This document shows positions 1 to 64,000 of a stretch of DNA of 64,000 nt, piece by piece. Origin of the DNA: an uncultured Burkholderiales bacterium (GTDB taxonomy: Bacteria > Pseudomonadota > Gammaproteobacteria > Burkholderiales > Burkholderiaceae_C); contig CAIMTJ010000042.1 of the NCBI GenBank assembly GCA_903844385.1, forward strand, positions 39,095-103,094, in the 5' to 3' direction. Numbering within the stretch: the first letter of the stretch is position 1; the number at the start of each line of letters is the position of its first letter. The notes below the pieces were generated by a model. It did no database searches. It was not told the DNA's origin and saw only the letters and a program-made list of their open reading frames with translations. The position numbers and the translations under genes are program-made.

Positions 1-1642
1 CCATGTCGTGGATCACGGTGAGGGGGCGAGAAGAACTTTGACGGGTTCGCAGCGACACAAGGGCAGCATCTCCGGCATACTGATCCACCAAGGCCTGTAA
101 AAACCCCAAGTTGCCGTTGCTGGGGTAAACAATTTTTTGTCCGAAAATTTCTTGAATTTCAACGGCAGCCTCATTGCTGATGAAATCCGCGTCCGCGATC
201 AACACCACCGAGTTGGCGGCACTGGTTTGAGCCAAGTGAGCAGGCTCAGCAGGAACAACGGACTTGTCCTGCGCCGTCTCAGGCTTGGCCAAGGCCCCAT
301 CCCTTGGGGCTTTGGCAGCGGTGGGGGCCGACTTGGCCGCGTCCGGTTTGGCCACAACCTTGCCGTCCTTGCTCACTTTGTCCTTGTCCTTGGGGTCAAC
401 CGGCAAGAGCGGTGCACCCTCTGGATATGCCGTTTTGAATTGCCCCTCAACGCGAACCGCCACCGGCAGTTCAACACCCGAGGCCTTGAAAGCGCCCAGG
501 GCCTTGGCACCGCGATCCATCAATTGAGACGAGGCAACAAGAGCAGAGTTTTTAGAGCTGTGAATGAGCACCTCATGCTTGAGGCCCGGGGCCGCCTCCA
601 AGGTAAAACTGCCCGCAAAGGGAAACAAGGTCGCACCGAGTTTGGCGGTGGCAATATCGTTTTGGTTATAGGCTTGGTCATTGAATGACAACAATGTGGG
701 AAGACCTTGAACGCCTGATCCCGACATGAATTGCAAGTCAGACACCACCTTGGTGGTGTCCAAGCTCACTCCCCAGCCCTTCATCAGACGCTCCAAATTG
801 GAATTGGTGCCCCCTGGCTGCATACCGCCTTGACCAGGGATCAAGTCAAAATAGGCATAGGGATCGAGCATGGCGATGAGTTTGCCGCCTCGCATGACGA
901 ATTGGTCCAAGGCGTATTGCGTTGGCTCACTGATGTCTTTGGGGTGCAAGACCAGAAGAATTTTGATAGCGGGATCAATCTCTTTGGCGTCAATCGCGAC
1001 GTTGACAACTTTGTAGTCACGCTCGAGCTCGCTCACAAACACTTGCTTTTGCGAGGGCGGGATGCCCATCATGGGCATGCCCCTGGAGCCAAAAACAGGC
1101 TCGGAGCTCAAAATACCCACCTGCGTTTTGTCACCCTCTTTGGTGCGAGAGATGGCGCGCACAATGTCGTACTCCAAAAGCCTTTCGCGCTCCATGGTAA
1201 TGGCTGGGATGACCGACTTGTGCTCACCGCGTGAAGCCACCAAGCCCAAATAGAAATGGTCTCCATTTTGAAGGGCTTGAGAGCCAATACCATCGGCCGT
1301 GGCAGCGTCCTCGACGGGTGTATCGGGTTGAGGGTCGTCGTTTTCGATGATCAGTTTGCCCGCACTTGCAGACTTGAACTCGGCCAACAAATCTTCCACT
1401 CGGGAAGCAAAGCCTTTGAGGGCCAAGGGCATGTTCTCATCGCTTTTGGAAAAATAAAACTTGATTTTGACTGGTTCATCCAGATTTTTAAGAATCTCTC
1501 GAGTGCCAGGCGACAAGGTATAGACCTGGTCCTGCGTCAAATCCAAGTGAGAGTAGACGTAAGCGCTCCCCCAATTGAGGGCCACCACCGCCAACAAGGC
1601 GAGGACAATAGCGATGTAAATATTTTTGATCGGTTTAAACAT
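1..1642 (-). CDS. GldG-like ABC transporter auxiliary protein (partial, C-terminus off window)
   Basis: This gene is not in the ORF track because it leaves the window; I translated it by hand. It starts MFKPIKNIYIAIV with one N-terminal membrane segment (about residues 8-28) and continues as a long extracytoplasmic region. That layout fits the GldG / ABC_transp_aux family (PF09822) of auxiliary subunits for ABC-2 type exporters. About 547 codons are visible and no stop is reached. Late in the visible part is an Ala/Lys/Asp-rich low-complexity stretch (DAAKSAPTAAKAPRDG). The start lies 9 nt after the stop of the permease gene, so it is the third gene of a gldA-gldF-gldG-like operon. The family assignment rests on context and architecture; the substrate is unknown. 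Confidence 0.8.
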   Translation of the reverse strand, partial: MFKPIKNIYIAIVLALLAVVALNWGSAYVYSHLDLTQDQVYTLSPGTREILKNLDEPVKIKFYFSKSDENMPLALKGFASRVEDLLAEFKSASAGKLIIENDDPQPDTPVEDAATADGIGSQALQNGDHFYLGLVASRGEHKSVIPAITMERERLLEYDIVRAISRTKEGDKTQVGILSSEPVFGSRGMPMMGIPPSQKQVFVSELERDYKVVNVAIDAKEIDPAIKILLVLHPKDISEPTQYALDQFVMRGGKLIAMLDPYAYFDLIPGQGGMQPGGTNSNLERLMKGWGVSLDTTKVVSDLQFMSGSGVQGLPTLLSFNDQAYNQNDIATAKLGATLFPFAGSFTLEAAPGLKHEVLIHSSKNSALVASSQLMDRGAKALGAFKASGVELPVAVRVEGQFKTAYPEGAPLLPVDPKDKDKVSKDGKVVAKPDAAKSAPTAAKAPRDGALAKPETAQDKSVVPAEPAHLAQTSAANSVVLIADADFISNEAAVEIQEIFGQKIVYPSNGNLGFLQALVDQYAGDAALVSLRTRQSSSRPLTVIHDM

Positions 1643-1651
1643 TGTGGAACC

Positions 1652-2395
1652 TCAACGCGCACGCACTTGACGAACGACCAAACTGGTGATGAATAAATAA
1701 AAAGCGGCGGTGGAGACAAAGTAAACAATGTCTCGGGTGTCCAAAACGCCACGCTGAAAGCTGTCGAAATGGGATAAATAGGAGAAATTGGCGACTCTCT
1801 CAATGCTCTCTGGGGTGAGCCAGCGACTGAGTAAATTGGTGATGGGTGCAAATCCCAAGAGCGTGGTGCCCAAGCACAACATCACGGAAAATATAAAAGC
1901 GATCACTTGATTGCGAGTCATCGACGAGGCCAAGCATGACACCGCCAAATAGGTACCCGCCAACAAAAAGCATCCAACATAACCCGAGACAATGACGCCG
2001 TTGTCAGGATCTCCCAACCAATTGACCGTCACGATCATGGGGAAACTCAGAGAAATGGCCACCATGAGAAAAATCCATGAGGCCAAGAATTTCCCAATGA
2101 TGGCCTGCCACACCGTGACCGGCAAGGTCAAGAGCAGCTCAATCGTGCCCAAGCGACGCTCCTCAGACCACAGTCGCATGCCAACGGCGGGGACCAAAAA
2201 AATCAATAACCACGGCATCCAATTGAAAAAAGAGGACAACGAGGCTTCATTCATGTTGAAAAATCCACCCAGGGTGAAGGTGAAGATACCCGACAAGATC
2301 AAATAAGCGATCAAAAACACAAAGGCCAACGGAGACCCCAGATAGACTTGCAATTCACGCTTGGTGATCGCGAGGGTGGTGTTGAAGTAACTCAT
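1652..2395 (-). CDS. ABC-2 type transporter permease (GldF-like)
   Basis: A 247-residue integral membrane protein with about six hydrophobic segments, beginning MSYFNTTLAITKRELQVYLGSPLAFVF. The N-terminal helix followed by the GGFFNMNEASLSSFF loop and the MRLWSEERRLGTIELLLTLP coupling segment are typical of GldF-type ABC-2 permeases. Its ATG overlaps the upstream ATPase stop codon by 4 nt (ATGA), so the two are translationally coupled. It would form the membrane pore of an exporter with the ATPase and the GldG-like subunit. What it exports cannot be told from sequence. Confidence 0.88.
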   Translation of the reverse strand: MSYFNTTLAITKRELQVYLGSPLAFVFLIAYLILSGIFTFTLGGFFNMNEASLSSFFNWMPWLLIFLVPAVGMRLWSEERRLGTIELLLTLPVTVWQAIIGKFLASWIFLMVAISLSFPMIVTVNWLGDPDNGVIVSGYVGCFLLAGTYLAVSCLASSMTRNQVIAFIFSVMLCLGTTLLGFAPITNLLSRWLTPESIERVANFSYLSHFDSFQRGVLDTRDIVYFVSTAAFYLFITSLVVRQVRAR

Positions 2396-3162
2396 GCGTG
2401 GGTCTCCAAATTCGATGTATCGCTAGGCGCAGCCGTGGGGTGGGGAGTATCCGCCAAGGTGACCAAGCGAAAGAAATCATCCATGCGTCCACTTGGGGTT
2501 CTGGCCTTGAACTCTCGGGGTGTGCCATTGGCCACAATGACCCCTGCATTGATGACAATGGCACGAGAGCAAACGGCCTCCACCTCTTCCAAGACGTGTG
2601 TCGAAAACACGATGGCTTTGGAGCGCCCCATGTGAGTAATCAATTCCCGAATCTCAAACTTTTGATTGGGATCGAGCCCATCGGTGGGCTCATCCAAGAC
2701 CAGGACTTGAGGGTCATGAATCAAAGCTTGCGCCAAACCGGTTCGCTGTCTAAAGCCCTTGGACAAGGTATCGATGGCTTGGTGCCAAACACGGTCCAAG
2801 TGACATTCCTCACAAACCCGCTCCAAAGCTTGGCGTTGTGCTGCACCGCGTAAACCACGTATTTCGGCGATGAACTTCAAGAAGTTTCCCACGGTCATTT
2901 CTTCATAGAGAGCGGCAGACTCGGGCAAATAGCCGATGGTTTCTTTGGCCTGCAATGCATGGGTCGAGAGATCAAAACCGCAAACTTCCACTCGGCCCGC
3001 AGTGGGCTCCAAAAAGCCCGTGATGATGCGCATGGTGGTGGATTTGCCAGCGCCATTGGGGCCTAAAAAGCCCAACACCTCACCAGGAGCGACCTCAAAT
3101 GAGACGTCGCTCAAGACTTGTTTGTTGCCAAACGTTTTGAATAAATTGTCAACTTTGATCAT
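2392..3162 (-). CDS. ABC transporter ATP-binding protein (GldA-like)
   Basis: A 256-residue ABC ATPase. Walker A is GPNGAGKST (about residues 35-43), the signature region is LSKGFRQRTGLAQALIHDP, and Walker B is VLVLDEPTDGLDP, followed by the H-loop STHVLEEVEA. The degenerate signature (LSKGFRQR rather than LSGGQ) is usual for drug/gliding-type ABC-2 exporters. It is the first gene of the three-gene operon. The upstream 440 bp carry no other gene, so the operon promoter should lie there. It couples ATP hydrolysis to the GldF-like permease at the inner membrane. Confidence 0.9.
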   Translation of the reverse strand: MIKVDNLFKTFGNKQVLSDVSFEVAPGEVLGFLGPNGAGKSTTMRIITGFLEPTAGRVEVCGFDLSTHALQAKETIGYLPESAALYEEMTVGNFLKFIAEIRGLRGAAQRQALERVCEECHLDRVWHQAIDTLSKGFRQRTGLAQALIHDPQVLVLDEPTDGLDPNQKFEIRELITHMGRSKAIVFSTHVLEEVEAVCSRAIVINAGVIVANGTPREFKARTPSGRMDDFFRLVTLADTPHPTAAPSDTSNLETHA

Positions 3163-3605
3163 AGGAGTGTCCTTAGGCGAGTCTTTTTGCTGCGCCCATT
3201 GAAGAAAATATCAATTTTGGGTTGAAATTGAGGATGGAGTTGAAAATTTCAAGAGGCGAGTCTAGTCCAATTTGAATCGACTTGGGCCCCGCCCTGGGTG
3301 AGCCAAGAACTCTTAGCGCAACGTTGTCGCGCTTTGAAATTGACAGTCCCTTTGTTTTTTGATTTGCGCGAATGTTAGCGTAATTTCTGAGCACATGGCG
3401 CGATACTGGCGCAAATGAGGGTAAAAACTAATCCTCCATGGCCAGCTGCAGGGGCTTGAGGGGCTTGAGGGGTTTGAGGGGGCCTGAGCACCCAAAGCCG
3501 CCTAAAGTGCCGCGGGCACCTCTATGCTTGAGACTCTGGAGCAAGAGCCAAGGGACGCCTGCGATTTGATTCGATAAAAAATCGCACAACGCAACACCAG
3601 TGCGC
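3163..3605. other. Intergenic region with a 9-bp tandem repeat
   Basis: About 440 bp between the SDR stop and the ABC operon start. I see no convincing gene; short ORFs here have low-complexity or unrecognisable translations. It holds the 9-bp tandem repeat listed separately and an AT-richer segment (about 3190-3260) upstream of the ABC operon that probably contains its promoter. Confidence 0.6.
3451..3477. repeat. Nonanucleotide tandem repeat, three copies
   Basis: Three adjacent copies of a 9-bp unit: GGGGCTTGA, GGGGCTTGA, GGGGTTTGA, followed by a decayed fourth (GGGGGCCTGA). It lies downstream of the SDR stop in non-coding DNA. It is a simple slippage-type minisatellite; no function is evident. 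Confidence 0.85.
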
Positions 3606-4385
3606 TCAAAGCAGCCCCGCATAAGAGCCACCATCGAGCTGGAGGTTCTGGCCAGAAATAAATCCCGCTTGCGCCGAACATAAAAAAGCACAGGCATCGG
3701 CAAATTCACCAGGGGTACCAAACCGTTTGGCCGCCACTGTTTGTACGATCTCTTCACGCGCAGCCTCGTAGCTGATACTCTTATTTTTAGCAATGCGCTG
3801 GGCCATGAAATCTTGCCTTGGCGTATCGATGCGCTCGGGCAGCAAATTATTGATGGTCACGTTGTCGGCCACTGCCTCTTGTGACACCGATTTACAAAAT
3901 GCAGTGAGCCCCGTGCGTGCTGTGGTTGACAGCGCCATGTGCGAGCGTGGACTCTTGACCATGGCCGAAGTGATGTTGACGATTCGTCCAAAACGCCTCT
4001 CGCGCATCCCTGGCAAAAAACCTCGTATGAGCAAAATGGGAGCAAGCATATTGCCCTCGAGTGCAGACAACCAGGCTGCATGATCCCAGTCTTTGAGCAC
4101 ACCCGGAGGTGGACCCGCATTGTTGTTGACCAAAATATCGAGTGGCTCGCAGACTTGAAACAAGTGCGCTCGACCGTCGTCATGCGTGATATCGGCCACC
4201 ACAGTTTTTACGCTCACGCCAGTGCTTTTCAAAATGTGGGCATGAGCCACATCGAGTCTGCCTTGGTCTCTGCCGTTGATGTAGACCAGCGCCCCTTCCC
4301 GGGCCAAAGCGAGCGCACAAGCCATCCCCAAACCCTGGGAAGAAGCACACACCAACGCTCGGCGACCCTTGATTGCCAAATCCAT
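3606..4385 (-). CDS. Atypical short-chain dehydrogenase/reductase (SDR) family protein
   Basis: 259 residues from the ATG at 4385 (MDLAIKGRRALVCASSQGLG), which has an AGAGG-type ribosome site; the longer track ORF adds an unconserved 21-residue extension. The Rossmann glycine motif reads ASSQGLG rather than TGxxxGIG. The region that normally holds the catalytic YxxxK reads ALSTTARTGLTAFCK, so Tyr and the standard Lys are missing. This matches the BKR-like atypical SDR subgroup known not to fit the canonical motif or tetrad. NNAG is kept as LVNNNAGPPPG. It is the last gene of a catabolic operon with a Bug protein, a DUF3500 protein and an FAD monooxygenase, 17 nt after the Bug gene. The reaction is uncertain. 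Confidence 0.85.
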   Translation of the reverse strand: MDLAIKGRRALVCASSQGLGMACALALAREGALVYINGRDQGRLDVAHAHILKSTGVSVKTVVADITHDDGRAHLFQVCEPLDILVNNNAGPPPGVLKDWDHAAWLSALEGNMLAPILLIRGFLPGMRERRFGRIVNITSAMVKSPRSHMALSTTARTGLTAFCKSVSQEAVADNVTINNLLPERIDTPRQDFMAQRIAKNKSISYEAAREEIVQTVAAKRFGTPGEFADACAFLCSAQAGFISGQNLQLDGGSYAGLL

Positions 4386-4402
4386 ATCAATACCCTCTTG
4401 TT

Positions 4403-5395
4403 TTATTTTTGAGTGACGATTTTGGCAGACTTGATCACGCCCGCCCATTGCCCACTCTCCAGAGCCATCATTTTGGTGAATTCTTGAGCACCATAAACCA
4501 CCGGATCAAAACTCATCTCTCGCATGCGCTTTTGATAAGCCCCATCTTTGGCCAAGAGGGCCAACTCATGCTCCCAAAAACCGATGACCTCAGGCGGTGT
4601 TTTGGCGGCAAAGAAAGCACCATACCAATTCATGATGTCCAAATTGCTCAGTCCACTCTCGCTCAAGGTGGGCAATTCAGGATAGGCCTCTAGTCGATTG
4701 GATTCCAAGGTCGCCAAAGCGCGCAGCTTACCCGCTTTTATGTGCTCCTTCACCGACTCCACTGATTGCACCAAAAATTGCACATCCCCTCCCAGCAAAC
4801 CCATCACCGCGGGCGCACTGCCTTGGTAGGGCACGTGAGTGAGCGTCACGCCAGCCTTGGCAAAAATGATCTCCGAGATCAAATGAAACGCGTGCCCCAA
4901 ACCTGGAGAGCCATAAAAGTACTTGTCAGGATTTTTCTTGACCAGCGCAAAAAAATCAGACAAATTGGTGGCCGGCACTTTGGCATTGACCACAATCACA
5001 GCGGGATTACGCCCCATGAGGGAAGCGGGCAGCAAGTCCTTGGCGGGGTCATAGGCGGGTTTGGGATCAAAATGCGGCGCAATGGTGATGGGCGTTGGCG
5101 GCGCAAATAGCAAGGTGTAGCCGTCAGCGGGGGCTTTGACCACGTAGTTGGTTCCAATTTGTCCAGACGCACCGGGCATGTTCTCCACAGTGATGGATTG
5201 CCCCCATTTTTGAGACAACATGAGGGCCACCAATCTGCCCACTGTGTCGGGCCCGCCAGTGGCGGGAAACGGCACGATCATGCGAATGTTGCGAGTGGGG
5301 TATTTGCTGCTTTGCGCCCACAGCGGGCCTGTCGTGAGGGCACCCATTCCGGTGGCCATCAACAAGGTTCTGCGATTGAAAGTCGGAAGTGACAT
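4403..5395 (-). CDS. Bug/TctC-family periplasmic substrate-binding protein
   Basis: 330 residues with a twin-arginine-like N-terminal signal (NRRTLLMATGMGALTTGPLWA), then YPTRNIRMIVPFPATGGPDTVGR, the standard Bug-family opening strand and carboxylate-binding loop. ENMPGASGQIGTNYV and HVPYQGSAPAVMGLLGGDVQ are further family blocks. An AAAGGG ribosome site lies 7 nt before the ATG. Bug proteins bind carboxylates in the periplasm. No TctA/TctB membrane subunits are in the window, so it may act as an orphan receptor or share a transporter. It sits between the DUF3500 and SDR genes in an aromatic-type operon, suggesting an aromatic acid ligand (inference). Confidence 0.92.
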   Translation of the reverse strand: MSLPTFNRRTLLMATGMGALTTGPLWAQSSKYPTRNIRMIVPFPATGGPDTVGRLVALMLSQKWGQSITVENMPGASGQIGTNYVVKAPADGYTLLFAPPTPITIAPHFDPKPAYDPAKDLLPASLMGRNPAVIVVNAKVPATNLSDFFALVKKNPDKYFYGSPGLGHAFHLISEIIFAKAGVTLTHVPYQGSAPAVMGLLGGDVQFLVQSVESVKEHIKAGKLRALATLESNRLEAYPELPTLSESGLSNLDIMNWYGAFFAAKTPPEVIGFWEHELALLAKDGAYQKRMREMSFDPVVYGAQEFTKMMALESGQWAGVIKSAKIVTQK

Positions 5396-5447
5396 GGTCT
5401 AACCCTTTGCAATGGTTGAAAAAATGAGAAAAAGCTTGGCTGCGCCG

Positions 5448-6938
5448 TCATCGGCCAGGATCAATCCCATCCGTTCGGGCGCTGGGGTCAGCGCGAACCG
5501 CTGGATGCCCTGTGACGGATGGGGGGTGATCGTGTGAATGATCATGCGAGTGACCCGGGCCGTGGGCATGATCATGCGAGTGACCCGGGCCGTGGGCATG
5601 ATCGAGCGTTTGCGCAGGGTGATTTGAGCGCTTCAACTCAGATGGGTCACGCCGCTCATGGTCCATCCTCAAGCCCACCACACCAGGCTTGAGGGATGCG
5701 TCATGGTCCCTCAAATAATGCAGTCGCAAAAGATCCTTGCCGTAGTCGCCACCATTGGGGGTCCTCACCAAGGTGTGGATGTGAAATTTGGCGGGCAAGT
5801 TATTGGTGAGAAAAACGCCCGAATGGTGATCAAACTCGGCCATAATCACTGGACTTTGGATGCGGTAGTAAAAAGTGTCGTGATCCTGAGTCCCCCCAAT
5901 CCAGGAGAAATAGGTCTCATCCAAGCGATCTTGAACCTCCTGCATCCGTGCTTTGTGGGGTCCGGCCGGCAAGGGTTCAATGAAGGACTGCACCAAATCC
6001 AAGAGCCGAGTTTGCTGAGCAGCATTGAAGTGTTTGGCGGCAATCCCTTCATAGGCAATGATGCGGTTGTCTTGCATGGCGCCGCCCAGATGCAATTGAT
6101 CGGCTTTGTGGCGACGACCATCGGGCAAGTCTCCACCCGCGCTAGAGTGATAGACATTGGCTTTTTCACGTTGACTGGCACTCAAAGCGTTGATCAAAGA
6201 CAGGCCTTGACGCTCCTCGTCTTCGAACATCTTGAGTCCCGCATGAAGCCCCTCATCAATGGAATTGGGCTCCGCACCCATGAAAGTGGGTGAAATCACC
6301 ATTTGGTCTTTGATCACCAAACAATTGAGTGCCAAGTGGTGACCACTGACTTGCCAGCCCCAAGGCTCAACGAGTGAGGGTTCACCAAACAAGGTGAAGT
6401 TATAACTCCACTCACCCAGCACCTTTGTATTGTGGGTGAGAGTGCCCAAAAAATGATTGATGCGCATGGTGTTGCGGGTTTTCTCAAATCCCTTGGGCGA
6501 CAGACTGCAGGCCATGAGCTTCAAGATCGACTCGCGCGCTGCAAGACCCAACTCCTCGAGTCGCAAGCCGTAGCGGTAGATGTACATCTCCGTGTTGTTC
6601 CAGCGTCTCCACTCGCGAGCGTGAAGCGTAAGACTCACCAAGCGCCTTTGCTCTGCACTCAGAAGGTTCAACATCGCCAAGGCAGCCTCCACCATGGCCT
6701 GCACAGGGGCATCTTGGGCCTGTCGTTGAAAGAGACCTGGCACCACTTGTCCGTTGGTGGTGACCCCCAAGAACTCTTGTGCATAAAGCTCGTCCCAGGG
6801 ATCAAACAGCAACGCTTTGGGGTAAGGATTGGCCAGTCCCGCATCTCCATGCTGGTAGGCGTCTCGACCTTGAAAAGCAGCCACCCTTGGGTAATCCAAA
6901 GTGGGGACAAAAGGACGAAAATCTTTCGGATCAGTCAT
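5448..6938 (-). CDS. DUF3500 family protein with histidine-rich C-terminal tail
   Basis: 496 residues from the ATG at 6938 (MTDPKDFRPFVPTLDY), which follows a GGGAGATGAAGAG ribosome site inside the intercistronic junction; the track start adds 55 residues overlapping the monooxygenase gene. The body matches DUF3500: VSLTLHAREWRRWNN near the front, WGWQVSGHHLALNCLVI in the middle, and HDTFYYRIQSPVIMAEFDHHSGVF plus FHIHTLVRTPNGGDYG near the end. The last 60 residues are a His/Asp/Gly/Pro tail (DHAHGPGHSHDHAHGPGHSH) encoded by a perfect 30-bp duplication, reminiscent of metal-storage tails. Molecular function of DUF3500 is not established. It is the second gene of the operon, 4 nt after the monooxygenase stop. 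Confidence 0.85.
   Translation of the reverse strand: MTDPKDFRPFVPTLDYPRVAAFQGRDAYQHGDAGLANPYPKALLFDPWDELYAQEFLGVTTNGQVVPGLFQRQAQDAPVQAMVEAALAMLNLLSAEQRRLVSLTLHAREWRRWNNTEMYIYRYGLRLEELGLAARESILKLMACSLSPKGFEKTRNTMRINHFLGTLTHNTKVLGEWSYNFTLFGEPSLVEPWGWQVSGHHLALNCLVIKDQMVISPTFMGAEPNSIDEGLHAGLKMFEDEERQGLSLINALSASQREKANVYHSSAGGDLPDGRRHKADQLHLGGAMQDNRIIAYEGIAAKHFNAAQQTRLLDLVQSFIEPLPAGPHKARMQEVQDRLDETYFSWIGGTQDHDTFYYRIQSPVIMAEFDHHSGVFLTNNLPAKFHIHTLVRTPNGGDYGKDLLRLHYLRDHDASLKPGVVGLRMDHERRDPSELKRSNHPAQTLDHAHGPGHSHDHAHGPGHSHDHSHDHPPSVTGHPAVRADPSARTDGIDPGR
5538..5597. repeat. Perfect 30-bp tandem duplication encoding the His-rich tail
   Basis: Two adjacent identical copies of a 30-bp unit beginning ATGATCATGCGAGTGACCCG. 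Read on the minus strand they encode two DHAHGPGHSH decapeptides in the tail of the DUF3500 protein. Because 30 is a multiple of three, copy number could change without breaking the frame. Confidence 0.95.
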
Positions 6939-6942
6939 CTCT

Positions 6943-8769
6943 TCATCTCCCAGTTCTGTCTGTTTGACGATCGTGGGCTTTGGCAGTGAAGCGCTCTGGT
7001 GTTGGGTGCGAATCCAAGGGCTGCGCCCCAAGCACAAGCGACCACAGGGCTTGAGCCTGGTCGGATCCATCGACGTCGCCTGGCTCACCATGCCACGCCA
7101 CATGTTGATCGGGTCGAATCAGCACCAAGGTGGAGGTGTACACATCTTGGATGCAAAGCTTGGGGGCCACTTCACGCGCGTGGCCACTGTCTCGATGAGG
7201 TTGATCACAGTCGCTCGTGCTGTCTTCGATCACCAAGTCACGCCACTGCAGTGTCTTGAGCGGCAAGCCCAAACGTTGAGCCGCTTCACTCAGAGAGTAC
7301 ACGGCCTGTGCCTGCCCCATATTGATCAAGGTAAAGCCCAATCCAAAGTGATCAAAACAAGATACCCCAGGCGACAGCCACACATGGGGCGCTCTGGCAC
7401 CAGAGCGTAAAACGCCAGACAATGTGTCCCAATGATCCGCTGGGGCTGGAGCCAAGTCGTGCGCCACGATATTGGACAACTCATAGCGCTCCCCCAGCTG
7501 CAACCCAACGCTGCGGTACTGCGCCGCATCCTCTTTCAAGATCTGCTCGCCCAACAAGGCCCTGGCTTGGGCAGCCTCAGAGGAATGGTCCTCAAAATTG
7601 CGCGGGACGTGCCAGCCGTCCATGACTGCCGCGCATTGCACACCAAAAGCGGCATTGCGCAGTCCCATGGGTCGACGCTCTCGCTCAAAGCTCTCGAGCA
7701 GCCCCTCCCCCCCCCAGCCTTTGATCACCGCTTCCAACTTCCAGCACAAATTCATCACGTCACCAATGCCCGTGTTCATGCCCATGCCGCCCAGCGGCGT
7801 GAACAAATGAGCGGCGTCTCCCACCAAAAATGCATGCCCCAGTTGATAGCGATCAGCCACCAAGGCCAAGCCTCCGCGCCAAGGACCGCCCGAGAGAATT
7901 TCAAAATCCAAGTCATGGTGAGCCAACAGCGTTTCATCGCTCGAGAGTAAGGAGCGCACGACTTCGCGTGCATCCAGCGTCTGCCAATCCACGCCTGGAG
8001 GAACTTGGTAGTGCACCACCCAACGCTCTTGTCCGTCTTGGGCAAACATCAAACCGCGCAAATCGGGGTTGATGATCCAATTGGAGTGAGCCGGCAAGCG
8101 AGCACTTCTCGCTTGCAAGTGTGGCGCTCGAATGTAGTAAGAGAGCATGGTGCCGCCCATGAATGAGCGCTCAAGGCTGCCGTCTTGCCCTTGCAGCTGT
8201 GCGCCAATGGTTTTTCTCACCAAACTGTTGGCCCCGTCTGCGCCAATTAAAAACCGTGCATGAACCGTGTAGATTTGCCCCTGAGGGTTTTGAATGCGCG
8301 CCTTAATCGGATGAGACTCTCCAGCCCCCCCATCGGTAAACCCCAGCAATCGGTGACCAAAACAGATACCCCCCCCAGCCAGGGACTGGGCGTGGTGGCA
8401 AAGCTCCTTCTCCAAGGTGATCTGAGAGATCTGGTTGGGCAGCTCCGGCGTGGGCCAGTTCGACACGGGTCTGGGCATGCGGGCAAACTCTTCACCACAA
8501 AACCGTGTCACATAGGCCGAGGCCCTTTGGACATGGTTGGGAAGGCCTGCTTGGCGCAAAGACGCATGCAGACCGAGCCGGCGGAAATACTCCATCGAGC
8601 GCGAATTGGTGGTGTTGCATTTGGGGTGCTGCGCTGTGGTGTGCTGATCGGTCACCACCCAAGTTGCCACATTCCTGGCCCCCAACTCAATGCACGCACT
8701 CAGTCCCACGGGACCCGCGCCCACGATCAAGACCGCGGTTTTTATATCTTGCGCTGTGCTCATCGACAT
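6943..8769 (-). CDS. FAD-dependent aromatic monooxygenase (PheA/TfdB/MhpA type)
   Basis: About 608 residues. The FAD-binding motif VLIVGAGPVGLSACIELG is at the N-terminus, the DG motif is FLIGADGANSLVRK, and the GD motif is FLVGDAAHLFTPLGGMGMNTGIGD, all typical of class A flavoprotein hydroxylases. A C-terminal thioredoxin-like domain (FTLINMGQAQAVYSLSEAA and VLIRPDQHVAWHG) fits the phenol hydroxylase/MhpA group. The track start at 8775 is TTG; I prefer ATG at 8769, and 8763 is also possible. It heads the operon with DUF3500, Bug and SDR genes and diverges from the Rieske oxygenase. The expected reaction is NAD(P)H-dependent ring hydroxylation of a phenolic or aryl acid; the substrate is unknown. 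Confidence 0.9.
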   Translation of the reverse strand: MSMSTAQDIKTAVLIVGAGPVGLSACIELGARNVATWVVTDQHTTAQHPKCNTTNSRSMEYFRRLGLHASLRQAGLPNHVQRASAYVTRFCGEEFARMPRPVSNWPTPELPNQISQITLEKELCHHAQSLAGGGICFGHRLLGFTDGGAGESHPIKARIQNPQGQIYTVHARFLIGADGANSLVRKTIGAQLQGQDGSLERSFMGGTMLSYYIRAPHLQARSARLPAHSNWIINPDLRGLMFAQDGQERWVVHYQVPPGVDWQTLDAREVVRSLLSSDETLLAHHDLDFEILSGGPWRGGLALVADRYQLGHAFLVGDAAHLFTPLGGMGMNTGIGDVMNLCWKLEAVIKGWGGEGLLESFERERRPMGLRNAAFGVQCAAVMDGWHVPRNFEDHSSEAAQARALLGEQILKEDAAQYRSVGLQLGERYELSNIVAHDLAPAPADHWDTLSGVLRSGARAPHVWLSPGVSCFDHFGLGFTLINMGQAQAVYSLSEAAQRLGLPLKTLQWRDLVIEDSTSDCDQPHRDSGHAREVAPKLCIQDVYTSTLVLIRPDQHVAWHGEPGDVDGSDQAQALWSLVLGAQPLDSHPTPERFTAKAHDRQTDRTGR

Positions 8770-8889
8770 ATCCAAAGACCATCCGAATCAATTCAATCGA
8801 AGCACTCTAGCCGATCCCATCCCTAGGGTCTAGAGTAAAAACCCCTTTTGCGCCTTCACTCCCCTTCAGTTTGAAAACCCTCGTGTCCC

Positions 8890-8923
8890 GGGGAATTGGC
8901 TTGGGCCAATCGCCCCATTGACA
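8890..8923. promoter_or_regulatory. Candidate operator/promoter between divergent catabolic genes
   Basis: In the roughly 210-bp divergent spacer there is an imperfect inverted repeat, GGGGAATTGG (8890-8899) facing CCAATCGCCCC (8906-8916), followed directly by TTGACA (8918-8923), a perfect -35 hexamer. No well-spaced -10 follows: TACAAT at 8935 is 11 nt away and GTCTAT at 8941 is at the right distance but poor. This suggests an activator-dependent promoter for the Rieske gene. No regulator gene is adjacent. Inference from pattern only. Confidence 0.35.
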
Positions 8924-8982
8924 ACAAGTTCTTTTACAATGTCTATCTTTGAACATTGATCCTCCAAGCGACGCAATATATT

Positions 8983-10260
8983 ATGAATAAAGAGATGGCC
9001 CAAGTCCTCACCCAAACCGGCCCCGATACGGCGATGGGCAATTTACTCCGACGCTACTGGGTCCCCATTGTCTCGAGCGAAGAAATCGCCCTGCCCGACG
9101 GCCCTCAAGTCAAGACCCAAATCATGGGGGAGCATTTGGTGGTGTTTCGCGACACCCAGGGTGAAGTGGGTGTGGTGAGTGAATTTTGCTCGCACCGCGG
9201 TGTCTCTTTGTTTTTTGCCAGAAACGAAGAAGGTGGCCTCAGGTGCGCTTACCACGGTTTGAAATTCAATCGGCACGGTCACTGCATTGAGGTGCCCTCA
9301 GCACCGGAGATGTGCTCAAAAATGAACATCAAAGCCTACCCCTGCATTGAGCAAGCTGGTTTGGTATGGGCTTACATGGGGCCGCCTGAGTTTCAACCCG
9401 CACCGCCAGAACTTGAATGGAGTACCTTGCCTGCAAGCCATGTGTTTATCTCCAAGCGCGAACAAGAGTGCAACTTCCTCCAAGCCATGGAAGGCGGCAT
9501 CGACACCGCCCACGTCTCTTACGTTCACCGCTTTGAAGTCGATCGCGACCCGATGCACGTGGGCACCGAGGCCTTGAAATACATCAAAGCCGATGGAAAT
9601 GTCATCTTCACTATCGAGAAAACCGACTTTGGGCTCACCTTGTTTGGAAGGCGCAATGCCGATGAGGCGCATTATTACTGGCGCATCACTCAATTCATCT
9701 TCCCATGGTACACCTTGATTCCACCCTTTGGACACCATGCATTGGGAGGACACTTGTGGGTTCCCAAAGATGACCATCACTGCTGGGCTTGGAGTATCAA
9801 CTTTCACCACGACAAACCGCTCTCGGACCAAGAGGTCAAGGACATGGCCGATGGCAAAGGTATCCATGTGCAATACGAAGCACCCGGCAGCTTTAGGCCC
9901 AAGCAAAACATGGACAACGATTACTTGATGGACAGGAAGGCGCAAAAAAACAAAGAAACCTTCAGCGGTGTCTTTGGCATCTCCATGCAAGACGCATCCT
10001 TGCAAGAGAGCATGGGGCCGATCCAAAACCATGACGAGGAAAAACTCTTGCCCACCGATCGCGCGATTGTGATGGCCAGGCGCATGCTCTACGAAGCAGC
10101 CATCAACCTTCAAGAGCATCCTGATGCATTGCCCGCCCTGCAACCCCAAAGCCACCATGTTCGGGCTGCGGGTGTGATTTTGCCCAAAAGCGTTGACCCT
10201 TTGACTTGGTCCAAGGAAAACTTGGCCGGTGGCCTTGATCGTCCCCTCTACACGATTTGA
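8983..10260 (+). CDS. Rieske ring-hydroxylating oxygenase, phthalate 4,5-dioxygenase-like
   Basis: 425 residues from ATG 8983 (MNKEMAQVLTQTGPDTAMG); the track start upstream is TTG. The Rieske [2Fe-2S] ligands are Cys69-His71 (CSHRG) and Cys88-His91 (CAYHG). The mononuclear iron site is in EGGIDTAHVSYVHR. The opening segment MGNLLRRYWVPIVSSEEIALPDGP is characteristic of the phthalate dioxygenase / LigXa-type alpha subunits, which act without a beta subunit. It needs a reductase that is not in the window. Its stop overlaps the next start by one base (TGATG). The expected role is hydroxylation or O-demethylation of an aromatic acid in the cytoplasm; the exact substrate cannot be assigned. Confidence 0.92.
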   Translation: MNKEMAQVLTQTGPDTAMGNLLRRYWVPIVSSEEIALPDGPQVKTQIMGEHLVVFRDTQGEVGVVSEFCSHRGVSLFFARNEEGGLRCAYHGLKFNRHGHCIEVPSAPEMCSKMNIKAYPCIEQAGLVWAYMGPPEFQPAPPELEWSTLPASHVFISKREQECNFLQAMEGGIDTAHVSYVHRFEVDRDPMHVGTEALKYIKADGNVIFTIEKTDFGLTLFGRRNADEAHYYWRITQFIFPWYTLIPPFGHHALGGHLWVPKDDHHCWAWSINFHHDKPLSDQEVKDMADGKGIHVQYEAPGSFRPKQNMDNDYLMDRKAQKNKETFSGVFGISMQDASLQESMGPIQNHDEEKLLPTDRAIVMARRMLYEAAINLQEHPDALPALQPQSHHVRAAGVILPKSVDPLTWSKENLAGGLDRPLYTI

Positions 10261-10682
10261 TGCATCAAGATCCTGCCCTCACCTTGTACTTCGATGGCTC
10301 GTGCCCGCTGTGCCGAGCTGAGATCGATTATTTGAGATACAAAGACACCCACCATTTGGGGCAACTCGCTTTCATTGACATCACCCAAACGGGGCTTGAT
10401 TGGCAAGGCAGTGGACTGTCTTGCGAGCGCGCCATGCAATTGATGCAAGGTCGACTGCGAAGCGGCGAAGTGATCGAGGGGGTGCGCGTCTTTGCGACGG
10501 CTTACCGCTTGGTGGATTTGCGCGTCTTGGCGTGGGTGCTGAGTCGACCCTCACTTCAAGGCCTTTTGGCAAAGCTTTACGCCGCCTTTGCCCAGCGTCG
10601 CCACCGCGTCTCGCGCTGGCTGGGTCCTGTGGCCCTGCGCATCAGTGGTTTTTTAACACGCCAGCATCATCGGCGTTCATGA
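10260..10682 (+). CDS. DCC-family (DUF393) thiol-disulfide oxidoreductase-like protein
   Basis: 140 residues. The N-terminus contains LTLYFDGSCPLCRAEIDYL, the DCC motif with a CPLC pair, as in DUF393 proteins; the rest is helical and basic (RRHRVSRWLGPVALRISG). The ATG at 10260 shares its A with the TGA of the Rieske oxygenase, so translation is coupled. DUF393 proteins are predicted thioredoxin-fold thiol-disulfide proteins without a proven general function. Coupling to an oxygenase might point to Fe-S cluster protection or reduction (speculation). It converges with the alpha-E gene 38 bp away. Confidence 0.85.
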   Translation: MHQDPALTLYFDGSCPLCRAEIDYLRYKDTHHLGQLAFIDITQTGLDWQGSGLSCERAMQLMQGRLRSGEVIEGVRVFATAYRLVDLRVLAWVLSRPSLQGLLAKLYAAFAQRRHRVSRWLGPVALRISGFLTRQHHRRS

Positions 10683-10720
10683 GGCGGTTTGCGTTTGTGA
10701 TGAAAGCGCTCAAGACGCAA

Positions 10721-11674
10721 TCAAGACGCGATCAAGAAGTCTCTGGAAATTCCCATACCCAAATCATTGACCCGGTCCAGAAATTGGGTCAAAAAAGCGT
10801 GCAGACCATTGGCCAAAATTTCCGAAATCACCCCGTATTGCAATTCAGCCCTGAGTTTGCCTGCACGCCTGGTGGTCTCCACCGATTGCTCGTTGGCCAG
10901 CACTTCCAAGTTGGCCACCACCTCGTTCATGCTCGCATGAACTGAGCGTGGCATGTCTGAGCGCAAGATGAGCAACTCGGCCACGCGCTCGGGGCTGATG
11001 ACGTCGCGGTAGACTTTTCGGTAAATTTCAAAGCCTGATACGCTGCGCAATATCGCGCTCCAGTGATAAAAGTCATACTCTTGGTCTTTGGCATTGGCAG
11101 CGCCAAAAAAATCACTTTGAACAGCATGGAACTTCACATCCACGAGCCTGGCGGTGTTGTCGGCTCTTTCGAGAAACGTGCCCAAGCGCATAAAGCGCAG
11201 CGAATCATCAATCAACATGGTCCCAACCGTGACACCCCGAGACAGGTGTGAGCGGTATTTGACCCATTCAAAAAACTGCCCTGGATCGCGCTCAAAGTCA
11301 CCCGCTTTTAAGCGACGGTTGAGTTCAAGCCAGGTTTGATTTTGTGTCTCCCACACCTCTGTCGTGAGGGTGCCACGAACGGCTCTGGCATTTTCACGCG
11401 CCCCTTTGAGGCAAGAGATGATGGACGACGGGTTGCTTTCATCTTTGACCATGAACTCCATCACACGAGCGGGCAGCACCTCACCATGGATGCTTTGATA
11501 GGCCTGGGTGAGCTCGCTGATGGACAGCAGTCCTTGCCAGCCGACCTGAGCCACAGCAGTGGACTGGGGCAACAGCGAGGTCTGGTAGTTCACATCCAGC
11601 ATGCGAGCGGTATTTTCTGCACGCTCGGTGTAGCGAGACATCCAGTACAAGTGATCGGCGGTGCGAGAAAGCAT
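10721..11674 (-). CDS. Alpha-E domain protein (DUF403), stand-alone
   Basis: 317 residues from ATG 11674 (MLSRTADHLYWMSRYTERAENTARMLD); the longer track start overlaps the upstream gene. The segment YWMSRYTERAENTARML is the family hallmark, and the whole protein is helical with repeated RxxxR/E pairs. Alpha-E proteins are encoded beside circularly permuted ATP-grasp enzymes and transglutaminases in a conserved, biochemically uncharacterised bacterial cluster, proposed from comparative genomics to make or modify a peptide tag. The gene begins 4 nt after the ATP-grasp stop, so the two form an operon. A second alpha-E domain is fused to ATP-grasp 7 kb away. Confidence 0.92.
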   Translation of the reverse strand: MLSRTADHLYWMSRYTERAENTARMLDVNYQTSLLPQSTAVAQVGWQGLLSISELTQAYQSIHGEVLPARVMEFMVKDESNPSSIISCLKGARENARAVRGTLTTEVWETQNQTWLELNRRLKAGDFERDPGQFFEWVKYRSHLSRGVTVGTMLIDDSLRFMRLGTFLERADNTARLVDVKFHAVQSDFFGAANAKDQEYDFYHWSAILRSVSGFEIYRKVYRDVISPERVAELLILRSDMPRSVHASMNEVVANLEVLANEQSVETTRRAGKLRAELQYGVISEILANGLHAFLTQFLDRVNDLGMGISRDFLIAS

Positions 11675-11678
11675 AAGT

Positions 11679-13139
11679 CTAGTACTCCAAAATCCAGGTG
11701 TCTTTGGTGCCACCCCCTTGAGAGGAGTTCACCACCAAAGAGCCTTCTTGCAAAGCCACGCGCGTCAAGCCTCCGGGCACCATTTGTACCGTTTTACCAC
11801 TGAGCACAAAGGGCCTCAAATCGATATGCCGAGGCGCTACACCAGACTCGACGTAGGTGGGACAAGACGACAAACTCAAGGTGGGCTGCGCAATGTAGCG
11901 CTGTGGGTCACTGATCAAGGCCGCCCGAAACTGCTCAATTTCCACCTTGGAGGCAGTCGGTCCCACCAGCATGCCATAGCCACCCGCACCATGCACCTCC
12001 TTGACCACCAATTCAGGCAAATGGTCCAAGGTGTATTTCAAATCTTGTGGATCACGGCAGATGTAGGTGGGCACGTTGTGAAGAATGGGCTGCTCACCCA
12101 AGTAAAACTCAATCATTTTGGGCACAAACGGATAGATGGACTTGTCATCTGCAATGCCCGTGCCGACGGCGTTACAAATGTTCACATGGCCTAGACGATA
12201 GGCTTGCATCAGACCCGGACAGCCCAGGGTGGACTGGGGTCGAAAAACAGCCGGGTCCAAGAAGTCGTCGTCCACACGCCGATAAATCACATCCACCCGC
12301 CTGGGACCTTGTGTGGTGCGCATGAAGACAAAATCATCTTTGACAAAAAGATCCTTGCCCTCCACGAGCTCCACACCCATTTGTTGCGCCAAAAAAGCGT
12401 GCTCAAAATAGGCTGAATTGAACATCCCTGGTGTCAACACCACCACCGTGGGTTCAGAAGACGAGGCGGGAGAACAGTTCCTGAGGGTCTCGAGCAACAA
12501 GTCTGGGTAGTGAGCCACTGGGGCCACAGGATGCAAGCGAAAGAGTTCTGGAAAGAGGCGCATCATCATTTTGCGGTCCTCTAGCATATAGCTCACCCCC
12601 GAGGGCACCCGCAAATTGTCTTCCAGCACGTAGTACTGACCTTCGCCTTTGTCGTTGGCGGCTCGCACAATGTCAATGCCACTGATGTGGGAATAGACCT
12701 GATGGGGCACATTCACGCCAACCATCTCTGCCCTGAACTGGGCGTTCTCCAAGACTTGTTGCCTGGGGATCAACCCCGCCTTCAAAATGTCTTGGTCATG
12801 GTAGACATCATGGATAAACCGATTCAAGGCTTGAACGCGCTGCACCAAGCCCTTTTCCAAACTTTTCCATTCATGACTTGGAATGATGCGAGGGATCAAA
12901 TCAAAAGGAATGAGTCGCTCGGTGCCATCGCCTTCTGCGTCCTTTTCACCATAGACCGCAAAGGTGATCCCCACGCGACGAAACACCATTTCCGCCTCAG
13001 CGCGGCGAGTCTTCATTTGTGCTTGGGATTGTTTGGACAACCAATCGTGATAAGTTTCATAGTGTGCTCTGAGCACACCCAAGTCTGCGCCGTCATCGAC
13101 CTCAGGCAAGCGAGCATACATTTCATCAAATGGGTTCAT
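11679..13139 (-). CDS. Circularly permuted ATP-grasp type 2 protein (stand-alone)
   Basis: 486 residues starting MNPFDEMYARLPEVDD with an AAGGAG ribosome site 8 nt upstream. Family landmarks are RLIPFDLIPRIIPSHEWKSLEKGLVQR near residue 80, VVLTPGMFNSAYFEHAFLAQQMG, VIYRRVDDDFLDP, and VVKEVHGAGGYGMLVGP (ATP-binding lysine/glycine loop). This is the circularly permuted ATP-grasp family (DUF404/DUF407), predicted amide- or peptide-bond-forming ligases. It heads the minus-strand operon with alpha-E and diverges from the transglutaminase/DUF2126 gene across about 220 bp. Substrate and product are unknown. Confidence 0.92.
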   Translation of the reverse strand: MNPFDEMYARLPEVDDGADLGVLRAHYETYHDWLSKQSQAQMKTRRAEAEMVFRRVGITFAVYGEKDAEGDGTERLIPFDLIPRIIPSHEWKSLEKGLVQRVQALNRFIHDVYHDQDILKAGLIPRQQVLENAQFRAEMVGVNVPHQVYSHISGIDIVRAANDKGEGQYYVLEDNLRVPSGVSYMLEDRKMMMRLFPELFRLHPVAPVAHYPDLLLETLRNCSPASSSEPTVVVLTPGMFNSAYFEHAFLAQQMGVELVEGKDLFVKDDFVFMRTTQGPRRVDVIYRRVDDDFLDPAVFRPQSTLGCPGLMQAYRLGHVNICNAVGTGIADDKSIYPFVPKMIEFYLGEQPILHNVPTYICRDPQDLKYTLDHLPELVVKEVHGAGGYGMLVGPTASKVEIEQFRAALISDPQRYIAQPTLSLSSCPTYVESGVAPRHIDLRPFVLSGKTVQMVPGGLTRVALQEGSLVVNSSQGGGTKDTWILEY

Positions 13140-13164
13140 CAGACTGACTCCTTGCCTATAATTA

Positions 13165-13177
13165 GCAAGTAGCTTGC
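13165..13177. promoter_or_regulatory. Short inverted repeat in the ATP-grasp/transglutaminase divergent spacer
   Basis: GCAAG-TAG-CTTGC lies 26 bp upstream of the minus-strand ATP-grasp start in the divergent promoter region. It could be an operator half-site pair; 5-bp arms are short enough to arise by chance. Confidence 0.25.
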
Positions 13178-13360
13178 CATAAACAGATGCACTTTGTCGA
13201 GCTTATTCGCACCACACTGGTGCAAAACAAAAAACGCAAGGCGTTCAATCGACCCCAACCCATAAATGCACCAGATTTGTGCGATCTTTCAATGGATTTG
13301 TTGTGGAAAACCCATGCAAGTCAGCCTACACTGGCTTGTCTTTTGCTAAAGGTCTAGACC

Positions 13361-16300
13361 ATGACCATACACGTTGCCCTCAATCACATCAGCCACTACC
13401 GCTATGATCGTTGGGTCAAATTGGGCCCTCAAATTGTGCGGCTTCGACCTGCACCGCACAGTCGCAACAAGATCGTGTCTTACTCACTTCGGGTCGAGCC
13501 CGAGGTGCATTTTGTCAATTGGCAGCAAGACGCTTACGCCAATTTTCAAGCCCGCTTGGTTTTTCCAGAGCCCACACAAGTCTTCAAGATCACAGTGGAC
13601 TTGGTCGTCGAGATGGCGGTCTTTAACCCGTTTGATTTCTTCTTAGAGCCTCGCGCAGAAAATTACCCAATCACTTACAGCAAGGAGCTTGGCGCTGAGC
13701 TCACGCCCTACTTGGCCTGCGAGCCCCTCACCCCTAAGCTCACCCAGTACATCAAGAGCATCGACCACAGCCCTTGTCGTACCATCGACTTTTTGGTCAA
13801 GCTCAATCAACAAGTGCACCACTCGGTGCGTTACTTGATCCGCCTTGAGCCCGGCGTGCAAACCCCAGAAGAAACTTTGAGCTTGGGATCGGGCTCTTGC
13901 CGAGATTCCGCATGGCTGCTGGTGCAACTTTTGCGACGCTGCGGCATGGCTGCCAGGTTTGTCTCGGGCTATTTGATTCAACTCAAAGCAGACGTCAAGT
14001 CCATTGACGGGCCCAGTGGCACCGATGTGGATTTCACCGATTTGCATGCATGGTGTGAAGTGTATTTGCCTGGCGCGGGCTGGGTGGGAATGGATGCGAC
14101 TTCAGGCCTGCTCACTGGAGAGGGGCACATACCACTGGCATGCACGCCGCAACCTTCCGGCGCCTCCCCCATCGAGGGCTTGGTCGACGAAGCCGAGGTC
14201 GAATTTGATCACCACATGGGGGTGACACGAATTTTAGAAACCCCACGCGTGACACTCCCCTACCAGGAGCAGCAATGGCGAGAGATTTTGGCGCTGGGCG
14301 AACGTGTCGACGAGCAACTTCGCCGAGATGACACCCGCCTCACCATGGGTGGTGAGCCCACCTTTGTTGCCACCAGCGATCGCGATGCACCCGAATGGAA
14401 TACCGATGCATTGGGGCCGACCAAACGCACCCTGGCGACGGCATTGGTTCATCAACTTCGACAAGAATATGGACAAGGCGGTTTCCTTCATTTTGGACAA
14501 GGTAAATGGTACCCCGGCGAGCAACTGCCCAGGTGGGCACTGAGCATTTGCTGGCGAGCCGATGGCGTTGCTTGTTGGCAAAACCCCGCACTCTTTGCCG
14601 ATGAGTCGCAGCCGAGCTTTTATACAGCCCAAGACGCCAAGGCTTTTTTACACGATCTCACCGCTGAACTCGGACTGCCTGGCGCCCATATCCAAACAGG
14701 CTATGAAGACACGTTTTATTATTTGTGGCGCGAGCGGCGCCTGCCAGTGAACGTTGACCCCCTTGACTCACGGCTGGATGACGAGATGGAGCGCGCGCGC
14801 TTACTCAGAGTATTTGAGCAAAAACTCGGCAGCGAAATCGGCTACTTGTTGCCCATTCAAATCAACCCCCACTACAACACCAACACGACCGCTCCCCGAT
14901 GGCTATCGAGCCCGTGGTTCATGCGTGAAGAACGCTTGTATTTGATCCCAGGGGACTCGCCCATGGGCTACCGACTGCCCTTGGACTCGCTGCCTTGGGT
15001 CAAAACCGAGGACTACCCCTTCCATCACGAGATGGACCCGTTTGCCGCTCGCGCGCCCTTGACTACCCCAGGGATTCAATTTCAGTCGCCCCTCAATCAA
15101 GACGTAAGCCAAGACGCAAACCCCTCGGGGTCGATCTTTAAAGGCCTGCAAACTCAAATCAAGCAATGGATGCCCTTTTGGTTTGGCTCCAACGCTGAAG
15201 CCTTGCAAGCCTTGCGCACACCCAACGCACCCTCCTCAGGCGGCCAGACCCAAGACTTGAGCGAGCACGCTCAAACCCACCCACCTCAACGCCTCGAGTC
15301 GGCAGCGGCCATTGTGCGCACCGCCCTTTGCGTGGAAGTGCGCGACCCCAGGCGTGCCAACGGCCCAAGCGGTGAAAGCCAGGGCGAAAAATACGGTGTG
15401 ATGTATGTGTTCATGCCCCCTTTGGCCGAGCTGGAAGATTACCTGGCCTTGCTACGAGCTCTCGAAAAAACGGCTCAAAAACGCGGCGTCAAAATCGTGC
15501 TCGAAGGCTACCCGCCGCCTCGCGACCCACGCCTTAAAGTTCTCCAAGTCACCCCCGACCCTGGGGTGATTGAGGTCAACATCCACCCCGCCCACTCCTG
15601 GCGCGAATTGGTGGCCAACACCGAGTTTTTATACAAGGCAGCGCATCACTGCGGCCTCTCGGCTGAGAAATTCATGACCGATGGCAAGCATGCAGGCACG
15701 GGGGGTGGCAACCATGTCGTCTTGGGAGGAGCCACCCCAGCAGACAGTCCGTTTCTACGCCGTCCAGAGCTCTTGGCGTCGTTGATCTTGTTTTGGCACA
15801 ACCACCCGTCCTTGAGCTACCTCTTTAGTGGCCAGTTCATTGGCCCAACTTCCCAGGCTCCTCGAGTCGACGAGGCGCGCAATGACCAAGTGTTTGAACT
15901 GGAGATCGCCATCAAAGAGATTTTCCGCCAACGCCAGCTGCATCAGCACGCCATGGCGCCTTGGACGGTGGATCGCATCTTGCGCAACATCTTGATCGAT
16001 GTCACGGGCAACACCCACCGCTCAGAATTCTGCATCGACAAGATGTATTCTCCTGACAGTGCCACAGGCCGTTTGGGCTTATTGGAACTGAGGGCCTTTG
16101 AGATGCCGCCCCATGCACGCATGAGTGTTGTGCAGCAACTCCTGATTCGCGCCTTGGTGGCCCGCTTTTGGAACGAGCCTTATGTGGCCAACGCCACCCG
16201 TTGGGGCACCGAACTGCACGACCGCTTTTTATTGCCAAGCTTTGTCCGTCAAGACTTTCAAGATGTCTTGGACGATATGCGGCACGCCGGCTATGCCTTT

Positions 16301-16888
16301 GACCCCGCTTGGTTTGAGCCCCATATTGAGTTCCGCTTCCCCACGATTGGCGAAGTTGTCTATGGCGGAATGGTGATGACGCTCAGGAACGCGCTGGAGC
16401 CTTGGCACGTCATGGGAGAGGAAAGCACCTCAAGTGGTACTGCTCGTTATGTGGACTCTTCGCTTGAGAGAATTGAAGTCCACATCAAAGGTTTTAACCC
16501 GTCACGCTACTGCCTCACGGTCAACCAACGACCCTTGCCCATGCACCCAAGTGGGGTGAACACCGAGTATGTGGCGGGGGTGCGATTTAAGGCGTGGTCA
16601 CCTCCCTCCTCCTTGCACCCGAGCATTGGCGCGCATGCGCCGTTGACCTTTGACCTTTATGACACCTGGTCCAAGCGCGCTGTTGCTGGCGCGCAATACA
16701 ACGTTGCACACCCGGGTGGTTTGAACTACGTCACCTACCCCGTCAACGCCTATGAGGCGCAAAGTCGGCGGGTATCTCGTTTTGCCCAAATGGGCCACAC
16801 GCCCGGACTCTGGCATGTGCCCAGTGCCTCCATTGAGTTGCCTTTGAACCAAGAGTTTCCGCTCACCTTGGATTTGAGGCGGGCTTGA
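13361..16888 (+). CDS. Large transglutaminase-like protein with DUF2126 domain
   Basis: 1175 residues. Residues 1-90 form the transglutaminase N-terminal beta region (VALNHISHYRYDRWVKLGPQIVRLRPAP). The catalytic domain has Cys180 (GSGSCRDSAW), His229 (DLHAWCEVYLPG) and Asp245 (GMDATSG). From about residue 300 comes a long DUF2126 region (LTMGGEPTFVATSDRDAPEWN, and later FMTDGKHAGTGGGNHVVLGG and NHPSLSYLFSGQFIGPTSQAPR). A Gln/Ser-rich insert around 575-650 interrupts it. The family is always found with ATP-grasp/alpha-E genes. It may act as a peptidase or amidase counterpart to the ATP-grasp ligase (inference). AAAGG precedes the ATG by 8 nt and lies partly in a GGTCTAGACC palindrome. Confidence 0.93.
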   Translation: MTIHVALNHISHYRYDRWVKLGPQIVRLRPAPHSRNKIVSYSLRVEPEVHFVNWQQDAYANFQARLVFPEPTQVFKITVDLVVEMAVFNPFDFFLEPRAENYPITYSKELGAELTPYLACEPLTPKLTQYIKSIDHSPCRTIDFLVKLNQQVHHSVRYLIRLEPGVQTPEETLSLGSGSCRDSAWLLVQLLRRCGMAARFVSGYLIQLKADVKSIDGPSGTDVDFTDLHAWCEVYLPGAGWVGMDATSGLLTGEGHIPLACTPQPSGASPIEGLVDEAEVEFDHHMGVTRILETPRVTLPYQEQQWREILALGERVDEQLRRDDTRLTMGGEPTFVATSDRDAPEWNTDALGPTKRTLATALVHQLRQEYGQGGFLHFGQGKWYPGEQLPRWALSICWRADGVACWQNPALFADESQPSFYTAQDAKAFLHDLTAELGLPGAHIQTGYEDTFYYLWRERRLPVNVDPLDSRLDDEMERARLLRVFEQKLGSEIGYLLPIQINPHYNTNTTAPRWLSSPWFMREERLYLIPGDSPMGYRLPLDSLPWVKTEDYPFHHEMDPFAARAPLTTPGIQFQSPLNQDVSQDANPSGSIFKGLQTQIKQWMPFWFGSNAEALQALRTPNAPSSGGQTQDLSEHAQTHPPQRLESAAAIVRTALCVEVRDPRRANGPSGESQGEKYGVMYVFMPPLAELEDYLALLRALEKTAQKRGVKIVLEGYPPPRDPRLKVLQVTPDPGVIEVNIHPAHSWRELVANTEFLYKAAHHCGLSAEKFMTDGKHAGTGGGNHVVLGGATPADSPFLRRPELLASLILFWHNHPSLSYLFSGQFIGPTSQAPRVDEARNDQVFELEIAIKEIFRQRQLHQHAMAPWTVDRILRNILIDVTGNTHRSEFCIDKMYSPDSATGRLGLLELRAFEMPPHARMSVVQQLLIRALVARFWNEPYVANATRWGTELHDRFLLPSFVRQDFQDVLDDMRHAGYAFDPAWFEPHIEFRFPTIGEVVYGGMVMTLRNALEPWHVMGEESTSSGTARYVDSSLERIEVHIKGFNPSRYCLTVNQRPLPMHPSGVNTEYVAGVRFKAWSPPSSLHPSIGAHAPLTFDLYDTWSKRAVAGAQYNVAHPGGLNYVTYPVNAYEAQSRRVSRFAQMGHTPGLWHVPSASIELPLNQEFPLTLDLRRA

Positions 16889-16981
16889 ACCGGATGCAGA
16901 GGATGAACTGCGCATACTTAAAAGCTCCAAGCCTTGGCCCAATGACCAAGCTTGGGAGTCGAGCCGTGAGACAATGAAGAG

Positions 16982-19732
16982 ATGCTGGACAACCCCCCTC
17001 ACTCTGTCGATGCACCTCCTAGCGCACCGCATCCAAGTCGCAGCGACTTGGAGCAATTTTTAGCCAACTCGACCTCGGCCTTGGAGAGCGAGCAATCCCC
17101 TCACTTTCAAGAGCTGTTGGCCCACAGCCCATCGCTACAGAAGAAAAACCCAAACACGCCATTCGATAACGCGCCCAATGCCACTGCGCCAACGCTTTTG
17201 GCGCCGCATTGGCAAGCTTTCTTTGATCACCTGGACACGCGCGATGTGCTGTCCTTGAATCAAAAGCAAAAGGAACTGGAGCGCCAAATCAAAGACAACG
17301 GCGTGACCTACAACGTCTACACCGATCAACACGGACCCCAGCGCCCCTGGTCTTTGGATTTGTTTCCGTTCATCATTGATGAAGAGAGTTGGCGCACCCT
17401 AGAAGTTGCCGTGACCCAACAAGTCAAGCTCTTGCAAAGGGTCATGCAAGATATTTATGGCGAGCAACACTTGACCCGATCCGGTCTCTTGCCCCCAGCC
17501 TTGGTCAATGGGCACCCCGGGTTTTTAAGAAACATGAAGGGTGTCGAGCCCTTGGGCGGGGATCATTTGCACATCGTGGCCTTTGATGTGGCGAGGTCTC
17601 CGACGGGAGAGTGGCGTTTGCTGTCGCAACGCACCCAAGCCCCCTCGGGATTGGGCTATTTGCTTGAAAACAGAAGCATCATCTCGCGCCTATTCCCAAG
17701 AGCGATGACGGCGCTTGGCGTGCAGGGCTTGAACCCAAGCTACCGCAGCATGATGGACCACCTCAAAGCAGCCTCAGGACATGGACCGCAGTCTCATATC
17801 GCATTGCTCACCCCAGGCCCCTACAACGAAACCTATTTTGAGCACGCCTATTTGGCTCGTTTTTTGGGAGCCACCTTGGTCCAAGGGCGGGACTTGACCG
17901 TGAGAAATCAGCACCTGTACCTCAATACCTTGAGAGGTCTGGAGCCTGTTCATGGCTTGATCAAGCGCTTGGATGATGAGTTTTTGGATCCTTTGGAATT
18001 GCGAGAAGACTCGACCCTAGGGGTGCCCGGTCTCATGCAAGTCATCCGTGCCGGCAATGTTCTTGTGGCCAACGCACCCGGTTCAGGCGTTTTGGAATCC
18101 CCCGCATTGCTGGGATTTTTACCTGGCATTTGCCAAGCCTTGTTCAATGAGCCTTTGAAGTTATCGAGTTTGTCGACTTGGTGGTGCGGGGAAAAAGCAG
18201 CCTTTGACAGTGTCACCTCGCAACTGAGCGACTGCGTGATCAAGCCGACCTACCCCTACCAAGCGCAACGTCCTACACGTCCCTTTACGGTGTTGGGTCG
18301 ACACTTGAATGAACACGACCTCAACAGCCTCAGACAAGAGATCTGGACCCAACCCGATCAATACACCGCTCAAAAGTATTTACCCCTGTCGCAACTGCCC
18401 ACCTGGGAGCACCAAGAAATCAGTACCCGGTCTTGCATTTTGCGCGTTTTTGCCATCCGCCAAGCACAAGATCAGTGGAGCATTTTGCCAGGTGGCCTGG
18501 CCAGGCTTGCCACTCAAGGCGCCCAAATCGCCTCGATGCAACGAGGAGGTTCAAGCGCTGACGTGTGGGTTCAGGGCCAGAGCCAGACCAACACTTTGGC
18601 ACCCGTGCCCTTGCATTCCGAATTGGACCTCAGTGCCAAGAAAAGAACCGTGACCAGCCGTGCGGCTGAAAACCTCTATTGGCTGGGTCGATACAGTGAA
18701 AGGAGTGAGAATATTCTGCGACAAGTCAGGCTCACCTTGGAGGGCTTGAATGCCGAGCAACAGTTCTCCTCGCGCTGGCGCACCTGGGTTGCTCGTTTGG
18801 CTTACCAACAAGGGCTCATCGATGTGGACATGAGCACCCAACCCCAGGACTTGAATGAGCCTAGGCGCTTTGAGAGACGCTTGACCGCCGGTCTTGAGGC
18901 GTTTGGCACGGTGTCGAGTTTGGGCTTTAACTTGCGAGCCTTGCAATTGGCCGCCTCTGCCGTCAGAGAGCGTCTTTCCATGGATCACTGGATTCTCATC
19001 GAGCGCACCCAGCATGAGTTCTCGCAAGCGGCCAGGCGCTGGTCTGAGGCAGACTACTACCCCTTGACCGAGGTCATTCGCGTCTTGACCAACACCCACA
19101 ACCAGTTGGCCGCCATCACGGGTGCACAAACCGACCGCATGGTTCGCGATGACGGTTGGCGGCTCTTGAGCATTGGACGACATGTGGAGCGCCTGGTCTA
19201 CCTCTCCCAAGTGCTCGAAGGAGCGATCAATCTGGGCGTGCTGACCCAACTCGAAAACGATGACACTTGTTTTTTAACCTTGTTGAATTTATTTGACAGC
19301 ACCATCACCTTTCAAGCCCAATACCAGCAAAGCCGCAGCTTAAAGGCATTGTTTGATTTGATCGTCTTGGATGGAGACAATCCTCGCTCGCTGGCTTGGG
19401 TCGCTCAGACCTTGCGCGGACGTTTGGCCAAATTGGCAGGCTGCGGACCGCTTGAGATCGACACCTTGGCCGCTTTGGTGCCCACGCCTGAGACGTGGTT
19501 GACCCCCCAAAGCCCAGCAGAGTTTTGCAATCAAGACTTGCTCAACGTGGCACAACACCTGCAACAAGGGCTCAGCCAAACCTTCAGCGTCTCCAACGCC
19601 ATTGGCGAGAAATACTTTACCCACACCTTGAACACCACGGCCACCCCACTTCAGTACCAAGGCACGCGTTTGATTGGCGCAGCATCTGAGCTCGCCGCGC
19701 CTGGCACCGACTTGGCTGGAGGATCAGCGTGA
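16982..19732 (+). CDS. Fused circularly permuted ATP-grasp / alpha-E protein
   Basis: 916 residues. Residues 1-75 are Pro/Ser-rich and probably disordered. Residues about 80-530 are circularly permuted ATP-grasp (RPWSLDLFPFIIDEESWRTLE, LLTPGPYNETYFEHAYLARFLGA, LIKRLDDEFLDPLELREDS, CVIKPTYPYQ). Residues about 556-870 are an alpha-E domain (RAAENLYWLGRYSERSENILRQ). The glycine-rich loop seen in the stand-alone paralogue (VHGAGGYGML) is replaced by a less glycine-rich sequence, so ATP use should be tested. It lies 93 bp after the DUF2126 transglutaminase and overlaps the next transglutaminase by 4 nt. The fusion implies that ATP-grasp and alpha-E act together. Confidence 0.92.
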   Translation: MLDNPPHSVDAPPSAPHPSRSDLEQFLANSTSALESEQSPHFQELLAHSPSLQKKNPNTPFDNAPNATAPTLLAPHWQAFFDHLDTRDVLSLNQKQKELERQIKDNGVTYNVYTDQHGPQRPWSLDLFPFIIDEESWRTLEVAVTQQVKLLQRVMQDIYGEQHLTRSGLLPPALVNGHPGFLRNMKGVEPLGGDHLHIVAFDVARSPTGEWRLLSQRTQAPSGLGYLLENRSIISRLFPRAMTALGVQGLNPSYRSMMDHLKAASGHGPQSHIALLTPGPYNETYFEHAYLARFLGATLVQGRDLTVRNQHLYLNTLRGLEPVHGLIKRLDDEFLDPLELREDSTLGVPGLMQVIRAGNVLVANAPGSGVLESPALLGFLPGICQALFNEPLKLSSLSTWWCGEKAAFDSVTSQLSDCVIKPTYPYQAQRPTRPFTVLGRHLNEHDLNSLRQEIWTQPDQYTAQKYLPLSQLPTWEHQEISTRSCILRVFAIRQAQDQWSILPGGLARLATQGAQIASMQRGGSSADVWVQGQSQTNTLAPVPLHSELDLSAKKRTVTSRAAENLYWLGRYSERSENILRQVRLTLEGLNAEQQFSSRWRTWVARLAYQQGLIDVDMSTQPQDLNEPRRFERRLTAGLEAFGTVSSLGFNLRALQLAASAVRERLSMDHWILIERTQHEFSQAARRWSEADYYPLTEVIRVLTNTHNQLAAITGAQTDRMVRDDGWRLLSIGRHVERLVYLSQVLEGAINLGVLTQLENDDTCFLTLLNLFDSTITFQAQYQQSRSLKALFDLIVLDGDNPRSLAWVAQTLRGRLAKLAGCGPLEIDTLAALVPTPETWLTPQSPAEFCNQDLLNVAQHLQQGLSQTFSVSNAIGEKYFTHTLNTTATPLQYQGTRLIGAASELAAPGTDLAGGSA

Positions 19733-20889
19733 GGCTCAAAGTCACCCACACCAGTCTTTACCGCTATCAACCCGCGGTGGAGACCGCACAGCACTTCTTG
19801 CACCTCAAACCCAGACTGGTGCCGTGTCAGCGTTTAGAGAGTCATCACTTGAGCATCTCTCCCGAGCCCACTGAGATCTTTGAGTCCAAGGATTTTTACC
19901 AAAACCCAACCCACTATTTGGCGCTCCTGAACCATCACGAGCAGTTGAGCATCACCTCCGAGAGTGTGCTGAGCACGTGGTCCTTTGGAGAGCAGCAAAT
20001 ACCCCCCACGCAGATGAATTTTCGGTTTGAGCAGTCATCCGATTTCTCAGCACAACCCACACAAATGCAAGCCCTGTGGCCCAGTAGCCTAGCGGGGCAA
20101 GCTCTCTTGGGTCAACAACAGGCTCCACATCCATTACAGCTCAACGCTTGGACCCCACCCGGTGGGCGGGCATGGAGCAGCAGTGGGCCATCCATGCCAG
20201 TGGCGGGCAACACCAGAGCTCAACTGCAAAGCCCGTCACTCATCGAGCTTTGGCAAGAGGCATTGGCTGTCAAGGCGCGAGAGCACTTCGAGTACAACGC
20301 GGGTAAGCAATTTGACGAGGCCAGCGATTTTTTATTCGACTCTCCCCATATCCCCAGGCTGGAGGTGTTCGCGCAATACGCCCAACGCTGTTTGAGCGCA
20401 CCAACACCCCTCATCCAGGGGTTGACTGAGTTGATGAACCTGATCCACGATGAGTTCACCTATGAGAGTAAAAGCACGCAGGTCAACACGCCCTTGACCG
20501 ATATTTTTGCAAGTCGCAAAGGGGTTTGCCAAGATTTTGCCCACATCATGGTGGCATGCTGCCGCTCGTTTGGCTTGGCAGCTCGCTATGTCAGCGGGTA
20601 TTTGTTGACCATGCCGCCTGCGGGACAAGCTCGGCTCATTGGTTCGGATGCGTCGCATGCCTGGGCATCGGTCTATCTTCCTGCACTGAATTCGAGCGAG
20701 AGTGACACTGGCTTGTGGTTTGACTTTGACCCGACCAATAACCGCTGCGGTATCTTCTCGCCTGGGCAAGACTACATCACCACTGCCTGGGGGCGAGACT
20801 ATTCAGATGTCTCACCCGTGCGCGGGGTGATCCAAGGGGGCAACGACCATCTTTTGGACGTCGCCGTGACCGTGCAGCCACTGGACTAG
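19729..20889 (+). CDS. Transglutaminase-like cysteine peptidase family protein
   Basis: 386 residues with a GTG start (GTGAGG) overlapping the previous stop by 4 nt; GGAGG lies 6 nt upstream, which decides this start. The N-terminal beta region (LKVTHTSLYRYQPAVETAQHFLHLKPR) is followed by the catalytic domain with Cys267 (KGVCQDFAH), His310 (DASHAWASVYLP) and Asp334 (FDFDPTNN). The C-terminus DYSDVSPVRGVIQGGNDHLLDVAVTV is the standard ending of this cluster's transglutaminases. It is the last gene of the plus-strand operon and presumably works on the product of the ATP-grasp enzyme; no substrate is known. Confidence 0.93.
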   Translation: MRLKVTHTSLYRYQPAVETAQHFLHLKPRLVPCQRLESHHLSISPEPTEIFESKDFYQNPTHYLALLNHHEQLSITSESVLSTWSFGEQQIPPTQMNFRFEQSSDFSAQPTQMQALWPSSLAGQALLGQQQAPHPLQLNAWTPPGGRAWSSSGPSMPVAGNTRAQLQSPSLIELWQEALAVKAREHFEYNAGKQFDEASDFLFDSPHIPRLEVFAQYAQRCLSAPTPLIQGLTELMNLIHDEFTYESKSTQVNTPLTDIFASRKGVCQDFAHIMVACCRSFGLAARYVSGYLLTMPPAGQARLIGSDASHAWASVYLPALNSSESDTGLWFDFDPTNNRCGIFSPGQDYITTAWGRDYSDVSPVRGVIQGGNDHLLDVAVTVQPLD

Positions 20890-20950
20890 GAGCCAGCCTC
20901 AAGGCCGCCCGACCACCCAGGCCCCTGAACATGCTGCCCGCCATGCCGAT

Positions 20951-20977
20951 GAAGAGCCGCCAACATTTGGCGACTTC
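20951..20977. terminator. Hairpin between convergent genes (possible bidirectional terminator)
   Basis: GAAG...CGCCAA-CAT-TTGGCG-A-CTTC forms a hairpin with a perfect 6-bp core, placed between the convergent transglutaminase and yaeQ genes, just before the yaeQ stop. There is no strong T-run on either side, so it is only a candidate. Confidence 0.45.
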
Positions 20978-20979
20978 TC

Positions 20980-21543
20980 TCAAGTCGACATCAAGCTCGC
21001 TTGCACTTCAATGCTACCTCGCTCGCTGCTGAGTGTGAGTGTTTGCTCTTGGATGGTGGCTTGCAAGTTCATGCTGCGCTCGGCCAAGCTCACCAAGGAC
21101 TGGGTGACCTCATGGGGGAGGCCCCAGACTTGCAATTTTTGCAAACGTGACAGTTTGTTGCGAATACCATTCCACCAAATCTCTTTGGCGTGATTGAAAG
21201 CATAGACCAGCACCAAGTCGGCTTGTGAGCACGCTTTACTCAAGGGCTTGTCTTCGGGTTGACCCACTTCGATCCACACGCGTTTTCTGGAGGTGAAATC
21301 GAGCAAATACAAGTCAGGATCATTGGGGTCGGACAAACCCGCACCGAAGACCCATGAGCCATCACCCTTACAAATCTCTTGGAGTCGATAGGCGTTCAAG
21401 GCCAAGGCAACAAGGCGCACCATCATGCGCTCATCGGTCTCGCTGGGGTGTCTGGCCAAGGTGAGGCTATGGTCTTCGTAGTAAGAGTGATCAATGTCTG
21501 CGATGTGCAGCTGCGCTTTATAAATCGTGGACTTGATGGCCAT
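20980..21543 (-). CDS. yaeQ: YaeQ family protein
   Basis: 187 residues from ATG 21543 (MAIKSTIYKAQLHIADIDHSYYEDHSLTLARHPSETDERMMVRL); the track start two codons earlier is GTG. The DHSYYEDHSLTLARHPSETDERMM block, then LYLLDFTSRKRVWIEVGQPEDKPLSKAC, are diagnostic of YaeQ (PF07152), a PD-(D/E)XK-fold protein widespread in Proteobacteria. The acidic and Glu-x-Gly-Gln residues of the nuclease-like core (WIEVGQP) are present. The cellular role is not firmly established. It stands alone, convergent with the transglutaminase operon. Confidence 0.93.
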   Translation of the reverse strand: MAIKSTIYKAQLHIADIDHSYYEDHSLTLARHPSETDERMMVRLVALALNAYRLQEICKGDGSWVFGAGLSDPNDPDLYLLDFTSRKRVWIEVGQPEDKPLSKACSQADLVLVYAFNHAKEIWWNGIRNKLSRLQKLQVWGLPHEVTQSLVSLAERSMNLQATIQEQTLTLSSERGSIEVQASLMST

Positions 21544-21682
21544 GGTCACTTTCAGTCAGTGGGCAAGGTTGAGAGACAAAAAAACTTGAAGGGCCATGCC
21601 GTTGATTCACCCAAGTATCGGGTGTGATGAAGCTAGAGCCCCCAGCTTGGGCAAACCCCAACTGGGGAAACCTCCTAGCCCA

Positions 21683-22198
21683 TCAAGCCATCAATGAACC
21701 GGCCAAGTAATCTCGCTTGCCCAGGGGCACGCCGTTGTGGCGCAAGATGCTGTAGGCCGTGGTGATGTGAAAAAACATATTGGGCAAGACCCAATGGAGC
21801 AAATAATCTTCTGCCACCATGGTTTTGGTTTCCTTGCCAACGGTGAAGGTCACATCGCGACCTGCTGCTTGGTCCATGGCTTGGGGGGTCACGGTCTCAA
21901 TCCAGTCGATGGTTTTGCTCACACGCTCAATCAACTGCTCAAAGGTTGTTTCTGTGTCATCGAATTTGGGCGCATCCACGTTCGCAATTCTGGATGCCCC
22001 CAATTTGGCCGCATCGCATGCAATCAAAATTTGGCGTTTAAAGGGCAGCATATCGGGTGCCAAGCGGTACTCCACCAAGACTTGGGTGTCGAATCCACGC
22101 TCCGCTGCGTTGGTGAGTGTTTTTTGCAAACACGTCTTCAAATTACCGAGAAAGAGTTTAAAGACCGGCAAACTCGCCGTTGACAATACGTTTGACAT
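21683..22198 (-). CDS. DUF1993 family protein
   Basis: 171 residues from ATG 22198 (MSNVLSTASLPVFKLFLGNLKTCLQK) with AAGGAA 9 nt upstream; the 219-residue track version adds an implausible extension. The blocks FDTQVLVEYRLAPDMLPFKRQILIACDAAKLG and LPNMFFHITTAYSILRHNGVPLGKRDYL are characteristic of DUF1993, a DinB-like four-helix family. Conserved histidines (HW and FFHITTAY) may bind a metal, as in DinB-like proteins (inference). It appears monocistronic. Confidence 0.88.
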   Translation of the reverse strand: MSNVLSTASLPVFKLFLGNLKTCLQKTLTNAAERGFDTQVLVEYRLAPDMLPFKRQILIACDAAKLGASRIANVDAPKFDDTETTFEQLIERVSKTIDWIETVTPQAMDQAAGRDVTFTVGKETKTMVAEDYLLHWVLPNMFFHITTAYSILRHNGVPLGKRDYLAGSLMA

Positions 22199-22899
22199 TC
22201 GAAAAAGTTCCTTGAAAAAAATGATAGCCAGCTGAAAACGAGACAATGGGGCCACGCTCCCCTGGCTCAGGATGACCACCCTCCATCTTAACCTCATGCA
22301 CGCTGCTGCTCGGGCAACGCCAACATGGTTTTCATGGTCCACGCCTAATTGACGGCATTCAAGCCCACCCCAACCCCCCGCTTAAAACCGACAGGCTCAT
22401 CCTCGCCGTCCTAAGCCAAGACGAGCTTCGGGGCTACTGGCAGGGTAAGGTCCAGGGTGTGAATGGGGTTGGCACAGTGCGGGTAAGTTGAAAAACCAAG
22501 AAAACCCTTGGTTTTGTCAAAGACTTCGCCCCAAAGACAGCACCAGAACAAAGGGGAGGTTTTGCAATACAAAAAGCTATTTTGATTTGCGCAATCAAGA
22601 AGTCGTTTTCGCAGCTTTGACTTCATGACGCGAAACCCAGACCTGTTTTGATGCCAACCAGCCAAGACAGCGGCTTGGCTCGCCCAAAGCCCGCCAATCT
22701 GAGGCCATCACACACCGATCACAAATTTAGGGCAAAATGATCCAGTGTTGTGTGAAGTCTGAACTTTTAAGATTCAGCGCCATCCAGCATGACCAGACCC
22801 CAGTGGACCGAATCAGCTTCTTATTGTTTGCGCGTGGGCTTGAATTCCCAGCCCTCACCCTCAAATGGATTGTCATTGCCTAATAGGAGTTTAATTCTC
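22199..22899. other. Long intergenic region, no gene recognised
   Basis: About 700 bp between the DUF1993 and TPR-protein starts, which are divergent. The ORFs within it (for example 22411-22665 minus) have no recognisable sequence and no ribosome site. It should contain both promoters. I see no repeat, RNA gene or mobile-element remnant. Confidence 0.5.
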
Positions 22900-23775
22900 A
22901 TGAAATTCAACCTTTTGACCAGCACCTTCGCCCGTGGCTTGGTGTCTTTGGCCTTGTTCGCGCTCAGTGCCTCTTGGGCCTTGGCCGCCGACCCCTCCAT
23001 GAGCGAAGTCTACAAAGCGGCTGAGTCGGGCAACTTTGCCCAAGCCAACGCCATGATGAAACAAGTCTTGATCGACCACCCCAACAGCGGCAAGGCTCAT
23101 TTTGTCAATGCCGAAATTTTGGCCAAGGAAGGTCGGCTTGATGCAGCCCGAGACGAGCTACAAATTGCCGAGAAATTAAGCCCCGGCTTGACGTTTGCCA
23201 AGCCAGAGGCCTTGAGTGGCTTAAAAGCGCGATTGAGTGCACCACCACCGGTTGTGGCGCAAAACAACAACTACGCACCGAGCCATGAGCGTGCAGCAAG
23301 CAGCACGCCGAGCTTATTGCCTTGGATCATCGGTTTTGCGGTCTTGGCCTTTATCTTTTTGGTCTACCGCATGTTTGCACGCCCTCAGCAAGTTTATATG
23401 CCACAACCTCAATACGGTGGCACAGGCCCAACGCCCATGGGCGGCGGTATGCCCATGGGACAGCCTTATGGACCCGCCCCGATGGGAGGTGGCGGGGGCA
23501 TTGGATCAGGCATCATGGGTGGCTTGGTCACGGGTGCAGCAGTGGGTGCTGGCATGGTTGCGGGTGAAGCCCTCATGCACAATGTTCTGGGTGAACACGG
23601 CAACTCCAACCAAGGTGGCTTCGCGCCCAACAACAATAACAACAACGGCTTTCAAGACAATGGCTACCCGTCTCAGAGTGGCGGAAACTATGACATGGGT
23701 GGCAATAATTTCGGCGTCCAAGATTCCAGTTCTTGGGATGACTCCTCTAGCGGTGGCGGCTCTGACGACTGGTAA
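22900..23775 (+). CDS. TPR-like membrane protein with glycine-rich and Ser/Asp/Trp-ending tail
   Basis: 291 residues from ATG 22900 (MKFNLLTSTFARG), with GGAG 10 nt upstream; the track start lies 37 codons too early. A cleavable signal peptide (LALFALSASWALA) is followed by a tetratricopeptide-like unit (about 31-110: MSEVYKAAESGNFAQANAMMKQ, then NAEILAKEGRLDAARDELQIAEKL). A transmembrane helix follows (PWIIGFAVLAFIFLVYRMF), then a Gly/Met/Pro/Gln-rich stretch with a glycine-zipper hairpin (GGLVTGAAVGAGMVAGEAL) and a tail ending SSWDDSSSGGGSDDW. Similar TPR proteins occur in Burkholderiales without known function. It is probably an inner-membrane or periplasmic scaffold. Confidence 0.82.
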   Translation: MKFNLLTSTFARGLVSLALFALSASWALAADPSMSEVYKAAESGNFAQANAMMKQVLIDHPNSGKAHFVNAEILAKEGRLDAARDELQIAEKLSPGLTFAKPEALSGLKARLSAPPPVVAQNNNYAPSHERAASSTPSLLPWIIGFAVLAFIFLVYRMFARPQQVYMPQPQYGGTGPTPMGGGMPMGQPYGPAPMGGGGGIGSGIMGGLVTGAAVGAGMVAGEALMHNVLGEHGNSNQGGFAPNNNNNNGFQDNGYPSQSGGNYDMGGNNFGVQDSSSWDDSSSGGGSDDW

Positions 23776-23786
23776 ATCCACCCAAG

Positions 23787-23817
23787 GCGCTCAGCTGACC
23801 TGACCGCGACTGAGCGC
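23787..23817 (+). terminator. Inverted repeat after the TPR membrane protein gene
   Basis: GCGCTCAG (23787-23794) and CTGAGCGC (23810-23817) are perfect 8-bp arms 12 bp after the stop codon. No T-run follows, so termination efficiency is uncertain. Confidence 0.45.
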
Positions 23818-23832
23818 ATTGCTTGACCAAAA

Positions 23833-23851
23833 GGGGACGATAGAGCTCCCC
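23833..23851 (-). terminator. Terminator-like hairpin for the alpha/beta hydrolase gene
   Basis: Read on the minus strand, GGGGA-GCTCTATCG-TCCCC is followed by TTTTGG, 25 bp past the hydrolase stop. An additional 10-bp inverted repeat (CAAGCACAAA at 23855-23864, TTTGTGCTTG at 23887-23896) spans the stop codon itself. Together they suggest transcription ends here. Confidence 0.5.
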
Positions 23852-23875
23852 ACTCAAGCACAAAGAACAGACTCC

Positions 23876-24673
23876 CTACTGGGGGTTTTGTGCTTGGGCA
23901 TACTTCAAAATTGCTTGACTCACCGTGTGTCTTTCTTGGTCAATGGTGATCATGTGGTAGCTGTTGGTCAAAATCAAGGTTTGCAGTGAGCCCGCCCTCC
24001 AGTGCAACTCAAGCCAACGAACATTTTTCAAACTCGCCACTTCATCGAGCTCGGCATGGATGACAAGCCCATGAGGCAGCGCGCTGCCAGGCAAGTGCTT
24101 TTTAACAAATGAGCGCAATCGAAAGTTTTGTTTGAGGTGACCAATTTCCAGCACACTGGCCCCAGCCGCAGACACCCGGCGACGCGTTAACTCTCGTTTG
24201 ATCCAAGCACGAATCCGCTCATTCTTGACGCCAAAGGGCTCTTTCTCGCGGTATTTCCAAAACACCCCCAAGGGAGTGAACAAGGCCACGGGCAAGAGCC
24301 ATTGATAAAACGGAATGGACCACCCATCAACCCAAATGGAGGTTGACAGCAGCACCAAAGCGTCGACACTTTGAGGGTATTTGATCGTCAAGGCCAGGGC
24401 TAAATTCGCCCCCGAAGACAAACCCACCAAGGTGATGCGCTCAAACTCGAGACGCTCGCACATGATTTGCCCATGCAAATGATCCACCCAGCTCTCAAAG
24501 CTCACCGCCACTTGCTTGGTTTTTTCTGGATCAAAAGAATAACCGGGGATGGACACCCCCTTGGTTTGAAAGCCTTGCTTATCCAAGCTGGTTTGGACAC
24601 TGGCGAGTTCTTCGGGCGTACTACATAGCCCAGGCAGCATCAGATAAAGTGAGCCAGCAGCAGCGCTCATCAT
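23876..24673 (-). CDS. Alpha/beta hydrolase (lipase/esterase-like)
   Basis: 265 residues. The nucleophile elbow is LVGLSSGANLALAL, giving Ser86 in GxSxG. The probable acid is in VIHAELDEVAS and the catalytic His is in TNSYHMITIDQER, an arrangement like monoacylglycerol lipases and carboxylesterase Est30-type enzymes. There is an oxyanion-type PGLCSTPEE early loop and no signal peptide, so it is cytosolic. A cap region with basic and aromatic residues (FWKYREKEPFGVKNERIRAWIKRELTRRR) separates the Ser and Asp. It starts MMSAAAG at adjacent ATGs and stands alone. The substrate is unknown. Confidence 0.88.
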   Translation of the reverse strand: MMSAAAGSLYLMLPGLCSTPEELASVQTSLDKQGFQTKGVSIPGYSFDPEKTKQVAVSFESWVDHLHGQIMCERLEFERITLVGLSSGANLALALTIKYPQSVDALVLLSTSIWVDGWSIPFYQWLLPVALFTPLGVFWKYREKEPFGVKNERIRAWIKRELTRRRVSAAGASVLEIGHLKQNFRLRSFVKKHLPGSALPHGLVIHAELDEVASLKNVRWLELHWRAGSLQTLILTNSYHMITIDQERHTVSQAILKYAQAQNPQ

Positions 24674-24901
24674 ACTAAAGATAGGTCAATCATAGATCCA
24701 CATTATCCGTCAGTTTGAATCCAAGACCGAGCGATGACGCCGCGAAGACATCTCAATAAGCGCATGAATGTAATCTCTCACCGCCATCACACCTGCCCAA
24801 TACATTCTAGAATACGCTTTGCCAGTCCTCTCCCAAAGCACCACCACCCCTGCGCCTTGGGCTCACACCTTAGCCCCCTCTTGATTGAAGCCACCACCGC
24901 C

Positions 24902-25534
24902 ATGATGAACGCTCCCACACGATCACGCCACACCACTCACCACCCAATCCAAGTTCTCAATGCCCACAAGAAAGCACTCGCGCGCTTGGCTTTGTGGCTC
25001 TGGGTCTTGAGTAGCCTCTTTGGTGGGATGGCCGCCCAGGCCTTTGAGATGCCCGCCATGGGAACATTGGAAGTCGCATTTTCTCCCAATGAAGGCTCTG
25101 AAGAGCTCGTGATCAAAGCCATCGATTCGAGCCGGCGCGAGATCCGAGGCTTGGCCTACAGCTTTACCAATGCACCCATCACCGAGGCCTTAATTCGGGC
25201 CAAAAAGCGAGGAATTCAAATTTCTTGGGTGGTGGACAAGAAAAGCAGCACCAGCGAGGACCACAGTGGCAAAGCCCGGGCCGCCTTGTCAGCCTTGGTG
25301 AATGCGGGCTGTGAGGTCAGACTCATCGATCGCTTTCCCATCCACCATGACAAGGTCATGATCATTGATCAACAAACGGTAGAACTGGGCAGCTTTAACT
25401 TCTCTTCGGCGGCTGCGCACAAGAACTCAGAAAACGTTTTGGTCAACTGGAACAACCCCAAGCTCGCGCAAGTCTACTTGGGGCATTTTGATCGCAATTA
25501 CCGCTTATCGCAGCCTTTTCAAGCGCAGTATTGA
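24902..25534 (+). CDS. Phospholipase D-family nuclease-like protein (Nuc-type)
   Basis: About 210 residues from ATG 24902 (MMNAPTRSRH); the track ORF begins 56 codons earlier in a region without protein-like composition. A hydrophobic signal or anchor (LALWLWVLSSLFGGMAAQA) precedes the mature part, EMPAMGTLEVAFSPNEGSEELVIKAID. One HKD motif is visible: HHDKVMIIDQQTVELGSFNFSSAAAHKNSEN. A single HKD motif and this size fit the Nuc/EDTA-resistant endonuclease branch of the PLD superfamily, which works as a dimer, probably in the periplasm. It is convergent with the MgtC-like gene. Confidence 0.88.
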   Translation: MMNAPTRSRHTTHHPIQVLNAHKKALARLALWLWVLSSLFGGMAAQAFEMPAMGTLEVAFSPNEGSEELVIKAIDSSRREIRGLAYSFTNAPITEALIRAKKRGIQISWVVDKKSSTSEDHSGKARAALSALVNAGCEVRLIDRFPIHHDKVMIIDQQTVELGSFNFSSAAAHKNSENVLVNWNNPKLAQVYLGHFDRNYRLSQPFQAQY

Positions 25535-25574
25535 GGTCTGCGCCCGTAATAGAGAGGGGGGGGAAAGAGATGAT

Positions 25575-26249
25575 TTAGCGGTGCCATTCGATTTTGCTGA
25601 CACCCAGCGCACGCAACTCTTTCTCCAAGTGCCCGAATTCTTGCTCTGGATGATCGTGTTCAAAAGCGATTTTGTAACTGAATTTGTGCTCGACACTGGA
25701 GAGCGTTTGGTGTGAGAAGTTGCGCAGTTGACAATTGTGGCCTTTTAAAAAAAGATCCATGCACGCTTGAACTTGATCGTCGATCTGTGCAATGCACTCC
25801 ACATCAAGTTGGGCATTCTCAGTCAAGTAATCATTGACGCCCATTTTTAAATTGAGCTTGTGCGCCAAATTTCTCAACACGGTATTGGCCAACACGATGA
25901 CCACCGACGCAAAAAGTGCTTCAGGCCAGCGTGACAGTCCACACAACACCCCAACGGCAGCACAACACCACAATGTCGTTGCAGTGTTCACGCCTTGGGT
26001 CTGCATGCCATCGCGAAAAAGCAATCCCCCACCAATGAAGCCCACGCCCACGACAATTTGGCCGGCCATCCTCACCGACTCCACATAGCCACTGTCTGTT
26101 CGACAAGTCCACACAAATAAACAAGCCCCCAAGGCCACCAAGGCGTTGGTCTTCAAGTCCACCAAACGGCGATGCCATTGGCGCTCGACCCCGACAAAGG
26201 AGCCCAAGATGAGCGCGCTCACAACGGCAATGACCAAGTTTTCATTCAT
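25575..26249 (-). CDS. MgtC/SapB family membrane protein
   Basis: 224 residues from ATG 26249 (MNENLVIAVVSALILGSFVGVERQWHRR), with AAGGA about 10 nt upstream; the two codons before it in the track are TTG. About four membrane helices carry the MgtC signatures GVERQWHRRLVDLKTNALVALGA and GVGFIGGGLLFRDGMQTQGVNTATTLWCCAAVG. A soluble C-terminal ACT-like domain (about 140-224) follows, as in MgtC proper. MgtC proteins are linked to Mg limitation, membrane potential and F1Fo-ATPase modulation. Which role applies here is unknown, and no adjacent Mg transporter is seen. Confidence 0.9.
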   Translation of the reverse strand: MNENLVIAVVSALILGSFVGVERQWHRRLVDLKTNALVALGACLFVWTCRTDSGYVESVRMAGQIVVGVGFIGGGLLFRDGMQTQGVNTATTLWCCAAVGVLCGLSRWPEALFASVVIVLANTVLRNLAHKLNLKMGVNDYLTENAQLDVECIAQIDDQVQACMDLFLKGHNCQLRNFSHQTLSSVEHKFSYKIAFEHDHPEQEFGHLEKELRALGVSKIEWHR

Positions 26250-26386
26250 CAACAACGTCCTTTTTTCAGCTCAGAGAAGGTGATATTGAGCAACACAATG
26301 ATGGATTGAATCTTATCTTGAAACCCAACCGAGGTGTTGATTTCAGGCAAAAATTCGCAAGATTGGAAGGGTCGACAACATTGACC

Positions 26387-27268
26387 TCAATGAGAAATCA
26401 GCTTTTGATTGACCATCAGCATGACGGTGTGTTGAACGCGAGAGCCCAACAGGGGACTTTGCATCAAGTTCGCAGACGCCTCTAAAGTCCCCACACCCAG
26501 GATCAGATCGATGGACTTGTCCAAGCTGTAGACACCGCCCACGGTTTTGGACTGGTATAAAACGCCGCCTTGTGTGGGGTTGAACACCCCCTTCATCGAA
26601 GCGGTTGGGGACTGAGCGGTGCCGCCGTAAAAATTTTGCCAGTAGCTCGAATTTCCCCAGGTTTCATTGAGATCGACAAACGCATTCCATGGATTGAACA
26701 AAGGCAAGCCCAGGGTCAAGCCGGCTTGCGCAAACGCTTTGGCATCAAGGCCAGGGGTGCTCGCCACATTGGCGTAAAGGGTCACCGCATCCACCACGGG
26801 CTGCCACTCAGCAAAGGCGAAGAAATCAAAACTGCCACTTCGATCTCCCGCCCCCTGGTAGTGCCGATCTGCATCTTGGTGTCGCCCGAGCATGTAATTG
26901 ATGGACACGCCAGACTTGAGTGCAGGTTCATGGTTAAGCCACCAACCCAGACCATTTTGCAGGCTGAAAAAACCTTGCTCAGTCTCCAACTTTAAATCCA
27001 AAGTGGGCTCCAACTTCGTGTCGATGACCACGCCACGCAGCAAAGAGAGATTCGATTGGTTCAGGCCGTAGGTGATCTCAAAGTGCTTCACCGCCCCCAG
27101 GCCTTCAATCCCGAGCTCATGATTGGACTGAGCACCCAGACTCATCGCCGTGAGTGTGAAGCACAGACCCACGGCCATGCGTCGCTTCAAAACCAAGTCA
27201 CAAGGCCAGTCCTTCATTTCGCAACAAAGATTGAGGACACCAAGCACCCAGTGAAAAAAATCTGACAT
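26387..27268 (-). CDS. mipA: MipA/OmpV family outer-membrane protein
   Basis: Up to 293 residues. The mature region (NHELGIEGLGAVKHFEITYGLNQSNLSLLRGVVIDTKLEPTL onward) shows the alternating beta-strand pattern of an outer-membrane barrel and ends in LMVNQKLISH. A hydrophobic signal (RRMAVGLCFTLTAMSLGA) lies at residues 29-46 of the track ORF. ATG 27268 has a GGAAAG ribosome site; ATG 27217 gives a more normal signal peptide but a poor site, so the start is uncertain. It lies 60 bp downstream of a histidine kinase gene in the same direction, so the sensor system probably co-regulates it. MipA proteins are linked to murein synthesis scaffolding or to stress-induced porin-like functions. Confidence 0.78.
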   Translation of the reverse strand: MSDFFHWVLGVLNLCCEMKDWPCDLVLKRRMAVGLCFTLTAMSLGAQSNHELGIEGLGAVKHFEITYGLNQSNLSLLRGVVIDTKLEPTLDLKLETEQGFFSLQNGLGWWLNHEPALKSGVSINYMLGRHQDADRHYQGAGDRSGSFDFFAFAEWQPVVDAVTLYANVASTPGLDAKAFAQAGLTLGLPLFNPWNAFVDLNETWGNSSYWQNFYGGTAQSPTASMKGVFNPTQGGVLYQSKTVGGVYSLDKSIDLILGVGTLEASANLMQSPLLGSRVQHTVMLMVNQKLISH

Positions 27269-27328
27269 CGTGTCAGACTTTCCATCTCAAAGAGGGAACG
27301 ATGACGACTGCTGACAAGACACTCCAAC

Positions 27329-28876
27329 TCACACCGACTCGAGCAAGTGAGCCACCGGCGCATGATTTGGGTGCATGAGCGCTTTGGGCTCCACTCGCAA
27401 AGTGACCTTGACCACATTTTGATCGTCTTCCACCATCTCCAAATCGGCGTAATGCACACGAGCGATTTCCTTACACAAACTCAATCCCAAGCCATGGCCA
27501 TCGATCAAACGAGTGTGTGAATCAACGCCGCGGTAAAAACGCTCAAAAGCACGTTCGACCAAATCGTGTGACATTTTGGCTGTCGGGTTACTAAAGACCA
27601 ACACCAATTGATGTTGATCCATTCGGGCCTCAAAATGAATCCACCCCTGCTCCACGTTGTAGTTCACCGCATTGGTGTACAGGTTGTGAATCAACTGTTG
27701 TATAAGCTGGGTGTCGCAATACCAATACAGTCCTTTTTCAATACTGGAAGTCACCTTCAATTTGTCTTGAAACATATTGGCATCCATCACCAACTCATCC
27801 AACATGTCGCTCACGTTGACCTGGGAGGCTGACAAGGTGAGCGAGCCCGCATCGGCTTTTGATAAGAGCAACAACTTGTCGGTGATAGAGATCAATCGAT
27901 CAATCTCATCGGACATTTGTGACAGACGAATTTGTTGTCTCGATCCTTCCTCACAATCGGCAATGGCGCGCTCAGCATATCCACGCAAAATGGTGAGGGG
28001 TGTGCGCAACTCATGAGAAGCGTCAGCAGAAAAGCGTCCCGCTTGAAAAAAAGATGCGCGAAGCCTCTCTCTGAGTAAATTGAACACATCAACAAAGTCC
28101 TTGAACTCATTGAAGCTCGACTGCGCATGCAAGGGCTTGTCCAAGTCTTTGGTCTCAAGTTGAAAAAGCCTGTACTTGAGCTTTTCCAGAGGATTGATGA
28201 CGGTACGGGTGACCAAAAAGGTGGTCACCAAAACGGTGATCAACAAGACTGGCAATACGGCAATCAACACCTTGTCGCGTATATCCCAAATGAGGTCAAC
28301 ATAAGCATCCACAGCCGATCTGGGAACGGCCAACCAACTCACAGGCAACTGGACACTCTTGGGGGCGATCTCAATGACCATCCAATCCAAGCCGTGAAGC
28401 GTCATCACACCTTCTTGGGTTTGGTGGTTGACCCCTTTGACCTCGAAGTTTTTCCAGGCGCTGTATTGAGAAGCGGCAGCGATCAAGTCAACGCAAAACA
28501 AACGGGCTTTTCGACCAGAAGGATCCACTACAGCACCCAAGCCAAAGGTGGCCAAGCCTTGCTGGTCACAGTGAAAAGATCGCTTGACCACTTCGTCCAC
28601 AAACACCTGCTTATAGTCAAACTTGTATGAGCCAAAGGTCTCGCTCGAATCGGAAAATCTGGGGATATCTTGTAGCTTGAGATCATCAACTGCAGGGGGG
28701 GTATAGCGTATCAACAGCTCGGACTGAATCTTGTCATGGATGATGTTCCACACCATGGTTTGGGAGACCCATCGATTGAACGCCAAAAATAGCAACGTGC
28801 ACACGAGCGCTTGGATCGCGATCAGAAACCGAAACGAGTAAACCCATTTGAATAAGCGCTGAGAGTCAAAGGTCAT
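27329..28876 (-). CDS. Sensor histidine kinase (HAMP-HisKA-HATPase)
   Basis: 515 residues from ATG 28876 (MTFDSQRLFKWVYSFRFLIAIQ), overlapping the response regulator gene by 11 nt; the longer track start is inside that gene. Domains in order are TM1 (about 15-37), a periplasmic sensor of about 150 residues, TM2 (VLIAVLPVLLITVLVTTFLV), HAMP, HisKA with the phospho-acceptor His288 in DASHELRTPLTILRG, and the catalytic domain with an N-box (LIHNLYTNAVNY) and G-box (DGHGLGLSLCKEIARVH). It senses an unknown periplasmic signal and phosphorylates the adjacent OmpR-type regulator. The MipA-family gene downstream is a likely target. Confidence 0.93.
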   Translation of the reverse strand: MTFDSQRLFKWVYSFRFLIAIQALVCTLLFLAFNRWVSQTMVWNIIHDKIQSELLIRYTPPAVDDLKLQDIPRFSDSSETFGSYKFDYKQVFVDEVVKRSFHCDQQGLATFGLGAVVDPSGRKARLFCVDLIAAASQYSAWKNFEVKGVNHQTQEGVMTLHGLDWMVIEIAPKSVQLPVSWLAVPRSAVDAYVDLIWDIRDKVLIAVLPVLLITVLVTTFLVTRTVINPLEKLKYRLFQLETKDLDKPLHAQSSFNEFKDFVDVFNLLRERLRASFFQAGRFSADASHELRTPLTILRGYAERAIADCEEGSRQQIRLSQMSDEIDRLISITDKLLLLSKADAGSLTLSASQVNVSDMLDELVMDANMFQDKLKVTSSIEKGLYWYCDTQLIQQLIHNLYTNAVNYNVEQGWIHFEARMDQHQLVLVFSNPTAKMSHDLVERAFERFYRGVDSHTRLIDGHGLGLSLCKEIARVHYADLEMVEDDQNVVKVTLRVEPKALMHPNHAPVAHLLESV

Positions 28877-29561
28877 GGCTAACGTTTTTAATTTTATAGC
28901 CCACACCACGAATGGACTCAATCGGGAATTCAGCCACATTTTTTTGGTTCGTAGGGTTCAATTTCTTTTTGATGCGCTGAATGCATACATCGACCACGTT
29001 GGTTTGGGGATCAAATTCAATGGCCCAGACGTGTTTGAGAATTTGTTTGCGCGTAAAGATGTGACCCGGCGTGCGCATCAAGTACTCAAGCAAGGTGAAT
29101 TCGCGCTGGCTCAGCACCATGGCATGGTCTAGCCATTGCACCCGGCGAGTGATGCGATCCAAGCTCAGTTGCCCCACCACCAACAAAGAATTTTCTTGGC
29201 CCTTGTGGGTGATCATCAAGGATTTGACTCGGGCAATCAACTCCTCCACATAAAAGGGCTTGGGCAAGTAGTCGTTGGCACCAGCCTCAAACCCGATCAA
29301 ACGGTCACTCAAGTCGCCTTTGGCGGTGAGGATGATCACGGGAATAGCACTGCCTGACTGTCTAATGTTGCTCAAGACCTCGATACCGTCCATGCCTGGC
29401 AGCATCAAGTCGAGCACGATGGCGTCATACTCACCGGTGAGCGCTGCTTTCAAGCCAACCGTACCCTGGGTGAAATGGTCTGTCTCAAAGCCGACCTGCG
29501 AGAAGCCTTGAAGCACAAAGTCTGCAATTTTGAGTTCGTCTTCGATGAGCAAAATTTTCAT
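28866..29561 (-). CDS. OmpR/PhoB-type response regulator
   Basis: 231 residues from ATG 29561 (MKILLIEDELKIADFVLQGF); ATG 29567 two codons upstream is equally possible. The receiver domain has the acidic pair ED (residues 7-8), phospho-acceptor Asp51 (IVLDLMLPGMDG), the switch Thr in VIILTAKGD and Lys in YLPKPF. The winged helix C-terminus is typical (QREFTLLEYLMRTPGHIFTRKQILKHVW, and ESIRGVGYKI). It is first in the operon with the kinase and the MipA gene and presumably binds upstream of itself or of mipA. Confidence 0.93.
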   Translation of the reverse strand: MKILLIEDELKIADFVLQGFSQVGFETDHFTQGTVGLKAALTGEYDAIVLDLMLPGMDGIEVLSNIRQSGSAIPVIILTAKGDLSDRLIGFEAGANDYLPKPFYVEELIARVKSLMITHKGQENSLLVVGQLSLDRITRRVQWLDHAMVLSQREFTLLEYLMRTPGHIFTRKQILKHVWAIEFDPQTNVVDVCIQRIKKKLNPTNQKNVAEFPIESIRGVGYKIKNVSHDL

Positions 29562-29700
29562 GGTCATACTCTACATTGAAAATCACGTCCTATCAAAAAA
29601 AGGACGACTTTAACCCCAAGACTATAGGCGTTTGATCGCCATTGTTGACCAAAAAGAGACGGATTGCTGGGTTTAGAGCCGCCCTCGCTGCATTCATGAC

Positions 29701-30324
29701 TTAGCCGGCATGGTGGGATGAACCCACCCAACCTGGCAAATAACCCGCCGCTGCGGACACGGCAAGAGCCACGCCCGCTTGGGTGAGCGTTGGCCAATGC
29801 GGTTTTTTGGGGATGGGCAAATGCACCCGAAAGTGCTCGGCCCACAAAAATTCACTGTAGGGGGTGGTGTCCTTGGCGTATCCACCCGCTTTTCGAACCA
29901 ATCCAGCCAAACTGCGGTACGGATCGTCCCTGAGCTCGCTCACATGGGCTGGGAGCTTGTCAACGCTCACCCGCCGGCCCTTTTCATTGAAGGGATACAC
30001 CCATTGGTGAAACTCCATCATGCGCCAAAACGTCACTTCGTCCAAATGGGACCAATCCGAGAGCACCATTAAAAAGACTTTCTTCTGCCCAACATGGTGC
30101 AAGGCCAAACCCAAGTGATGGTGATCCACAATATAGGGCTTGAGGCCTGGCCCCATCACACAAGGAAACCAATGCTGGGTGAGAATTTCTTTGCGCGCTT
30201 TCTTGGGTAAGGCTTGCCACTCATCAACTTTGTTGTGCACCTCCCAGTAACCAACAGAGCACTGCGTTGGGATGAGATCGTCCAAGAAGGCTGGCACAGT
30301 GTGGTGATGAAGGGGTCGCAACAT
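29701..30324 (-). CDS. ParB-like nuclease-type protein (ParBc_2 family)
   Basis: 207 residues. DDLIPTQCSVGYWEVHNKVDEW and GPGLKPYIVDHHHLGLALHHVGQKKV, then YPFNEKGRRVSVDKLPAHVSELRDDPYRSLAGLVRKAGGYAKDTTPYSEFLWAEHFR, are the recognised blocks of the putative ParB-like family PF08857. The IVDHHHLG motif corresponds to the ParB nucleotide-binding GERR/HHR-like position. There is no HTH DNA-binding domain and no adjacent parA, so it is not a chromosome-partition ParB. Function is unknown. It lies between the two-component system and a quinone reductase gene. Confidence 0.85.
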   Translation of the reverse strand: MLRPLHHHTVPAFLDDLIPTQCSVGYWEVHNKVDEWQALPKKARKEILTQHWFPCVMGPGLKPYIVDHHHLGLALHHVGQKKVFLMVLSDWSHLDEVTFWRMMEFHQWVYPFNEKGRRVSVDKLPAHVSELRDDPYRSLAGLVRKAGGYAKDTTPYSEFLWAEHFRVHLPIPKKPHWPTLTQAGVALAVSAAAGYLPGWVGSSHHAG

Positions 30325-30406
30325 AAACGCGCTCTCAGAGTAAAAAATGAAAGAAAAGGGGTGCAGTCTCCAGCGCAGAACTCAGGGTCAGTCCAGTCCT
30401 CTGCCC

Positions 30407-31390
30407 TCAAGGCTCTTGAACTTGAATGACCACATTGCCCATGACCTTGCCCGCCTCCACCCACTCGTGGGCTGAAGCGATATCGTCCAGGGTCGTGGTT
30501 TTCCCCACAGCGTGCACCAAGACGCTCTTTTGAAGCATCTCATTCAATTGGAGCAAACAGTCTTCGCGGTCTTTTGGCTTCAAGTCATAAACCAAAAAGA
30601 ATTTCAAATCGACGGATTTCCACAAAAGAGGCCTGAAGGGCATCTTCACTTCGGCCGAGTTCGAACCGTAGCAGACCACGCGCGAGTGGCTGGCAATAGC
30701 GGTTGTTTGCAGCAACTCACACGTGCTGGAAAAATCCATATCAATCACGCAGTCCACCCCCTTGCCGTCGGTCAATCGAGCCACCTCGTCCACAATCGAT
30801 TCGGTTTTGTAGTTGATCAAGTGCTCAACCCCCGCGCTCAAGGCATGTGCCGCACGGGTGGCTGAGCCCACCGTACCAATCACCTGAGCACCTGACATGC
30901 GAGCCATCTGACTGGCATAGTGTCCGACGGCAGAACCCGCACCCGTGACCAGCACTGTTTTACCTTCGAGGGGCCCACACAAACGGATGGCTTGCAAGGC
31001 TGTCAAAGCAGGAATACCTAAACATGCAGCGCTTTCAAAATCGAGATGATCGGGCATCTTGACCGCATGCGAGGAGGCAATCGTCAAAAACTCGCAAGCG
31101 CTGCCATGGGGGCGAGCCCACTGGGCATTCCACAGCCACACGCGTTCACCGATTCTGGAAGGCGACACACCGTCGCCCACGCTCACCACAATCCCCGCAC
31201 CGTCACTGTGGGGGATGATGCGTGATCCAGCCACAGGGCGAGTCAAACGGGACTTGACATCGGAGGGATTGACCCCAGAGGTGATGACCTTCACTCCGAC
31301 TTCTGCCGGGCCCGGCTTTTGGGGGGCCATCTCGCCCACGACCAAGCACTCCCTGGCGGGACCATTTTTTTCGTACCAAGCTGCTTTCAT
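30407..31390 (-). CDS. NADPH:quinone reductase / zinc-independent MDR oxidoreductase
   Basis: 327 residues from ATG 31390 (MKAAWYEKNGPARECLVVGEM), with GGAG 6 nt upstream; the track start four codons earlier lacks a site. GroES-like N-terminal domain with GVNPSDVKSR and IPHSDGAGIVVSVGDGV, then a Rossmann domain with VLVTGAGSAVGHYASQMARMSGA. The zinc ligands of alcohol dehydrogenases are absent, as in quinone oxidoreductase/zeta-crystallin. It diverges from the Rieske hydroxylase across about 230 bp, so the pair may share a control region. It could reduce quinones produced during aromatic metabolism (inference). Confidence 0.88.
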   Translation of the reverse strand: MKAAWYEKNGPARECLVVGEMAPQKPGPAEVGVKVITSGVNPSDVKSRLTRPVAGSRIIPHSDGAGIVVSVGDGVSPSRIGERVWLWNAQWARPHGSACEFLTIASSHAVKMPDHLDFESAACLGIPALTALQAIRLCGPLEGKTVLVTGAGSAVGHYASQMARMSGAQVIGTVGSATRAAHALSAGVEHLINYKTESIVDEVARLTDGKGVDCVIDMDFSSTCELLQTTAIASHSRVVCYGSNSAEVKMPFRPLLWKSVDLKFFLVYDLKPKDREDCLLQLNEMLQKSVLVHAVGKTTTLDDIASAHEWVEAGKVMGNVVIQVQEP

Positions 31391-31617
31391 TGATGACTCC
31401 ATTTGACCAGGGTTGATAAGTTGTTACGCTCATCATAGCCAAGTTTTGACCGCCAGTCTTCACGAGAATTCGCCAAGCCGCATGCCAAAGACTCCATTTG
31501 GACAATGAGGCCGCCTCACGCAGACCTCAACACGAGCGCCCTTGGGGTATGTCCATACCCAGAACACCGTCACAATGTGTGAAAATACAAGTCAATTCAC
31601 ACTCATAACCTCTCGTC

Positions 31618-32919
31618 ATGTGCCCACTCGACCAACCCCTCAACACTCTGCCCAAGACCAGCTCGGTGCAGCCAGAAAACCGCGCCACTGGGCTGGCTCG
31701 CGCCTGGCCCCAAGAGGGCTTCACGCGCGCACCCTATTGGGTCTACTTGGATGCGCAGACCTACGCCCACGAGCAAACCCACATCTTTCGCGGCAAGCAT
31801 TGGCACTATGTGGGCTTAGAGGTGGAAGTTCCCACCCCGGGGGATTACAAAACCACCTACATTGGCGAGCAATCGGTGGTGCTCACACGTGCAGATGACC
31901 ACAGCTTGAATGTGCTGGTGAACCGCTGCGCTCACCGAGGCAACATGGTCTGCCGCGAAGCGTTTGGCAAGGCCAAAAAACTGTACTGCGTCTACCACGC
32001 CTGGAGCTTTACCCTCAAAGGAGATTTGAGTCATGCCGCCTTTAGTCAAGGTCTGCGTGGCGAGGGAGGTCTGCCCAAGGACTTCCAACTGAGTGAGCAT
32101 GGGCTGCAAAAATGCCGGGTTGCCACCTTGTGTGGATTGGTCTTTGCGACGTTTTCAGAAGAAACGCCCCCACTTGAAGATTGGCTTGGCGAAGTTGCCG
32201 TCGGTATCAAGCGAGTCTTGAACCGCCCGCTCAAAGTCCTCGGCTACGACACCCAGCGCATCCATGCCAACTGGAAAGCGTATCACGAGAACCCACGCGA
32301 CTCCTACCATGCCAATATCTTGCACACCTTTTATGGCACCTTTGGCCTCTCGCGCATGTCCCAAGAGTCGGGCATGGTTTTGGACAAGGCCGGGCGCCAT
32401 GTGTATTTCTACACGAAAGCGGGAACCGAGAAAAAGTCAGCCGACTACGAAGCCACCACCGCACAATTGCGCTCGCACAATGATGGACTCCAACTTGAAG
32501 ATCCCAGTATTTTGGGCTGGAAGGATGAATTCGGCGACGGAGTGAGTGTTCAAATTTTGAGCACCTACCCGGGATTTGTGCTGCACCAAATCGCCCACAG
32601 TTTGGCCACACGTCAAATTTGCCCCAAGGGCGTGGGACAGACCGATTTGGTCTGGACTTACTTTGGCTTTGCTGATGATGACGAGACCATGACACAAAAA
32701 CGCTTGGTGCAAACCAATTTGGCTGGCTCAGCAGGCATGGTTTCGGTGGAAGACGCGGCAGTGTGCGAGATGATGCAGCACGCCATGGCCGACGCACAAG
32801 TCGGTGAGTCCTTCATTGAAATGGGTGGTAAGGAGCTCGATATCCAAGGTTCAAGCAAACTCTCAGAGCGCGCCATCCGCAATTTTTGGCACCATTACAA
32901 ACAGGACATGGGCTTTTAA
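31618..32919 (+). CDS. Rieske oxygenase large subunit, salicylate 5-hydroxylase/anthranilate dioxygenase-like
   Basis: 433 residues. The Rieske centre is Cys104-His106 (CAHRG) and Cys124-His127 (CVYHAW). The catalytic iron motif is ENPRDSYHANILHTFYGTF, with the bridging Asp and two His of the D-x-YH-x4-H pattern. Blocks such as HWHYVGLEVEVPTPGDYK, GLPKDFQLSEHGL and LKVLGYDTQRI resemble NagG-type salicylate 5-hydroxylase and AndAc-type anthranilate dioxygenase. It is followed by a beta subunit gene. Gentisate dioxygenase 2 kb away favours a gentisate-forming salicylate 5-hydroxylase, but the substrate is inferred. Ferredoxin and reductase are not in the window. Confidence 0.88.
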   Translation: MCPLDQPLNTLPKTSSVQPENRATGLARAWPQEGFTRAPYWVYLDAQTYAHEQTHIFRGKHWHYVGLEVEVPTPGDYKTTYIGEQSVVLTRADDHSLNVLVNRCAHRGNMVCREAFGKAKKLYCVYHAWSFTLKGDLSHAAFSQGLRGEGGLPKDFQLSEHGLQKCRVATLCGLVFATFSEETPPLEDWLGEVAVGIKRVLNRPLKVLGYDTQRIHANWKAYHENPRDSYHANILHTFYGTFGLSRMSQESGMVLDKAGRHVYFYTKAGTEKKSADYEATTAQLRSHNDGLQLEDPSILGWKDEFGDGVSVQILSTYPGFVLHQIAHSLATRQICPKGVGQTDLVWTYFGFADDDETMTQKRLVQTNLAGSAGMVSVEDAAVCEMMQHAMADAQVGESFIEMGGKELDIQGSSKLSERAIRNFWHHYKQDMGF

Positions 32920-32982
32920 GTCTGGTGTGTTGACGCCCACCAATTTGACACCTTCCAAGCTTCACCGCATCAGAAATAGACC

Positions 32983-33462
32983 ATGATTGAATTTGAAACC
33001 CATTACCGAGCCGTAGAACAACTGATCTATGCCTGGGCTCGCGCCATTGACGAAGACCGGGTTGAACACATCCCCACCTTGCTGCTCGAAGACGCGCGCT
33101 ATACAGTCAAGTCTCGCTTTAACCATGACCGTGGCTTGCCGCTTGCTGTGATCGACGCCCACGGCGCGGCACAGTTGCGCGACCGCATTTTGTCCATGCG
33201 AAAAGCCAATGTCTATCAACCCCAGCACTACCGCCACATCCTCTCGGGTGTGCACATCTCCAGCCAACACAATGACACTCTTCATGTGACCCACAACTTC
33301 CTGATTGTGCGAACGATGGATTTGAGTGGGGATATGAAAATCTTCGCCACAGGCCAATGCCAAGATCAAATCGTGCTCACCCCAGAAGGTGCGAGATTCA
33401 AAGAAAGACTTTTCCTTTTTGATTCCCGCATTATTGAGACTTTGATGGTCATCCCCATTTAG
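32983..33462 (+). CDS. Aromatic-ring-hydroxylating oxygenase beta subunit
   Basis: 159 residues with the ring-hydroxylating beta-subunit fold (SnoaL/NTF2-like). Visible blocks are AVEQLIYAWARAIDEDRVEHIPTLL near the N-terminus, YQPQHYRHILSGVHI in the middle, and the ending FKERLFLFDSRIIETLMVIPI, typical of NagH/AntB/BenB-type subunits. It lies 63 bp after the large subunit and forms the hexameric oxygenase with it. The subunit is mainly structural. A Bug-family gene follows 53 bp downstream, suggesting a common transcript. Confidence 0.9.
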   Translation: MIEFETHYRAVEQLIYAWARAIDEDRVEHIPTLLLEDARYTVKSRFNHDRGLPLAVIDAHGAAQLRDRILSMRKANVYQPQHYRHILSGVHISSQHNDTLHVTHNFLIVRTMDLSGDMKIFATGQCQDQIVLTPEGARFKERLFLFDSRIIETLMVIPI

Positions 33463-33515
33463 ACCTATCGTGCGTCCAAGATCAACCCCATTTGAGACAT
33501 CAACCGAGCCGCGCC

Positions 33516-34520
33516 ATGAACAAAACACCGCCTACATTGCAACGACGTGAAGCTCTTGCGCTCCTGAGCGCTGCGGGATTTGGCGCTGGACTGCCGCTAT
33601 CTTGCGCTTGGGCTGACATCATCTCCGAGTGGCCTCAAAAACCCATTCGTTTGGTCGTTCCCAACCCAGCCGGGGGCTCGGCCGATGTATTGCCCAGGCT
33701 TGTGTGCGAGGCTTTGTCGATCAAATTCAACCAAGCGGTGATTGTCGACAATAGACCGGGTGCTGCAGGCAACATCGGCGCGGAGTGGTTCAATGCAGCT
33801 GAGCCTGATGGCTACACCTTGATGGCATCCCCGCCCACCACACTGACCATCAACGTGAGCCTTTACCCCAAGATCAATTACGATCCCAGTAAATTCGTTC
33901 CCATCACAGTGCTGGCCACCGTGAGCAACGCCTTGTTGGTCCACCCTTCTGTTCCCGCTCAAACGCTGCAAGAATTCATCGCCTATGCGCGCGCCAATCC
34001 CGATAAGTTGGCCTATGCTTCCCAAGGCAACGGCTCAACGGCTCACCTCACGGCTGAACTGTTCAAGCAAAAAACGGGCACCCATTTGACGCACATTCCT
34101 TACAAGGGGGATGCGCCGGCCATTGCCGACTTGTTGGCGGGTCATGTACAAGTGATGTTTGGCAATTTGTCGGCAGCTTCTGCGCATTTGAAGTCAGGGA
34201 AATTAAGAATTTTGGCTGTCACCAGTCCCAAACGCAATCCCAATCACCCACAAATTCCCGCCATCAATGAAGTGCTCCCAGGGCTCGTATCGGTGACGTG
34301 GTTTGGGGTCGTGGCTCCCCCCAAAACCCCCATGGCCATTGCCAACAAAATCTCCAAAGCCATCGCTGAGATTTTAAGAAGCCCAGAGATCGTTAAAAAA
34401 TACGAGGAACTTGGCGCAGAGCCAGTGGGAAATACGCCCGAGGAGCTCGCACAGTGGATGAAAGAAGAGACTCAACGCTGGCGTGAGGTGATCCGCAGCG
34501 GTAACGTCGTGATCGACTAA
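33516..34520 (+). CDS. Bug/TctC-family periplasmic substrate-binding protein
   Basis: 334 residues from ATG 33516 (MNKTPPTLQRREALALLSAAGFGAGL), with a signal peptide ending near SCAWA; the track start is upstream in non-conserved sequence. Family blocks are WPQKPIRLVVPNPAGGSADVLPR, IVDNRPGAAGNIGAEWF and LTHIPYKGDAPAIADLLAGHVQ. It follows the Rieske hydroxylase subunits in the same direction and probably binds their substrate, an aromatic or related carboxylate, in the periplasm (inference). No TctA/TctB subunits are nearby. An inverted repeat follows the gene. Confidence 0.92.
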   Translation: MNKTPPTLQRREALALLSAAGFGAGLPLSCAWADIISEWPQKPIRLVVPNPAGGSADVLPRLVCEALSIKFNQAVIVDNRPGAAGNIGAEWFNAAEPDGYTLMASPPTTLTINVSLYPKINYDPSKFVPITVLATVSNALLVHPSVPAQTLQEFIAYARANPDKLAYASQGNGSTAHLTAELFKQKTGTHLTHIPYKGDAPAIADLLAGHVQVMFGNLSAASAHLKSGKLRILAVTSPKRNPNHPQIPAINEVLPGLVSVTWFGVVAPPKTPMAIANKISKAIAEILRSPEIVKKYEELGAEPVGNTPEELAQWMKEETQRWREVIRSGNVVID

Positions 34521-34548
34521 AACGCCCCCCTCTTTGTGAGCGGGACAT

Positions 34549-34570
34549 GGCGTTTAAAAACTCAAACGCC
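34549..34570. terminator. Inverted repeat between convergent genes
   Basis: GGCGTTT-AAAAACTC-AAACGCC is a perfect 7-bp hairpin between the convergent Bug and gentisate dioxygenase genes. A third copy of the arm (AAAACGCC at 34519-34526) could form an alternative stem. It is a plausible two-way terminator, though without a clear T-run. Confidence 0.5.
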
Positions 34571-34593
34571 GTGCAGTTCAAGCCCGGCTTGCC

Positions 34594-35640
34594 TCAACCC
34601 CAGTTTTCATAAACACCCAGTTTGCGGTGCAGTGGAGACTCATCGGTCATGAACACAAAGCAGGCTTGCTCAGCGCTCAAATTTTTGAGTGTCACTGCGC
34701 CATAGCCTGGTACGCAAGCCGTGTCGGCGTCTTTTAAAACAAAGACCTTGTCTTCAAACTTCAACTCCATGCCCTGGCCCTCAATCACGTGAAACACACA
34801 TGCAGGAGAGCGCGCGGGCATGCGCAGCGTTTGGCCTGGGCGTAACATCAAAGCGTAATAGCCCAAAATATTTTCCGCATCGTGGCCATTCAAAGCGTTG
34901 ATGTAGGTCACTTGGACGCACTCCACCTGTGCTGCATCATTGGCCAAGTTGATCAAAGCGGCTTTGACATCCGTCCATGCGAACCGAAGGATCGGATAGG
35001 CCTTGTCAGAGCGGTTGAAAAATGGTGTGGGAATCACCCCGGCACGACTGTACTGCGCTTCACCGTGGCCAGGCGTGAGTTCTTGCTGTGTGCCGTTGAC
35101 GTGGTAGGACGTTTCCATGTAATAAACCATGGGCAAATCCAACACATCGAGCCAAATGACCGGCTGATCCCCATCATGACCGTGCTCGTGCCACAAACCA
35201 GTGGGCGTCAAGATCAAGTCGCCTCGACTCATGGGGCACTTCTCGCCTTGCACCGTGGTGTAGGCACCTTCACCCTCAACAATCATCCGCACGGCGTTGG
35301 GCGTATGGCGATGGGGAGGGGCCAGTTCGCCGGGCAACAAGAGTTGCATGCCCAAATAAATCGCCGCACTGGCTTGCATCTTTTGCAGGCCGTGTCCAGG
35401 GTTGGCCAACACCAAAACACGTCGCTCAGCCTTCTCAATGGGCGTGAGCTCACCGGCTTGGATGAGCAAAGGTCGAATGTCTTGATAGGCCCAAGCCGTG
35501 GCCTGGGTCAAAGGCCTCGGTTTGGTGGGCGGCAAGACGCCCCTTAAGCTGGGCCACAACGGCACCAGGTTGTGCGCGGTCAAGTCTTGCACATACGATT
35601 GAGGCAAATCTTCCAATTTGGCCAGTTCTACATCTTCCAT
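34594..35640 (-). CDS. Gentisate 1,2-dioxygenase
   Basis: 348 residues from ATG 35640 (MEDVELAKLEDLPQSYVQDL), with AAAGGAG 9 nt upstream; the longer track ORF has an unsupported 21-codon extension. It is a bicupin. The first cupin carries the iron-binding PPHRHTPNAVRMIVEGEGAYT and later LWHEHGHDG; the second cupin (PILRFAWTDVKAALI to LKDADTACVPGYGAVTLKN) lacks the full His set, as in this family. It opens gentisate to maleylpyruvate with O2. It lies directly downstream of the 3-hydroxybenzoate 6-hydroxylase-like gene (74 bp), giving two consecutive pathway steps. Maleylpyruvate isomerase and fumarylpyruvate hydrolase are not in this window. Confidence 0.92.
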   Translation of the reverse strand: MEDVELAKLEDLPQSYVQDLTAHNLVPLWPSLRGVLPPTKPRPLTQATAWAYQDIRPLLIQAGELTPIEKAERRVLVLANPGHGLQKMQASAAIYLGMQLLLPGELAPPHRHTPNAVRMIVEGEGAYTTVQGEKCPMSRGDLILTPTGLWHEHGHDGDQPVIWLDVLDLPMVYYMETSYHVNGTQQELTPGHGEAQYSRAGVIPTPFFNRSDKAYPILRFAWTDVKAALINLANDAAQVECVQVTYINALNGHDAENILGYYALMLRPGQTLRMPARSPACVFHVIEGQGMELKFEDKVFVLKDADTACVPGYGAVTLKNLSAEQACFVFMTDESPLHRKLGVYENWG

Positions 35641-35713
35641 GTCTAGACTCCTTTGTTGATCTTGTTGTTGAATTGACCCCAAGGCCGCACTAACCAAATG
35701 CACACTAAAAAAA

Positions 35714-36934
35714 TCAGCCTATCGTTTGAGCTTGAACCCCAGACAGGCAATTGTCAAGCTTCCAACCATACAACCATTCCAGCGCATCGTAAAACCGCTC
35801 TGTGCTGCGCCCACGCCACATATCATTTCTCACCAAACGCTCGACACCGCTGGCATGGTAAATTTTACCCATTTGGCGCGATGACAGCACGATCCTGGCC
35901 GTCCTTGCAACCCGAGCTTGTTGATACATTTGAAAAGCACGAACCCAATCGTGATCGCAAACACGCAAGCACTGGGCAAGCGTCACCGCGTCCTCCATGG
36001 CCATGCAAGCGCCTTGGGCCATGTACTGTGTGGTGGGGTGGGCGGCGTCGCCAAGAAGCGTGCAGCGCCCAAAACTCCACTGCGCAATCGGGTCACGATC
36101 GGCTGTGGCCCAGCGCCGCCAGCTCTTGGGTAGGTCAATGAGTTGACGTGCCTCGGGACACACCCCATCAAAATAACTTTGCACCTCTGCTTGAGAGCCC
36201 TCACTCACCCCCCACTCTTCCGTTTGTCTGGAGTGAAAGGTCACGACCACGTTGTATTGCTCACCACCTTTGAGTGGGTAATGCACCAAGTGACAATTGG
36301 GGCCCACCCAAAGCGCCGCAGCATTCCACTGCAAGTCTTTGGGAAACTCCTCGACAGGCACAACAGCGCGGTAGACCACATGACCCGTGACTCGGTGCGG
36401 GTCTGCCACAAAATGCTCACGCACCACCGACTTCACGCCATCGGCACCAATCAAGGCTTGACCCTCAAAGGATCGGTTGTGTTGATCGTAGACACGCACC
36501 CCATGGTCGGTGGTCTCGATACGCTCAATGCGAGTAGAAATGAGAAAATCAACGAGTCCACTTTCCTCAGCCGCTTCTAGGAGCGACTGGTGCATATCAG
36601 CTCGGTGAATGACAGCATAGGGGTTGTCAAAGCGATCACGAAACGCCTGCGCCGTTGGGATTTTGACAACGACTTGACCATCGACTGCATCTTGCATGAT
36701 CAAGTCATCGGTGTAGACCGCGCGGCTTCTCGCGCGCTCACCCAGTCCGAGTGCATCAAAGGCGGCAAAGGCATTGGGGCCGAGTTGAATGCCAGCGCCA
36801 ATTTCCCCCAGCTGCGGGGCTTGCTCGAGAACGGTGGAGGCAACCCCTTGCTTGGACAATGCCAGGGCCGCGGCCAAACCTCCGATACCCCCTCCAACGA
36901 TCAAAACACGGGCCGATTGCGACAATGGGGACAT
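35714..36934 (-). CDS. FAD-dependent 3-hydroxybenzoate 6-hydroxylase-like monooxygenase
   Basis: 406 residues from ATG 36934 (MSPLSQSARVLIVGGGIGGLAAALAL). Motifs are GGGIGG for FAD, DG motif ALIGADGVKSVVRE, and GD motif CTLLGDAAHPTTQYMAQGACMAMEDAVTLAQCL. Specific blocks (GAGIQLGPNAFAAFDALGLG, VVYRAVVPVEEFP, NCHLVHYPLKGGEQYNVVVTFHS) are those of 3-hydroxybenzoate 6-hydroxylase and salicylate 1-hydroxylase relatives. Because gentisate dioxygenase is the next gene, gentisate formation from 3-hydroxybenzoate is the best assignment; salicylate hydroxylation is the alternative. It is divergent from the MarR gene, whose operator lies in the shared spacer. Confidence 0.88.
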   Translation of the reverse strand: MSPLSQSARVLIVGGGIGGLAAALALSKQGVASTVLEQAPQLGEIGAGIQLGPNAFAAFDALGLGERARSRAVYTDDLIMQDAVDGQVVVKIPTAQAFRDRFDNPYAVIHRADMHQSLLEAAEESGLVDFLISTRIERIETTDHGVRVYDQHNRSFEGQALIGADGVKSVVREHFVADPHRVTGHVVYRAVVPVEEFPKDLQWNAAALWVGPNCHLVHYPLKGGEQYNVVVTFHSRQTEEWGVSEGSQAEVQSYFDGVCPEARQLIDLPKSWRRWATADRDPIAQWSFGRCTLLGDAAHPTTQYMAQGACMAMEDAVTLAQCLRVCDHDWVRAFQMYQQARVARTARIVLSSRQMGKIYHASGVERLVRNDMWRGRSTERFYDALEWLYGWKLDNCLSGVQAQTIG

Positions 36935-37179
36935 GATCGAGAAAACCTTTTTTGCACTTGCACACAAGACCAACGGGGCGGACATCAAGTCTCAATGGCT
37001 TCTTGCAGCCCGTAACTGCCCAGTATAAACGCTAGCTCCTCTCTGAGCCCCATCGCTGTTAGCGGCCTCAGCGGTGAGCGGGTCTGAATTTCATCCTTGA
37101 GCCCCGATTCGCCACATCCAACACCCCGAAATAAGTATTAACCCTGATTAACCAACAGGCTTTCGGGGGGTCATCGGCA

Positions 37180-37201
37180 TTTAGTTGCTTAGGCAACTAA
37201 A
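37180..37201. promoter_or_regulatory. Palindromic MarR-type operator
   Basis: TTTAGTTGC-TTAG-GCAACTAAA is a perfect 9-bp inverted repeat with a 4-nt centre, ending 9 nt before the marR start codon. The TTGC-n-GCAA core with flanking TAG/CTA is typical of MarR-family operators. Its position over the start of the marR-oprM-emrA-emrB operon implies autorepression, and it may also affect the divergent 3-hydroxybenzoate hydroxylase gene about 245 bp away. Confidence 0.75.
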
Positions 37202-37209
37202 ATAACGGC

Positions 37210-37755
37210 ATGTCCATTCAAGACCCACCCGCGATAGGGGATTTCTACCAAAGCGAGACCTACACGCAAGCGTTTTGCGTGGGTCGGCTCATCCGAAAGG
37301 TGTTCAACTCGATCTTGCGCCAAGCCGATGACGAACTCGCGCCATTTGGCTTGACCTACGCCCAGTGGTTTCCGCTGTTTCGTCTGACCCAATCGAGCTC
37401 GTGCACGGTGTTGGGTTTGGCCAAAGAAATTGAGGTCAATCCTGGGGCCTTGACCCGATCCTTGGATCGACTGGAAAAGAATGGCCTCATCCTTCGCCAG
37501 CGCAATCCACTCGATAAGCGCGTGGTCCAAATCACCTTGACCCCTTTGGGCAAAGAGATTGCCGCACGCGTGCCCCATGTTTTGAGTGGCGTGATGAACC
37601 GTCATTTGAGCGCATTGGGCCCCCAAGCGAGCCAAGTCCTCATTGATTCACTGCAACAAATGTTGATCTCGGGCGAGGGGGGGCTTTGTCCTGCAGCGCC
37701 CCAAGAAATCCTCCCCCAGACACGGGCATCGAGCTGCCCCAAGCTCAGCCACTGA
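37210..37755 (+). CDS. MarR family transcriptional regulator
   Basis: 181 residues. The winged-helix core is clear: FNSILRQADDELAPFGLTYAQWFPLFRL, LGLAKEIEVNPGALTRSLDRLEKNGLILRQRNPLDKRVVQITLTPLGKEI. The DKR wing arginine is present. The last 40 residues are Pro/Ser/Cys-rich and look unstructured. It is the first gene of a tight set with the NodT-EmrA-EmrB efflux genes (35 bp spacing to the next) and has its own palindromic operator. By family precedent it would repress the pump and release DNA when phenolic acids bind, with salicylate the classic ligand. Confidence 0.92.
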   Translation: MSIQDPPAIGDFYQSETYTQAFCVGRLIRKVFNSILRQADDELAPFGLTYAQWFPLFRLTQSSSCTVLGLAKEIEVNPGALTRSLDRLEKNGLILRQRNPLDKRVVQITLTPLGKEIAARVPHVLSGVMNRHLSALGPQASQVLIDSLQQMLISGEGGLCPAAPQEILPQTRASSCPKLSH

Positions 37756-37789
37756 CACGTCGGCCCCACCCACCTCACTTCCTCACCCC

Positions 37790-39310
37790 ATGACACCCCA
37801 ACGCCACATCCCCCAGCTCGACAGGCCTGCTGTCTTTGGCCCTTCCATCTGGGCGTACTTGTCCCTGAGCGCAGCGCTCGTGTTGAGCGCGTGTGCTGAG
37901 CGAGGTGTTGACTCCCCGGCCTTGGCTCAACTCGACACGCGTGCGTGGACCAGCCCCAACAATGGGCTGCAAGACCGTCTCCAGTCGGTCTTGTCTACCA
38001 AAAAGTCGGCCCCCAACGCTGAGCTCAACGTCTCCAACTGGTGGGCCTCCTTGGGAAACGCAGAACTCTCAGCCTTGGTGGCCCAAGCCCTGGCACACAA
38101 TCCCAGCTTGAGTCTGGCCAAAACTCGCATTGAAAAAGCCCAGTCCTTGGCGGGTCTGAGTCGCTCAGCCACCCTGGCTCAGGCCGAAGTGGGGCTGGAT
38201 TTATCGCGTGAGCTTTATTCCAAAACAGGTATCTTCCCCCCACCCATTGGCGGCAACACCATCAACATGGGGAACTTGCAAGCCAACTTGAACTGGAACC
38301 CTGATTTGATGGGTGCACGTGCGGCACTGTTGAGCGCCGCCATTGGCGAGGTCAAGGCCCAAGAAGCCCAAAGTCACTATGCTCAATTGCAATTGGCCAC
38401 CCAGGTCGCACTCACCTTCATCAACTTGGCCTCTTGGGTTGACCAATTGGACTGTGCAAGCCAACAACGCCAACTGCAACTCGACGAGGTTCACCTTTTA
38501 CAAGAACGCGTCGAGCGCGGTCTCGACAACCGCATCGAGCTCACCCAGGCCCAGTCCGACCTCAAAGAGCGGGACTCTTTACTCAATGACATGGAGCAAC
38601 AAGTGCGCACAAACCAGCATCAGCTGGCGGTCTTGACTGCTCAAAACCCCCTTGACCTTGAGAAGTTGACCCCCCATCTTGACTCCCTCACCCCTCCCCA
38701 GTGGCCCAGTCCCCCGGGGCTCAACTTGCTCTCGCAAAGAGCCGATTTGCGTGCTGCACAATGGCGAGTTCAAGCGGCTTTGGGGCAAGTGGAATCGGCT
38801 CAATTGAATTTTTACCCCAATGTCAATCTCGGACTTTTTGCCGGTTACAACACCATCAATTTGAATCAATTGCTCCAAGGCCAAAGCCTTCAATACGGTC
38901 TGGCTCCAAGTGTGAGTTTGCCCATCTTTGATGGGGGCCGCTTGCGATCCCAACTGTTTGGCAAAGAAAGCGAAAGAGACAGTGCCATTGCGCAGTACAA
39001 CGAGACCTTGCTCGAAGCCGTCAAAGAGTGCGCCAACGCCTTGAGTGAGCTGCAAAGTATCGCGCCTCAATTGATTCAAAACACCGACGCATTGGCCTTG
39101 GCTCGCAAAGCCCAAAACTTGGCCAGCGAGCGCAGCCAACAAGGACTGAGCAATTTGCAACCTGTCTTGAGCGCCAAGCGAGCCAGCTTGAACAAAGCCC
39201 AAGCTTTGGTCACTTTGAGAGCCAAATTGTTGAGCGCCCATGTGAAGCTCTTTAACGCACTGGGTGGAGGCTACAGCGAAGCGAATGCCTTGGCATCCCC
39301 AACCCATTGA
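37790..39310 (+). CDS. Outer-membrane efflux lipoprotein, NodT/OprM family
   Basis: 506 residues. A lipobox lies near residue 35 (ALVLSAC). The repeated TolC-type helical blocks are present: NWWASLGNAELSALVAQALAHNPSLSLAKTRIEKAQ, LSQRADLRAAQWRVQAALGQVESAQLNFYPNVNLGLFAGYN, and APSVSLPIFDGGRLRSQLFGKESERDSAIAQYNETL. Together with the downstream EmrA and EmrB homologues it makes a three-component pump across the envelope. The C-terminus overlaps only non-coding sequence before emrA (55 bp). Confidence 0.92.
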   Translation: MTPQRHIPQLDRPAVFGPSIWAYLSLSAALVLSACAERGVDSPALAQLDTRAWTSPNNGLQDRLQSVLSTKKSAPNAELNVSNWWASLGNAELSALVAQALAHNPSLSLAKTRIEKAQSLAGLSRSATLAQAEVGLDLSRELYSKTGIFPPPIGGNTINMGNLQANLNWNPDLMGARAALLSAAIGEVKAQEAQSHYAQLQLATQVALTFINLASWVDQLDCASQQRQLQLDEVHLLQERVERGLDNRIELTQAQSDLKERDSLLNDMEQQVRTNQHQLAVLTAQNPLDLEKLTPHLDSLTPPQWPSPPGLNLLSQRADLRAAQWRVQAALGQVESAQLNFYPNVNLGLFAGYNTINLNQLLQGQSLQYGLAPSVSLPIFDGGRLRSQLFGKESERDSAIAQYNETLLEAVKECANALSELQSIAPQLIQNTDALALARKAQNLASERSQQGLSNLQPVLSAKRASLNKAQALVTLRAKLLSAHVKLFNALGGGYSEANALASPTH

Positions 39311-39365
39311 CACAGACCGCCCATCGAGCTCAAGAACATTCGATTATCAAAAAGTACCCCAGACC

Positions 39366-40556
39366 ATGAACGCATCCAACAACGAAACCCCCGCCAACAA
39401 TCGCCGCTTAGGCCTGACCGTGGTGGCCTGCACCGTCCTTCTCGTGGCCTTGGGCTACGGTACTTGGCACTGGTTCACTGGCAGACACCAAGAGAACACG
39501 GATAACGCCTATGTGTCGGGCAATGTGGTTCAAATCACCCCGCAAATCACCGGTACCGTGACCTCCATTCAAGCCGACGAGGCTGACATGGTCAAGGCCG
39601 GACAAGTTCTGTTCAAAATGGATCCCATGGATGCGCGACTGACCTTGGAACAAGCCCAAGAGCAGCTCGCTCAAACCGTACGGGAAGTCAAAACCATGTT
39701 TGACAACAACCTGACTTTGGCACAACAAATCAAGGTGCGCGAAGCCGACATTGCCAAAGCACAAAACGAGCTCATCAAAGCGCAAGGTGACTTGTTGCGG
39801 CGCAGCCCCATGAGCAAAAGCGGCAGTGTGGGTCAAGAAGAACTCGAGCACGCCAGCGAGCAAGCGCTGGTGGCCAAACACAATGTGGAGCAAGCCCAGG
39901 CGGCCTTGGAAGTGGCCAAGCATCAATTGACCGCAAGTCTGTCCCAAACCAAAGGCACCTCCATTGCCGAGCACCCCAGCGTCAAGCGCGCTGCCAGCAA
40001 ATTGCGCGAGGCTTATCTGGCAGTCCACCGCACCGACATCGTCTCGCCCATCGACGCCCATGTGGCCAAGCGATTTGTTCAGCTCGGCCAGCGCGTGTCC
40101 GCGGGATCGGCTTTGATGACCTTGGTGAGTCTGGATCAATTGTGGGTGGACGCCAACTTTAAAGAAGCTCAGCTTAAAAACATCCGCTTAGGACAAAACG
40201 TCACCTTGGTTTCTGACCTCTATGGCTCGCAAGTGACTTACCACGGGAAAGTGGCTGCTTTGGGCTCGGGCACCGGTGGGGCTTTTGCGCTTTTACCCGC
40301 ACAAAACGCCACCGGCAATTGGATCAAAGTGGTGCAACGCGTGGCTGTTCGCATCTCCTTGGACCCACAAGAGCTCAACATCAACCCACTGCGAATTGGC
40401 TTGTCCATGGAGGTAAGCGTGGACACGAGCAACCAAACCGGTGCGCTGCTGGCCACCCAACCTCGCGCTCAAGCGCTTTCATCGACCAAAGCCTTTGAGA
40501 CCGATGAAGCCCAAGCTCAGGCCCTGGTGAAACGAATCATCCATGACAATTTATAA
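39366..40556 (+). CDS. emrA: HlyD/EmrA-type periplasmic adaptor
   Basis: 396 residues from ATG 39366 (MNASNNETPANNRRLGLTVVACTVLLVALGYGTWHWF); the track start is inside the preceding gene. One N-terminal membrane helix, then a biotinyl-lipoyl-like half (TDNAYVSGNVVQITPQITGTVTSIQADEADMVKAGQVLFKMDP), a long coiled-coil hairpin (about 95-210), the second half (DIVSPIDAHVAKRFVQLGQRVSAGSALMTLVSLDQLWVDANFKE) and a beta-barrel. The pattern matches EmrA. It links the EmrB pump to the outer-membrane lipoprotein. Confidence 0.92.
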   Translation: MNASNNETPANNRRLGLTVVACTVLLVALGYGTWHWFTGRHQENTDNAYVSGNVVQITPQITGTVTSIQADEADMVKAGQVLFKMDPMDARLTLEQAQEQLAQTVREVKTMFDNNLTLAQQIKVREADIAKAQNELIKAQGDLLRRSPMSKSGSVGQEELEHASEQALVAKHNVEQAQAALEVAKHQLTASLSQTKGTSIAEHPSVKRAASKLREAYLAVHRTDIVSPIDAHVAKRFVQLGQRVSAGSALMTLVSLDQLWVDANFKEAQLKNIRLGQNVTLVSDLYGSQVTYHGKVAALGSGTGGAFALLPAQNATGNWIKVVQRVAVRISLDPQELNINPLRIGLSMEVSVDTSNQTGALLATQPRAQALSSTKAFETDEAQAQALVKRIIHDNL

Positions 40557-40624
40557 AGATCAGTTTTTGTCTGCCAGATGCCCCTCTTTCAATTGCGGGC
40601 CTTTGAGCCCAAGGTTTGATACTC

Positions 40625-42253
40625 ATGAGTGACAATTTGAACCCTTCTGGCTCGCAAGCAGCCCCTGCCTACACACCGCCTGAGCCACTCAAGGGCTTGG
40701 CCTTGGTGCTGGGCACCTTGTGCCTGTCCTTGGCCACCTTCATGAATGTGCTCGACTCCTCGATTGCCAACGTCTCTATACCTGGTATTTCAGGCGACTT
40801 GGGCGTGAGTCCAAGCCAAGGCACGTGGGTGATCACCAGCTTTGGGGTGGCCAATGCCATCTCCGTGCCACTCACCGGTTGGCTCACGCAACGCTTTGGT
40901 GCAGTGAGGCTCTTTAACTTGAGCATCGTGCTGTTTGTGTTGGCCAGTATTTTGTGCGGCCTGGCGCCTTCGATTGAATGGTTGGTGGCTTTCCGAGTAT
41001 TGCAAGGCTTGGTGGCAGGCCCCATGATTCCGCTGTCTCAAACCTTGCTCATGTCAAGCTATCCCAAATCCCGAGCGGGAACGGCGCTTGCGCTTTGGGG
41101 CATGACCACATTGGTCGCGCCTGTGGTGGGTCCACTGTTGGGGGGATGGATCACGGATAACTTTTCCTGGCCCTGGATTTTTTACATCAATGCCCCGGTG
41201 GGTGTGGTGGCGGCATTGCTCACATGGGTCATCTACAAAAAACGTGAAACCCCCATTCGCAAACTCCCAATTGACTCGATCGGACTCACCCTTTTGGTCT
41301 TGTGGGTGGGCAGTTTGCAGTTGATGCTTGACAAAGGCAAGGAGCTCGACTGGTTTGCCTCGAGCACCATCGTGATCTTGGCCTTGGTGGCGGCCATCAG
41401 CTTTGCTGTTTTTTTGGTCTGGGAATTCACCGACGATCATCCGGTCGTGGATTTGCGCCTCTTTTTGGGCAAAAATTTCTTTTTTGGTTGCCTCTCTCTA
41501 TCCTTGGCCTATGGCATCTTTTTTGGCAACAATGTGATATTGCCCCTATGGCTTCAGCAATGGATGGGATACACCGCGACTTCAGCAGGCATTGCCTTGG
41601 CACCAGTGGGCGCTTTGGCCATCCTATTGACACCCCTGGTGGGTAAAAAACTCAACGTCTGGGACCCCAGGCTCATGGCCTCGGGCGCCTTCTTGTTTTT
41701 TTCCGTGGTGCTTTGGATGCGCGCCTCTTTCACCACAGAGACGGATTTGGGCTACATCTTGATCCCCACCATTTTGCAAGGTGCTGCCCTCGCCTTTTTC
41801 TTCATTCCATTGACCACGGTGTCCCTCGCAGGGCTGGGCCCGGAGCGCATCCCTGCTGCAGCGGGTTTGTCCAACTTTGTCAGGATCACCGCCGGCGCCA
41901 TGGGGACGTCCATTGCCACCACCATTTGGGACCAGCGCGCCGCCTTGCACCATGCTCACTTCACCGAGCCCTTGATACAAGATCAAGGGGCATTTGGCGC
42001 TTTTATTGCTGGCATGAATCAAGCGGGTCTGAGCACCGAGCAAGCCTGGGTGCAAATCAACCGCATGATCGATCAGCAAGCCTTCACCCGCGCAGCCGAT
42101 GATATTTTTTATGCCTCGGGTTGGTTTTTCATCGTCTTGATTGCCCTCATTTGGATTCCAGATCGACCCGCCAAGTACAAACCAGCTGGGCCAGCCAGTT
42201 CGACAAGCAGCGACACCTCAAACGGGAGTGCTGCCGCTAGTGCAGCCCACTGA
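40625..42253 (+). CDS. emrB: DHA2-family MFS drug transporter, EmrB-like
   Basis: 542 residues from ATG 40625 (MSDNLNPSGSQAAPAYTPPEP). Fourteen membrane helices. Signature motifs are FMNVLDSSIANVSIPGISGDLG (motif D1), GWLTQRFGAVRLF (motif A), FRVLQGLVAGPMIPLSQTLL (motif B) and GMTTLVAPVVGPLLGGW (motif C). The last 15 residues are Ser/Thr-rich and hydrophilic. It is the last gene of the MarR-controlled operon and expels hydrophobic or aromatic compounds by proton antiport. Its stop codon lies inside the first unit of a 9-bp tandem repeat. Confidence 0.94.
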   Translation: MSDNLNPSGSQAAPAYTPPEPLKGLALVLGTLCLSLATFMNVLDSSIANVSIPGISGDLGVSPSQGTWVITSFGVANAISVPLTGWLTQRFGAVRLFNLSIVLFVLASILCGLAPSIEWLVAFRVLQGLVAGPMIPLSQTLLMSSYPKSRAGTALALWGMTTLVAPVVGPLLGGWITDNFSWPWIFYINAPVGVVAALLTWVIYKKRETPIRKLPIDSIGLTLLVLWVGSLQLMLDKGKELDWFASSTIVILALVAAISFAVFLVWEFTDDHPVVDLRLFLGKNFFFGCLSLSLAYGIFFGNNVILPLWLQQWMGYTATSAGIALAPVGALAILLTPLVGKKLNVWDPRLMASGAFLFFSVVLWMRASFTTETDLGYILIPTILQGAALAFFFIPLTTVSLAGLGPERIPAAAGLSNFVRITAGAMGTSIATTIWDQRAALHHAHFTEPLIQDQGAFGAFIAGMNQAGLSTEQAWVQINRMIDQQAFTRAADDIFYASGWFFIVLIALIWIPDRPAKYKPAGPASSTSSDTSNGSAAASAAH

Positions 42254-42283
42254 GACCACTGAGACCACTGAGACCACTGAGCC
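42249..42283. repeat. Nonanucleotide tandem repeat across the emrB stop
   Basis: Units of ACTGAGACC repeated three times plus a partial fourth. The emrB TGA stop is inside the first unit. Gain or loss of units would not change the EmrB protein. It resembles in unit length, but not in sequence, the 9-bp repeat at 3451. Confidence 0.85.
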
Positions 42284-42304
42284 TATTGAGCCCGCCTGTG
42301 AACC

Positions 42305-42328
42305 TCATGCGAGGGAACCCTCGCATGA
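42305..42328. terminator. Perfect 24-bp palindrome between convergent emrB and peroxiredoxin genes
   Basis: TCATGCGAGGG-AA-CCCTCGCATGA has 11-bp perfect arms and only two unpaired bases. Its place between two convergent genes suggests a bidirectional terminator, although no T-run follows on either side. Confidence 0.55.
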
Positions 42329-42349
42329 TCCAGGTTGGAGTTGGCCCTC

Positions 42350-42371
42350 AAAGTTACCCTGGGGCAACTTT
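42350..42371. terminator. Second hairpin with A/T-rich flanks before the peroxiredoxin stop
   Basis: AAAGTT-A-CCC...GGG...AACTTT forms an interrupted stem whose outer arm ends in ACTTTTG on the plus strand and CAAAGTT on the minus strand. It is a likely factor-independent terminator for emrB and perhaps for the convergent peroxiredoxin gene. Confidence 0.5.
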
Positions 42372-42379
42372 TGCGTGCG

Positions 42380-43036
42380 TCACTTGGGCTGAGCGACAAC
42401 TCGCAAATAGGGTTTGATTGTTTTAAAGCCCTGTGGGTACAGTTGTTTGGCCTCCTCATCGCTCACCGAGCCAGCAATGATGACGTCTTGGCCTGGCACC
42501 CAGTTCACCGGTGTCGCCACCTTGTGCACGGAGGTGAGTTGAATGGAATCCAAAACACGAATGATTTCATCGAAATTGCGACCCGTGGTCATGGGATAGG
42601 TGAGCATCAACTTGATTTTTTTGTCAGGCCCAATGATGAAGACTGATCTCACCGTGGCGTTGGTCGCGGCCGTTCTTTCAGCGCCAGGCGCATCGCTTTC
42701 GGGCAACATGTTGTAGAGCTTGGCCACGTGAAGATCCGTGTCTCCGATCATGGGGTAATTCACTCGGGCGCCCTGAGTCTCTTCAATATCTTTGGCCCAA
42801 GCGCTGTGGTTCTCCACGGGATCGATACTCAAACCGATGAGCTTGCAATGGCGCTTGGTGAACTCGGGCTCGATCTTAGCCATGTAGCCCAACTCAGTGG
42901 TGCACACCGGGGTGAAATCTTTGGGGTGAGAAAATAAACACGCCCACTGGTCTCCAATCCAGTCATGAAAATGAATCTGACCGGTGGTGGTCATGGCGGT
43001 AAAGTCTGGTGCAATTGAATTGATTCTGAGGGTCAT
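42380..43036 (-). CDS. 1-Cys peroxiredoxin (Prx6/AhpC-TSA family)
   Basis: 218 residues from ATG 43036 (MTLRINSIAPDFTAMTTTGQ), with AAAGGAG 9 nt upstream. The peroxidatic cysteine is Cys45 in HPKDFTPVCTTELGYMAK. Further Prx6-type blocks are RHCKLIGLSIDPVENHSAW, RSVFIIGPDKKIKLMLTYP and TGRNFDEIIRVLDSIQLT. It reduces peroxides in the cytosol. It lies 44 bp downstream of the intradiol dioxygenase gene and is probably co-transcribed, which would protect the iron dioxygenase from peroxide (inference). Confidence 0.93.
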   Translation of the reverse strand: MTLRINSIAPDFTAMTTTGQIHFHDWIGDQWACLFSHPKDFTPVCTTELGYMAKIEPEFTKRHCKLIGLSIDPVENHSAWAKDIEETQGARVNYPMIGDTDLHVAKLYNMLPESDAPGAERTAATNATVRSVFIIGPDKKIKLMLTYPMTTGRNFDEIIRVLDSIQLTSVHKVATPVNWVPGQDVIIAGSVSDEEAKQLYPQGFKTIKPYLRVVAQPK

Positions 43037-43080
43037 CTCTGGGTCTCCTTTGGGTTTAAAAAAAGTTGTCGCATGTGCCC

Positions 43081-43989
43081 TCAAGCCTCGACTTTAGCGC
43101 TGATGGGGGGCTTGGGCAGATAGGCCACACCGGGCTCGACTTCAAAGACAAAATCCAAACTCCACCAGTTGCTGCCTTCGACCCCATTGGGCTCGGTCTC
43201 ACCTTCGTGCCAAACATATTGACCAATCAACGCCTGGGTCACGCCAAACTGGACATCGGTTTCCAAGTAAGGATCATCGCTGGAATAGACCTGAGAGAAC
43301 TGCGTCTTAAAGCCCTCTTTGAAGATCAAAAAATGCAAATGCGCCGGGCGCATGTTGTGGCGTCCCAATTGGGACAGCACCTCGCCCACCAAGCCATTGA
43401 TCGGAATGGGGTAGCCTGCAGGCTTGATGGTTTGAAAAGCGATGTGGCCTTCGCTATCGGTCTCAAAGCGTCCACGCAGATTCATCTCGGCTTGTGAGGC
43501 GTCTTGATTTTCATAAAATCCCTTGCTCGATGAATGCCACACATCGACCATGGCATGCGACACTGGTTGACCCTGAAGATCCCTGACCCAGGCATTCACA
43601 TACAACGTCTCACCCGGTGTGGTAGAGCGCACGATCGACTCGCCGCTGGCGGTGAGGGGCGAGTCTTGCCGCCAAAACGGTCCCATTAAATTGGCTGTGG
43701 TCGCTCGCTTGCCCCCTTCTCCGTTATTGCTCAAACACACCAAGGCCGACACACCCAGTGAGCCCGCCATCAAAGTCACCTCATTGTGTGAGGCACTGCT
43801 TTGTTGGCCCAACTTGGCAATGAGCCCACAGGCTTGGTGAAACTCAGCTTCTGTGAGTGCCACATCGCTCACAAAGGCATGCAAATGTTTGACCAAGCCC
43901 ACCATGATCTCACGGGTTCTGGGATCCTCTGTTTTGGCCATTTGCTCCAATACATAATGGGTAAGTTCTTGCGGTTTGTTGATAAACAT
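43081..43989 (-). CDS. Intradiol ring-cleavage dioxygenase (hydroxyquinol/catechol 1,2-dioxygenase type)
   Basis: 302 residues from ATG 43989 (MFINKPQELTHYVLEQMAKTEDPRTREIMVGLVKHLHAFV). The N-terminal helical dimerisation domain is followed by the catalytic beta-sandwich. The iron ligands are recognisable as Tyr in SSSKGFYENQD, Tyr in PAGYPIPI and two His in MRPAHLHF. The N-terminal pattern is closest to hydroxyquinol 1,2-dioxygenases, but catechol or chlorocatechol activity cannot be excluded. It diverges from the amidohydrolase/decarboxylase gene and is followed by a peroxiredoxin gene. Confidence 0.88.
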   Translation of the reverse strand: MFINKPQELTHYVLEQMAKTEDPRTREIMVGLVKHLHAFVSDVALTEAEFHQACGLIAKLGQQSSASHNEVTLMAGSLGVSALVCLSNNGEGGKRATTANLMGPFWRQDSPLTASGESIVRSTTPGETLYVNAWVRDLQGQPVSHAMVDVWHSSSKGFYENQDASQAEMNLRGRFETDSEGHIAFQTIKPAGYPIPINGLVGEVLSQLGRHNMRPAHLHFLIFKEGFKTQFSQVYSSDDPYLETDVQFGVTQALIGQYVWHEGETEPNGVEGSNWWSLDFVFEVEPGVAYLPKPPISAKVEA

Positions 43990-44272
43990 GGTTGAGTCCG
44001 TGAGGCCAATTAAAACATCCAATTCGTTGTGCCCTAGTGTGCCCTATTTCATGTTCCCTCACCTTCAAAACGGTCAAAGTGATTAGGGTAACCAAGGGTT
44101 TTTCCTAGGTTCAATGTATGAGATGATTTTAGCTTGAGCTGTGCAGTTCGAAACAAAACGCCTGCACGGCGATTGAACGATCACCCCACACCCATTGCGC
44201 CAACAATAGGCTCACTGAAGCGCCACCAACCTCGGGCCATTTGAAATGGTCCACGCCTTGAAAGTTTGAATT

Positions 44273-45304
44273 TTGAACACCCCAAAAATTGACATTTACA
44301 ACCACGTGATGCCACCGAGCTATGTCGAGCTTGTCAAAAAACACGGCCGCGACCAAGGCATGATCAAACGCATGAGCAACTTGCGCATGCTCTGGGACAT
44401 GCCTGCTCGGGTTGAAATGCTCAAACAGTTCCCCGATGTGCAACAAATCATCTCACTGGCTGTTCCTTCACCAGAGATGATGGGCACACCTGACGAGTCC
44501 CCCGCCTATGCCCGTGTGGCCAATGAAGGTATGGCTGCGATTTGTCGTGAGTGGCCGCAGCAATTCCCCACTTTCGTCGCCTCTTTGCCCATGAACAACC
44601 CGCAAGCGGCCCTTCAAGAAATGGATCATGCCATTGAAGTTCTGGGCGCCAAAGGCATCCAAGTGCTCTCGCATGCCAGTGGCAAAGCCTTGGATCACCC
44701 CGAGATTTTCCCCATTTTTGAGCGCATCACCAACCACCACCATCTGCCCGTGTGGATGCACCCCACACGACCCGGTCATAAGGCCGATTACGACACCGAA
44801 GATCGCTCTAAGTACGAAATCTGGCAAGTCTTGGGCTGGCCTTTCGAGACCAGTGTTGCCATGTCACGCATGGTGTTTTCTGGGCTATTTGACCGCTTGC
44901 CTGAGCTCAAACTCATCACTCACCACTGTGGCGGCATGCTGCCTTATTTCGAGGGTCGCGCCGAGACCTTGTGGGCGCAATTGGGCTCAAGAAGTGCCGA
45001 TGGCAGTGAGGATCACGTCTTGGCCAGCTTGAAAAAGAAACCCATGGAATATTTCAAGATGTTTTATGGCGACACGGTCCTTGGTGGTTCGTCCTCGGCC
45101 TTGCGTTGTGGCTTGGATTTCTTTGGCCCAGAGCATGTGGTCTTTGCCAGCGACTGCCCCTTTGACCCTGAAGAGGGACCCATGTTTATTCGTGAAGGAA
45201 TCCGCTCCATTGAAACCCTCAATCTGGGGGCGGAAGACGCGAGAAGGATTTACTTTGGCAATGCCTTCAAGTTGCTGGGCTGGGACAAAGACGCGAAACC
45301 ATGA
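44273..45304 (+). CDS. Amidohydrolase-family (ACMSD-like) decarboxylase/hydrolase with TTG start
   Basis: 343 residues. An in-frame stop lies 6 nt upstream, so the earliest start is TTG at 44273 (MNTPKIDIYNHVMPPSYVEL), which restores the conserved first strand; the first ATG would delete it. Metal ligands of the ACMSD superfamily are His11, His163 (WMHPTRP), His217 (THHCGG) and Asp294 (FASDCPFDPEEGP). The first residue of the usual HxH is Tyr9 instead. The family includes aminocarboxymuconate-semialdehyde and benzoate-type decarboxylases. It overlaps or nearly abuts a Bug gene and is divergent from the intradiol dioxygenase. A role in decarboxylating an aromatic acid or ring-cleavage product is inferred. 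Confidence 0.85.
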   Translation: MNTPKIDIYNHVMPPSYVELVKKHGRDQGMIKRMSNLRMLWDMPARVEMLKQFPDVQQIISLAVPSPEMMGTPDESPAYARVANEGMAAICREWPQQFPTFVASLPMNNPQAALQEMDHAIEVLGAKGIQVLSHASGKALDHPEIFPIFERITNHHHLPVWMHPTRPGHKADYDTEDRSKYEIWQVLGWPFETSVAMSRMVFSGLFDRLPELKLITHHCGGMLPYFEGRAETLWAQLGSRSADGSEDHVLASLKKKPMEYFKMFYGDTVLGGSSSALRCGLDFFGPEHVVFASDCPFDPEEGPMFIREGIRSIETLNLGAEDARRIYFGNAFKLLGWDKDAKP

Positions 45305-45360
45305 CAGCCCCATGCCCTGGATCAGCGCTCCATGGCCATAGACTATCCCTTTCAACTTCA

Positions 45361-46356
45361 ATGCCCAACATCATGAAACTTTGCTCTTACCGATTTTTTG
45401 CGGCCCCATTGGGTGCCTTACTCCTGAGCTTGGGCCTGTTGCAAGCCGCATGGGGAGCTTACCCTGAGCGTGTGGTCTCCTTGGTGGTGCCCTTCACCGC
45501 TGGATCTGGCAGTGATATCCTTGCTCGCATCATCAGCCCTCGACTCTCTGAGCTCTGGCACCAAGCCGTGATCGTTGACAATCGACCCGGCGCGAGTGGC
45601 AACATCGGTGCCGATTTCGTGGCCAAATCCTCCCCCGATGGACACAATTTGCTCATGGCCATCAACACCCTCACCATGGCGCCGAATTTGTACAAAAAGC
45701 CAGGCTTTGATCCCGTCGCTGATTTTTCACCAGTGATGAAACTGACGGTCGCCAATTTCGCCATCGTCACCAACCCCGTGCTGGCACCCAACGATTTAAA
45801 AGGCCTCATCCAGTGGCTCAAGGCCCACCCCAATCAGTACAACTACGGCTCACCCGGCAACGGCACACCGCATCACCTGGCCATGGAGCTGATGAAGCTG
45901 CAACTGGGCTTGGAGTTGCTTCACGTGCCCTACAAGGGGATCAGTGGAGCCACCACCGATTTGCTGGGTGGGCAAGTACAGTTGATGTTTGCCAGTGTGC
46001 ACTCGATGTTGCCTCACGTCAAAGCTGGCAAACTCAAAATGATTGCGGTGACTGGCGCCACCCGTGGACCTTTGCTGCCCAATGTGGGGACCTTCAAAGA
46101 ACAAGGCGTGGATTTTATGGACGCAGTGGATGCTTGGTACGCGATGTTTGCGCCCCCCAAAACGCCTCCAGAGATCATCAATAAATTGATCAAAGATGTC
46201 ACGACCGTGCTCAACATACCCGAGGTCAAAGAGCAATTGAGCGCTCAAGGTCTCACCATTCAGATGAGTACGCCCGAGCAACTCGGACAGTTGGTGGCCA
46301 ACGACACCGCACGCTGGAAAAAAACCATTGCTGACGCACACATCACCGCCGATTGA
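45361..46356 (+). CDS. Bug/TctC-family periplasmic substrate-binding protein
   Basis: 331 residues from ATG 45361 (MPNIMKLCSYRFFAAPLGALLLSLGLLQAAWGAYPERV); ATG 45373 is equally good, and ATG 45301 overlaps the previous stop (ATGA) but would give a 20-residue extension before the signal peptide. Family blocks are VVSLVVPFTAGSGSDILAR, IVDNRPGASGNIGADFVA, LLHVPYKGISGATTDLLGGQVQ and WYAMFAPPKTPPEI. It is in an operon with the amidohydrolase, suggesting that the bound ligand feeds that enzyme (inference). A strong terminator follows. Confidence 0.9.
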   Translation: MPNIMKLCSYRFFAAPLGALLLSLGLLQAAWGAYPERVVSLVVPFTAGSGSDILARIISPRLSELWHQAVIVDNRPGASGNIGADFVAKSSPDGHNLLMAINTLTMAPNLYKKPGFDPVADFSPVMKLTVANFAIVTNPVLAPNDLKGLIQWLKAHPNQYNYGSPGNGTPHHLAMELMKLQLGLELLHVPYKGISGATTDLLGGQVQLMFASVHSMLPHVKAGKLKMIAVTGATRGPLLPNVGTFKEQGVDFMDAVDAWYAMFAPPKTPPEIINKLIKDVTTVLNIPEVKEQLSAQGLTIQMSTPEQLGQLVANDTARWKKTIADAHITAD

Positions 46357-46694
46357 ATGGTCGTGAATGAGGCTGGAATGGGTGCCTGTAGCAAGGCTTG
46401 CTGATGGGCACTTTTTTCTGTTGAGATCGGGGTTAACCCTGATTTTAAAACTCGTTTTTTATCAGGAATGGAAACTATCATCGCCTAAGCACAAGGGCTT
46501 TGACAAAAAACAAGCTTTGAGTGCAAAACAACAGCACTGAGGTATTTTTTTAATTAAGATGTCGAAACGATGGGTTGACGCTATCTGCTGGCGACCTTCG
46601 CCATCGCCTCGGTTTGTTGTTGGCGAGGGTCTCAATAGATCCGGATCCATTCACGAAGAAAAAACTGCCATTTGCAAAAAAAGGAAGACAAGAC
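46357..46694. other. Intergenic region upstream of the Liv-type transporter
   Basis: About 340 bp holding a terminator (46382-46417), a perfect GGGTTAACCC palindrome (46430-46439) and a TTGACA hexamer near 46500 without a convincing -10 box. The palindrome may be an operator for the transporter operon. No gene is seen. Confidence 0.5.
46382..46417 (+). terminator. Rho-independent terminator after the Bug gene
   Basis: GTGCC-TGT-AGCAAG-G-CTTGCT-GATG-GGCAC forms a two-part hairpin followed by TTTTTT, 26 bp after the Bug stop. Good stem and T-run. Confidence 0.75.
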
Positions 46695-47918
46695 ATGAAA
46701 CCCATTTTCAAATTAACCGTTCTCGCCGCTCTCATGGCAACTGCAGGCTTGGCCTGGTCTGAAGACACCATCAAAATTGGTGTGAGCGGCCCATTCACTG
46801 GCGGCTCCTCCTCCATGGGTGTGAGTATGCGAGATGGTGTGCGATTGGCCACCAAAGAGATCAACAAAGCGGGCGGGGTGTTGGGTAAAAAAATTGAACT
46901 CATCGAGCGAGATGATGAGGCCAAGAATGAGCGTGGCGTTCAAATTGCACAAGAGCTCATCAACAAAGAGCACGTGGTGGCGGATTTAGGGTTTATCAAT
47001 ACGGGTGTCGCCCAAGCAGCGCAGCGTTTTTATCAAGAAGCGAAGATTCCTGTTTTTAACAACGTCGCCACTGGATCGATCCTGACCAAACAATTTTTGG
47101 CTCCCGAATTCACCGAGAACTATATTTTTAGAAATGCGGCCAACGACAGCATCCAAGCCCCCATGATTGTGGAAGAAGCGGTGGTTCGTCGTGGCTTTAA
47201 GAAAGTCGCCATATTGGCCGACTCCACCAACTATGGCCAACTCGGTCTGGCAGATTTGGAAAAAGCGCTGGCCACTAAAAACATCAAGGCTGTGGCCACT
47301 GAGAAATTCAATATCAAAGACATTGATATGACTGCGCAATTACTCAAAGCCAAAGAAGCCGGTGCTGAAGTGATTTTGACCTACGGCATTGGACCAGAGC
47401 TGGCACAAATTGCCAATGGCATGACCAAATTGGGCTGGAAAGTACCCATGATTGGCAGCTGGACTCTCTCCATGGCCAACTTCATTGACAATGCGGGTCA
47501 AGGCGGTCAAGGCGCACGCATGCCACAAACCTTTATCCAAGAGCCCAACACGATCAAACGAAAAGCATTCATTGATGCTTACCTCAAAGAGTTCAAGCCC
47601 AAAAATAATCGCATTGATTCCCCCGTATCTGCTGCCCAAGCATATGACTCCGTTTATCTCTTGGCTGCAGCCATCAAACAAGCGGGATCTACCGATGGCG
47701 TGAAGATCCGCGAAGCTCTTGAAAATCTTCAAACCAAGGTTGAAGGCGTCGTGATGGTTTATGACCACCCCTTCACCAAAGACGATCATGAAGCCATCAC
47801 CGCCAACATTCCCGTTTATGGTGAAGTCAAATCTGGCAAAGTGGTGTACGCCTATGAAGAAGATCGCCTCAAAGGCTCTGACCTGAAGTCCAAAGACAGC
47901 AAAGCCAAAGTCAAGTAA
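46695..47918 (+). CDS. ABC transporter substrate-binding protein, branched-chain amino acid type (LivJ/K-like)
   Basis: 407 residues from ATG 46695 (MKPIFKLTVLAALMATAGLAWSEDTIKIGVSG), with AAGGAAG upstream; the track start 40 codons earlier is not supported. The signal peptide ends near AWS. The periplasmic-binding type I fold is clear (IGVSGPFTGGSSSMGVSMRDGVRLATKEINKAGGVLGKKIELIERDDE, and VPMIGSWTLSMANFID). It is transcribed with livH, livM-livG and livF. In this aromatic-rich neighbourhood the ligand may be an aromatic or dicarboxylic acid rather than an amino acid (inference). A strong terminator follows, so the binding protein may be made in excess. Confidence 0.9.
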   Translation: MKPIFKLTVLAALMATAGLAWSEDTIKIGVSGPFTGGSSSMGVSMRDGVRLATKEINKAGGVLGKKIELIERDDEAKNERGVQIAQELINKEHVVADLGFINTGVAQAAQRFYQEAKIPVFNNVATGSILTKQFLAPEFTENYIFRNAANDSIQAPMIVEEAVVRRGFKKVAILADSTNYGQLGLADLEKALATKNIKAVATEKFNIKDIDMTAQLLKAKEAGAEVILTYGIGPELAQIANGMTKLGWKVPMIGSWTLSMANFIDNAGQGGQGARMPQTFIQEPNTIKRKAFIDAYLKEFKPKNNRIDSPVSAAQAYDSVYLLAAAIKQAGSTDGVKIREALENLQTKVEGVVMVYDHPFTKDDHEAITANIPVYGEVKSGKVVYAYEEDRLKGSDLKSKDSKAKVK

Positions 47919-47939
47919 CGCTGAGAGAAGACTTTGCTC

Positions 47940-47972
47940 ACCGTGCTGTACAACTCAGCACGGTTTTTTTTT
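47940..47972 (+). terminator. Rho-independent terminator/attenuator between binding protein and livH
   Basis: ACCGTGCTG-TACAACT-CAGCACGGT followed by nine T residues. It lies 22 bp after the binding-protein stop and before livH, so it likely reduces read-through into the membrane and ATPase genes. Confidence 0.88.
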
Positions 47973-48031
47973 ATGTAAGATCTTCCTCGACGCTGAACAC
48001 CACAAGCCCCAAAGCCTAAAGCCAACCATCT

Positions 48032-48910
48032 ATGGACATTCTTTTACAACTCATCTACAGCGGCATTGCCTTGGGCATGATTTATGCCGTCATTGCTTTT
48101 GGCTACCAATTGACATTTGCCACTTCAGACACCTTGAATTTTGGCCAAGGAGAGGCCTTGATGCTCGGCGCCTTGGTGGGGCTGTCCTTGGTTGACACGG
48201 GAGGCATGAATTATTGGCTCGCGATTCCAGTGGTAGGTGTATTTGGACTTTTTCAAGGGGCTTTGGTTGAACGCGTGGGAGTAAGACCTGCGATCAAACT
48301 CAAGAGCGAATTTGGTTGGATCATGTCGACCATTGCACTGGGAATCATTTTCAAAAATGTGGCCGAAAATATTTGGGGGCGCGATGACTTGCGCTTTCCA
48401 TCCCCCTTGGACGAGTCTCCCATCAAGCTCTTTGGCGCCAATGTTTTGCCCATGGAACTCTTGGTGATTGGCGGAGCCTTGCTGATGATGGTGTTGGTTG
48501 AATTTTTTAATCGAAAAACCATTTTTGGTAAAGCTGTGGTCGCCACCTTCAATGACCGCGAAGCTGCTCGATTGATGGGTATCAACACGTCAATGGTCAT
48601 TACTTTTTCTTATGCCTTGTCATCCATGACCGCTGCTTTTGCTGGTATTTTGGTGGCCCCTCTCACGCTCACTGGAGCAACCATGGGCTCAGTGCTAGGG
48701 CTCAAAGCTTTTGCGGTGGCCATCATCGGCGGACTCACCAGTGGACTGGGCATCGTGGTGGGGGGCATTCTTTTAGGTGTCGCAGAGACCACCACTGGCT
48801 TTTATATCTCCACAGGCTACAAAGACGTCCCTGGGTTGGTCTTACTTTTATTGGTGCTGGCGGTCAGACCTGCTGGTCTTTTTGGTAAATCAGCGATTAA
48901 AAAAGTATAA
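48032..48910 (+). CDS. livH: Branched-chain amino acid-type ABC permease, LivH
   Basis: 292 residues, about eight membrane helices, opening MDILLQLIYSGIALGMIYAVIAFGYQLTFATSDTLNFGQGEALMLGAL, the standard LivH start. The conserved loop is RAIDPD-like in form: FGKAVVATFNDREAARLMGINT. ITFSYALSSMTAAFAGILVAPL and GGLTSGLGIVVGGILLGVAETTTG are further family blocks. It pairs with the LivM part of the next gene, 2 nt downstream of its stop, to form the permease. Confidence 0.93.
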   Translation: MDILLQLIYSGIALGMIYAVIAFGYQLTFATSDTLNFGQGEALMLGALVGLSLVDTGGMNYWLAIPVVGVFGLFQGALVERVGVRPAIKLKSEFGWIMSTIALGIIFKNVAENIWGRDDLRFPSPLDESPIKLFGANVLPMELLVIGGALLMMVLVEFFNRKTIFGKAVVATFNDREAARLMGINTSMVITFSYALSSMTAAFAGILVAPLTLTGATMGSVLGLKAFAVAIIGGLTSGLGIVVGGILLGVAETTTGFYISTGYKDVPGLVLLLLVLAVRPAGLFGKSAIKKV

Positions 48911-48912
48911 CC

Positions 48913-50901
48913 ATGCGTCAACACACTTCTATTTGGGCTGTTGTGATCTGGGCCTTGGCAGTTTTAATTCCCTTGGCCATTCATAACCCGTATTACATTC
49001 ACTTGATCGAGACGATCATGATCTATTCGATCTTGCTCTTTGGCCTGGACATCGTGGTGGGCTACACAGGACAAGTTTCCCTTGGACACGCGGGCCTTTT
49101 TGGCATTGGCGCCTACACCGCCGGTGTCATGTTCATGAAGTTGTCAGCGAGCGTGTGGTTTATTTTGCCAACCAGCATTGCTGTGACCGCCGTATTTGGT
49201 GCAATCTTGGCTCTGCCGGCTTTGCGAGTTTCGGGTCCATATTTGGCCATGGTGACCTTGGCATTTGGCACCATCATTCAGATCTTGATCAATGAGATGA
49301 CTTTTTTGACCGAAGGACCATTGGGTATCAAAATCACCAAACCCATGATTTGGGGTGAGAAATTGTCTGAGCGAGAGTTCTATTGGTTGGTCTGCGTCAT
49401 GCTGGGGCTGGCTTTAATTTTTGTTCACCGTGTTTTGCAATCCCACTTGGGTCGCGCATTTGAAGCGCTCAAGGGATCCCCTATCGCATCGGACTGCATG
49501 GGTGTCTCGGTCTATCGATACAAGGTGTATGCATTTGTAATGAGCGCTGGCTTGGCAGGTTTGGCGGGGAGTTTGTACGCTTACTCAGAGCAATACATTT
49601 CGCCCAATACCTATAACTTTGAGCTCACCGTGCTGTTTTTACTCGCCATCATCATGGGCGGGCGCAAAACCAGAAGTGGCGCCATCATTGGCGCCACCAT
49701 CATTGTGATGCTGCCCAAACTACTCGATGATATTGAGCTCTTTCGCTGGGTCGCTAGCACTGCGGCCGTGGCGATTGCGCTGGGAGCTGTTTGGGGGCTT
49801 CACAAAAAATGGACCACCCCCAAAGCGGTGGCCATTCCAGTGGTGGGAACCTTGGCATTGGCTAGTTTTTCCTACCAGTTGGAAAATATGACCGATTGGA
49901 GATTGAGTATTTTTGGATTAATGATCTTGTTTGTGGTTTACTACTTACAAGACGGCATTGTTGGGTTCCTTTCCAAATTGAACCGTTTGGGTCAAAGCGA
50001 GGTGCTCGAGCTCAACAAAGAACCCACACTTCCAACTTTAGTGGCCCATGCAAGCCAATCCCAAGCTCATGAAATCCGTCCATCACTTGCATCACATCAA
50101 ACGCCTGTTGTCGCTGCAGAGCACTCAGATCCGGTCATTTTGAACGCTCAATCCGTTTTGATGCAGTTTGGCGGACTCAAAGCCATCAACGATGTGAACT
50201 TGGTGATCAAACGTGGCGACATTCACGGCCTCATCGGTCCCAATGGTTCAGGCAAGAGCACGATGATGAACGTGCTCACCGGTATCTATCACCCCACTGC
50301 AGGTGACATCCAATTCAATGGCAAAACTGTGGTTGGTCGCACCAGTTCTGACATTGCCTTGTCTGGCATTGCGCGAACATTTCAAAACGTTCAACTCTTT
50401 GGTGACATGACCGTGCTGCAAAATGTCTTGGTGGGATTGCACCACACCTTTGCGAGTCCTTTGTGGAATGTCGCACTCCACATCCCTTCTTATCTCAAAG
50501 AGGAGTTGCATGCCCATGAGCGTGCTCACTCTTTACTGAAATTTGTGGGACTTGATGCATTGTGCGATGAGCTTGCCCACAATTTGCCTTATGGCAAACA
50601 ACGCTTGTTGGAAATTGCCAGAGCCTTGGCATTGGATCCCGAGTTGCTGCTGCTCGATGAGCCCGCTGCTGGCCTCACGGCTCCTGATATCAAGGAGCTC
50701 ATTACATATATCCGAAAAATCCGCGACAACGGTGTCACTGTTATTTTGATTGAACACCACATGGATGTGGTGATGAGCATTTGCGACACTGTCTCAGTGC
50801 TAGATTTTGGTCAAAAGATTGCCGAAGGCAAACCCGCTGCAGTGCAGTCCGATGAGAAGGTCATCACCGCCTACCTCGGTGGCTCCACCATCACGACCTA
50901 A
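48913..50901 (+). CDS. livM: LivM-LivG fusion: ABC permease joined to ATP-binding domain
   Basis: 662 residues. Residues 1-360 are a LivM-type permease (LLFGLDIVVGYTGQVSLGHAGLFGIGAYTAGV, ALPALRVSGPYLAMVTLAFGTIIQILINE, GRAFEALKGSPIASDCMGVS). A hydrophilic linker of about 50 residues follows (SQSQAHEIRPSLASHQTP). From about 412 comes a LivG ATPase with Walker A GPNGSGKST (about 440), ALSGIARTFQNVQLFGDMTVLQNV, the signature LPYGKQRLLEIARALALDP and Walker B LLLLDEPAAGLTAPD. No frameshift separates them, so this is a real fusion. It needs LivH and LivF to complete the transporter. Confidence 0.93.
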   Translation: MRQHTSIWAVVIWALAVLIPLAIHNPYYIHLIETIMIYSILLFGLDIVVGYTGQVSLGHAGLFGIGAYTAGVMFMKLSASVWFILPTSIAVTAVFGAILALPALRVSGPYLAMVTLAFGTIIQILINEMTFLTEGPLGIKITKPMIWGEKLSEREFYWLVCVMLGLALIFVHRVLQSHLGRAFEALKGSPIASDCMGVSVYRYKVYAFVMSAGLAGLAGSLYAYSEQYISPNTYNFELTVLFLLAIIMGGRKTRSGAIIGATIIVMLPKLLDDIELFRWVASTAAVAIALGAVWGLHKKWTTPKAVAIPVVGTLALASFSYQLENMTDWRLSIFGLMILFVVYYLQDGIVGFLSKLNRLGQSEVLELNKEPTLPTLVAHASQSQAHEIRPSLASHQTPVVAAEHSDPVILNAQSVLMQFGGLKAINDVNLVIKRGDIHGLIGPNGSGKSTMMNVLTGIYHPTAGDIQFNGKTVVGRTSSDIALSGIARTFQNVQLFGDMTVLQNVLVGLHHTFASPLWNVALHIPSYLKEELHAHERAHSLLKFVGLDALCDELAHNLPYGKQRLLEIARALALDPELLLLDEPAAGLTAPDIKELITYIRKIRDNGVTVILIEHHMDVVMSICDTVSVLDFGQKIAEGKPAAVQSDEKVITAYLGGSTITT

Positions 50902-50941
50902 GGTATTGTCCAATGACCATGACACATTGCGAAAGAACAGC

Positions 50942-51670
50942 ATGTTAAAGATCGATCAACTCGAAGCCGGGTACGGTAAAGTTCATGTCTTGCACAGCAT
51001 CTCCTTGCACGTACCCAAAGGACAAGTGGTCACCTTGATTGGCTCCAATGGTGCGGGTAAAACCACCACCATGCGAGCCATCAGTGGCATGATCAAACCC
51101 ACAGCGGGTGCGATCACACTCAATGGGCAAGAGATCCATGGTATGGAATCCAACCAAATTGCCAAACTCGGCATTGCCCACTCGCCAGAAGGCAGGCGTG
51201 TGTTTGCCACCATGAGTGTGACGGACAATTTACTGTTGGGCGCGTTTCCACGCCTCACCGGCGCTCGCCCCAAGGGAGACGTGAGTGCGGATTTGGAGAA
51301 AGCCATGGAACTGTTTCCGCGCTTAAAAGAGCGACGACAACAAATCGCCGGAACGCTATCGGGGGGTGAGCAACAAATGCTGGCCATGGCACGCGCTGTG
51401 ATGCTCAACCCAGACGTGATCTTGCTTGATGAACCTTCGATGGGATTGGCCCCTATTTTGGTCGAAGAGGTCTTTAAAATCATTGCCCGCTTAAAGCAAG
51501 AGGGCATGACCATGCTCTTGGTCGAGCAGTTTGCCGCCGCTGCGCTCAATGTCGCCGACTATGGTTATGTCCTAGAAAACGGACGCATCTCTGTGCATGG
51601 ACCGGCACACCAACTCAAGAATGATCCAGCCGTCGTCGCATCCTATTTAGGTGGTGCAGGCTCGCATTGA
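50942..51670 (+). CDS. livF: Branched-chain amino acid-type ABC ATPase, LivF
   Basis: 242 residues from ATG 50942 (MLKIDQLEAGYGKVHVLHSISLHVPKGQ); the 287-residue track ORF starts inside livM-livG. Walker A is GSNGAGKTT, LivF-type blocks are IAHSPEGRRVFATMSVTDNLLLGAF, the signature is LSGGEQQMLAMARAVMLNP and Walker B is VILLDEPSMGLAP. It follows the fusion gene by 40 bp and completes the ATPase dimer with the fused LivG domain. Confidence 0.93.
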   Translation: MLKIDQLEAGYGKVHVLHSISLHVPKGQVVTLIGSNGAGKTTTMRAISGMIKPTAGAITLNGQEIHGMESNQIAKLGIAHSPEGRRVFATMSVTDNLLLGAFPRLTGARPKGDVSADLEKAMELFPRLKERRQQIAGTLSGGEQQMLAMARAVMLNPDVILLDEPSMGLAPILVEEVFKIIARLKQEGMTMLLVEQFAAAALNVADYGYVLENGRISVHGPAHQLKNDPAVVASYLGGAGSH

Positions 51671-51806
51671 GTATGGCCTTGAGCTTTGGATGTTGACGCT
51701 TTGCTCTAAGCTCATTGATCAAAAAGCTGCGCGAGTTCGTGCACTGAGGCATCTCATGATGGGCAGTGCCCGAGTCGCTTTTGGACACAACCCTCAGGAT
51801 TGAACC

Positions 51807-52547
51807 CTAGCGCCAGCGTCCTCTTGTGCCATAGTAACCACCAAAACCAATACCCATGCCAATTCCAATGGCCAAAGGATAGGGGTTGTAGGCGGGAGCG
51901 TAGTAGGTGCCGTAGGGATACGGATTGACGTACAAAGGCTGAGCTGAATACACCGCTGCGGGTTGTGCCAGGTATTGAGGCGCTGGGGCAGTACCTGGTG
52001 CCGTGTTCATCCCTTCAATGGGACCGGGCGGCACACCTGCGCCCACGGATGAGGGGGGCGGGGGCGGCATGACTGCAGGAGCGGGCGTGATGTCGATGCT
52101 CAAACTCGCACCCGGATCGTTGGCCATTTGAACGCTGTACTGCTTACCCGCATATTCATAGACCACGTTGTAATGCGTGACTGGACTACTCAGGGTGTAC
52201 TGGATACTGCATTGTTGTGCGGTGCCCACTGTCGTCGAGTTGCTTTCAATGCGGTCTCCAACGACTGCACCGCCCATGACACCCAAAGCTGTGGCCGCCG
52301 CATTGCCAGCACCCTTGCCGATCGCGTTTGCGATGACCCCACCAGCAATGGCGCCGATCACCGCACCCGCCCCAGTCTTGGGCTCCTGGACTGAAACGGG
52401 AACATTGGTGCATACCCGTTGGGGTACATTGATTTGTTGCACCACGGGTGTGCTCGATATGACCTTGGCTTGCTCAAGAGCCCAAGCACCCGTGACCAAC
52501 CCAGCCAAAACCAGCACGGTCAATGTTTTCAGTGGTTGAAGTTTCAT
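51807..52547 (-). CDS. Glycine-zipper 2TM domain surface/envelope protein
   Basis: 246 residues from ATG 52547 (MKLQPLKTLTVLVLAGLVTGAWA), with AGGAG 8 nt upstream. The signal peptide ends near AWA. The glycine-zipper hairpin is GAGAVIGAIAGGVIANAIGKGAGNAAATALGVMGGAVVGDRIE (about 68-110). A beta-rich segment with YNVVYEYAGKQYSVQMANDPG follows, then a Pro/Ala/Tyr-rich tail ending in GIGMGIGFGGYYGTRGRWR. Related proteins (17 kDa surface antigen / SlyB-like) sit in the outer membrane. Function is probably structural. Confidence 0.85.
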   Translation of the reverse strand: MKLQPLKTLTVLVLAGLVTGAWALEQAKVISSTPVVQQINVPQRVCTNVPVSVQEPKTGAGAVIGAIAGGVIANAIGKGAGNAAATALGVMGGAVVGDRIESNSTTVGTAQQCSIQYTLSSPVTHYNVVYEYAGKQYSVQMANDPGASLSIDITPAPAVMPPPPPSSVGAGVPPGPIEGMNTAPGTAPAPQYLAQPAAVYSAQPLYVNPYPYGTYYAPAYNPYPLAIGIGMGIGFGGYYGTRGRWR

Positions 52548-53062
52548 GTGTTTTCTCCTGATTGGGGCATTCATGGATTATCGGCTTTTTGTCATTGGGG
52601 AGAATTGATTTTTAATGCTGGGAAGTAAAGAACGATGACACGACATCCAATCTCTAGAGACAAACCCATCCCTCCAACCCATGGTGCGCCAGACTCAACG
52701 CGGTCTCGACTTTACATAGCAGCCCCTTCACCATAAAAGTAGCACTAAAGCAGTATAAGTATTACAAAATCCACGACAACCTCGGGCTCGTTGGTTTTTT
52801 TATTGGCGAGAACAGTTGAAGATTGCTCTCAACTTGAATCCAAGTCAATGAACACCATCACAGGTTTTAGTTAAAAAAGCTACAATGATTTTTTAGGATT
52901 TTTTAAAGCGTCAACGGCTCGTTTCTTCTGCTTGACTACAATAACACCAAATCGGTGCATCAAAAGCGCCGAACCCTTCGCGGTTGGCAGTTGAGTGTTT
53001 GAAGGATCGTGCGTTTTGAGAGTTCATCCCTTGTCCAACACCTCACTTCTTGGCTAAAGATC
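52548..53062. other. AT-rich intergenic region, no gene recognised
   Basis: About 515 bp between the divergent glycine-zipper and ParA genes. It becomes AT-rich from about 52720 onward and should hold both promoters. I see no ORF with protein-like composition, no clear tRNA and no array of iterons such as a parS cluster. Confidence 0.5.
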
Positions 53063-53680
53063 ATGACTGTCATTGCAGTGGCAAATATCAAAGGCGGTGT
53101 AGGAAAATCTACGCTGGCGACCAATATTGCAGGCTACTTTGCCTCTCAAGGTCAACGGGTCGCCTTGGGTGACATTGACCGACAGCAATCGTCCCAATTG
53201 TGGTTGGGATTGAGGCCCACCAATTTGTCGAAAATTGAGAGCTGGCCGATCAATTTTGACCAAATCTCGACATCTCCCAAAGGCGTGAGCCACGCGGTCA
53301 TGGACACCCCAGCAGGTCTGCATGGATGGCGACTCAAAAGCGTCTTGGAGTTGAGCGACAAGATCTTGATTCCGATTCAACCCAGTATTTTTGATATCTT
53401 TGCCTCACGCGAGTTCTTGAATCAACTCACGAGCTACAAACAAATGAAGCACATCTCCCTGGGCATTATTGGCATGCGGGTCGATGAACGGACCATTGCA
53501 GCGTCCAAGCTCAAAGAGTTCATGGACGCCTTGGATATTCCCGTCGTGGGGTTCATCCGAGACACGCAGTATTACATTCAGATGGCGGCTCATGGTTATT
53601 CACTTTTTGACATGAGTCCCCAACGCGTTGAGCGCGATCTGCAGCAGTGGGAACCCATCACCAATTGGCTCATCAATTAA
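53063..53680 (+). CDS. Orphan ParA-family ATPase
   Basis: 205 residues from ATG 53063 (MTVIAVANIKGGVGKSTLATNIAGYF); the track start is an upstream GTG with the ribosome site too close. The deviant Walker A is KGGVGKST (residues 10-17), Walker A' is ALGDIDRQQSS, and Walker B is VMDTPAGLHG. The C-terminus includes RDTQYYIQMAAHGYSLFDMSP. This short form without a DNA-binding N-terminus resembles single-gene ParA proteins that position cellular cargo. No parB gene is adjacent and the partner is unknown. It converges with the MerR gene. Confidence 0.88.
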   Translation: MTVIAVANIKGGVGKSTLATNIAGYFASQGQRVALGDIDRQQSSQLWLGLRPTNLSKIESWPINFDQISTSPKGVSHAVMDTPAGLHGWRLKSVLELSDKILIPIQPSIFDIFASREFLNQLTSYKQMKHISLGIIGMRVDERTIAASKLKEFMDALDIPVVGFIRDTQYYIQMAAHGYSLFDMSPQRVERDLQQWEPITNWLIN

Positions 53681-53698
53681 ACGCTCTTTTGAGCTTTT
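53679..53698. terminator. Small hairpin after parA
   Basis: AAACGCTC-TTTT-GAGCTTTT immediately follows the parA stop, a 4-bp GC-containing stem with A/T flanks and a T-run. A weak but plausible terminator. Confidence 0.45.
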
Positions 53699-53721
53699 AA
53701 AGCTTTCAAAGACATCGGGAT

Positions 53722-54786
53722 TCATTGGCTTTGGGTTTGATCGAAAACCTTCATATTCAGGCCCTCGTGCTGCACGATTTGAAGCAAAGACTGCTCAAAC
53801 ATGGCTCGACATGTGTAGGCCACTCGGTGCAAGCACGCGTGAAGTGCTTCATCCTTGGGACTTAGACTCAAGCAGTGCAAACTATAGAGCTCAAAACTCG
53901 TCAATTGCTCAAGGATTTGAGCCAAATGTTGAGGACACTCGCACAACACATTATTGTCAATTTGAGATAGATATGCGAGAGCCTCATTGGAAAAAATTCT
54001 CTGTGGCGAGGACATGTTTTTGGTGCCCTGTGTTATGGCTTGAGGCTCTTTGAGCAACAAATTCTTGAGCCAATCGAGCATTTCTTCACCGGACAAGGTC
54101 TCTCGCTTGACCTCCATTCCTAAGGCACGCATACCTTGAAGCTCATGAGCGAGCGCATAGTGATAAAGAACGGCAATGCTCGCCTTGGGCAAAAACTCTC
54201 TCAGCGCTTTGAGATCCCTCAAGCTGTTGGCATCAGTTGAGTTGATTTTGATGAGGTAGCAGCTCGCCTGAGCGTTCGCCAATGAAGTGTTGTTGCCTAG
54301 TTTTTTGAGCAACTGCGCCAAGTCGTGTTCTTGTTGCAACTCCAAGTTAATTTGCGCCAAAGCAAACGAGTGTCGAAGCGTGTTGATGCGTGCAAATAAA
54401 CCAACTCCAGCCACATACAACTTCTTCTCAATCGCGCCAGGCCACTCTATTTGATCCGACGTTTGTGTACTCAGTTCATTGGTGATGCGCTGGGCAGGCG
54501 ATGAGCTCAGTTGATGGTGTTTGAACACCAAGGCTTGGAGCTGATCCACGCTCAAGCCCGCGATCGAACCCATCGAGTGACCCGCCAGGTTAAGCCCCTT
54601 GATCAAGGCCAATTTTTTTACCTCCTGATCGGTGTACAAGCGTTGTCCACCTTCACTCATGGACGGCTCAACCACGCGATGGCGTGTCTGCCAGACTCTC
54701 AAAGTGGCCACAGAAACGCCGGTCATCTTGGCGACGGCACCTATTCTGTACTTCCCAGGTGTGGTTTCCAACAAATTTTGCGTCAT
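53722..54786 (-). CDS. MerR-family transcriptional regulator with degenerate B12-binding-like domain
   Basis: 354 residues. The MerR HTH is at 12-80 (YRIGAVAKMTGVSVATLRVWQTRHRVVEPSMSEGGQRLYTDQEVKKLALIKGL). The middle and C-terminal part has the outline of a cobalamin-binding Rossmann domain (VLYHYALAHELQGMRALGMEVKRE) but no DxHxxG B12 motif, so it probably does not bind cobalamin in the CarH/LitR way. The last 100 residues are helical. It is divergent from an Rrf2 gene, and the spacer has two identical 11-bp direct repeats 60 bp apart. Target genes are unknown. Confidence 0.88.
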   Translation of the reverse strand: MTQNLLETTPGKYRIGAVAKMTGVSVATLRVWQTRHRVVEPSMSEGGQRLYTDQEVKKLALIKGLNLAGHSMGSIAGLSVDQLQALVFKHHQLSSSPAQRITNELSTQTSDQIEWPGAIEKKLYVAGVGLFARINTLRHSFALAQINLELQQEHDLAQLLKKLGNNTSLANAQASCYLIKINSTDANSLRDLKALREFLPKASIAVLYHYALAHELQGMRALGMEVKRETLSGEEMLDWLKNLLLKEPQAITQGTKNMSSPQRIFSNEALAYLSQIDNNVLCECPQHLAQILEQLTSFELYSLHCLSLSPKDEALHACLHRVAYTCRAMFEQSLLQIVQHEGLNMKVFDQTQSQ

Positions 54787-54835
54787 TCTTCACTCATTTC
54801 AAACAGAATCTTTAAAACCCTCGATTGCATAGATA

Positions 54836-54906
54836 TTGTTTAGGTATTTTTGATGATTTATGAAAAAAACACGATTATTCAATATTTTAAATGTTTTGTT
54901 TAGGTA
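54836..54906. promoter_or_regulatory. Two 11-bp direct repeats, 60 bp apart, in the MerR/Rrf2 spacer
   Basis: TTGTTTAGGTA occurs at 54836-54846 and again at 54896-54906, in an AT-rich divergent promoter region. A spacing of 60 bp puts both copies on nearly the same helical face. They are candidate operator sites for the MerR or the Rrf2 protein. Confidence 0.55.
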
Positions 54907-54946
54907 ATAATATACATATATTAAATAATCTAATCTATATTTCATC

Positions 54947-55468
54947 ATGTTATCTAAAAAATCAGTCAACGCCATCAATGCTTTGGTTTGGTTGGGGCTA
55001 TTGCAAAGCTCGGGGCCAGTCAGCCTTCAAAAAATCAGCCAGGCCATGAACGTGTCCATCTCTTGTTTGGAGCAGATTTTTGCCACTTTGAAATCTTGCC
55101 AATTGATCGAATCCTTCAAGGGTCCTGGCGGTGGTTATGTCACGCGAGGAACCCTACAAAGCATCTCCTTGTGGTCAATTGCCCAACCGTTTGAACTTGA
55201 AGCACGATTGGGAGACAAAACCACTCCAAGCAGCACCCTTCATCCCGAAAAGCTGTGTCCTGAGTCGATCTTTATGCAGTTTCAACACTCATCCGAGTTG
55301 CTCTTGAATGATGTCTCGCTTCAAGCTGCCGTTGACATGAGCCAAACCAGTGCTGACAACGCAGACCTCCAACCCCAGACCCAATCCAACCGATTCAAAC
55401 TCAAACCCTTGACTCACAACAGCTTTCCACGCGGACCCAACTCCGTGTTCAATTGGGCTCAGGTCTAG
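54947..55468 (+). CDS. Rrf2-family transcriptional regulator
   Basis: 173 residues. The winged-helix N-terminus is typical: MLSKKSVNAINALVWLGLL, VSLQKISQAMNVSISCLEQIFATLKSCQLIESFKGPGGGYVTRG. The GPGGGY wing is the Rrf2 hallmark. The three-cysteine Fe-S cluster of IscR is not present; one Cys lies in the usual region (PEKLCPESIF), so any sensing is not by the IscR arrangement. The Gln/Asn-rich C-terminal tail ends NSVFNWAQV. It converges with the thiol dioxygenase-rhodanese fusion gene and is divergent from the MerR gene. Rrf2 members such as CymR control sulfur metabolism, so regulation of the neighbour is plausible (inference). Confidence 0.88.
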   Translation: MLSKKSVNAINALVWLGLLQSSGPVSLQKISQAMNVSISCLEQIFATLKSCQLIESFKGPGGGYVTRGTLQSISLWSIAQPFELEARLGDKTTPSSTLHPEKLCPESIFMQFQHSSELLLNDVSLQAAVDMSQTSADNADLQPQTQSNRFKLKPLTHNSFPRGPNSVFNWAQV

Positions 55469-55493
55469 TAGTTCCTGGAAACAGCGTTTGCCC

Positions 55494-58304
55494 TTAAACC
55501 ACCCGAAAGTGATGGGTTGCATCTTTTCGCAATTGCTCAACCAAGCCGTATTCCCAGTCTAGGTAAGCTTGCATGGCTTGAGCTGAGTTTTGCACCCCCT
55601 CATAGGGTCGTTGATAGCGATCGATTCGCGCACTGGCAAGATATGACTCTCCTTGCTGCACAGAAAATCCCTTCTCGCTCCAAGCCTTGGTACCCCCCGA
55701 CAGGACAAAAATCTCCACATTGGGTTTGACGCAGGACCTGAGCTCAGCCCAAGCAAAGCGCGCGCTCAAGCCATCTTCGCTGGTGAGAATATATCGATTG
55801 GCTTTGTGAACGCGACCAAAGTCCTCCTTCATCTTGGAGCGAAGCAACCACCAAGCGCCAGGAATGTGCTGCTTGACGTAGTGTGCGCTTGAAGAGAGAT
55901 CCACCACCAAGCTCAAATTATTTCTCTGCGCCAACCACTCTTTGAGGAGCTCTGGCGTGACTTCAGGACAGGCACCACTCCATTCTGGGGGATCCAAATA
56001 TCGCGTATCCTTGCGCGTGAGATCTCCTGGGCGGACGTCCTTGATGACATAAACCTCCCAAGCCATTTGCGCCAACCAAGACGCACTCATCATCGCCCTC
56101 ACACCTTCAGTGTCATAGAGCACCACGCGCGCGCCCCTCACCGGTACAAAATGATCGGTCTCCTGCACCAATTGACCACCCGCGGCGTGAATCGCTTTGG
56201 GGAGGTGGCCTTCGAGAAACTCTTGAGCGCTGCGCACATCAAACAAGTAAGTGGCACGAGTGGTTTCTGTGCTCATCGCTTGAAACTCTTGCATGTCAAT
56301 GCGTTTGACACCACAGCGAATGGCCAAAGCCAAGGCACTCATTTTCGCTTTGCTCAAATCAACCTCGTTGACCGCTCCATAGGTTTGATCGCGACCGGAC
56401 TCCAAGGATTGGCCTGCCAAGACCCAGCCAATCGTGCCATTTTCGAGCGCACACACTGGGTTGGGAATACCAGCGTTGAGCAAGGACTGTGCACCAATAA
56501 TGCTGCGGGTGCGTCCTGCACAATTGACCACGATGCGCGTGGTCACGCGAGGGGCCAGTGTTCGAGCGCGAAGGACCAATTCAGCACCCGGCACACTGGT
56601 CGCTTTGGGGATGGACATGGTTTGGTATTCGTCAAAACGCCTGGCGTCGAGAACCACCAAGTCGGCATTTTGATCCAACCAAAATTTCAACTGGGTGGCA
56701 CTCACGTGTGGGGTGTGTTTCTGCGCCGCCACCAACTCACCAAAAGCTTTGCTCGGCACATTCACGTCAATGAACATCTCTTGGGCGGCTTGTTGCCACG
56801 CTCTCAAGCCGTCTTGCAAAAGAAAGACGGCTCTGTAGCCCATTTTCAGCAAAATCTCTCTCGCAAGAAGAGTGATCTCAATTTCATCGTGGTACAACAC
56901 AATGGGTGACGTTAAGCATGGCAACCGACGGTAGGCGTCCATTTCAACACGCGAGAGCGGCATTTGGGCCGCAAACAATGGATGTCCTCTGGCAAAGGTG
57001 TCCTCTTCTCTCAAATCGATAAGCGCCACTTCCTGGCGAGCCAGCAAACTCTCTCTCACCCACTGCACAGATACGCTCGGGACATCACCAGCAGATGATG
57101 CGACGCCAGTGTGCTGCTCAGCAAAAGGGCGAGATGCAAGAGCGGCTTTTGGCGCATCCACAGCACGTGTCTGCGTTGGCTCAGGCATGCGCCGTGAACT
57201 TGTCGCACCCATGGTGAGCGTAGGCTCAATGGAAGCGGGCAGTGCCTGAGGCTTGGCATTGGGTTGGATGGCCAATTCATGCGGCAATGAAGTTGACGGC
57301 TTTGAAGCACCCCATGAGAGCGGGGTTTGCACAGCAGGTTCTGCACTGGCGAGCTGCACCTCATCGCCCAGAGCCATCGCCTTGGGATTGGGCGAAAAAA
57401 TGGGCACGGGACTGGGTGCAGACATGGGCGCCGAAACCTTGGCTTGTTCAGGCTGGCCTTTGCCCGTTGCAAGTGCTTTGGGGATCGATGGATTGAACTG
57501 ATCGATGGCCTTCTTGGACATCCAAGACTTGACCGCACTGGGCGCAGGCGCTGCCGTTTGGGCGGACTCCAGGGTCGAAGCCAAGTCGTGTGACTTGTCA
57601 CGGTTTGACACAGAAGATTGCGACCCATTGCCCGATGTCGTCACCGGTGTAGTCTCAACGCTCGTTTGATTCGATTGCAGCGCGGTGTCAGCAGCACGGT
57701 CTGGAGTTGTCCTCACCAAATTCGCTTGACTGGCCACCACACTTGGGACAGGACTGTAGCCAGAAATAAATTCTTTCGTTTGACCATCGAGCTGATAGAC
57801 ATGCCTGGAGATTCGTCCAATATTGCCACCGTAGACGTGAATGCTGATGGAGCTTTGATCCGAAAAAGCATTCCACACTTTGTGCACGTCACCCAATCGT
57901 GGAGAGACCGCCTCCACATCCCCCGGCAAGAGGTGCAACTGCAGTCCTGCCGGAACCCACCGACCGTCGGACATGCGGGAATAAGGCTGACATTTTTCCG
58001 AGCCCATCAACATACCGATGAGGCCCCAAACCGTGTGATCATGAATAGGGGTGAACTGCCCAGGCCCCCAAACAAAACTCACCACACTGAATCGCTCCTT
58101 GGGGTCAAGGTACAGCAAGTACTGTTGGTAGTGCGAAGCATGGGGCTCTCGCAAACCACCCATAAGCCAATCATCTTGCTTGACCAAGTCATGGAGAAGT
58201 TCTCGCCCTTGCGTGAGCAAGGCGGCTTCCTTGGGTTGAGATTCAATGAGGCGTGTAAAACGGGCTACAAAATTCTCGAGTCTCTGAGTATTGATCTCTG
58301 GCAT
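55494..58304 (-). CDS. Thiol dioxygenase fused to four rhodanese-like domains
   Basis: 936 residues. Residues 1-185 are a cysteine/3-mercaptopropionate dioxygenase-type cupin with iron ligands His88, His90 (TPIHDHTVWG) and His141 (GDVHKVWNAF). Residues about 190-405 are a Pro/Ala/Ser-rich linker. Four rhodanese-like domains follow at about 412-510, 533-640, 670-760 and 782-885. Only the second keeps an active-site cysteine, Cys595 in VVNCAGRTRS; the others read VLYHDE, VLYDTEG and ILTSEDG there. In related bacteria the dioxygenase and a multi-rhodanese protein are separate neighbouring genes. The likely role is thiol oxidation with sulfur transfer in the cytoplasm; no signal peptide is present. 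Confidence 0.88.
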   Translation of the reverse strand: MPEINTQRLENFVARFTRLIESQPKEAALLTQGRELLHDLVKQDDWLMGGLREPHASHYQQYLLYLDPKERFSVVSFVWGPGQFTPIHDHTVWGLIGMLMGSEKCQPYSRMSDGRWVPAGLQLHLLPGDVEAVSPRLGDVHKVWNAFSDQSSISIHVYGGNIGRISRHVYQLDGQTKEFISGYSPVPSVVASQANLVRTTPDRAADTALQSNQTSVETTPVTTSGNGSQSSVSNRDKSHDLASTLESAQTAAPAPSAVKSWMSKKAIDQFNPSIPKALATGKGQPEQAKVSAPMSAPSPVPIFSPNPKAMALGDEVQLASAEPAVQTPLSWGASKPSTSLPHELAIQPNAKPQALPASIEPTLTMGATSSRRMPEPTQTRAVDAPKAALASRPFAEQHTGVASSAGDVPSVSVQWVRESLLARQEVALIDLREEDTFARGHPLFAAQMPLSRVEMDAYRRLPCLTSPIVLYHDEIEITLLAREILLKMGYRAVFLLQDGLRAWQQAAQEMFIDVNVPSKAFGELVAAQKHTPHVSATQLKFWLDQNADLVVLDARRFDEYQTMSIPKATSVPGAELVLRARTLAPRVTTRIVVNCAGRTRSIIGAQSLLNAGIPNPVCALENGTIGWVLAGQSLESGRDQTYGAVNEVDLSKAKMSALALAIRCGVKRIDMQEFQAMSTETTRATYLFDVRSAQEFLEGHLPKAIHAAGGQLVQETDHFVPVRGARVVLYDTEGVRAMMSASWLAQMAWEVYVIKDVRPGDLTRKDTRYLDPPEWSGACPEVTPELLKEWLAQRNNLSLVVDLSSSAHYVKQHIPGAWWLLRSKMKEDFGRVHKANRYILTSEDGLSARFAWAELRSCVKPNVEIFVLSGGTKAWSEKGFSVQQGESYLASARIDRYQRPYEGVQNSAQAMQAYLDWEYGLVEQLRKDATHHFRVV

Positions 58305-58435
58305 CCTGTGTTTTGCTTGACCAAATGGACCGCGCCAACCCTCAGACCAAAGCCTCAGGTTGAACTGCAGAACATTCTATTGCAATATTGATTTGCGGCG
58401 AGAGTCAAAGCGCTCAACCATGAATCCCAGGCTTT

Positions 58436-58466
58436 AAAAACAAGCGCTCTAAGAATAAAAAGCGCT
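58436..58466 (-). terminator. Terminator after the small hypothetical gene
   Basis: On the minus strand AGCGCT-TTTTATTCTTAG-AGCGCT is followed by TGTTTTT. The two 6-bp arms (58461-58466 and 58443-58448) pair because AGCGCT is self-complementary. It lies about 45 bp past the 66-residue gene stop. Confidence 0.5.
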
Positions 58467-58510
58467 AACCCAGGGAGGGGGAAGACGTCAGTCCCCTCTT
58501 CAACGCCGAT

Positions 58511-58702
58511 TCAAGCCTTGATGGCCCTGAATCCGGAGTAAATTCTGGCCACAGGCCGAGTTTTTTGTTCCGCCTCTTGCGCCATCTCAGCTCGGATGCG
58601 ATCAAAGGTCTCTTTGATGTTGGTGCGCTCAGAGCTCACGTAATGACAACCCCTCTCCATGACCGTGCGGGTGGATTGAGCTAAAAAGGATGACTTTTTC
58701 AT
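58511..58702 (-). CDS. Small hypothetical protein
   Basis: 63 residues from ATG 58702 (MKKSSFLAQSTRTVMERGCHYVSSERTNIKETFDRIRAEMAQEAE), with an AGAGG ribosome site 9 nt upstream; the track start is 7 codons earlier. It is charged, mostly helical in the second half, with a single Cys and no signal peptide or known domain. A terminator-like hairpin follows it. I do not recognise the family. Support is the good ribosome site and the isolated position with its own promoter-like AT-rich upstream region. Confidence 0.6.
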   Translation of the reverse strand: MKKSSFLAQSTRTVMERGCHYVSSERTNIKETFDRIRAEMAQEAEQKTRPVARIYSGFRAIKA

Positions 58703-58847
58703 GTGAATGCCTCTTATTGTCACTCTTTAACGCCCCAAGCATTGGAGTGGTTTACAGCGATGGACATTATTTATGATTTATTTTTAAAACAGGGAAAGGA
58801 GAGTTAAAAATTAATTCTTAAGTTTTAATATTCAATCTCAATCCACG

Positions 58848-58871
58848 TTTTCCAAGCCTTAGGCAAGAAAA
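58848..58871. terminator. Interrupted inverted repeat after the zinc-ribbon operon
   Basis: TTTTC-CAA-GCC-TTA-GGC-AA-GAAAA lies about 38 bp past the last zinc-ribbon gene. The stem is interrupted, but the A/T outer arms would give a T-run on either strand. Weak candidate. Confidence 0.35.
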
Positions 58872-58908
58872 GTTAATCAAATTCGCACTAATAAGTACAT
58901 GGAAAAAC

Positions 58909-59571
58909 TCAAGTTTTTGTAAAGCGAAGGCCTTCAATCAGCACATCAATGCCATGGCTATACATCAGCATGAGCCACTGCGTGCGTTTGTAAACACTCA
59001 GTCGGTGCTCAACCCCACCTTTGAGAGTGATACAAATCTTGGATGAGGATTGACCAAGGGGCAGTTGCTCGAGTCCCGTTACCGAGTCGATATTGGAATT
59101 TTCGATGAATAAAAAATAAGCATGACCCCAAAAGGAATAGGATTTGAAGAAAAATCCGTCATCTAAAAAATACAACATGCCAAAAGAGATGGCAAACAAA
59201 CCCGGCTTGCTAGCAGGGCCATAAGCAATGATGTTTTTAGAAAGAATTTCCGTGGGGATGGGCTGGCTGATGGCGCGCTGAAAAGAGTGTGGAATATACC
59301 AAGCCACAAACCAAGCCACCACCACCACGCCCGCTGTGATCTGATGATCACTCCAGAACCATTCAGCCCCCACGCCCAGCAAGGTCGCCAAAACAAAGTA
59401 AAAAATCCGACGGTAAAACAAGTCTATCGAGATGAGATGGCTATCGTGCTTTAAAGTATTGATATAAACCGGCGCAATATCGGAGTCGGACAGATTAAAT
59501 CCACACCCCTCGCAAAAAAGGTGATCGCTGGGGTTCAAAACGCCACATGACAAACAAGGTTTTTCACTCAT
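58909..59571 (-). CDS. Zinc-ribbon membrane protein
   Basis: 220 residues from ATG 59571 (MSEKPCLSCGVLNPSDHLFCEGCGFNLSD). A CxxC...CxxC zinc ribbon (Cys6, 9, 20, 23) opens the protein. Two or three membrane segments follow (IFYFVLATLLGVGAEWFW, GVVVVAWFVAWYI, and a weaker FAISFGMLYFL). The C-terminal 80 residues are a soluble domain with YFLFIENSNIDSVTGLEQLPLG and VEHRLSVYKRTQWLMLMYSHGIDVLIEG, resembling a PH-like cytoplasmic fold (tentative). It is the third gene of an operon, 10 nt after the coiled-coil zinc-ribbon gene. Function is unknown. Confidence 0.78.
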   Translation of the reverse strand: MSEKPCLSCGVLNPSDHLFCEGCGFNLSDSDIAPVYINTLKHDSHLISIDLFYRRIFYFVLATLLGVGAEWFWSDHQITAGVVVVAWFVAWYIPHSFQRAISQPIPTEILSKNIIAYGPASKPGLFAISFGMLYFLDDGFFFKSYSFWGHAYFLFIENSNIDSVTGLEQLPLGQSSSKICITLKGGVEHRLSVYKRTQWLMLMYSHGIDVLIEGLRFTKT

Positions 59572-59581
59572 CGCTGTCTCA

Positions 59582-61234
59582 TTACTCGGCAGCCTTTTCA
59601 TTGGCTTTCTCTAGCGTTTTTTCTGGATTTTTCTCTGCGGACTTTTGAGCGGGCGCGTGTTTGATGGGTTTGCTCTCAGAGGCCGCATGGGCGCTGTGGA
59701 CTGCAAAGTCATCCTTGAATGCGAGGTTGTAAATCGCCATGCCGCCGAGCAAGAAGGTGAAACCGCAAAGCAGACCTGTCGCAAATGAGATGAGGGTATT
59801 TTTGTCCACATCTTGGCCGCTCATCGGCGCGCTTGCCGCAGACGAAGTTCTGGAGGTTGAGGACACTTTGAGTTTGAGGAGTTGGTCAATCTTGCCAGAC
59901 TGGTTCAACAAGCTAGCTATTTTCTCTTGATCCAATTTCACCTGGGTCTCAAAGTCCAATAAATTGCCCTGCAAATCGGACTTCAAAGCTTGCAGCTTTT
60001 GCTCCAGCAGTTGCCCCACCTCAGCGGCCACCACATTGGCCATGGTTTTGTTGTTGTTGGACATGAGGGTGGAGATCTTTTCCACCCCAGTCAGAGCCTG
60101 GGACTTGATGTGTTTGGCAATCAGATCAACTGCGCGATTGGAGGTGTCGGACGAAGAGAATTGACCCGCCCCTTGGAGCGACTCTTCCAAAGCTTGAATG
60201 CGTTCTTGTGTAAGACGGTTGGCGTCAAGATTTTGTTGTTTGACCTCCGTGATATGGTCCAACAAGCGAGACTCAAAATTGGTGTTTTGAATCCCATCGG
60301 TGGATTCAAATTGCGTGAGCACAGATTTGAGTGTTTGCGCCAACTCTTCGTTTTTGTGGCTGAATTGATCTTGAACCAATTCATAAACTGAAGCGTTTTG
60401 GTGATCAATATTGTGGATCACCGATGTAAAGTTATTCATCAGTTGCTGATTGTGAGACAGCAACAGTGAATTGATTTTTTCAAACAAGAAATGGGTTTTG
60501 TCATCCACATCACTCAACAAAGAATCCATCTCCTCTGAAGGCTTGAAGTTGGGTGCGAAAAACTTCTCGTTGATGCTTTGGGTGATGGCGTTGTATTTGT
60601 CGTTGATCTCGTTGATGATCAACTCGTAGTTGATGGTGGCTTGAAAGTTTTTGATGCTCTCGAGCTGAAAAGTGATGGACTTCAACTGTTCAGTATGCGC
60701 ATCCAAATACTTTTTAATCGCTGCTTGATTGGAGTAATTGTTGTTGAATTGCGTGTTGATCAAGGACTTGAGCTCATCTGCAGGCACAGATGGACCAACG
60801 GTCAGCGCCGATTGCTCTTCTCTACTCGTGACGGGCACCACGTTTGTGGGGGCAGTCGGTACCTCGGGTGGTAGAGGCCGATTGGGTGTGCCGCCCACGG
60901 TTGATGCAACGCCAGTGTCTGAGTCATCCCCATCGCCACTGAAAGCTGAAGGAGAGCGTGCAACAATTTTTGAGCCTGCGATCGTGCTTGAATCTGAGTT
61001 GTGCGCATAGGCTTTATCAACCATCGCTGCACCCACTGTCTCCTCTTGGCGAGCAGGCGCTGGGTTGAGGTGTTTCTCCTGCACCGCCGCAGGAGTCGGC
61101 TCAACGCTCATCGCAGCGGACTCTTGTTGAGTCGCCAACGGCTCTTCAGCGACCAAGGACTTGAGCGTGAAGCCACATTTACCACAAAACTTGGCTTGGG
61201 CAGAATTGGATTTTCCACATTTATCGCAGTTCAT
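59582..61234 (-). CDS. Zinc-ribbon, coiled-coil, membrane-anchored protein
   Basis: 550 residues. A zinc ribbon is at the N-terminus (MNCDKCGKSNSAQAKFCGKCG; Cys3, 6, 17, 20). Residues 25-150 are an Ala/Pro/Ser/Thr-rich disordered segment. About 150-460 is a long, Gln/Asn/Leu-rich helical region with heptad-like spacing (DELKSLINTQFNNNYSNQAAIKKYLDAH onward), probably a coiled coil. A transmembrane helix lies at about 474-500 (TLISFATGLLCGFTFLLGGMAIYNLAF), followed by a short Lys/Glu/Ala-rich tail. It is the middle gene, 14 nt after the first gene of the operon. The design suggests a cytoplasmic filament- or scaffold-like protein held at the membrane. No known family recognised. Confidence 0.78.
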   Translation of the reverse strand: MNCDKCGKSNSAQAKFCGKCGFTLKSLVAEEPLATQQESAAMSVEPTPAAVQEKHLNPAPARQEETVGAAMVDKAYAHNSDSSTIAGSKIVARSPSAFSGDGDDSDTGVASTVGGTPNRPLPPEVPTAPTNVVPVTSREEQSALTVGPSVPADELKSLINTQFNNNYSNQAAIKKYLDAHTEQLKSITFQLESIKNFQATINYELIINEINDKYNAITQSINEKFFAPNFKPSEEMDSLLSDVDDKTHFLFEKINSLLLSHNQQLMNNFTSVIHNIDHQNASVYELVQDQFSHKNEELAQTLKSVLTQFESTDGIQNTNFESRLLDHITEVKQQNLDANRLTQERIQALEESLQGAGQFSSSDTSNRAVDLIAKHIKSQALTGVEKISTLMSNNNKTMANVVAAEVGQLLEQKLQALKSDLQGNLLDFETQVKLDQEKIASLLNQSGKIDQLLKLKVSSTSRTSSAASAPMSGQDVDKNTLISFATGLLCGFTFLLGGMAIYNLAFKDDFAVHSAHAASESKPIKHAPAQKSAEKNPEKTLEKANEKAAE

Positions 61235-61248
61235 GTTCAGACCTTTGA

Positions 61249-61956
61249 CTAGTTATTGGAATAAATAAAACACGGGGCATAGCCATCCACATTCTGTTTA
61301 TTCTTTTCACAATCTTTGAGCGCTACTTCCTGGGCCAACTTTAAAGAAGCTTGTCCGCCCGAATCAGCGCAATATCCACTTTTACCATCAAAACTGTAGG
61401 CAAAAGCATGAAATTGACTGGGTTCGAGCTTTTGCAAATTGAATTGGGTGTAAAGCACCTTGCATCGACCAATGATACGCGGGCGATATTTGGTGCCAAA
61501 CTCTTCACTCTTTTTATCAACCTCAGCCACCTCTTCTTGATGTTTGTTAGCATGCTCTTTGTCTCCAACAGCTTCGTGCTTTGCGGCTTTCTCACTCTCG
61601 GGGCTCTCCACACCCTTGTTGCCCAGGGATTTGCCAGGGGAGTCACTCTCAGCCAATTTGTCGTGCGAGCCGTGTGCTTTTTCAGTCATCGCCATTGGCG
61701 AGGAAGACTCTCTCGTTGCTGGAGCTTGAGCCCGCTCCGCATGAGCCTCTTGCAATGAATCCTTCTCCGACGCCTTGCTCGCGTCTTTACCAGAGGGGTT
61801 CTCTGGCTCGACTGGCGTTTGCGCCAACAACTGCTCATCTTGCGCTGGCTCATGCTGCGAGGAGATCGCACCAAGGCTATAGATGTAAAGCCCCAAGCTC
61901 AACACCATCAACACGCTTGCCGCAACCAGGCCCAGAATTCTTTTGTTTTTAAACAT
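61249..61956 (-). CDS. Single-pass membrane protein with charged linker and Cys-containing C-terminal domain
   Basis: 235 residues. One N-terminal membrane helix (ILGLVAASVLMVLSLGLYIYSLG) is followed by about 120 residues of Ala/Glu/Lys/Ser-rich, probably disordered linker. The compact C-terminal domain (YRPRIIGRCKVLYTQFNLQKLEPSQFHAFAYSFDGKSGYCADSGGQ, then ALKDCEKNKQNVDGYAPCFIYSNN) has four cysteines suited to two disulfides, so it is likely periplasmic. The ending resembles the small Ala-x3-Ala-Cys repeat domains of secreted proteins, but I cannot name a family. It heads the three-gene zinc-ribbon operon. Function is unknown. Confidence 0.75.
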   Translation of the reverse strand: MFKNKRILGLVAASVLMVLSLGLYIYSLGAISSQHEPAQDEQLLAQTPVEPENPSGKDASKASEKDSLQEAHAERAQAPATRESSSPMAMTEKAHGSHDKLAESDSPGKSLGNKGVESPESEKAAKHEAVGDKEHANKHQEEVAEVDKKSEEFGTKYRPRIIGRCKVLYTQFNLQKLEPSQFHAFAYSFDGKSGYCADSGGQASLKLAQEVALKDCEKNKQNVDGYAPCFIYSNN

Positions 61957-62320
61957 GTTGACTCAAACCCATCAACCCTTTATTTGTTGACATGCACCAT
62001 GAACACAAAGTGCCGCATTGACAATGTATAAGCAAAATTCAAACCAACTCAGCAACACGAACTCCTGACCATGGCTGTTGCGTCTTTGGTTAGATCGACA
62101 CAGAACAGGCAAGCTAAAGCCAAGGACGACCCCGAACCCTTAATTTAATTTAAAAGTATTAAGTTAATTTGACCCAATTCATTTTAAAGACTCGAATTTA
62201 ATTAGGCAAGAGAGGTCGACCATCAATTGTGTACTAAAGCATCCATAATCGGACTTGTTGAGAAGATCTCGCGACCTTTAGACGTTATGATTTGGCTTTA
62301 CCACAGCCTAGAGCAAGAGC
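61957..62320. other. AT-rich divergent promoter region
   Basis: About 360 bp between the zinc-ribbon operon and the aldolase gene. The stretch 62140-62215 is very AT-rich with repeated TTAATTTAA-like words, a probable promoter zone. No ORF or RNA gene is recognised. Confidence 0.5.
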
Positions 62321-63043
62321 ATGAGCCCTGAAAACCATCAATTGATTGAAGACCTTAGCATCGCCAATCGGATCCTCTACCTTGAAGGTGTCGTTGATGG
62401 TTTTGGTCACATCAGCGCCAGAGACCCGCACGATCCCACAAGGTTTTGGATTGCAAGAAGCATGGCTCCCGCTTTGGTCACGCCAAAAGATATTTTGCAG
62501 TGCGACCTCGATGGCGTCGTGCATGATTCACAACAAAGAACGTCCTATGTTGAGCGCTTCATTCACAGTGAAATTTACCGCGCAAGACCGGATGTGAATG
62601 CCGTGGTGCATTCACACTCGCCATCGGTGATTCCGTTTGGAGTGACCTCTCAGCGGCTGCGACCCATCTGCCACATGAGTGGGTTTTTGGGCTCCCAAAC
62701 ACCCATCTATGAAATACGCCAAACCATTGGTGAGACCTCCGATTTGCTCATCACCAGCAAAGCCTTGGGTCACTCCTTGGCGCAGTCGTTGGGCGCGAAC
62801 ACAGTGGCCTTGATGCGTGGCCATGGTAGTGTGGCTGTGGGTGTGAGCATTGCCCAGGTGGTGTACCGCGCCATTTACACCGAGCTCAATGCGAAGTTGC
62901 AACTCGAATCCATGAAAATTGGCAGCATTGAGTTCCTCAGCGACGGCGAAGCGCAAGCCACCGCCAAGATGAACGACGAACACCTCAAACGGCCTTGGGA
63001 ATTGTGGAAACAAAAAGCCCTCCAAATGCCCCAACTGCTTTAA
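62321..63043 (+). CDS. Class II aldolase/adducin-family protein
   Basis: 240 residues. The zinc-binding histidines are in AVVHSHSPSVI (HxH) and RGHGSVAVG, and the preceding ERFIHSEIYRARPDV carries the usual acidic residue; the opening ANRILYLEGVVDGFGHISARDP is standard. All three metal histidines are present, so it should be catalytically competent. Class II aldolase-fold proteins act as aldolases, epimerases or decarboxylases on sugar phosphates and aromatic ring-fission products. It is 67 bp upstream of the TcuA-like gene in the same direction, suggesting a catabolic operon extending beyond the window. Confidence 0.9.
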   Translation: MSPENHQLIEDLSIANRILYLEGVVDGFGHISARDPHDPTRFWIARSMAPALVTPKDILQCDLDGVVHDSQQRTSYVERFIHSEIYRARPDVNAVVHSHSPSVIPFGVTSQRLRPICHMSGFLGSQTPIYEIRQTIGETSDLLITSKALGHSLAQSLGANTVALMRGHGSVAVGVSIAQVVYRAIYTELNAKLQLESMKIGSIEFLSDGEAQATAKMNDEHLKRPWELWKQKALQMPQLL

Positions 63044-63110
63044 ACGATTGCATCGAACCAGCGGTGATTTCCCCTCTCTTTTTCCCTTTTAAAAACCCCA
63101 GGAGCAGGCC

Positions 63111-64000
63111 TTGACCTCATCACAGCCAAGTTTGGACGTTTTGGTCGTCGGCGGCGGCAATGCAGCACTTTGCGCCGCCCTCATGGCAAGGGAGGCTGGT
63201 TGCAGCGTTCGAATCTTGGAGTCGGCCCCACAACTTTGGCGCGGCGGCAACTCCACCCACACACGCAACTTGCGCTGCATGCACGACGAGCCACAAGATG
63301 TGCTGATCGAATCGTACCCCGAGGAAGAATTCTGGCAAGATTTACTCAAAGTCACTGGCGGCCTCACCAATGAAGAGATGGCTCGCATTGCCATCCGCCA
63401 TTCGGCCACTTGTCGGCCTTGGATGTTCAAACATGGCGTGCGGTTTCAGCCCTCACTCTCAGGCGCCTTGCACACGGCGCGCACCAATGCTTTTTTCATG
63501 GGCGGGGGCAAAGCTTTGATCAACGCCTACTTTAGGAGCGCACAAAATCTGGGCATCGCCATTGATTACGACTGCACCGTGGTGGACCTCGAGATCAAAG
63601 AGGGAAACTTCAAGGCTGCTAAAGCTGTCCATCAGTTGCCCGATGGCAGTACCCGACAGGAGTGGATTCAGGCCAAAAGTTGTGTCTTGGCTTGTGGTGG
63701 TTTTGAGTCCAATCTGGACAAACTCAAAGCAGCCTGGGGACAAAACGAATGGGGCGAATGGACTGCCGAGAACTTTTTGGTGCGTGGCACACGCTATAAC
63801 CATGGCGTCTTGATCGATGTTTTGAAAGATTTGGGGGCCGACATGTTTGGGGACGCCACCCAAGCACACATGGTGGCCATTGATGCGCGCGCACCGCTTT
63901 ACGACGGCGGCATTTGCACGCGAATTGATTGCGTCTCTTTGGGCGTTGTGGTCAATAAATTTGCCCAACGCTTCTATGATGAAGGCGAAGATTTTTGGCC
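63111..64000 (+). CDS. tcuA: TcuA-like FAD-dependent dehydrogenase (partial, C-terminus off window)
   Basis: Not in the ORF track because it leaves the window; translated by hand. The start is TTG at 63111 (TTGACCTCATCACAGCC), chosen because AGGAG lies 6 nt upstream and the FAD motif follows at once: SQPSLDVLVVGGGNAALCAALMAREAG. About 296 codons are visible. Other blocks are RNLRCMHDEPQDV, FMGGGKALINAYF, SCVLACGGFESNLDKL and VVNKFAQRFYDEGEDFW, matching the flavocytochrome-c/fumarate-reductase-like family of tricarballylate dehydrogenase TcuA. In catabolic islands such proteins may oxidise other dicarboxylates, so the substrate is not certain. Confidence 0.85.
   Translation, partial: MTSSQPSLDVLVVGGGNAALCAALMAREAGCSVRILESAPQLWRGGNSTHTRNLRCMHDEPQDVLIESYPEEEFWQDLLKVTGGLTNEEMARIAIRHSATCRPWMFKHGVRFQPSLSGALHTARTNAFFMGGGKALINAYFRSAQNLGIAIDYDCTVVDLEIKEGNFKAAKAVHQLPDGSTRQEWIQAKSCVLACGGFESNLDKLKAAWGQNEWGEWTAENFLVRGTRYNHGVLIDVLKDLGADMFGDATQAHMVAIDARAPLYDGGICTRIDCVSLGVVVNKFAQRFYDEGEDFW

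Follow-up and report, generated by a model that had tools for sequence, protein, structure and literature searches.

A thiol dioxygenase fused to a quadruple rhodanese in a genus of Burkholderiales: architecture, origin and candidate role in organosulfur metabolism

Domain architecture and surroundings of the fused gene

The minus strand of the window (the whole stretch of 64,000 nucleotides analysed here, from an uncultured Burkholderiales bacterium) carries at positions 55494..58304 a single coding sequence of 936 codons, starting with ATG and free of internal stops, in which a 3-mercaptopropionate dioxygenase (3MDO) domain, a linker and four rhodanese domains follow one another. Residues 6-185 of the product matched the 3MDO of P. 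aeruginosa (3uss/4tlf, E 6e-65), residues 415-935 matched the P. aeruginosa quadruple rhodanese 1yt8 (E 1.6e-170), and Pfam recognized Rhodanese in four stretches (E 6.9e-42). An earlier AF2 model, for which 19 close rows had been used, was of low quality (mean pLDDT 51.7) and was left uninterpreted; in the model interpreted here, which was built from an alignment of 73 rows picked for added diversity, both ends of the protein lie mostly above 90 pLDDT and residues 190-393 mostly below 50. Foldseek with this model retrieved 1yt8 with TM 0.97 and 3uss with TM 0.91 (target-normalised). Homology, Pfam, AF2 and Foldseek thus agree with the original prediction of an iron cupin, a disordered linker and four rhodanese domains in one 936-residue chain. 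A separate internal start for the rhodanese part was looked for among candidate start codons judged by eye, none of which was preceded by a convincing ribosome-binding site.

The dioxygenase domain (residues 1-186, positions 57747..58304, minus strand) was assigned by residue comparison with Av3MDO, whose numbering and residue roles were taken from PMC8050391. The Fe ligands His88, His90 and His141 align with H90, H92 and H142 of Av3MDO and are kept in all the fused rows having a residue at the site (41/41, 41/41 and 42/42, respectively), as well as in every split row with a residue there. The SHY motif is present as S154/H156/Y158 (S155/H157/Y159 in Av3MDO), and R167 and Q61 correspond to the carboxylate-binding Arg R168 and to Q63, i.e., to the residue set of Gln-type 3MDO. 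The profile search proposed with the original prediction for Cupin/CDO_I and Rhodanese returned the four Rhodanese stretches, and CDO_I remained below threshold (17.1 bits against the gathering cut-off of 23), which points to 3MDO rather than to a cysteine dioxygenase. Assignment to the Arg-type cysteine dioxygenases was considered and rejected on the basis of this score and of the pocket, where Gln61 stands instead of Arg; as far as the pocket residues (Q61, R167) can tell, cysteine is the less likely substrate, and the N-terminal domain presumably acts on 3-mercaptopropionate. The known Gln-type 3MDO enzymes (P. aeruginosa PA2602, 3uss/4tlf; A. vinelandii, 6xb9), about 55% identical to the window domain, have the three Fe-binding His, the SHY motif and the equivalents of Arg168 and Gln63 in common with it, but are free-standing, whereas the window 3MDO is fused via the disordered linker. 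A changed SHY motif (S154 to C, H156 to E) with the iron ligands kept was observed in L016, L017, L019, L061 and, in part, L066; these loci form one subclade of the fusion, in which substrate or activity may have shifted.

The linker (residues ~187-408, positions 57081..57746, minus strand) is bounded by homology, has pLDDT <50 for most of residues 190-393 and consists to 65% of A/P/S/T/Q/E/G (measured over residues 185-409). Its disorder had been anticipated correctly, although its length by homology is about 222 residues and not 215. Across the fused proteins this length varies from 11 to 256 aa. Raw counts of codon differences (not rates) from a single comparison, that of the window with its closest relative, amounted to 22 synonymous and 61 nonsynonymous in the linker, 20 and 1 in the dioxygenase, and 76 and 23 in the rhodanese part, indicating selection on both ends of the protein and little on the linker sequence. 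Such a variable and nearly neutral linker fits a loose tether better than a structured or rigid channel. With shuffled bases, the linker frame would be free of stops with a probability of 0.0002, as calculated for this genome alone.

The quadruple-rhodanese module (residues 409-936) is homologous to P. aeruginosa 1YT8 along its whole length. Domain 1 (residues ~409-511, positions 56772..57080, minus strand) is Cys-less, with His472-Asp473 at the loop; position 472 is Asp in 118/135 relatives and His in the window. Domain 2 (residues ~530-640, 56385..56717, minus strand) bears the catalytic loop C595-A-G-R-T-R600, the codon of Cys595 occupying positions 56520..56522 (minus strand). Domain 3 (residues ~664-760, 56025..56315, minus strand) is Cys-less with the invariant Asp731, and domain 4 (residues ~780-885, 55650..55967, minus strand) has Ser842. 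C595 was found in 135/135 relatives and R600, the end of the CAGRTR loop, in 134/135; the essentially invariant Cys and catalytic loop point to catalysis. The Arg at the loop end is needed for thiosulfate cleavage in RDL2 (CAKGVR) and DUF442 (CRTGTR) (PMC8533005), and Arg600 of the window is its counterpart. At position 842 a Cys is present in 34/43 fused and 57/61 split 3MDO-type sequences (91/104, near-duplicate loci of the same species being included in these counts) and in 0/16 of the MSDO-type sequences counted. Hence the notion that only one domain keeps an active Cys is valid for the window's own subclade (C595) and not as a family trait, and of the three modules thought to be Cys-less, domains 1 and 3 are so, whereas domain 4 has Cys at the catalytic position in most of the 3MDO-type relatives (91/104).

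The nearest described protein, 1YT8 (homologue PA2603; tst of P. protegens), likewise has four rhodanese domains with CAGRTR in the domain-2 loop (52% identity, TM 0.97), but it is a separate protein with Cys in the domain-4 loop, where the fused window protein has Ser. Two further fold-search matches, EanB and YnjE, have several rhodanese domains with one active Cys. Both show 14-16% identity, poor overall superposition and no dioxygenase, and EanB works in ergothioneine synthesis. A shorter form with frames of 429-465 aa, covering approximately the first three rhodanese domains, was observed in L182-L188 (family f238 of the same phylum).

The convergent neighbour of the fusion, an Rrf2-family regulator (positions 54947..55468, plus strand), is kept in the window's subclade only and is a candidate regulator of the fusion. 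For the upstream genes, PHROGs gave nothing useful. SoxY is encoded in 37/41 genus genomes, with three copies in the window genome; in 11 genomes its gene shares the strand of the fusion and lies ~2.2 kb upstream of it. These genomes make up only part of the genus, and several of them have another gene between. In part of the genus the soxZ, soxA and soxY genes precede the fusion on its own strand (L061:5850-7017, L055:5308-5817).

Fused and split forms and their phylogeny

The in-frame fusion of dioxygenase and rhodanese was detected in 31/37 genus genomes (36 relatives and the window genome), a number that includes G021 and G035, where the fusion was deduced from fragments on two contigs, and G024, whose frame is broken close to the C-terminus. 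In G001 and G025 pieces of the fusion lie at contig ends only, and in G002, G007, G012 and G027, genomes 57-85% complete, zero matches covered the fusion. Two intact separate genes were seen in 0/37 genus genomes. An assembly error or frameshift hiding a stop between two genes, which the original prediction had named as its refutation, has therefore a practically negligible probability: the frame is open across the genus, including independent public assemblies and with differing linkers, and the six remaining genomes are incomplete, none of them having two intact separate genes. Public assemblies with the fusion belong to Comamonadaceae and Burkholderiales MAGs, one of them labelled Limnohabitans. 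No 3MDO fusion was found outside the window's genus among 300 genomes of the order, 370 of the class and 299 of the phylum.

Split genes for 3MDO and the rhodanese, adjacent and on one strand, are present in Pseudomonas, Azotobacter, Acidovorax, Variovorax, Comamonas, Cupriavidus, Pandoraea and Rhodoferax. The survey of fused versus split forms thus gave fusions throughout the window's genus, where the locus is intact, and separate, often adjacent genes in relatives, and the expectation that Burkholderiales relatives have separate neighbouring genes was borne out, e.g., by Acidovorax, Variovorax and Cupriavidus. The dioxygenase stop of the split pairs lies inside or beside the rhodanese open frame, so that a small change could fuse the pair. 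The 3mdo and tst genes of P. protegens were judged to be a transcription unit by the authors of PMC12947264. Numerous 3MDO genes lack a rhodanese companion, and there are rhodaneses located away from 3MDO. Within the order, 3MDO was present in 15/16 genomes with a 3MDO-type rhodanese versus ~30/284 others (Fisher p 6e-13), the p-value being only indicative, as the genomes were tallied by hand with two candidates scored per genome and kinship ignored. In L083 and further loci of Pseudomonas, the neighbours of the split genes include a LysR gene in divergent orientation, a luciferase-like monooxygenase gene and an acyl-CoA dehydrogenase-like gene, surroundings which suggest a sulfur-scavenging region.

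A domain of the mercaptosuccinate dioxygenase (MSDO) type shares one reading frame with a quadruple rhodanese of this kind in L036, L037 and L038, belonging to one genus of family f11, and in L145 and L146 from two other families; the dioxygenase domain of L038 matches 8vni (mercaptosuccinate dioxygenase) with E 7.5e-37. Locus L133, suggested as a further fusion by the length of its open frame, was rejected since its dioxygenase lies in a different frame. MSDO (8vni) with its neighbouring rhodanese is a system akin to that of the window, in that a related cupin thiol dioxygenase is paired with the same quadruple-rhodanese family, but it represents another dioxygenase subfamily with another substrate and arose by separate fusion events, and its rhodanese partner falls outside the 3MDO-associated clade and lacks the domain-4 Cys in the sequences counted.

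The rhodanese tree was built with 90 rows, near-duplicates and the long-branch row L133 being left out. On it the 3MDO fusions form one clade (support 100/99), i.e., they have a single origin, and the MSDO fusions need two changes, which gives three fusion changes in all as a minimum count. Two origins of the MSDO fusions are favoured, and their single origin is neither accepted nor clearly rejected (p-AU 0.06 with all of them held in one clade). The type of partner tracks the rhodanese phylogeny, 3MDO- and MSDO-associated rhodaneses being separate on the tree, with the exception of L145 and L146, which branch beside the 3MDO-associated clade.

Sulfur transfer and alternative explanations

At the level of sequence comparison, the architecture, the intact active-site residues, the single origin and the recurrent fusion with a second thiol dioxygenase are demonstrated features of the system. 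Because the fusion recurs with a second dioxygenase, functional coupling of the thiol dioxygenase and the quadruple rhodanese is very likely, as judged from these sequences. The stronger idea of the original prediction, that a fusion implies direct hand-over of a sulfur species, stands as regards the coupling, whereas the direct hand-over is conjectural, the linker fitting a loose tether better than a channel.

We tentatively propose, at a little under an even chance, that the protein is a bifunctional organosulfur enzyme, whose Cys595 persulfide donates sulfane sulfur to an oxidised product arising from the dioxygenase pathway. It would have originated by fusion of a 3mdo-tst gene pair. The N-terminal cupin would use O2 to convert 3-mercaptopropionate, or a closely similar thiol, into 3-sulfinopropionate. 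In the C-terminal module domain 2 alone would be catalytic, the other rhodanese domains serving as a scaffold, and thiosulfate or a persulfide would supply the sulfane sulfur that turns Cys595 into Cys-SSH. The acceptor of this sulfur might be the sulfinate itself, which would become a thiosulfonate in the manner of the reaction of sulfurtransferases with hypotaurine, or, alternatively, sulfite released later, which would become thiosulfate usable by the Sox system of the same genomes. The flexible linker would keep the two halves equal in amount and close together without a channel. Which molecule accepts the sulfur, and in which direction the sulfur flows, we infer from several facts: both partner types (3MDO and MSDO) produce a sulfinate, sulfurtransferases use sulfite as well as the sulfinate hypotaurine as sulfur acceptors (PMC7545470), and Sox genes are present, which together favour transfer from Cys595 to the oxidised product. 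Sulfite could arise by either of two described routes, sulfinosuccinate decaying to succinate and sulfite (PMC5373536) and 3-sulfinopropionate yielding sulfite via CoA activation and AcdA (PMC6370202). Against the proposal speak the fact that this known route of 3-sulfinopropionate proceeds by CoA activation with other enzymes and no rhodanese, and the limitation of the Sox adjacency to part of the genus. In P. protegens deletion of 3mdo raised 3-mercaptopropionate and deletion of tst did not change it significantly (PMC12947264), so the rhodanese is not needed for the first oxidation.

The last result also bears on the opposite order of events, in which the rhodanese adds sulfane sulfur to an organic thiol or removes it, and the dioxygenase receives the persulfide or the cleaned thiol. 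Precedent for such upstream coupling comes from the persulfide dioxygenase-rhodanese fusions (PRF, Blh), in which a single chain likewise combines a rhodanese with a non-haem iron dioxygenase; rhodanese fusions of the ETHE1-type persulfide dioxygenases act in this way, and the loop-end Arg suits uptake from thiosulfate. The dioxygenase of PRF and Blh has, however, a metallo-beta-lactamase fold and acts on a persulfide, and their rhodanese part is smaller, whereas the window dioxygenase is by homology and Foldseek a cupin, with 3MDO residues, and thus falls outside the PRF group. PMC5823870 describes Blh as a bifunctional sulfur transferase/dioxygenase. Since, moreover, 3-mercaptopropionate was not significantly changed upon tst loss and the same rhodanese family serves mercaptosuccinate dioxygenase with its different thiol, we regard an upstream action of the rhodanese as unlikely.

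Somewhat unlikely, too, is a fusion of operon genes without mechanistic coupling, in which two co-expressed genes became one when a stop was lost, with equal dosage as the result, the rhodanese having a separate sulfane-sulfur job. The adjacency of the split pairs on one strand with the dioxygenase stop in or beside the rhodanese frame agrees with such an event, and a variable and nearly neutral linker is compatible with a fusion bringing no hand-over whatsoever; but the fusion has been kept across the whole genus with purifying selection at both ends, and at least three changes on the tree join this rhodanese family to a thiol dioxygenase. A role of the rhodanese module chiefly as scaffold or sensor, with domains binding anions or partner proteins and regulating the dioxygenase, appears very improbable: domains 1 and 3 are Cys-less throughout, with a conserved Asp, and the domain-4 Cys is also lost in the window's subclade, yet the conservation of C595 (135/135) and R600 (134/135) points to catalysis.

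While the separate parts and their operon are already known, no description of a fusion of thiol dioxygenase and quadruple rhodanese was found in the open-access literature, subscription journals being mostly outside the scope of the search, and the joining of MSDO to this rhodanese module, seen in five other genomes, is new. The crystal structure of 1YT8 was released in 2005; the open-access literature yielded neither a reported activity for quadruple rhodaneses of its family nor a role assigned to 1YT8 itself, and the thiosulfate sulfurtransferase activity of the module is putative, as it comes from a database name. The fusions to 3MDO and MSDO are strong evidence that 1YT8 belongs to thiol dioxygenation, and the fused form offers a single protein for direct testing of the sulfurtransferase role. 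In its broadest version, which we consider decidedly doubtful, the proposal would extend to several kinds of thiol dioxygenase, each coupled to a dedicated quadruple rhodanese that converts the sulfinate directly into a thiosulfonate, with repeated fusion marking the coupling. If true, this direct conversion of sulfinate to thiosulfonate would be an unrecognised step of organosulfur breakdown.
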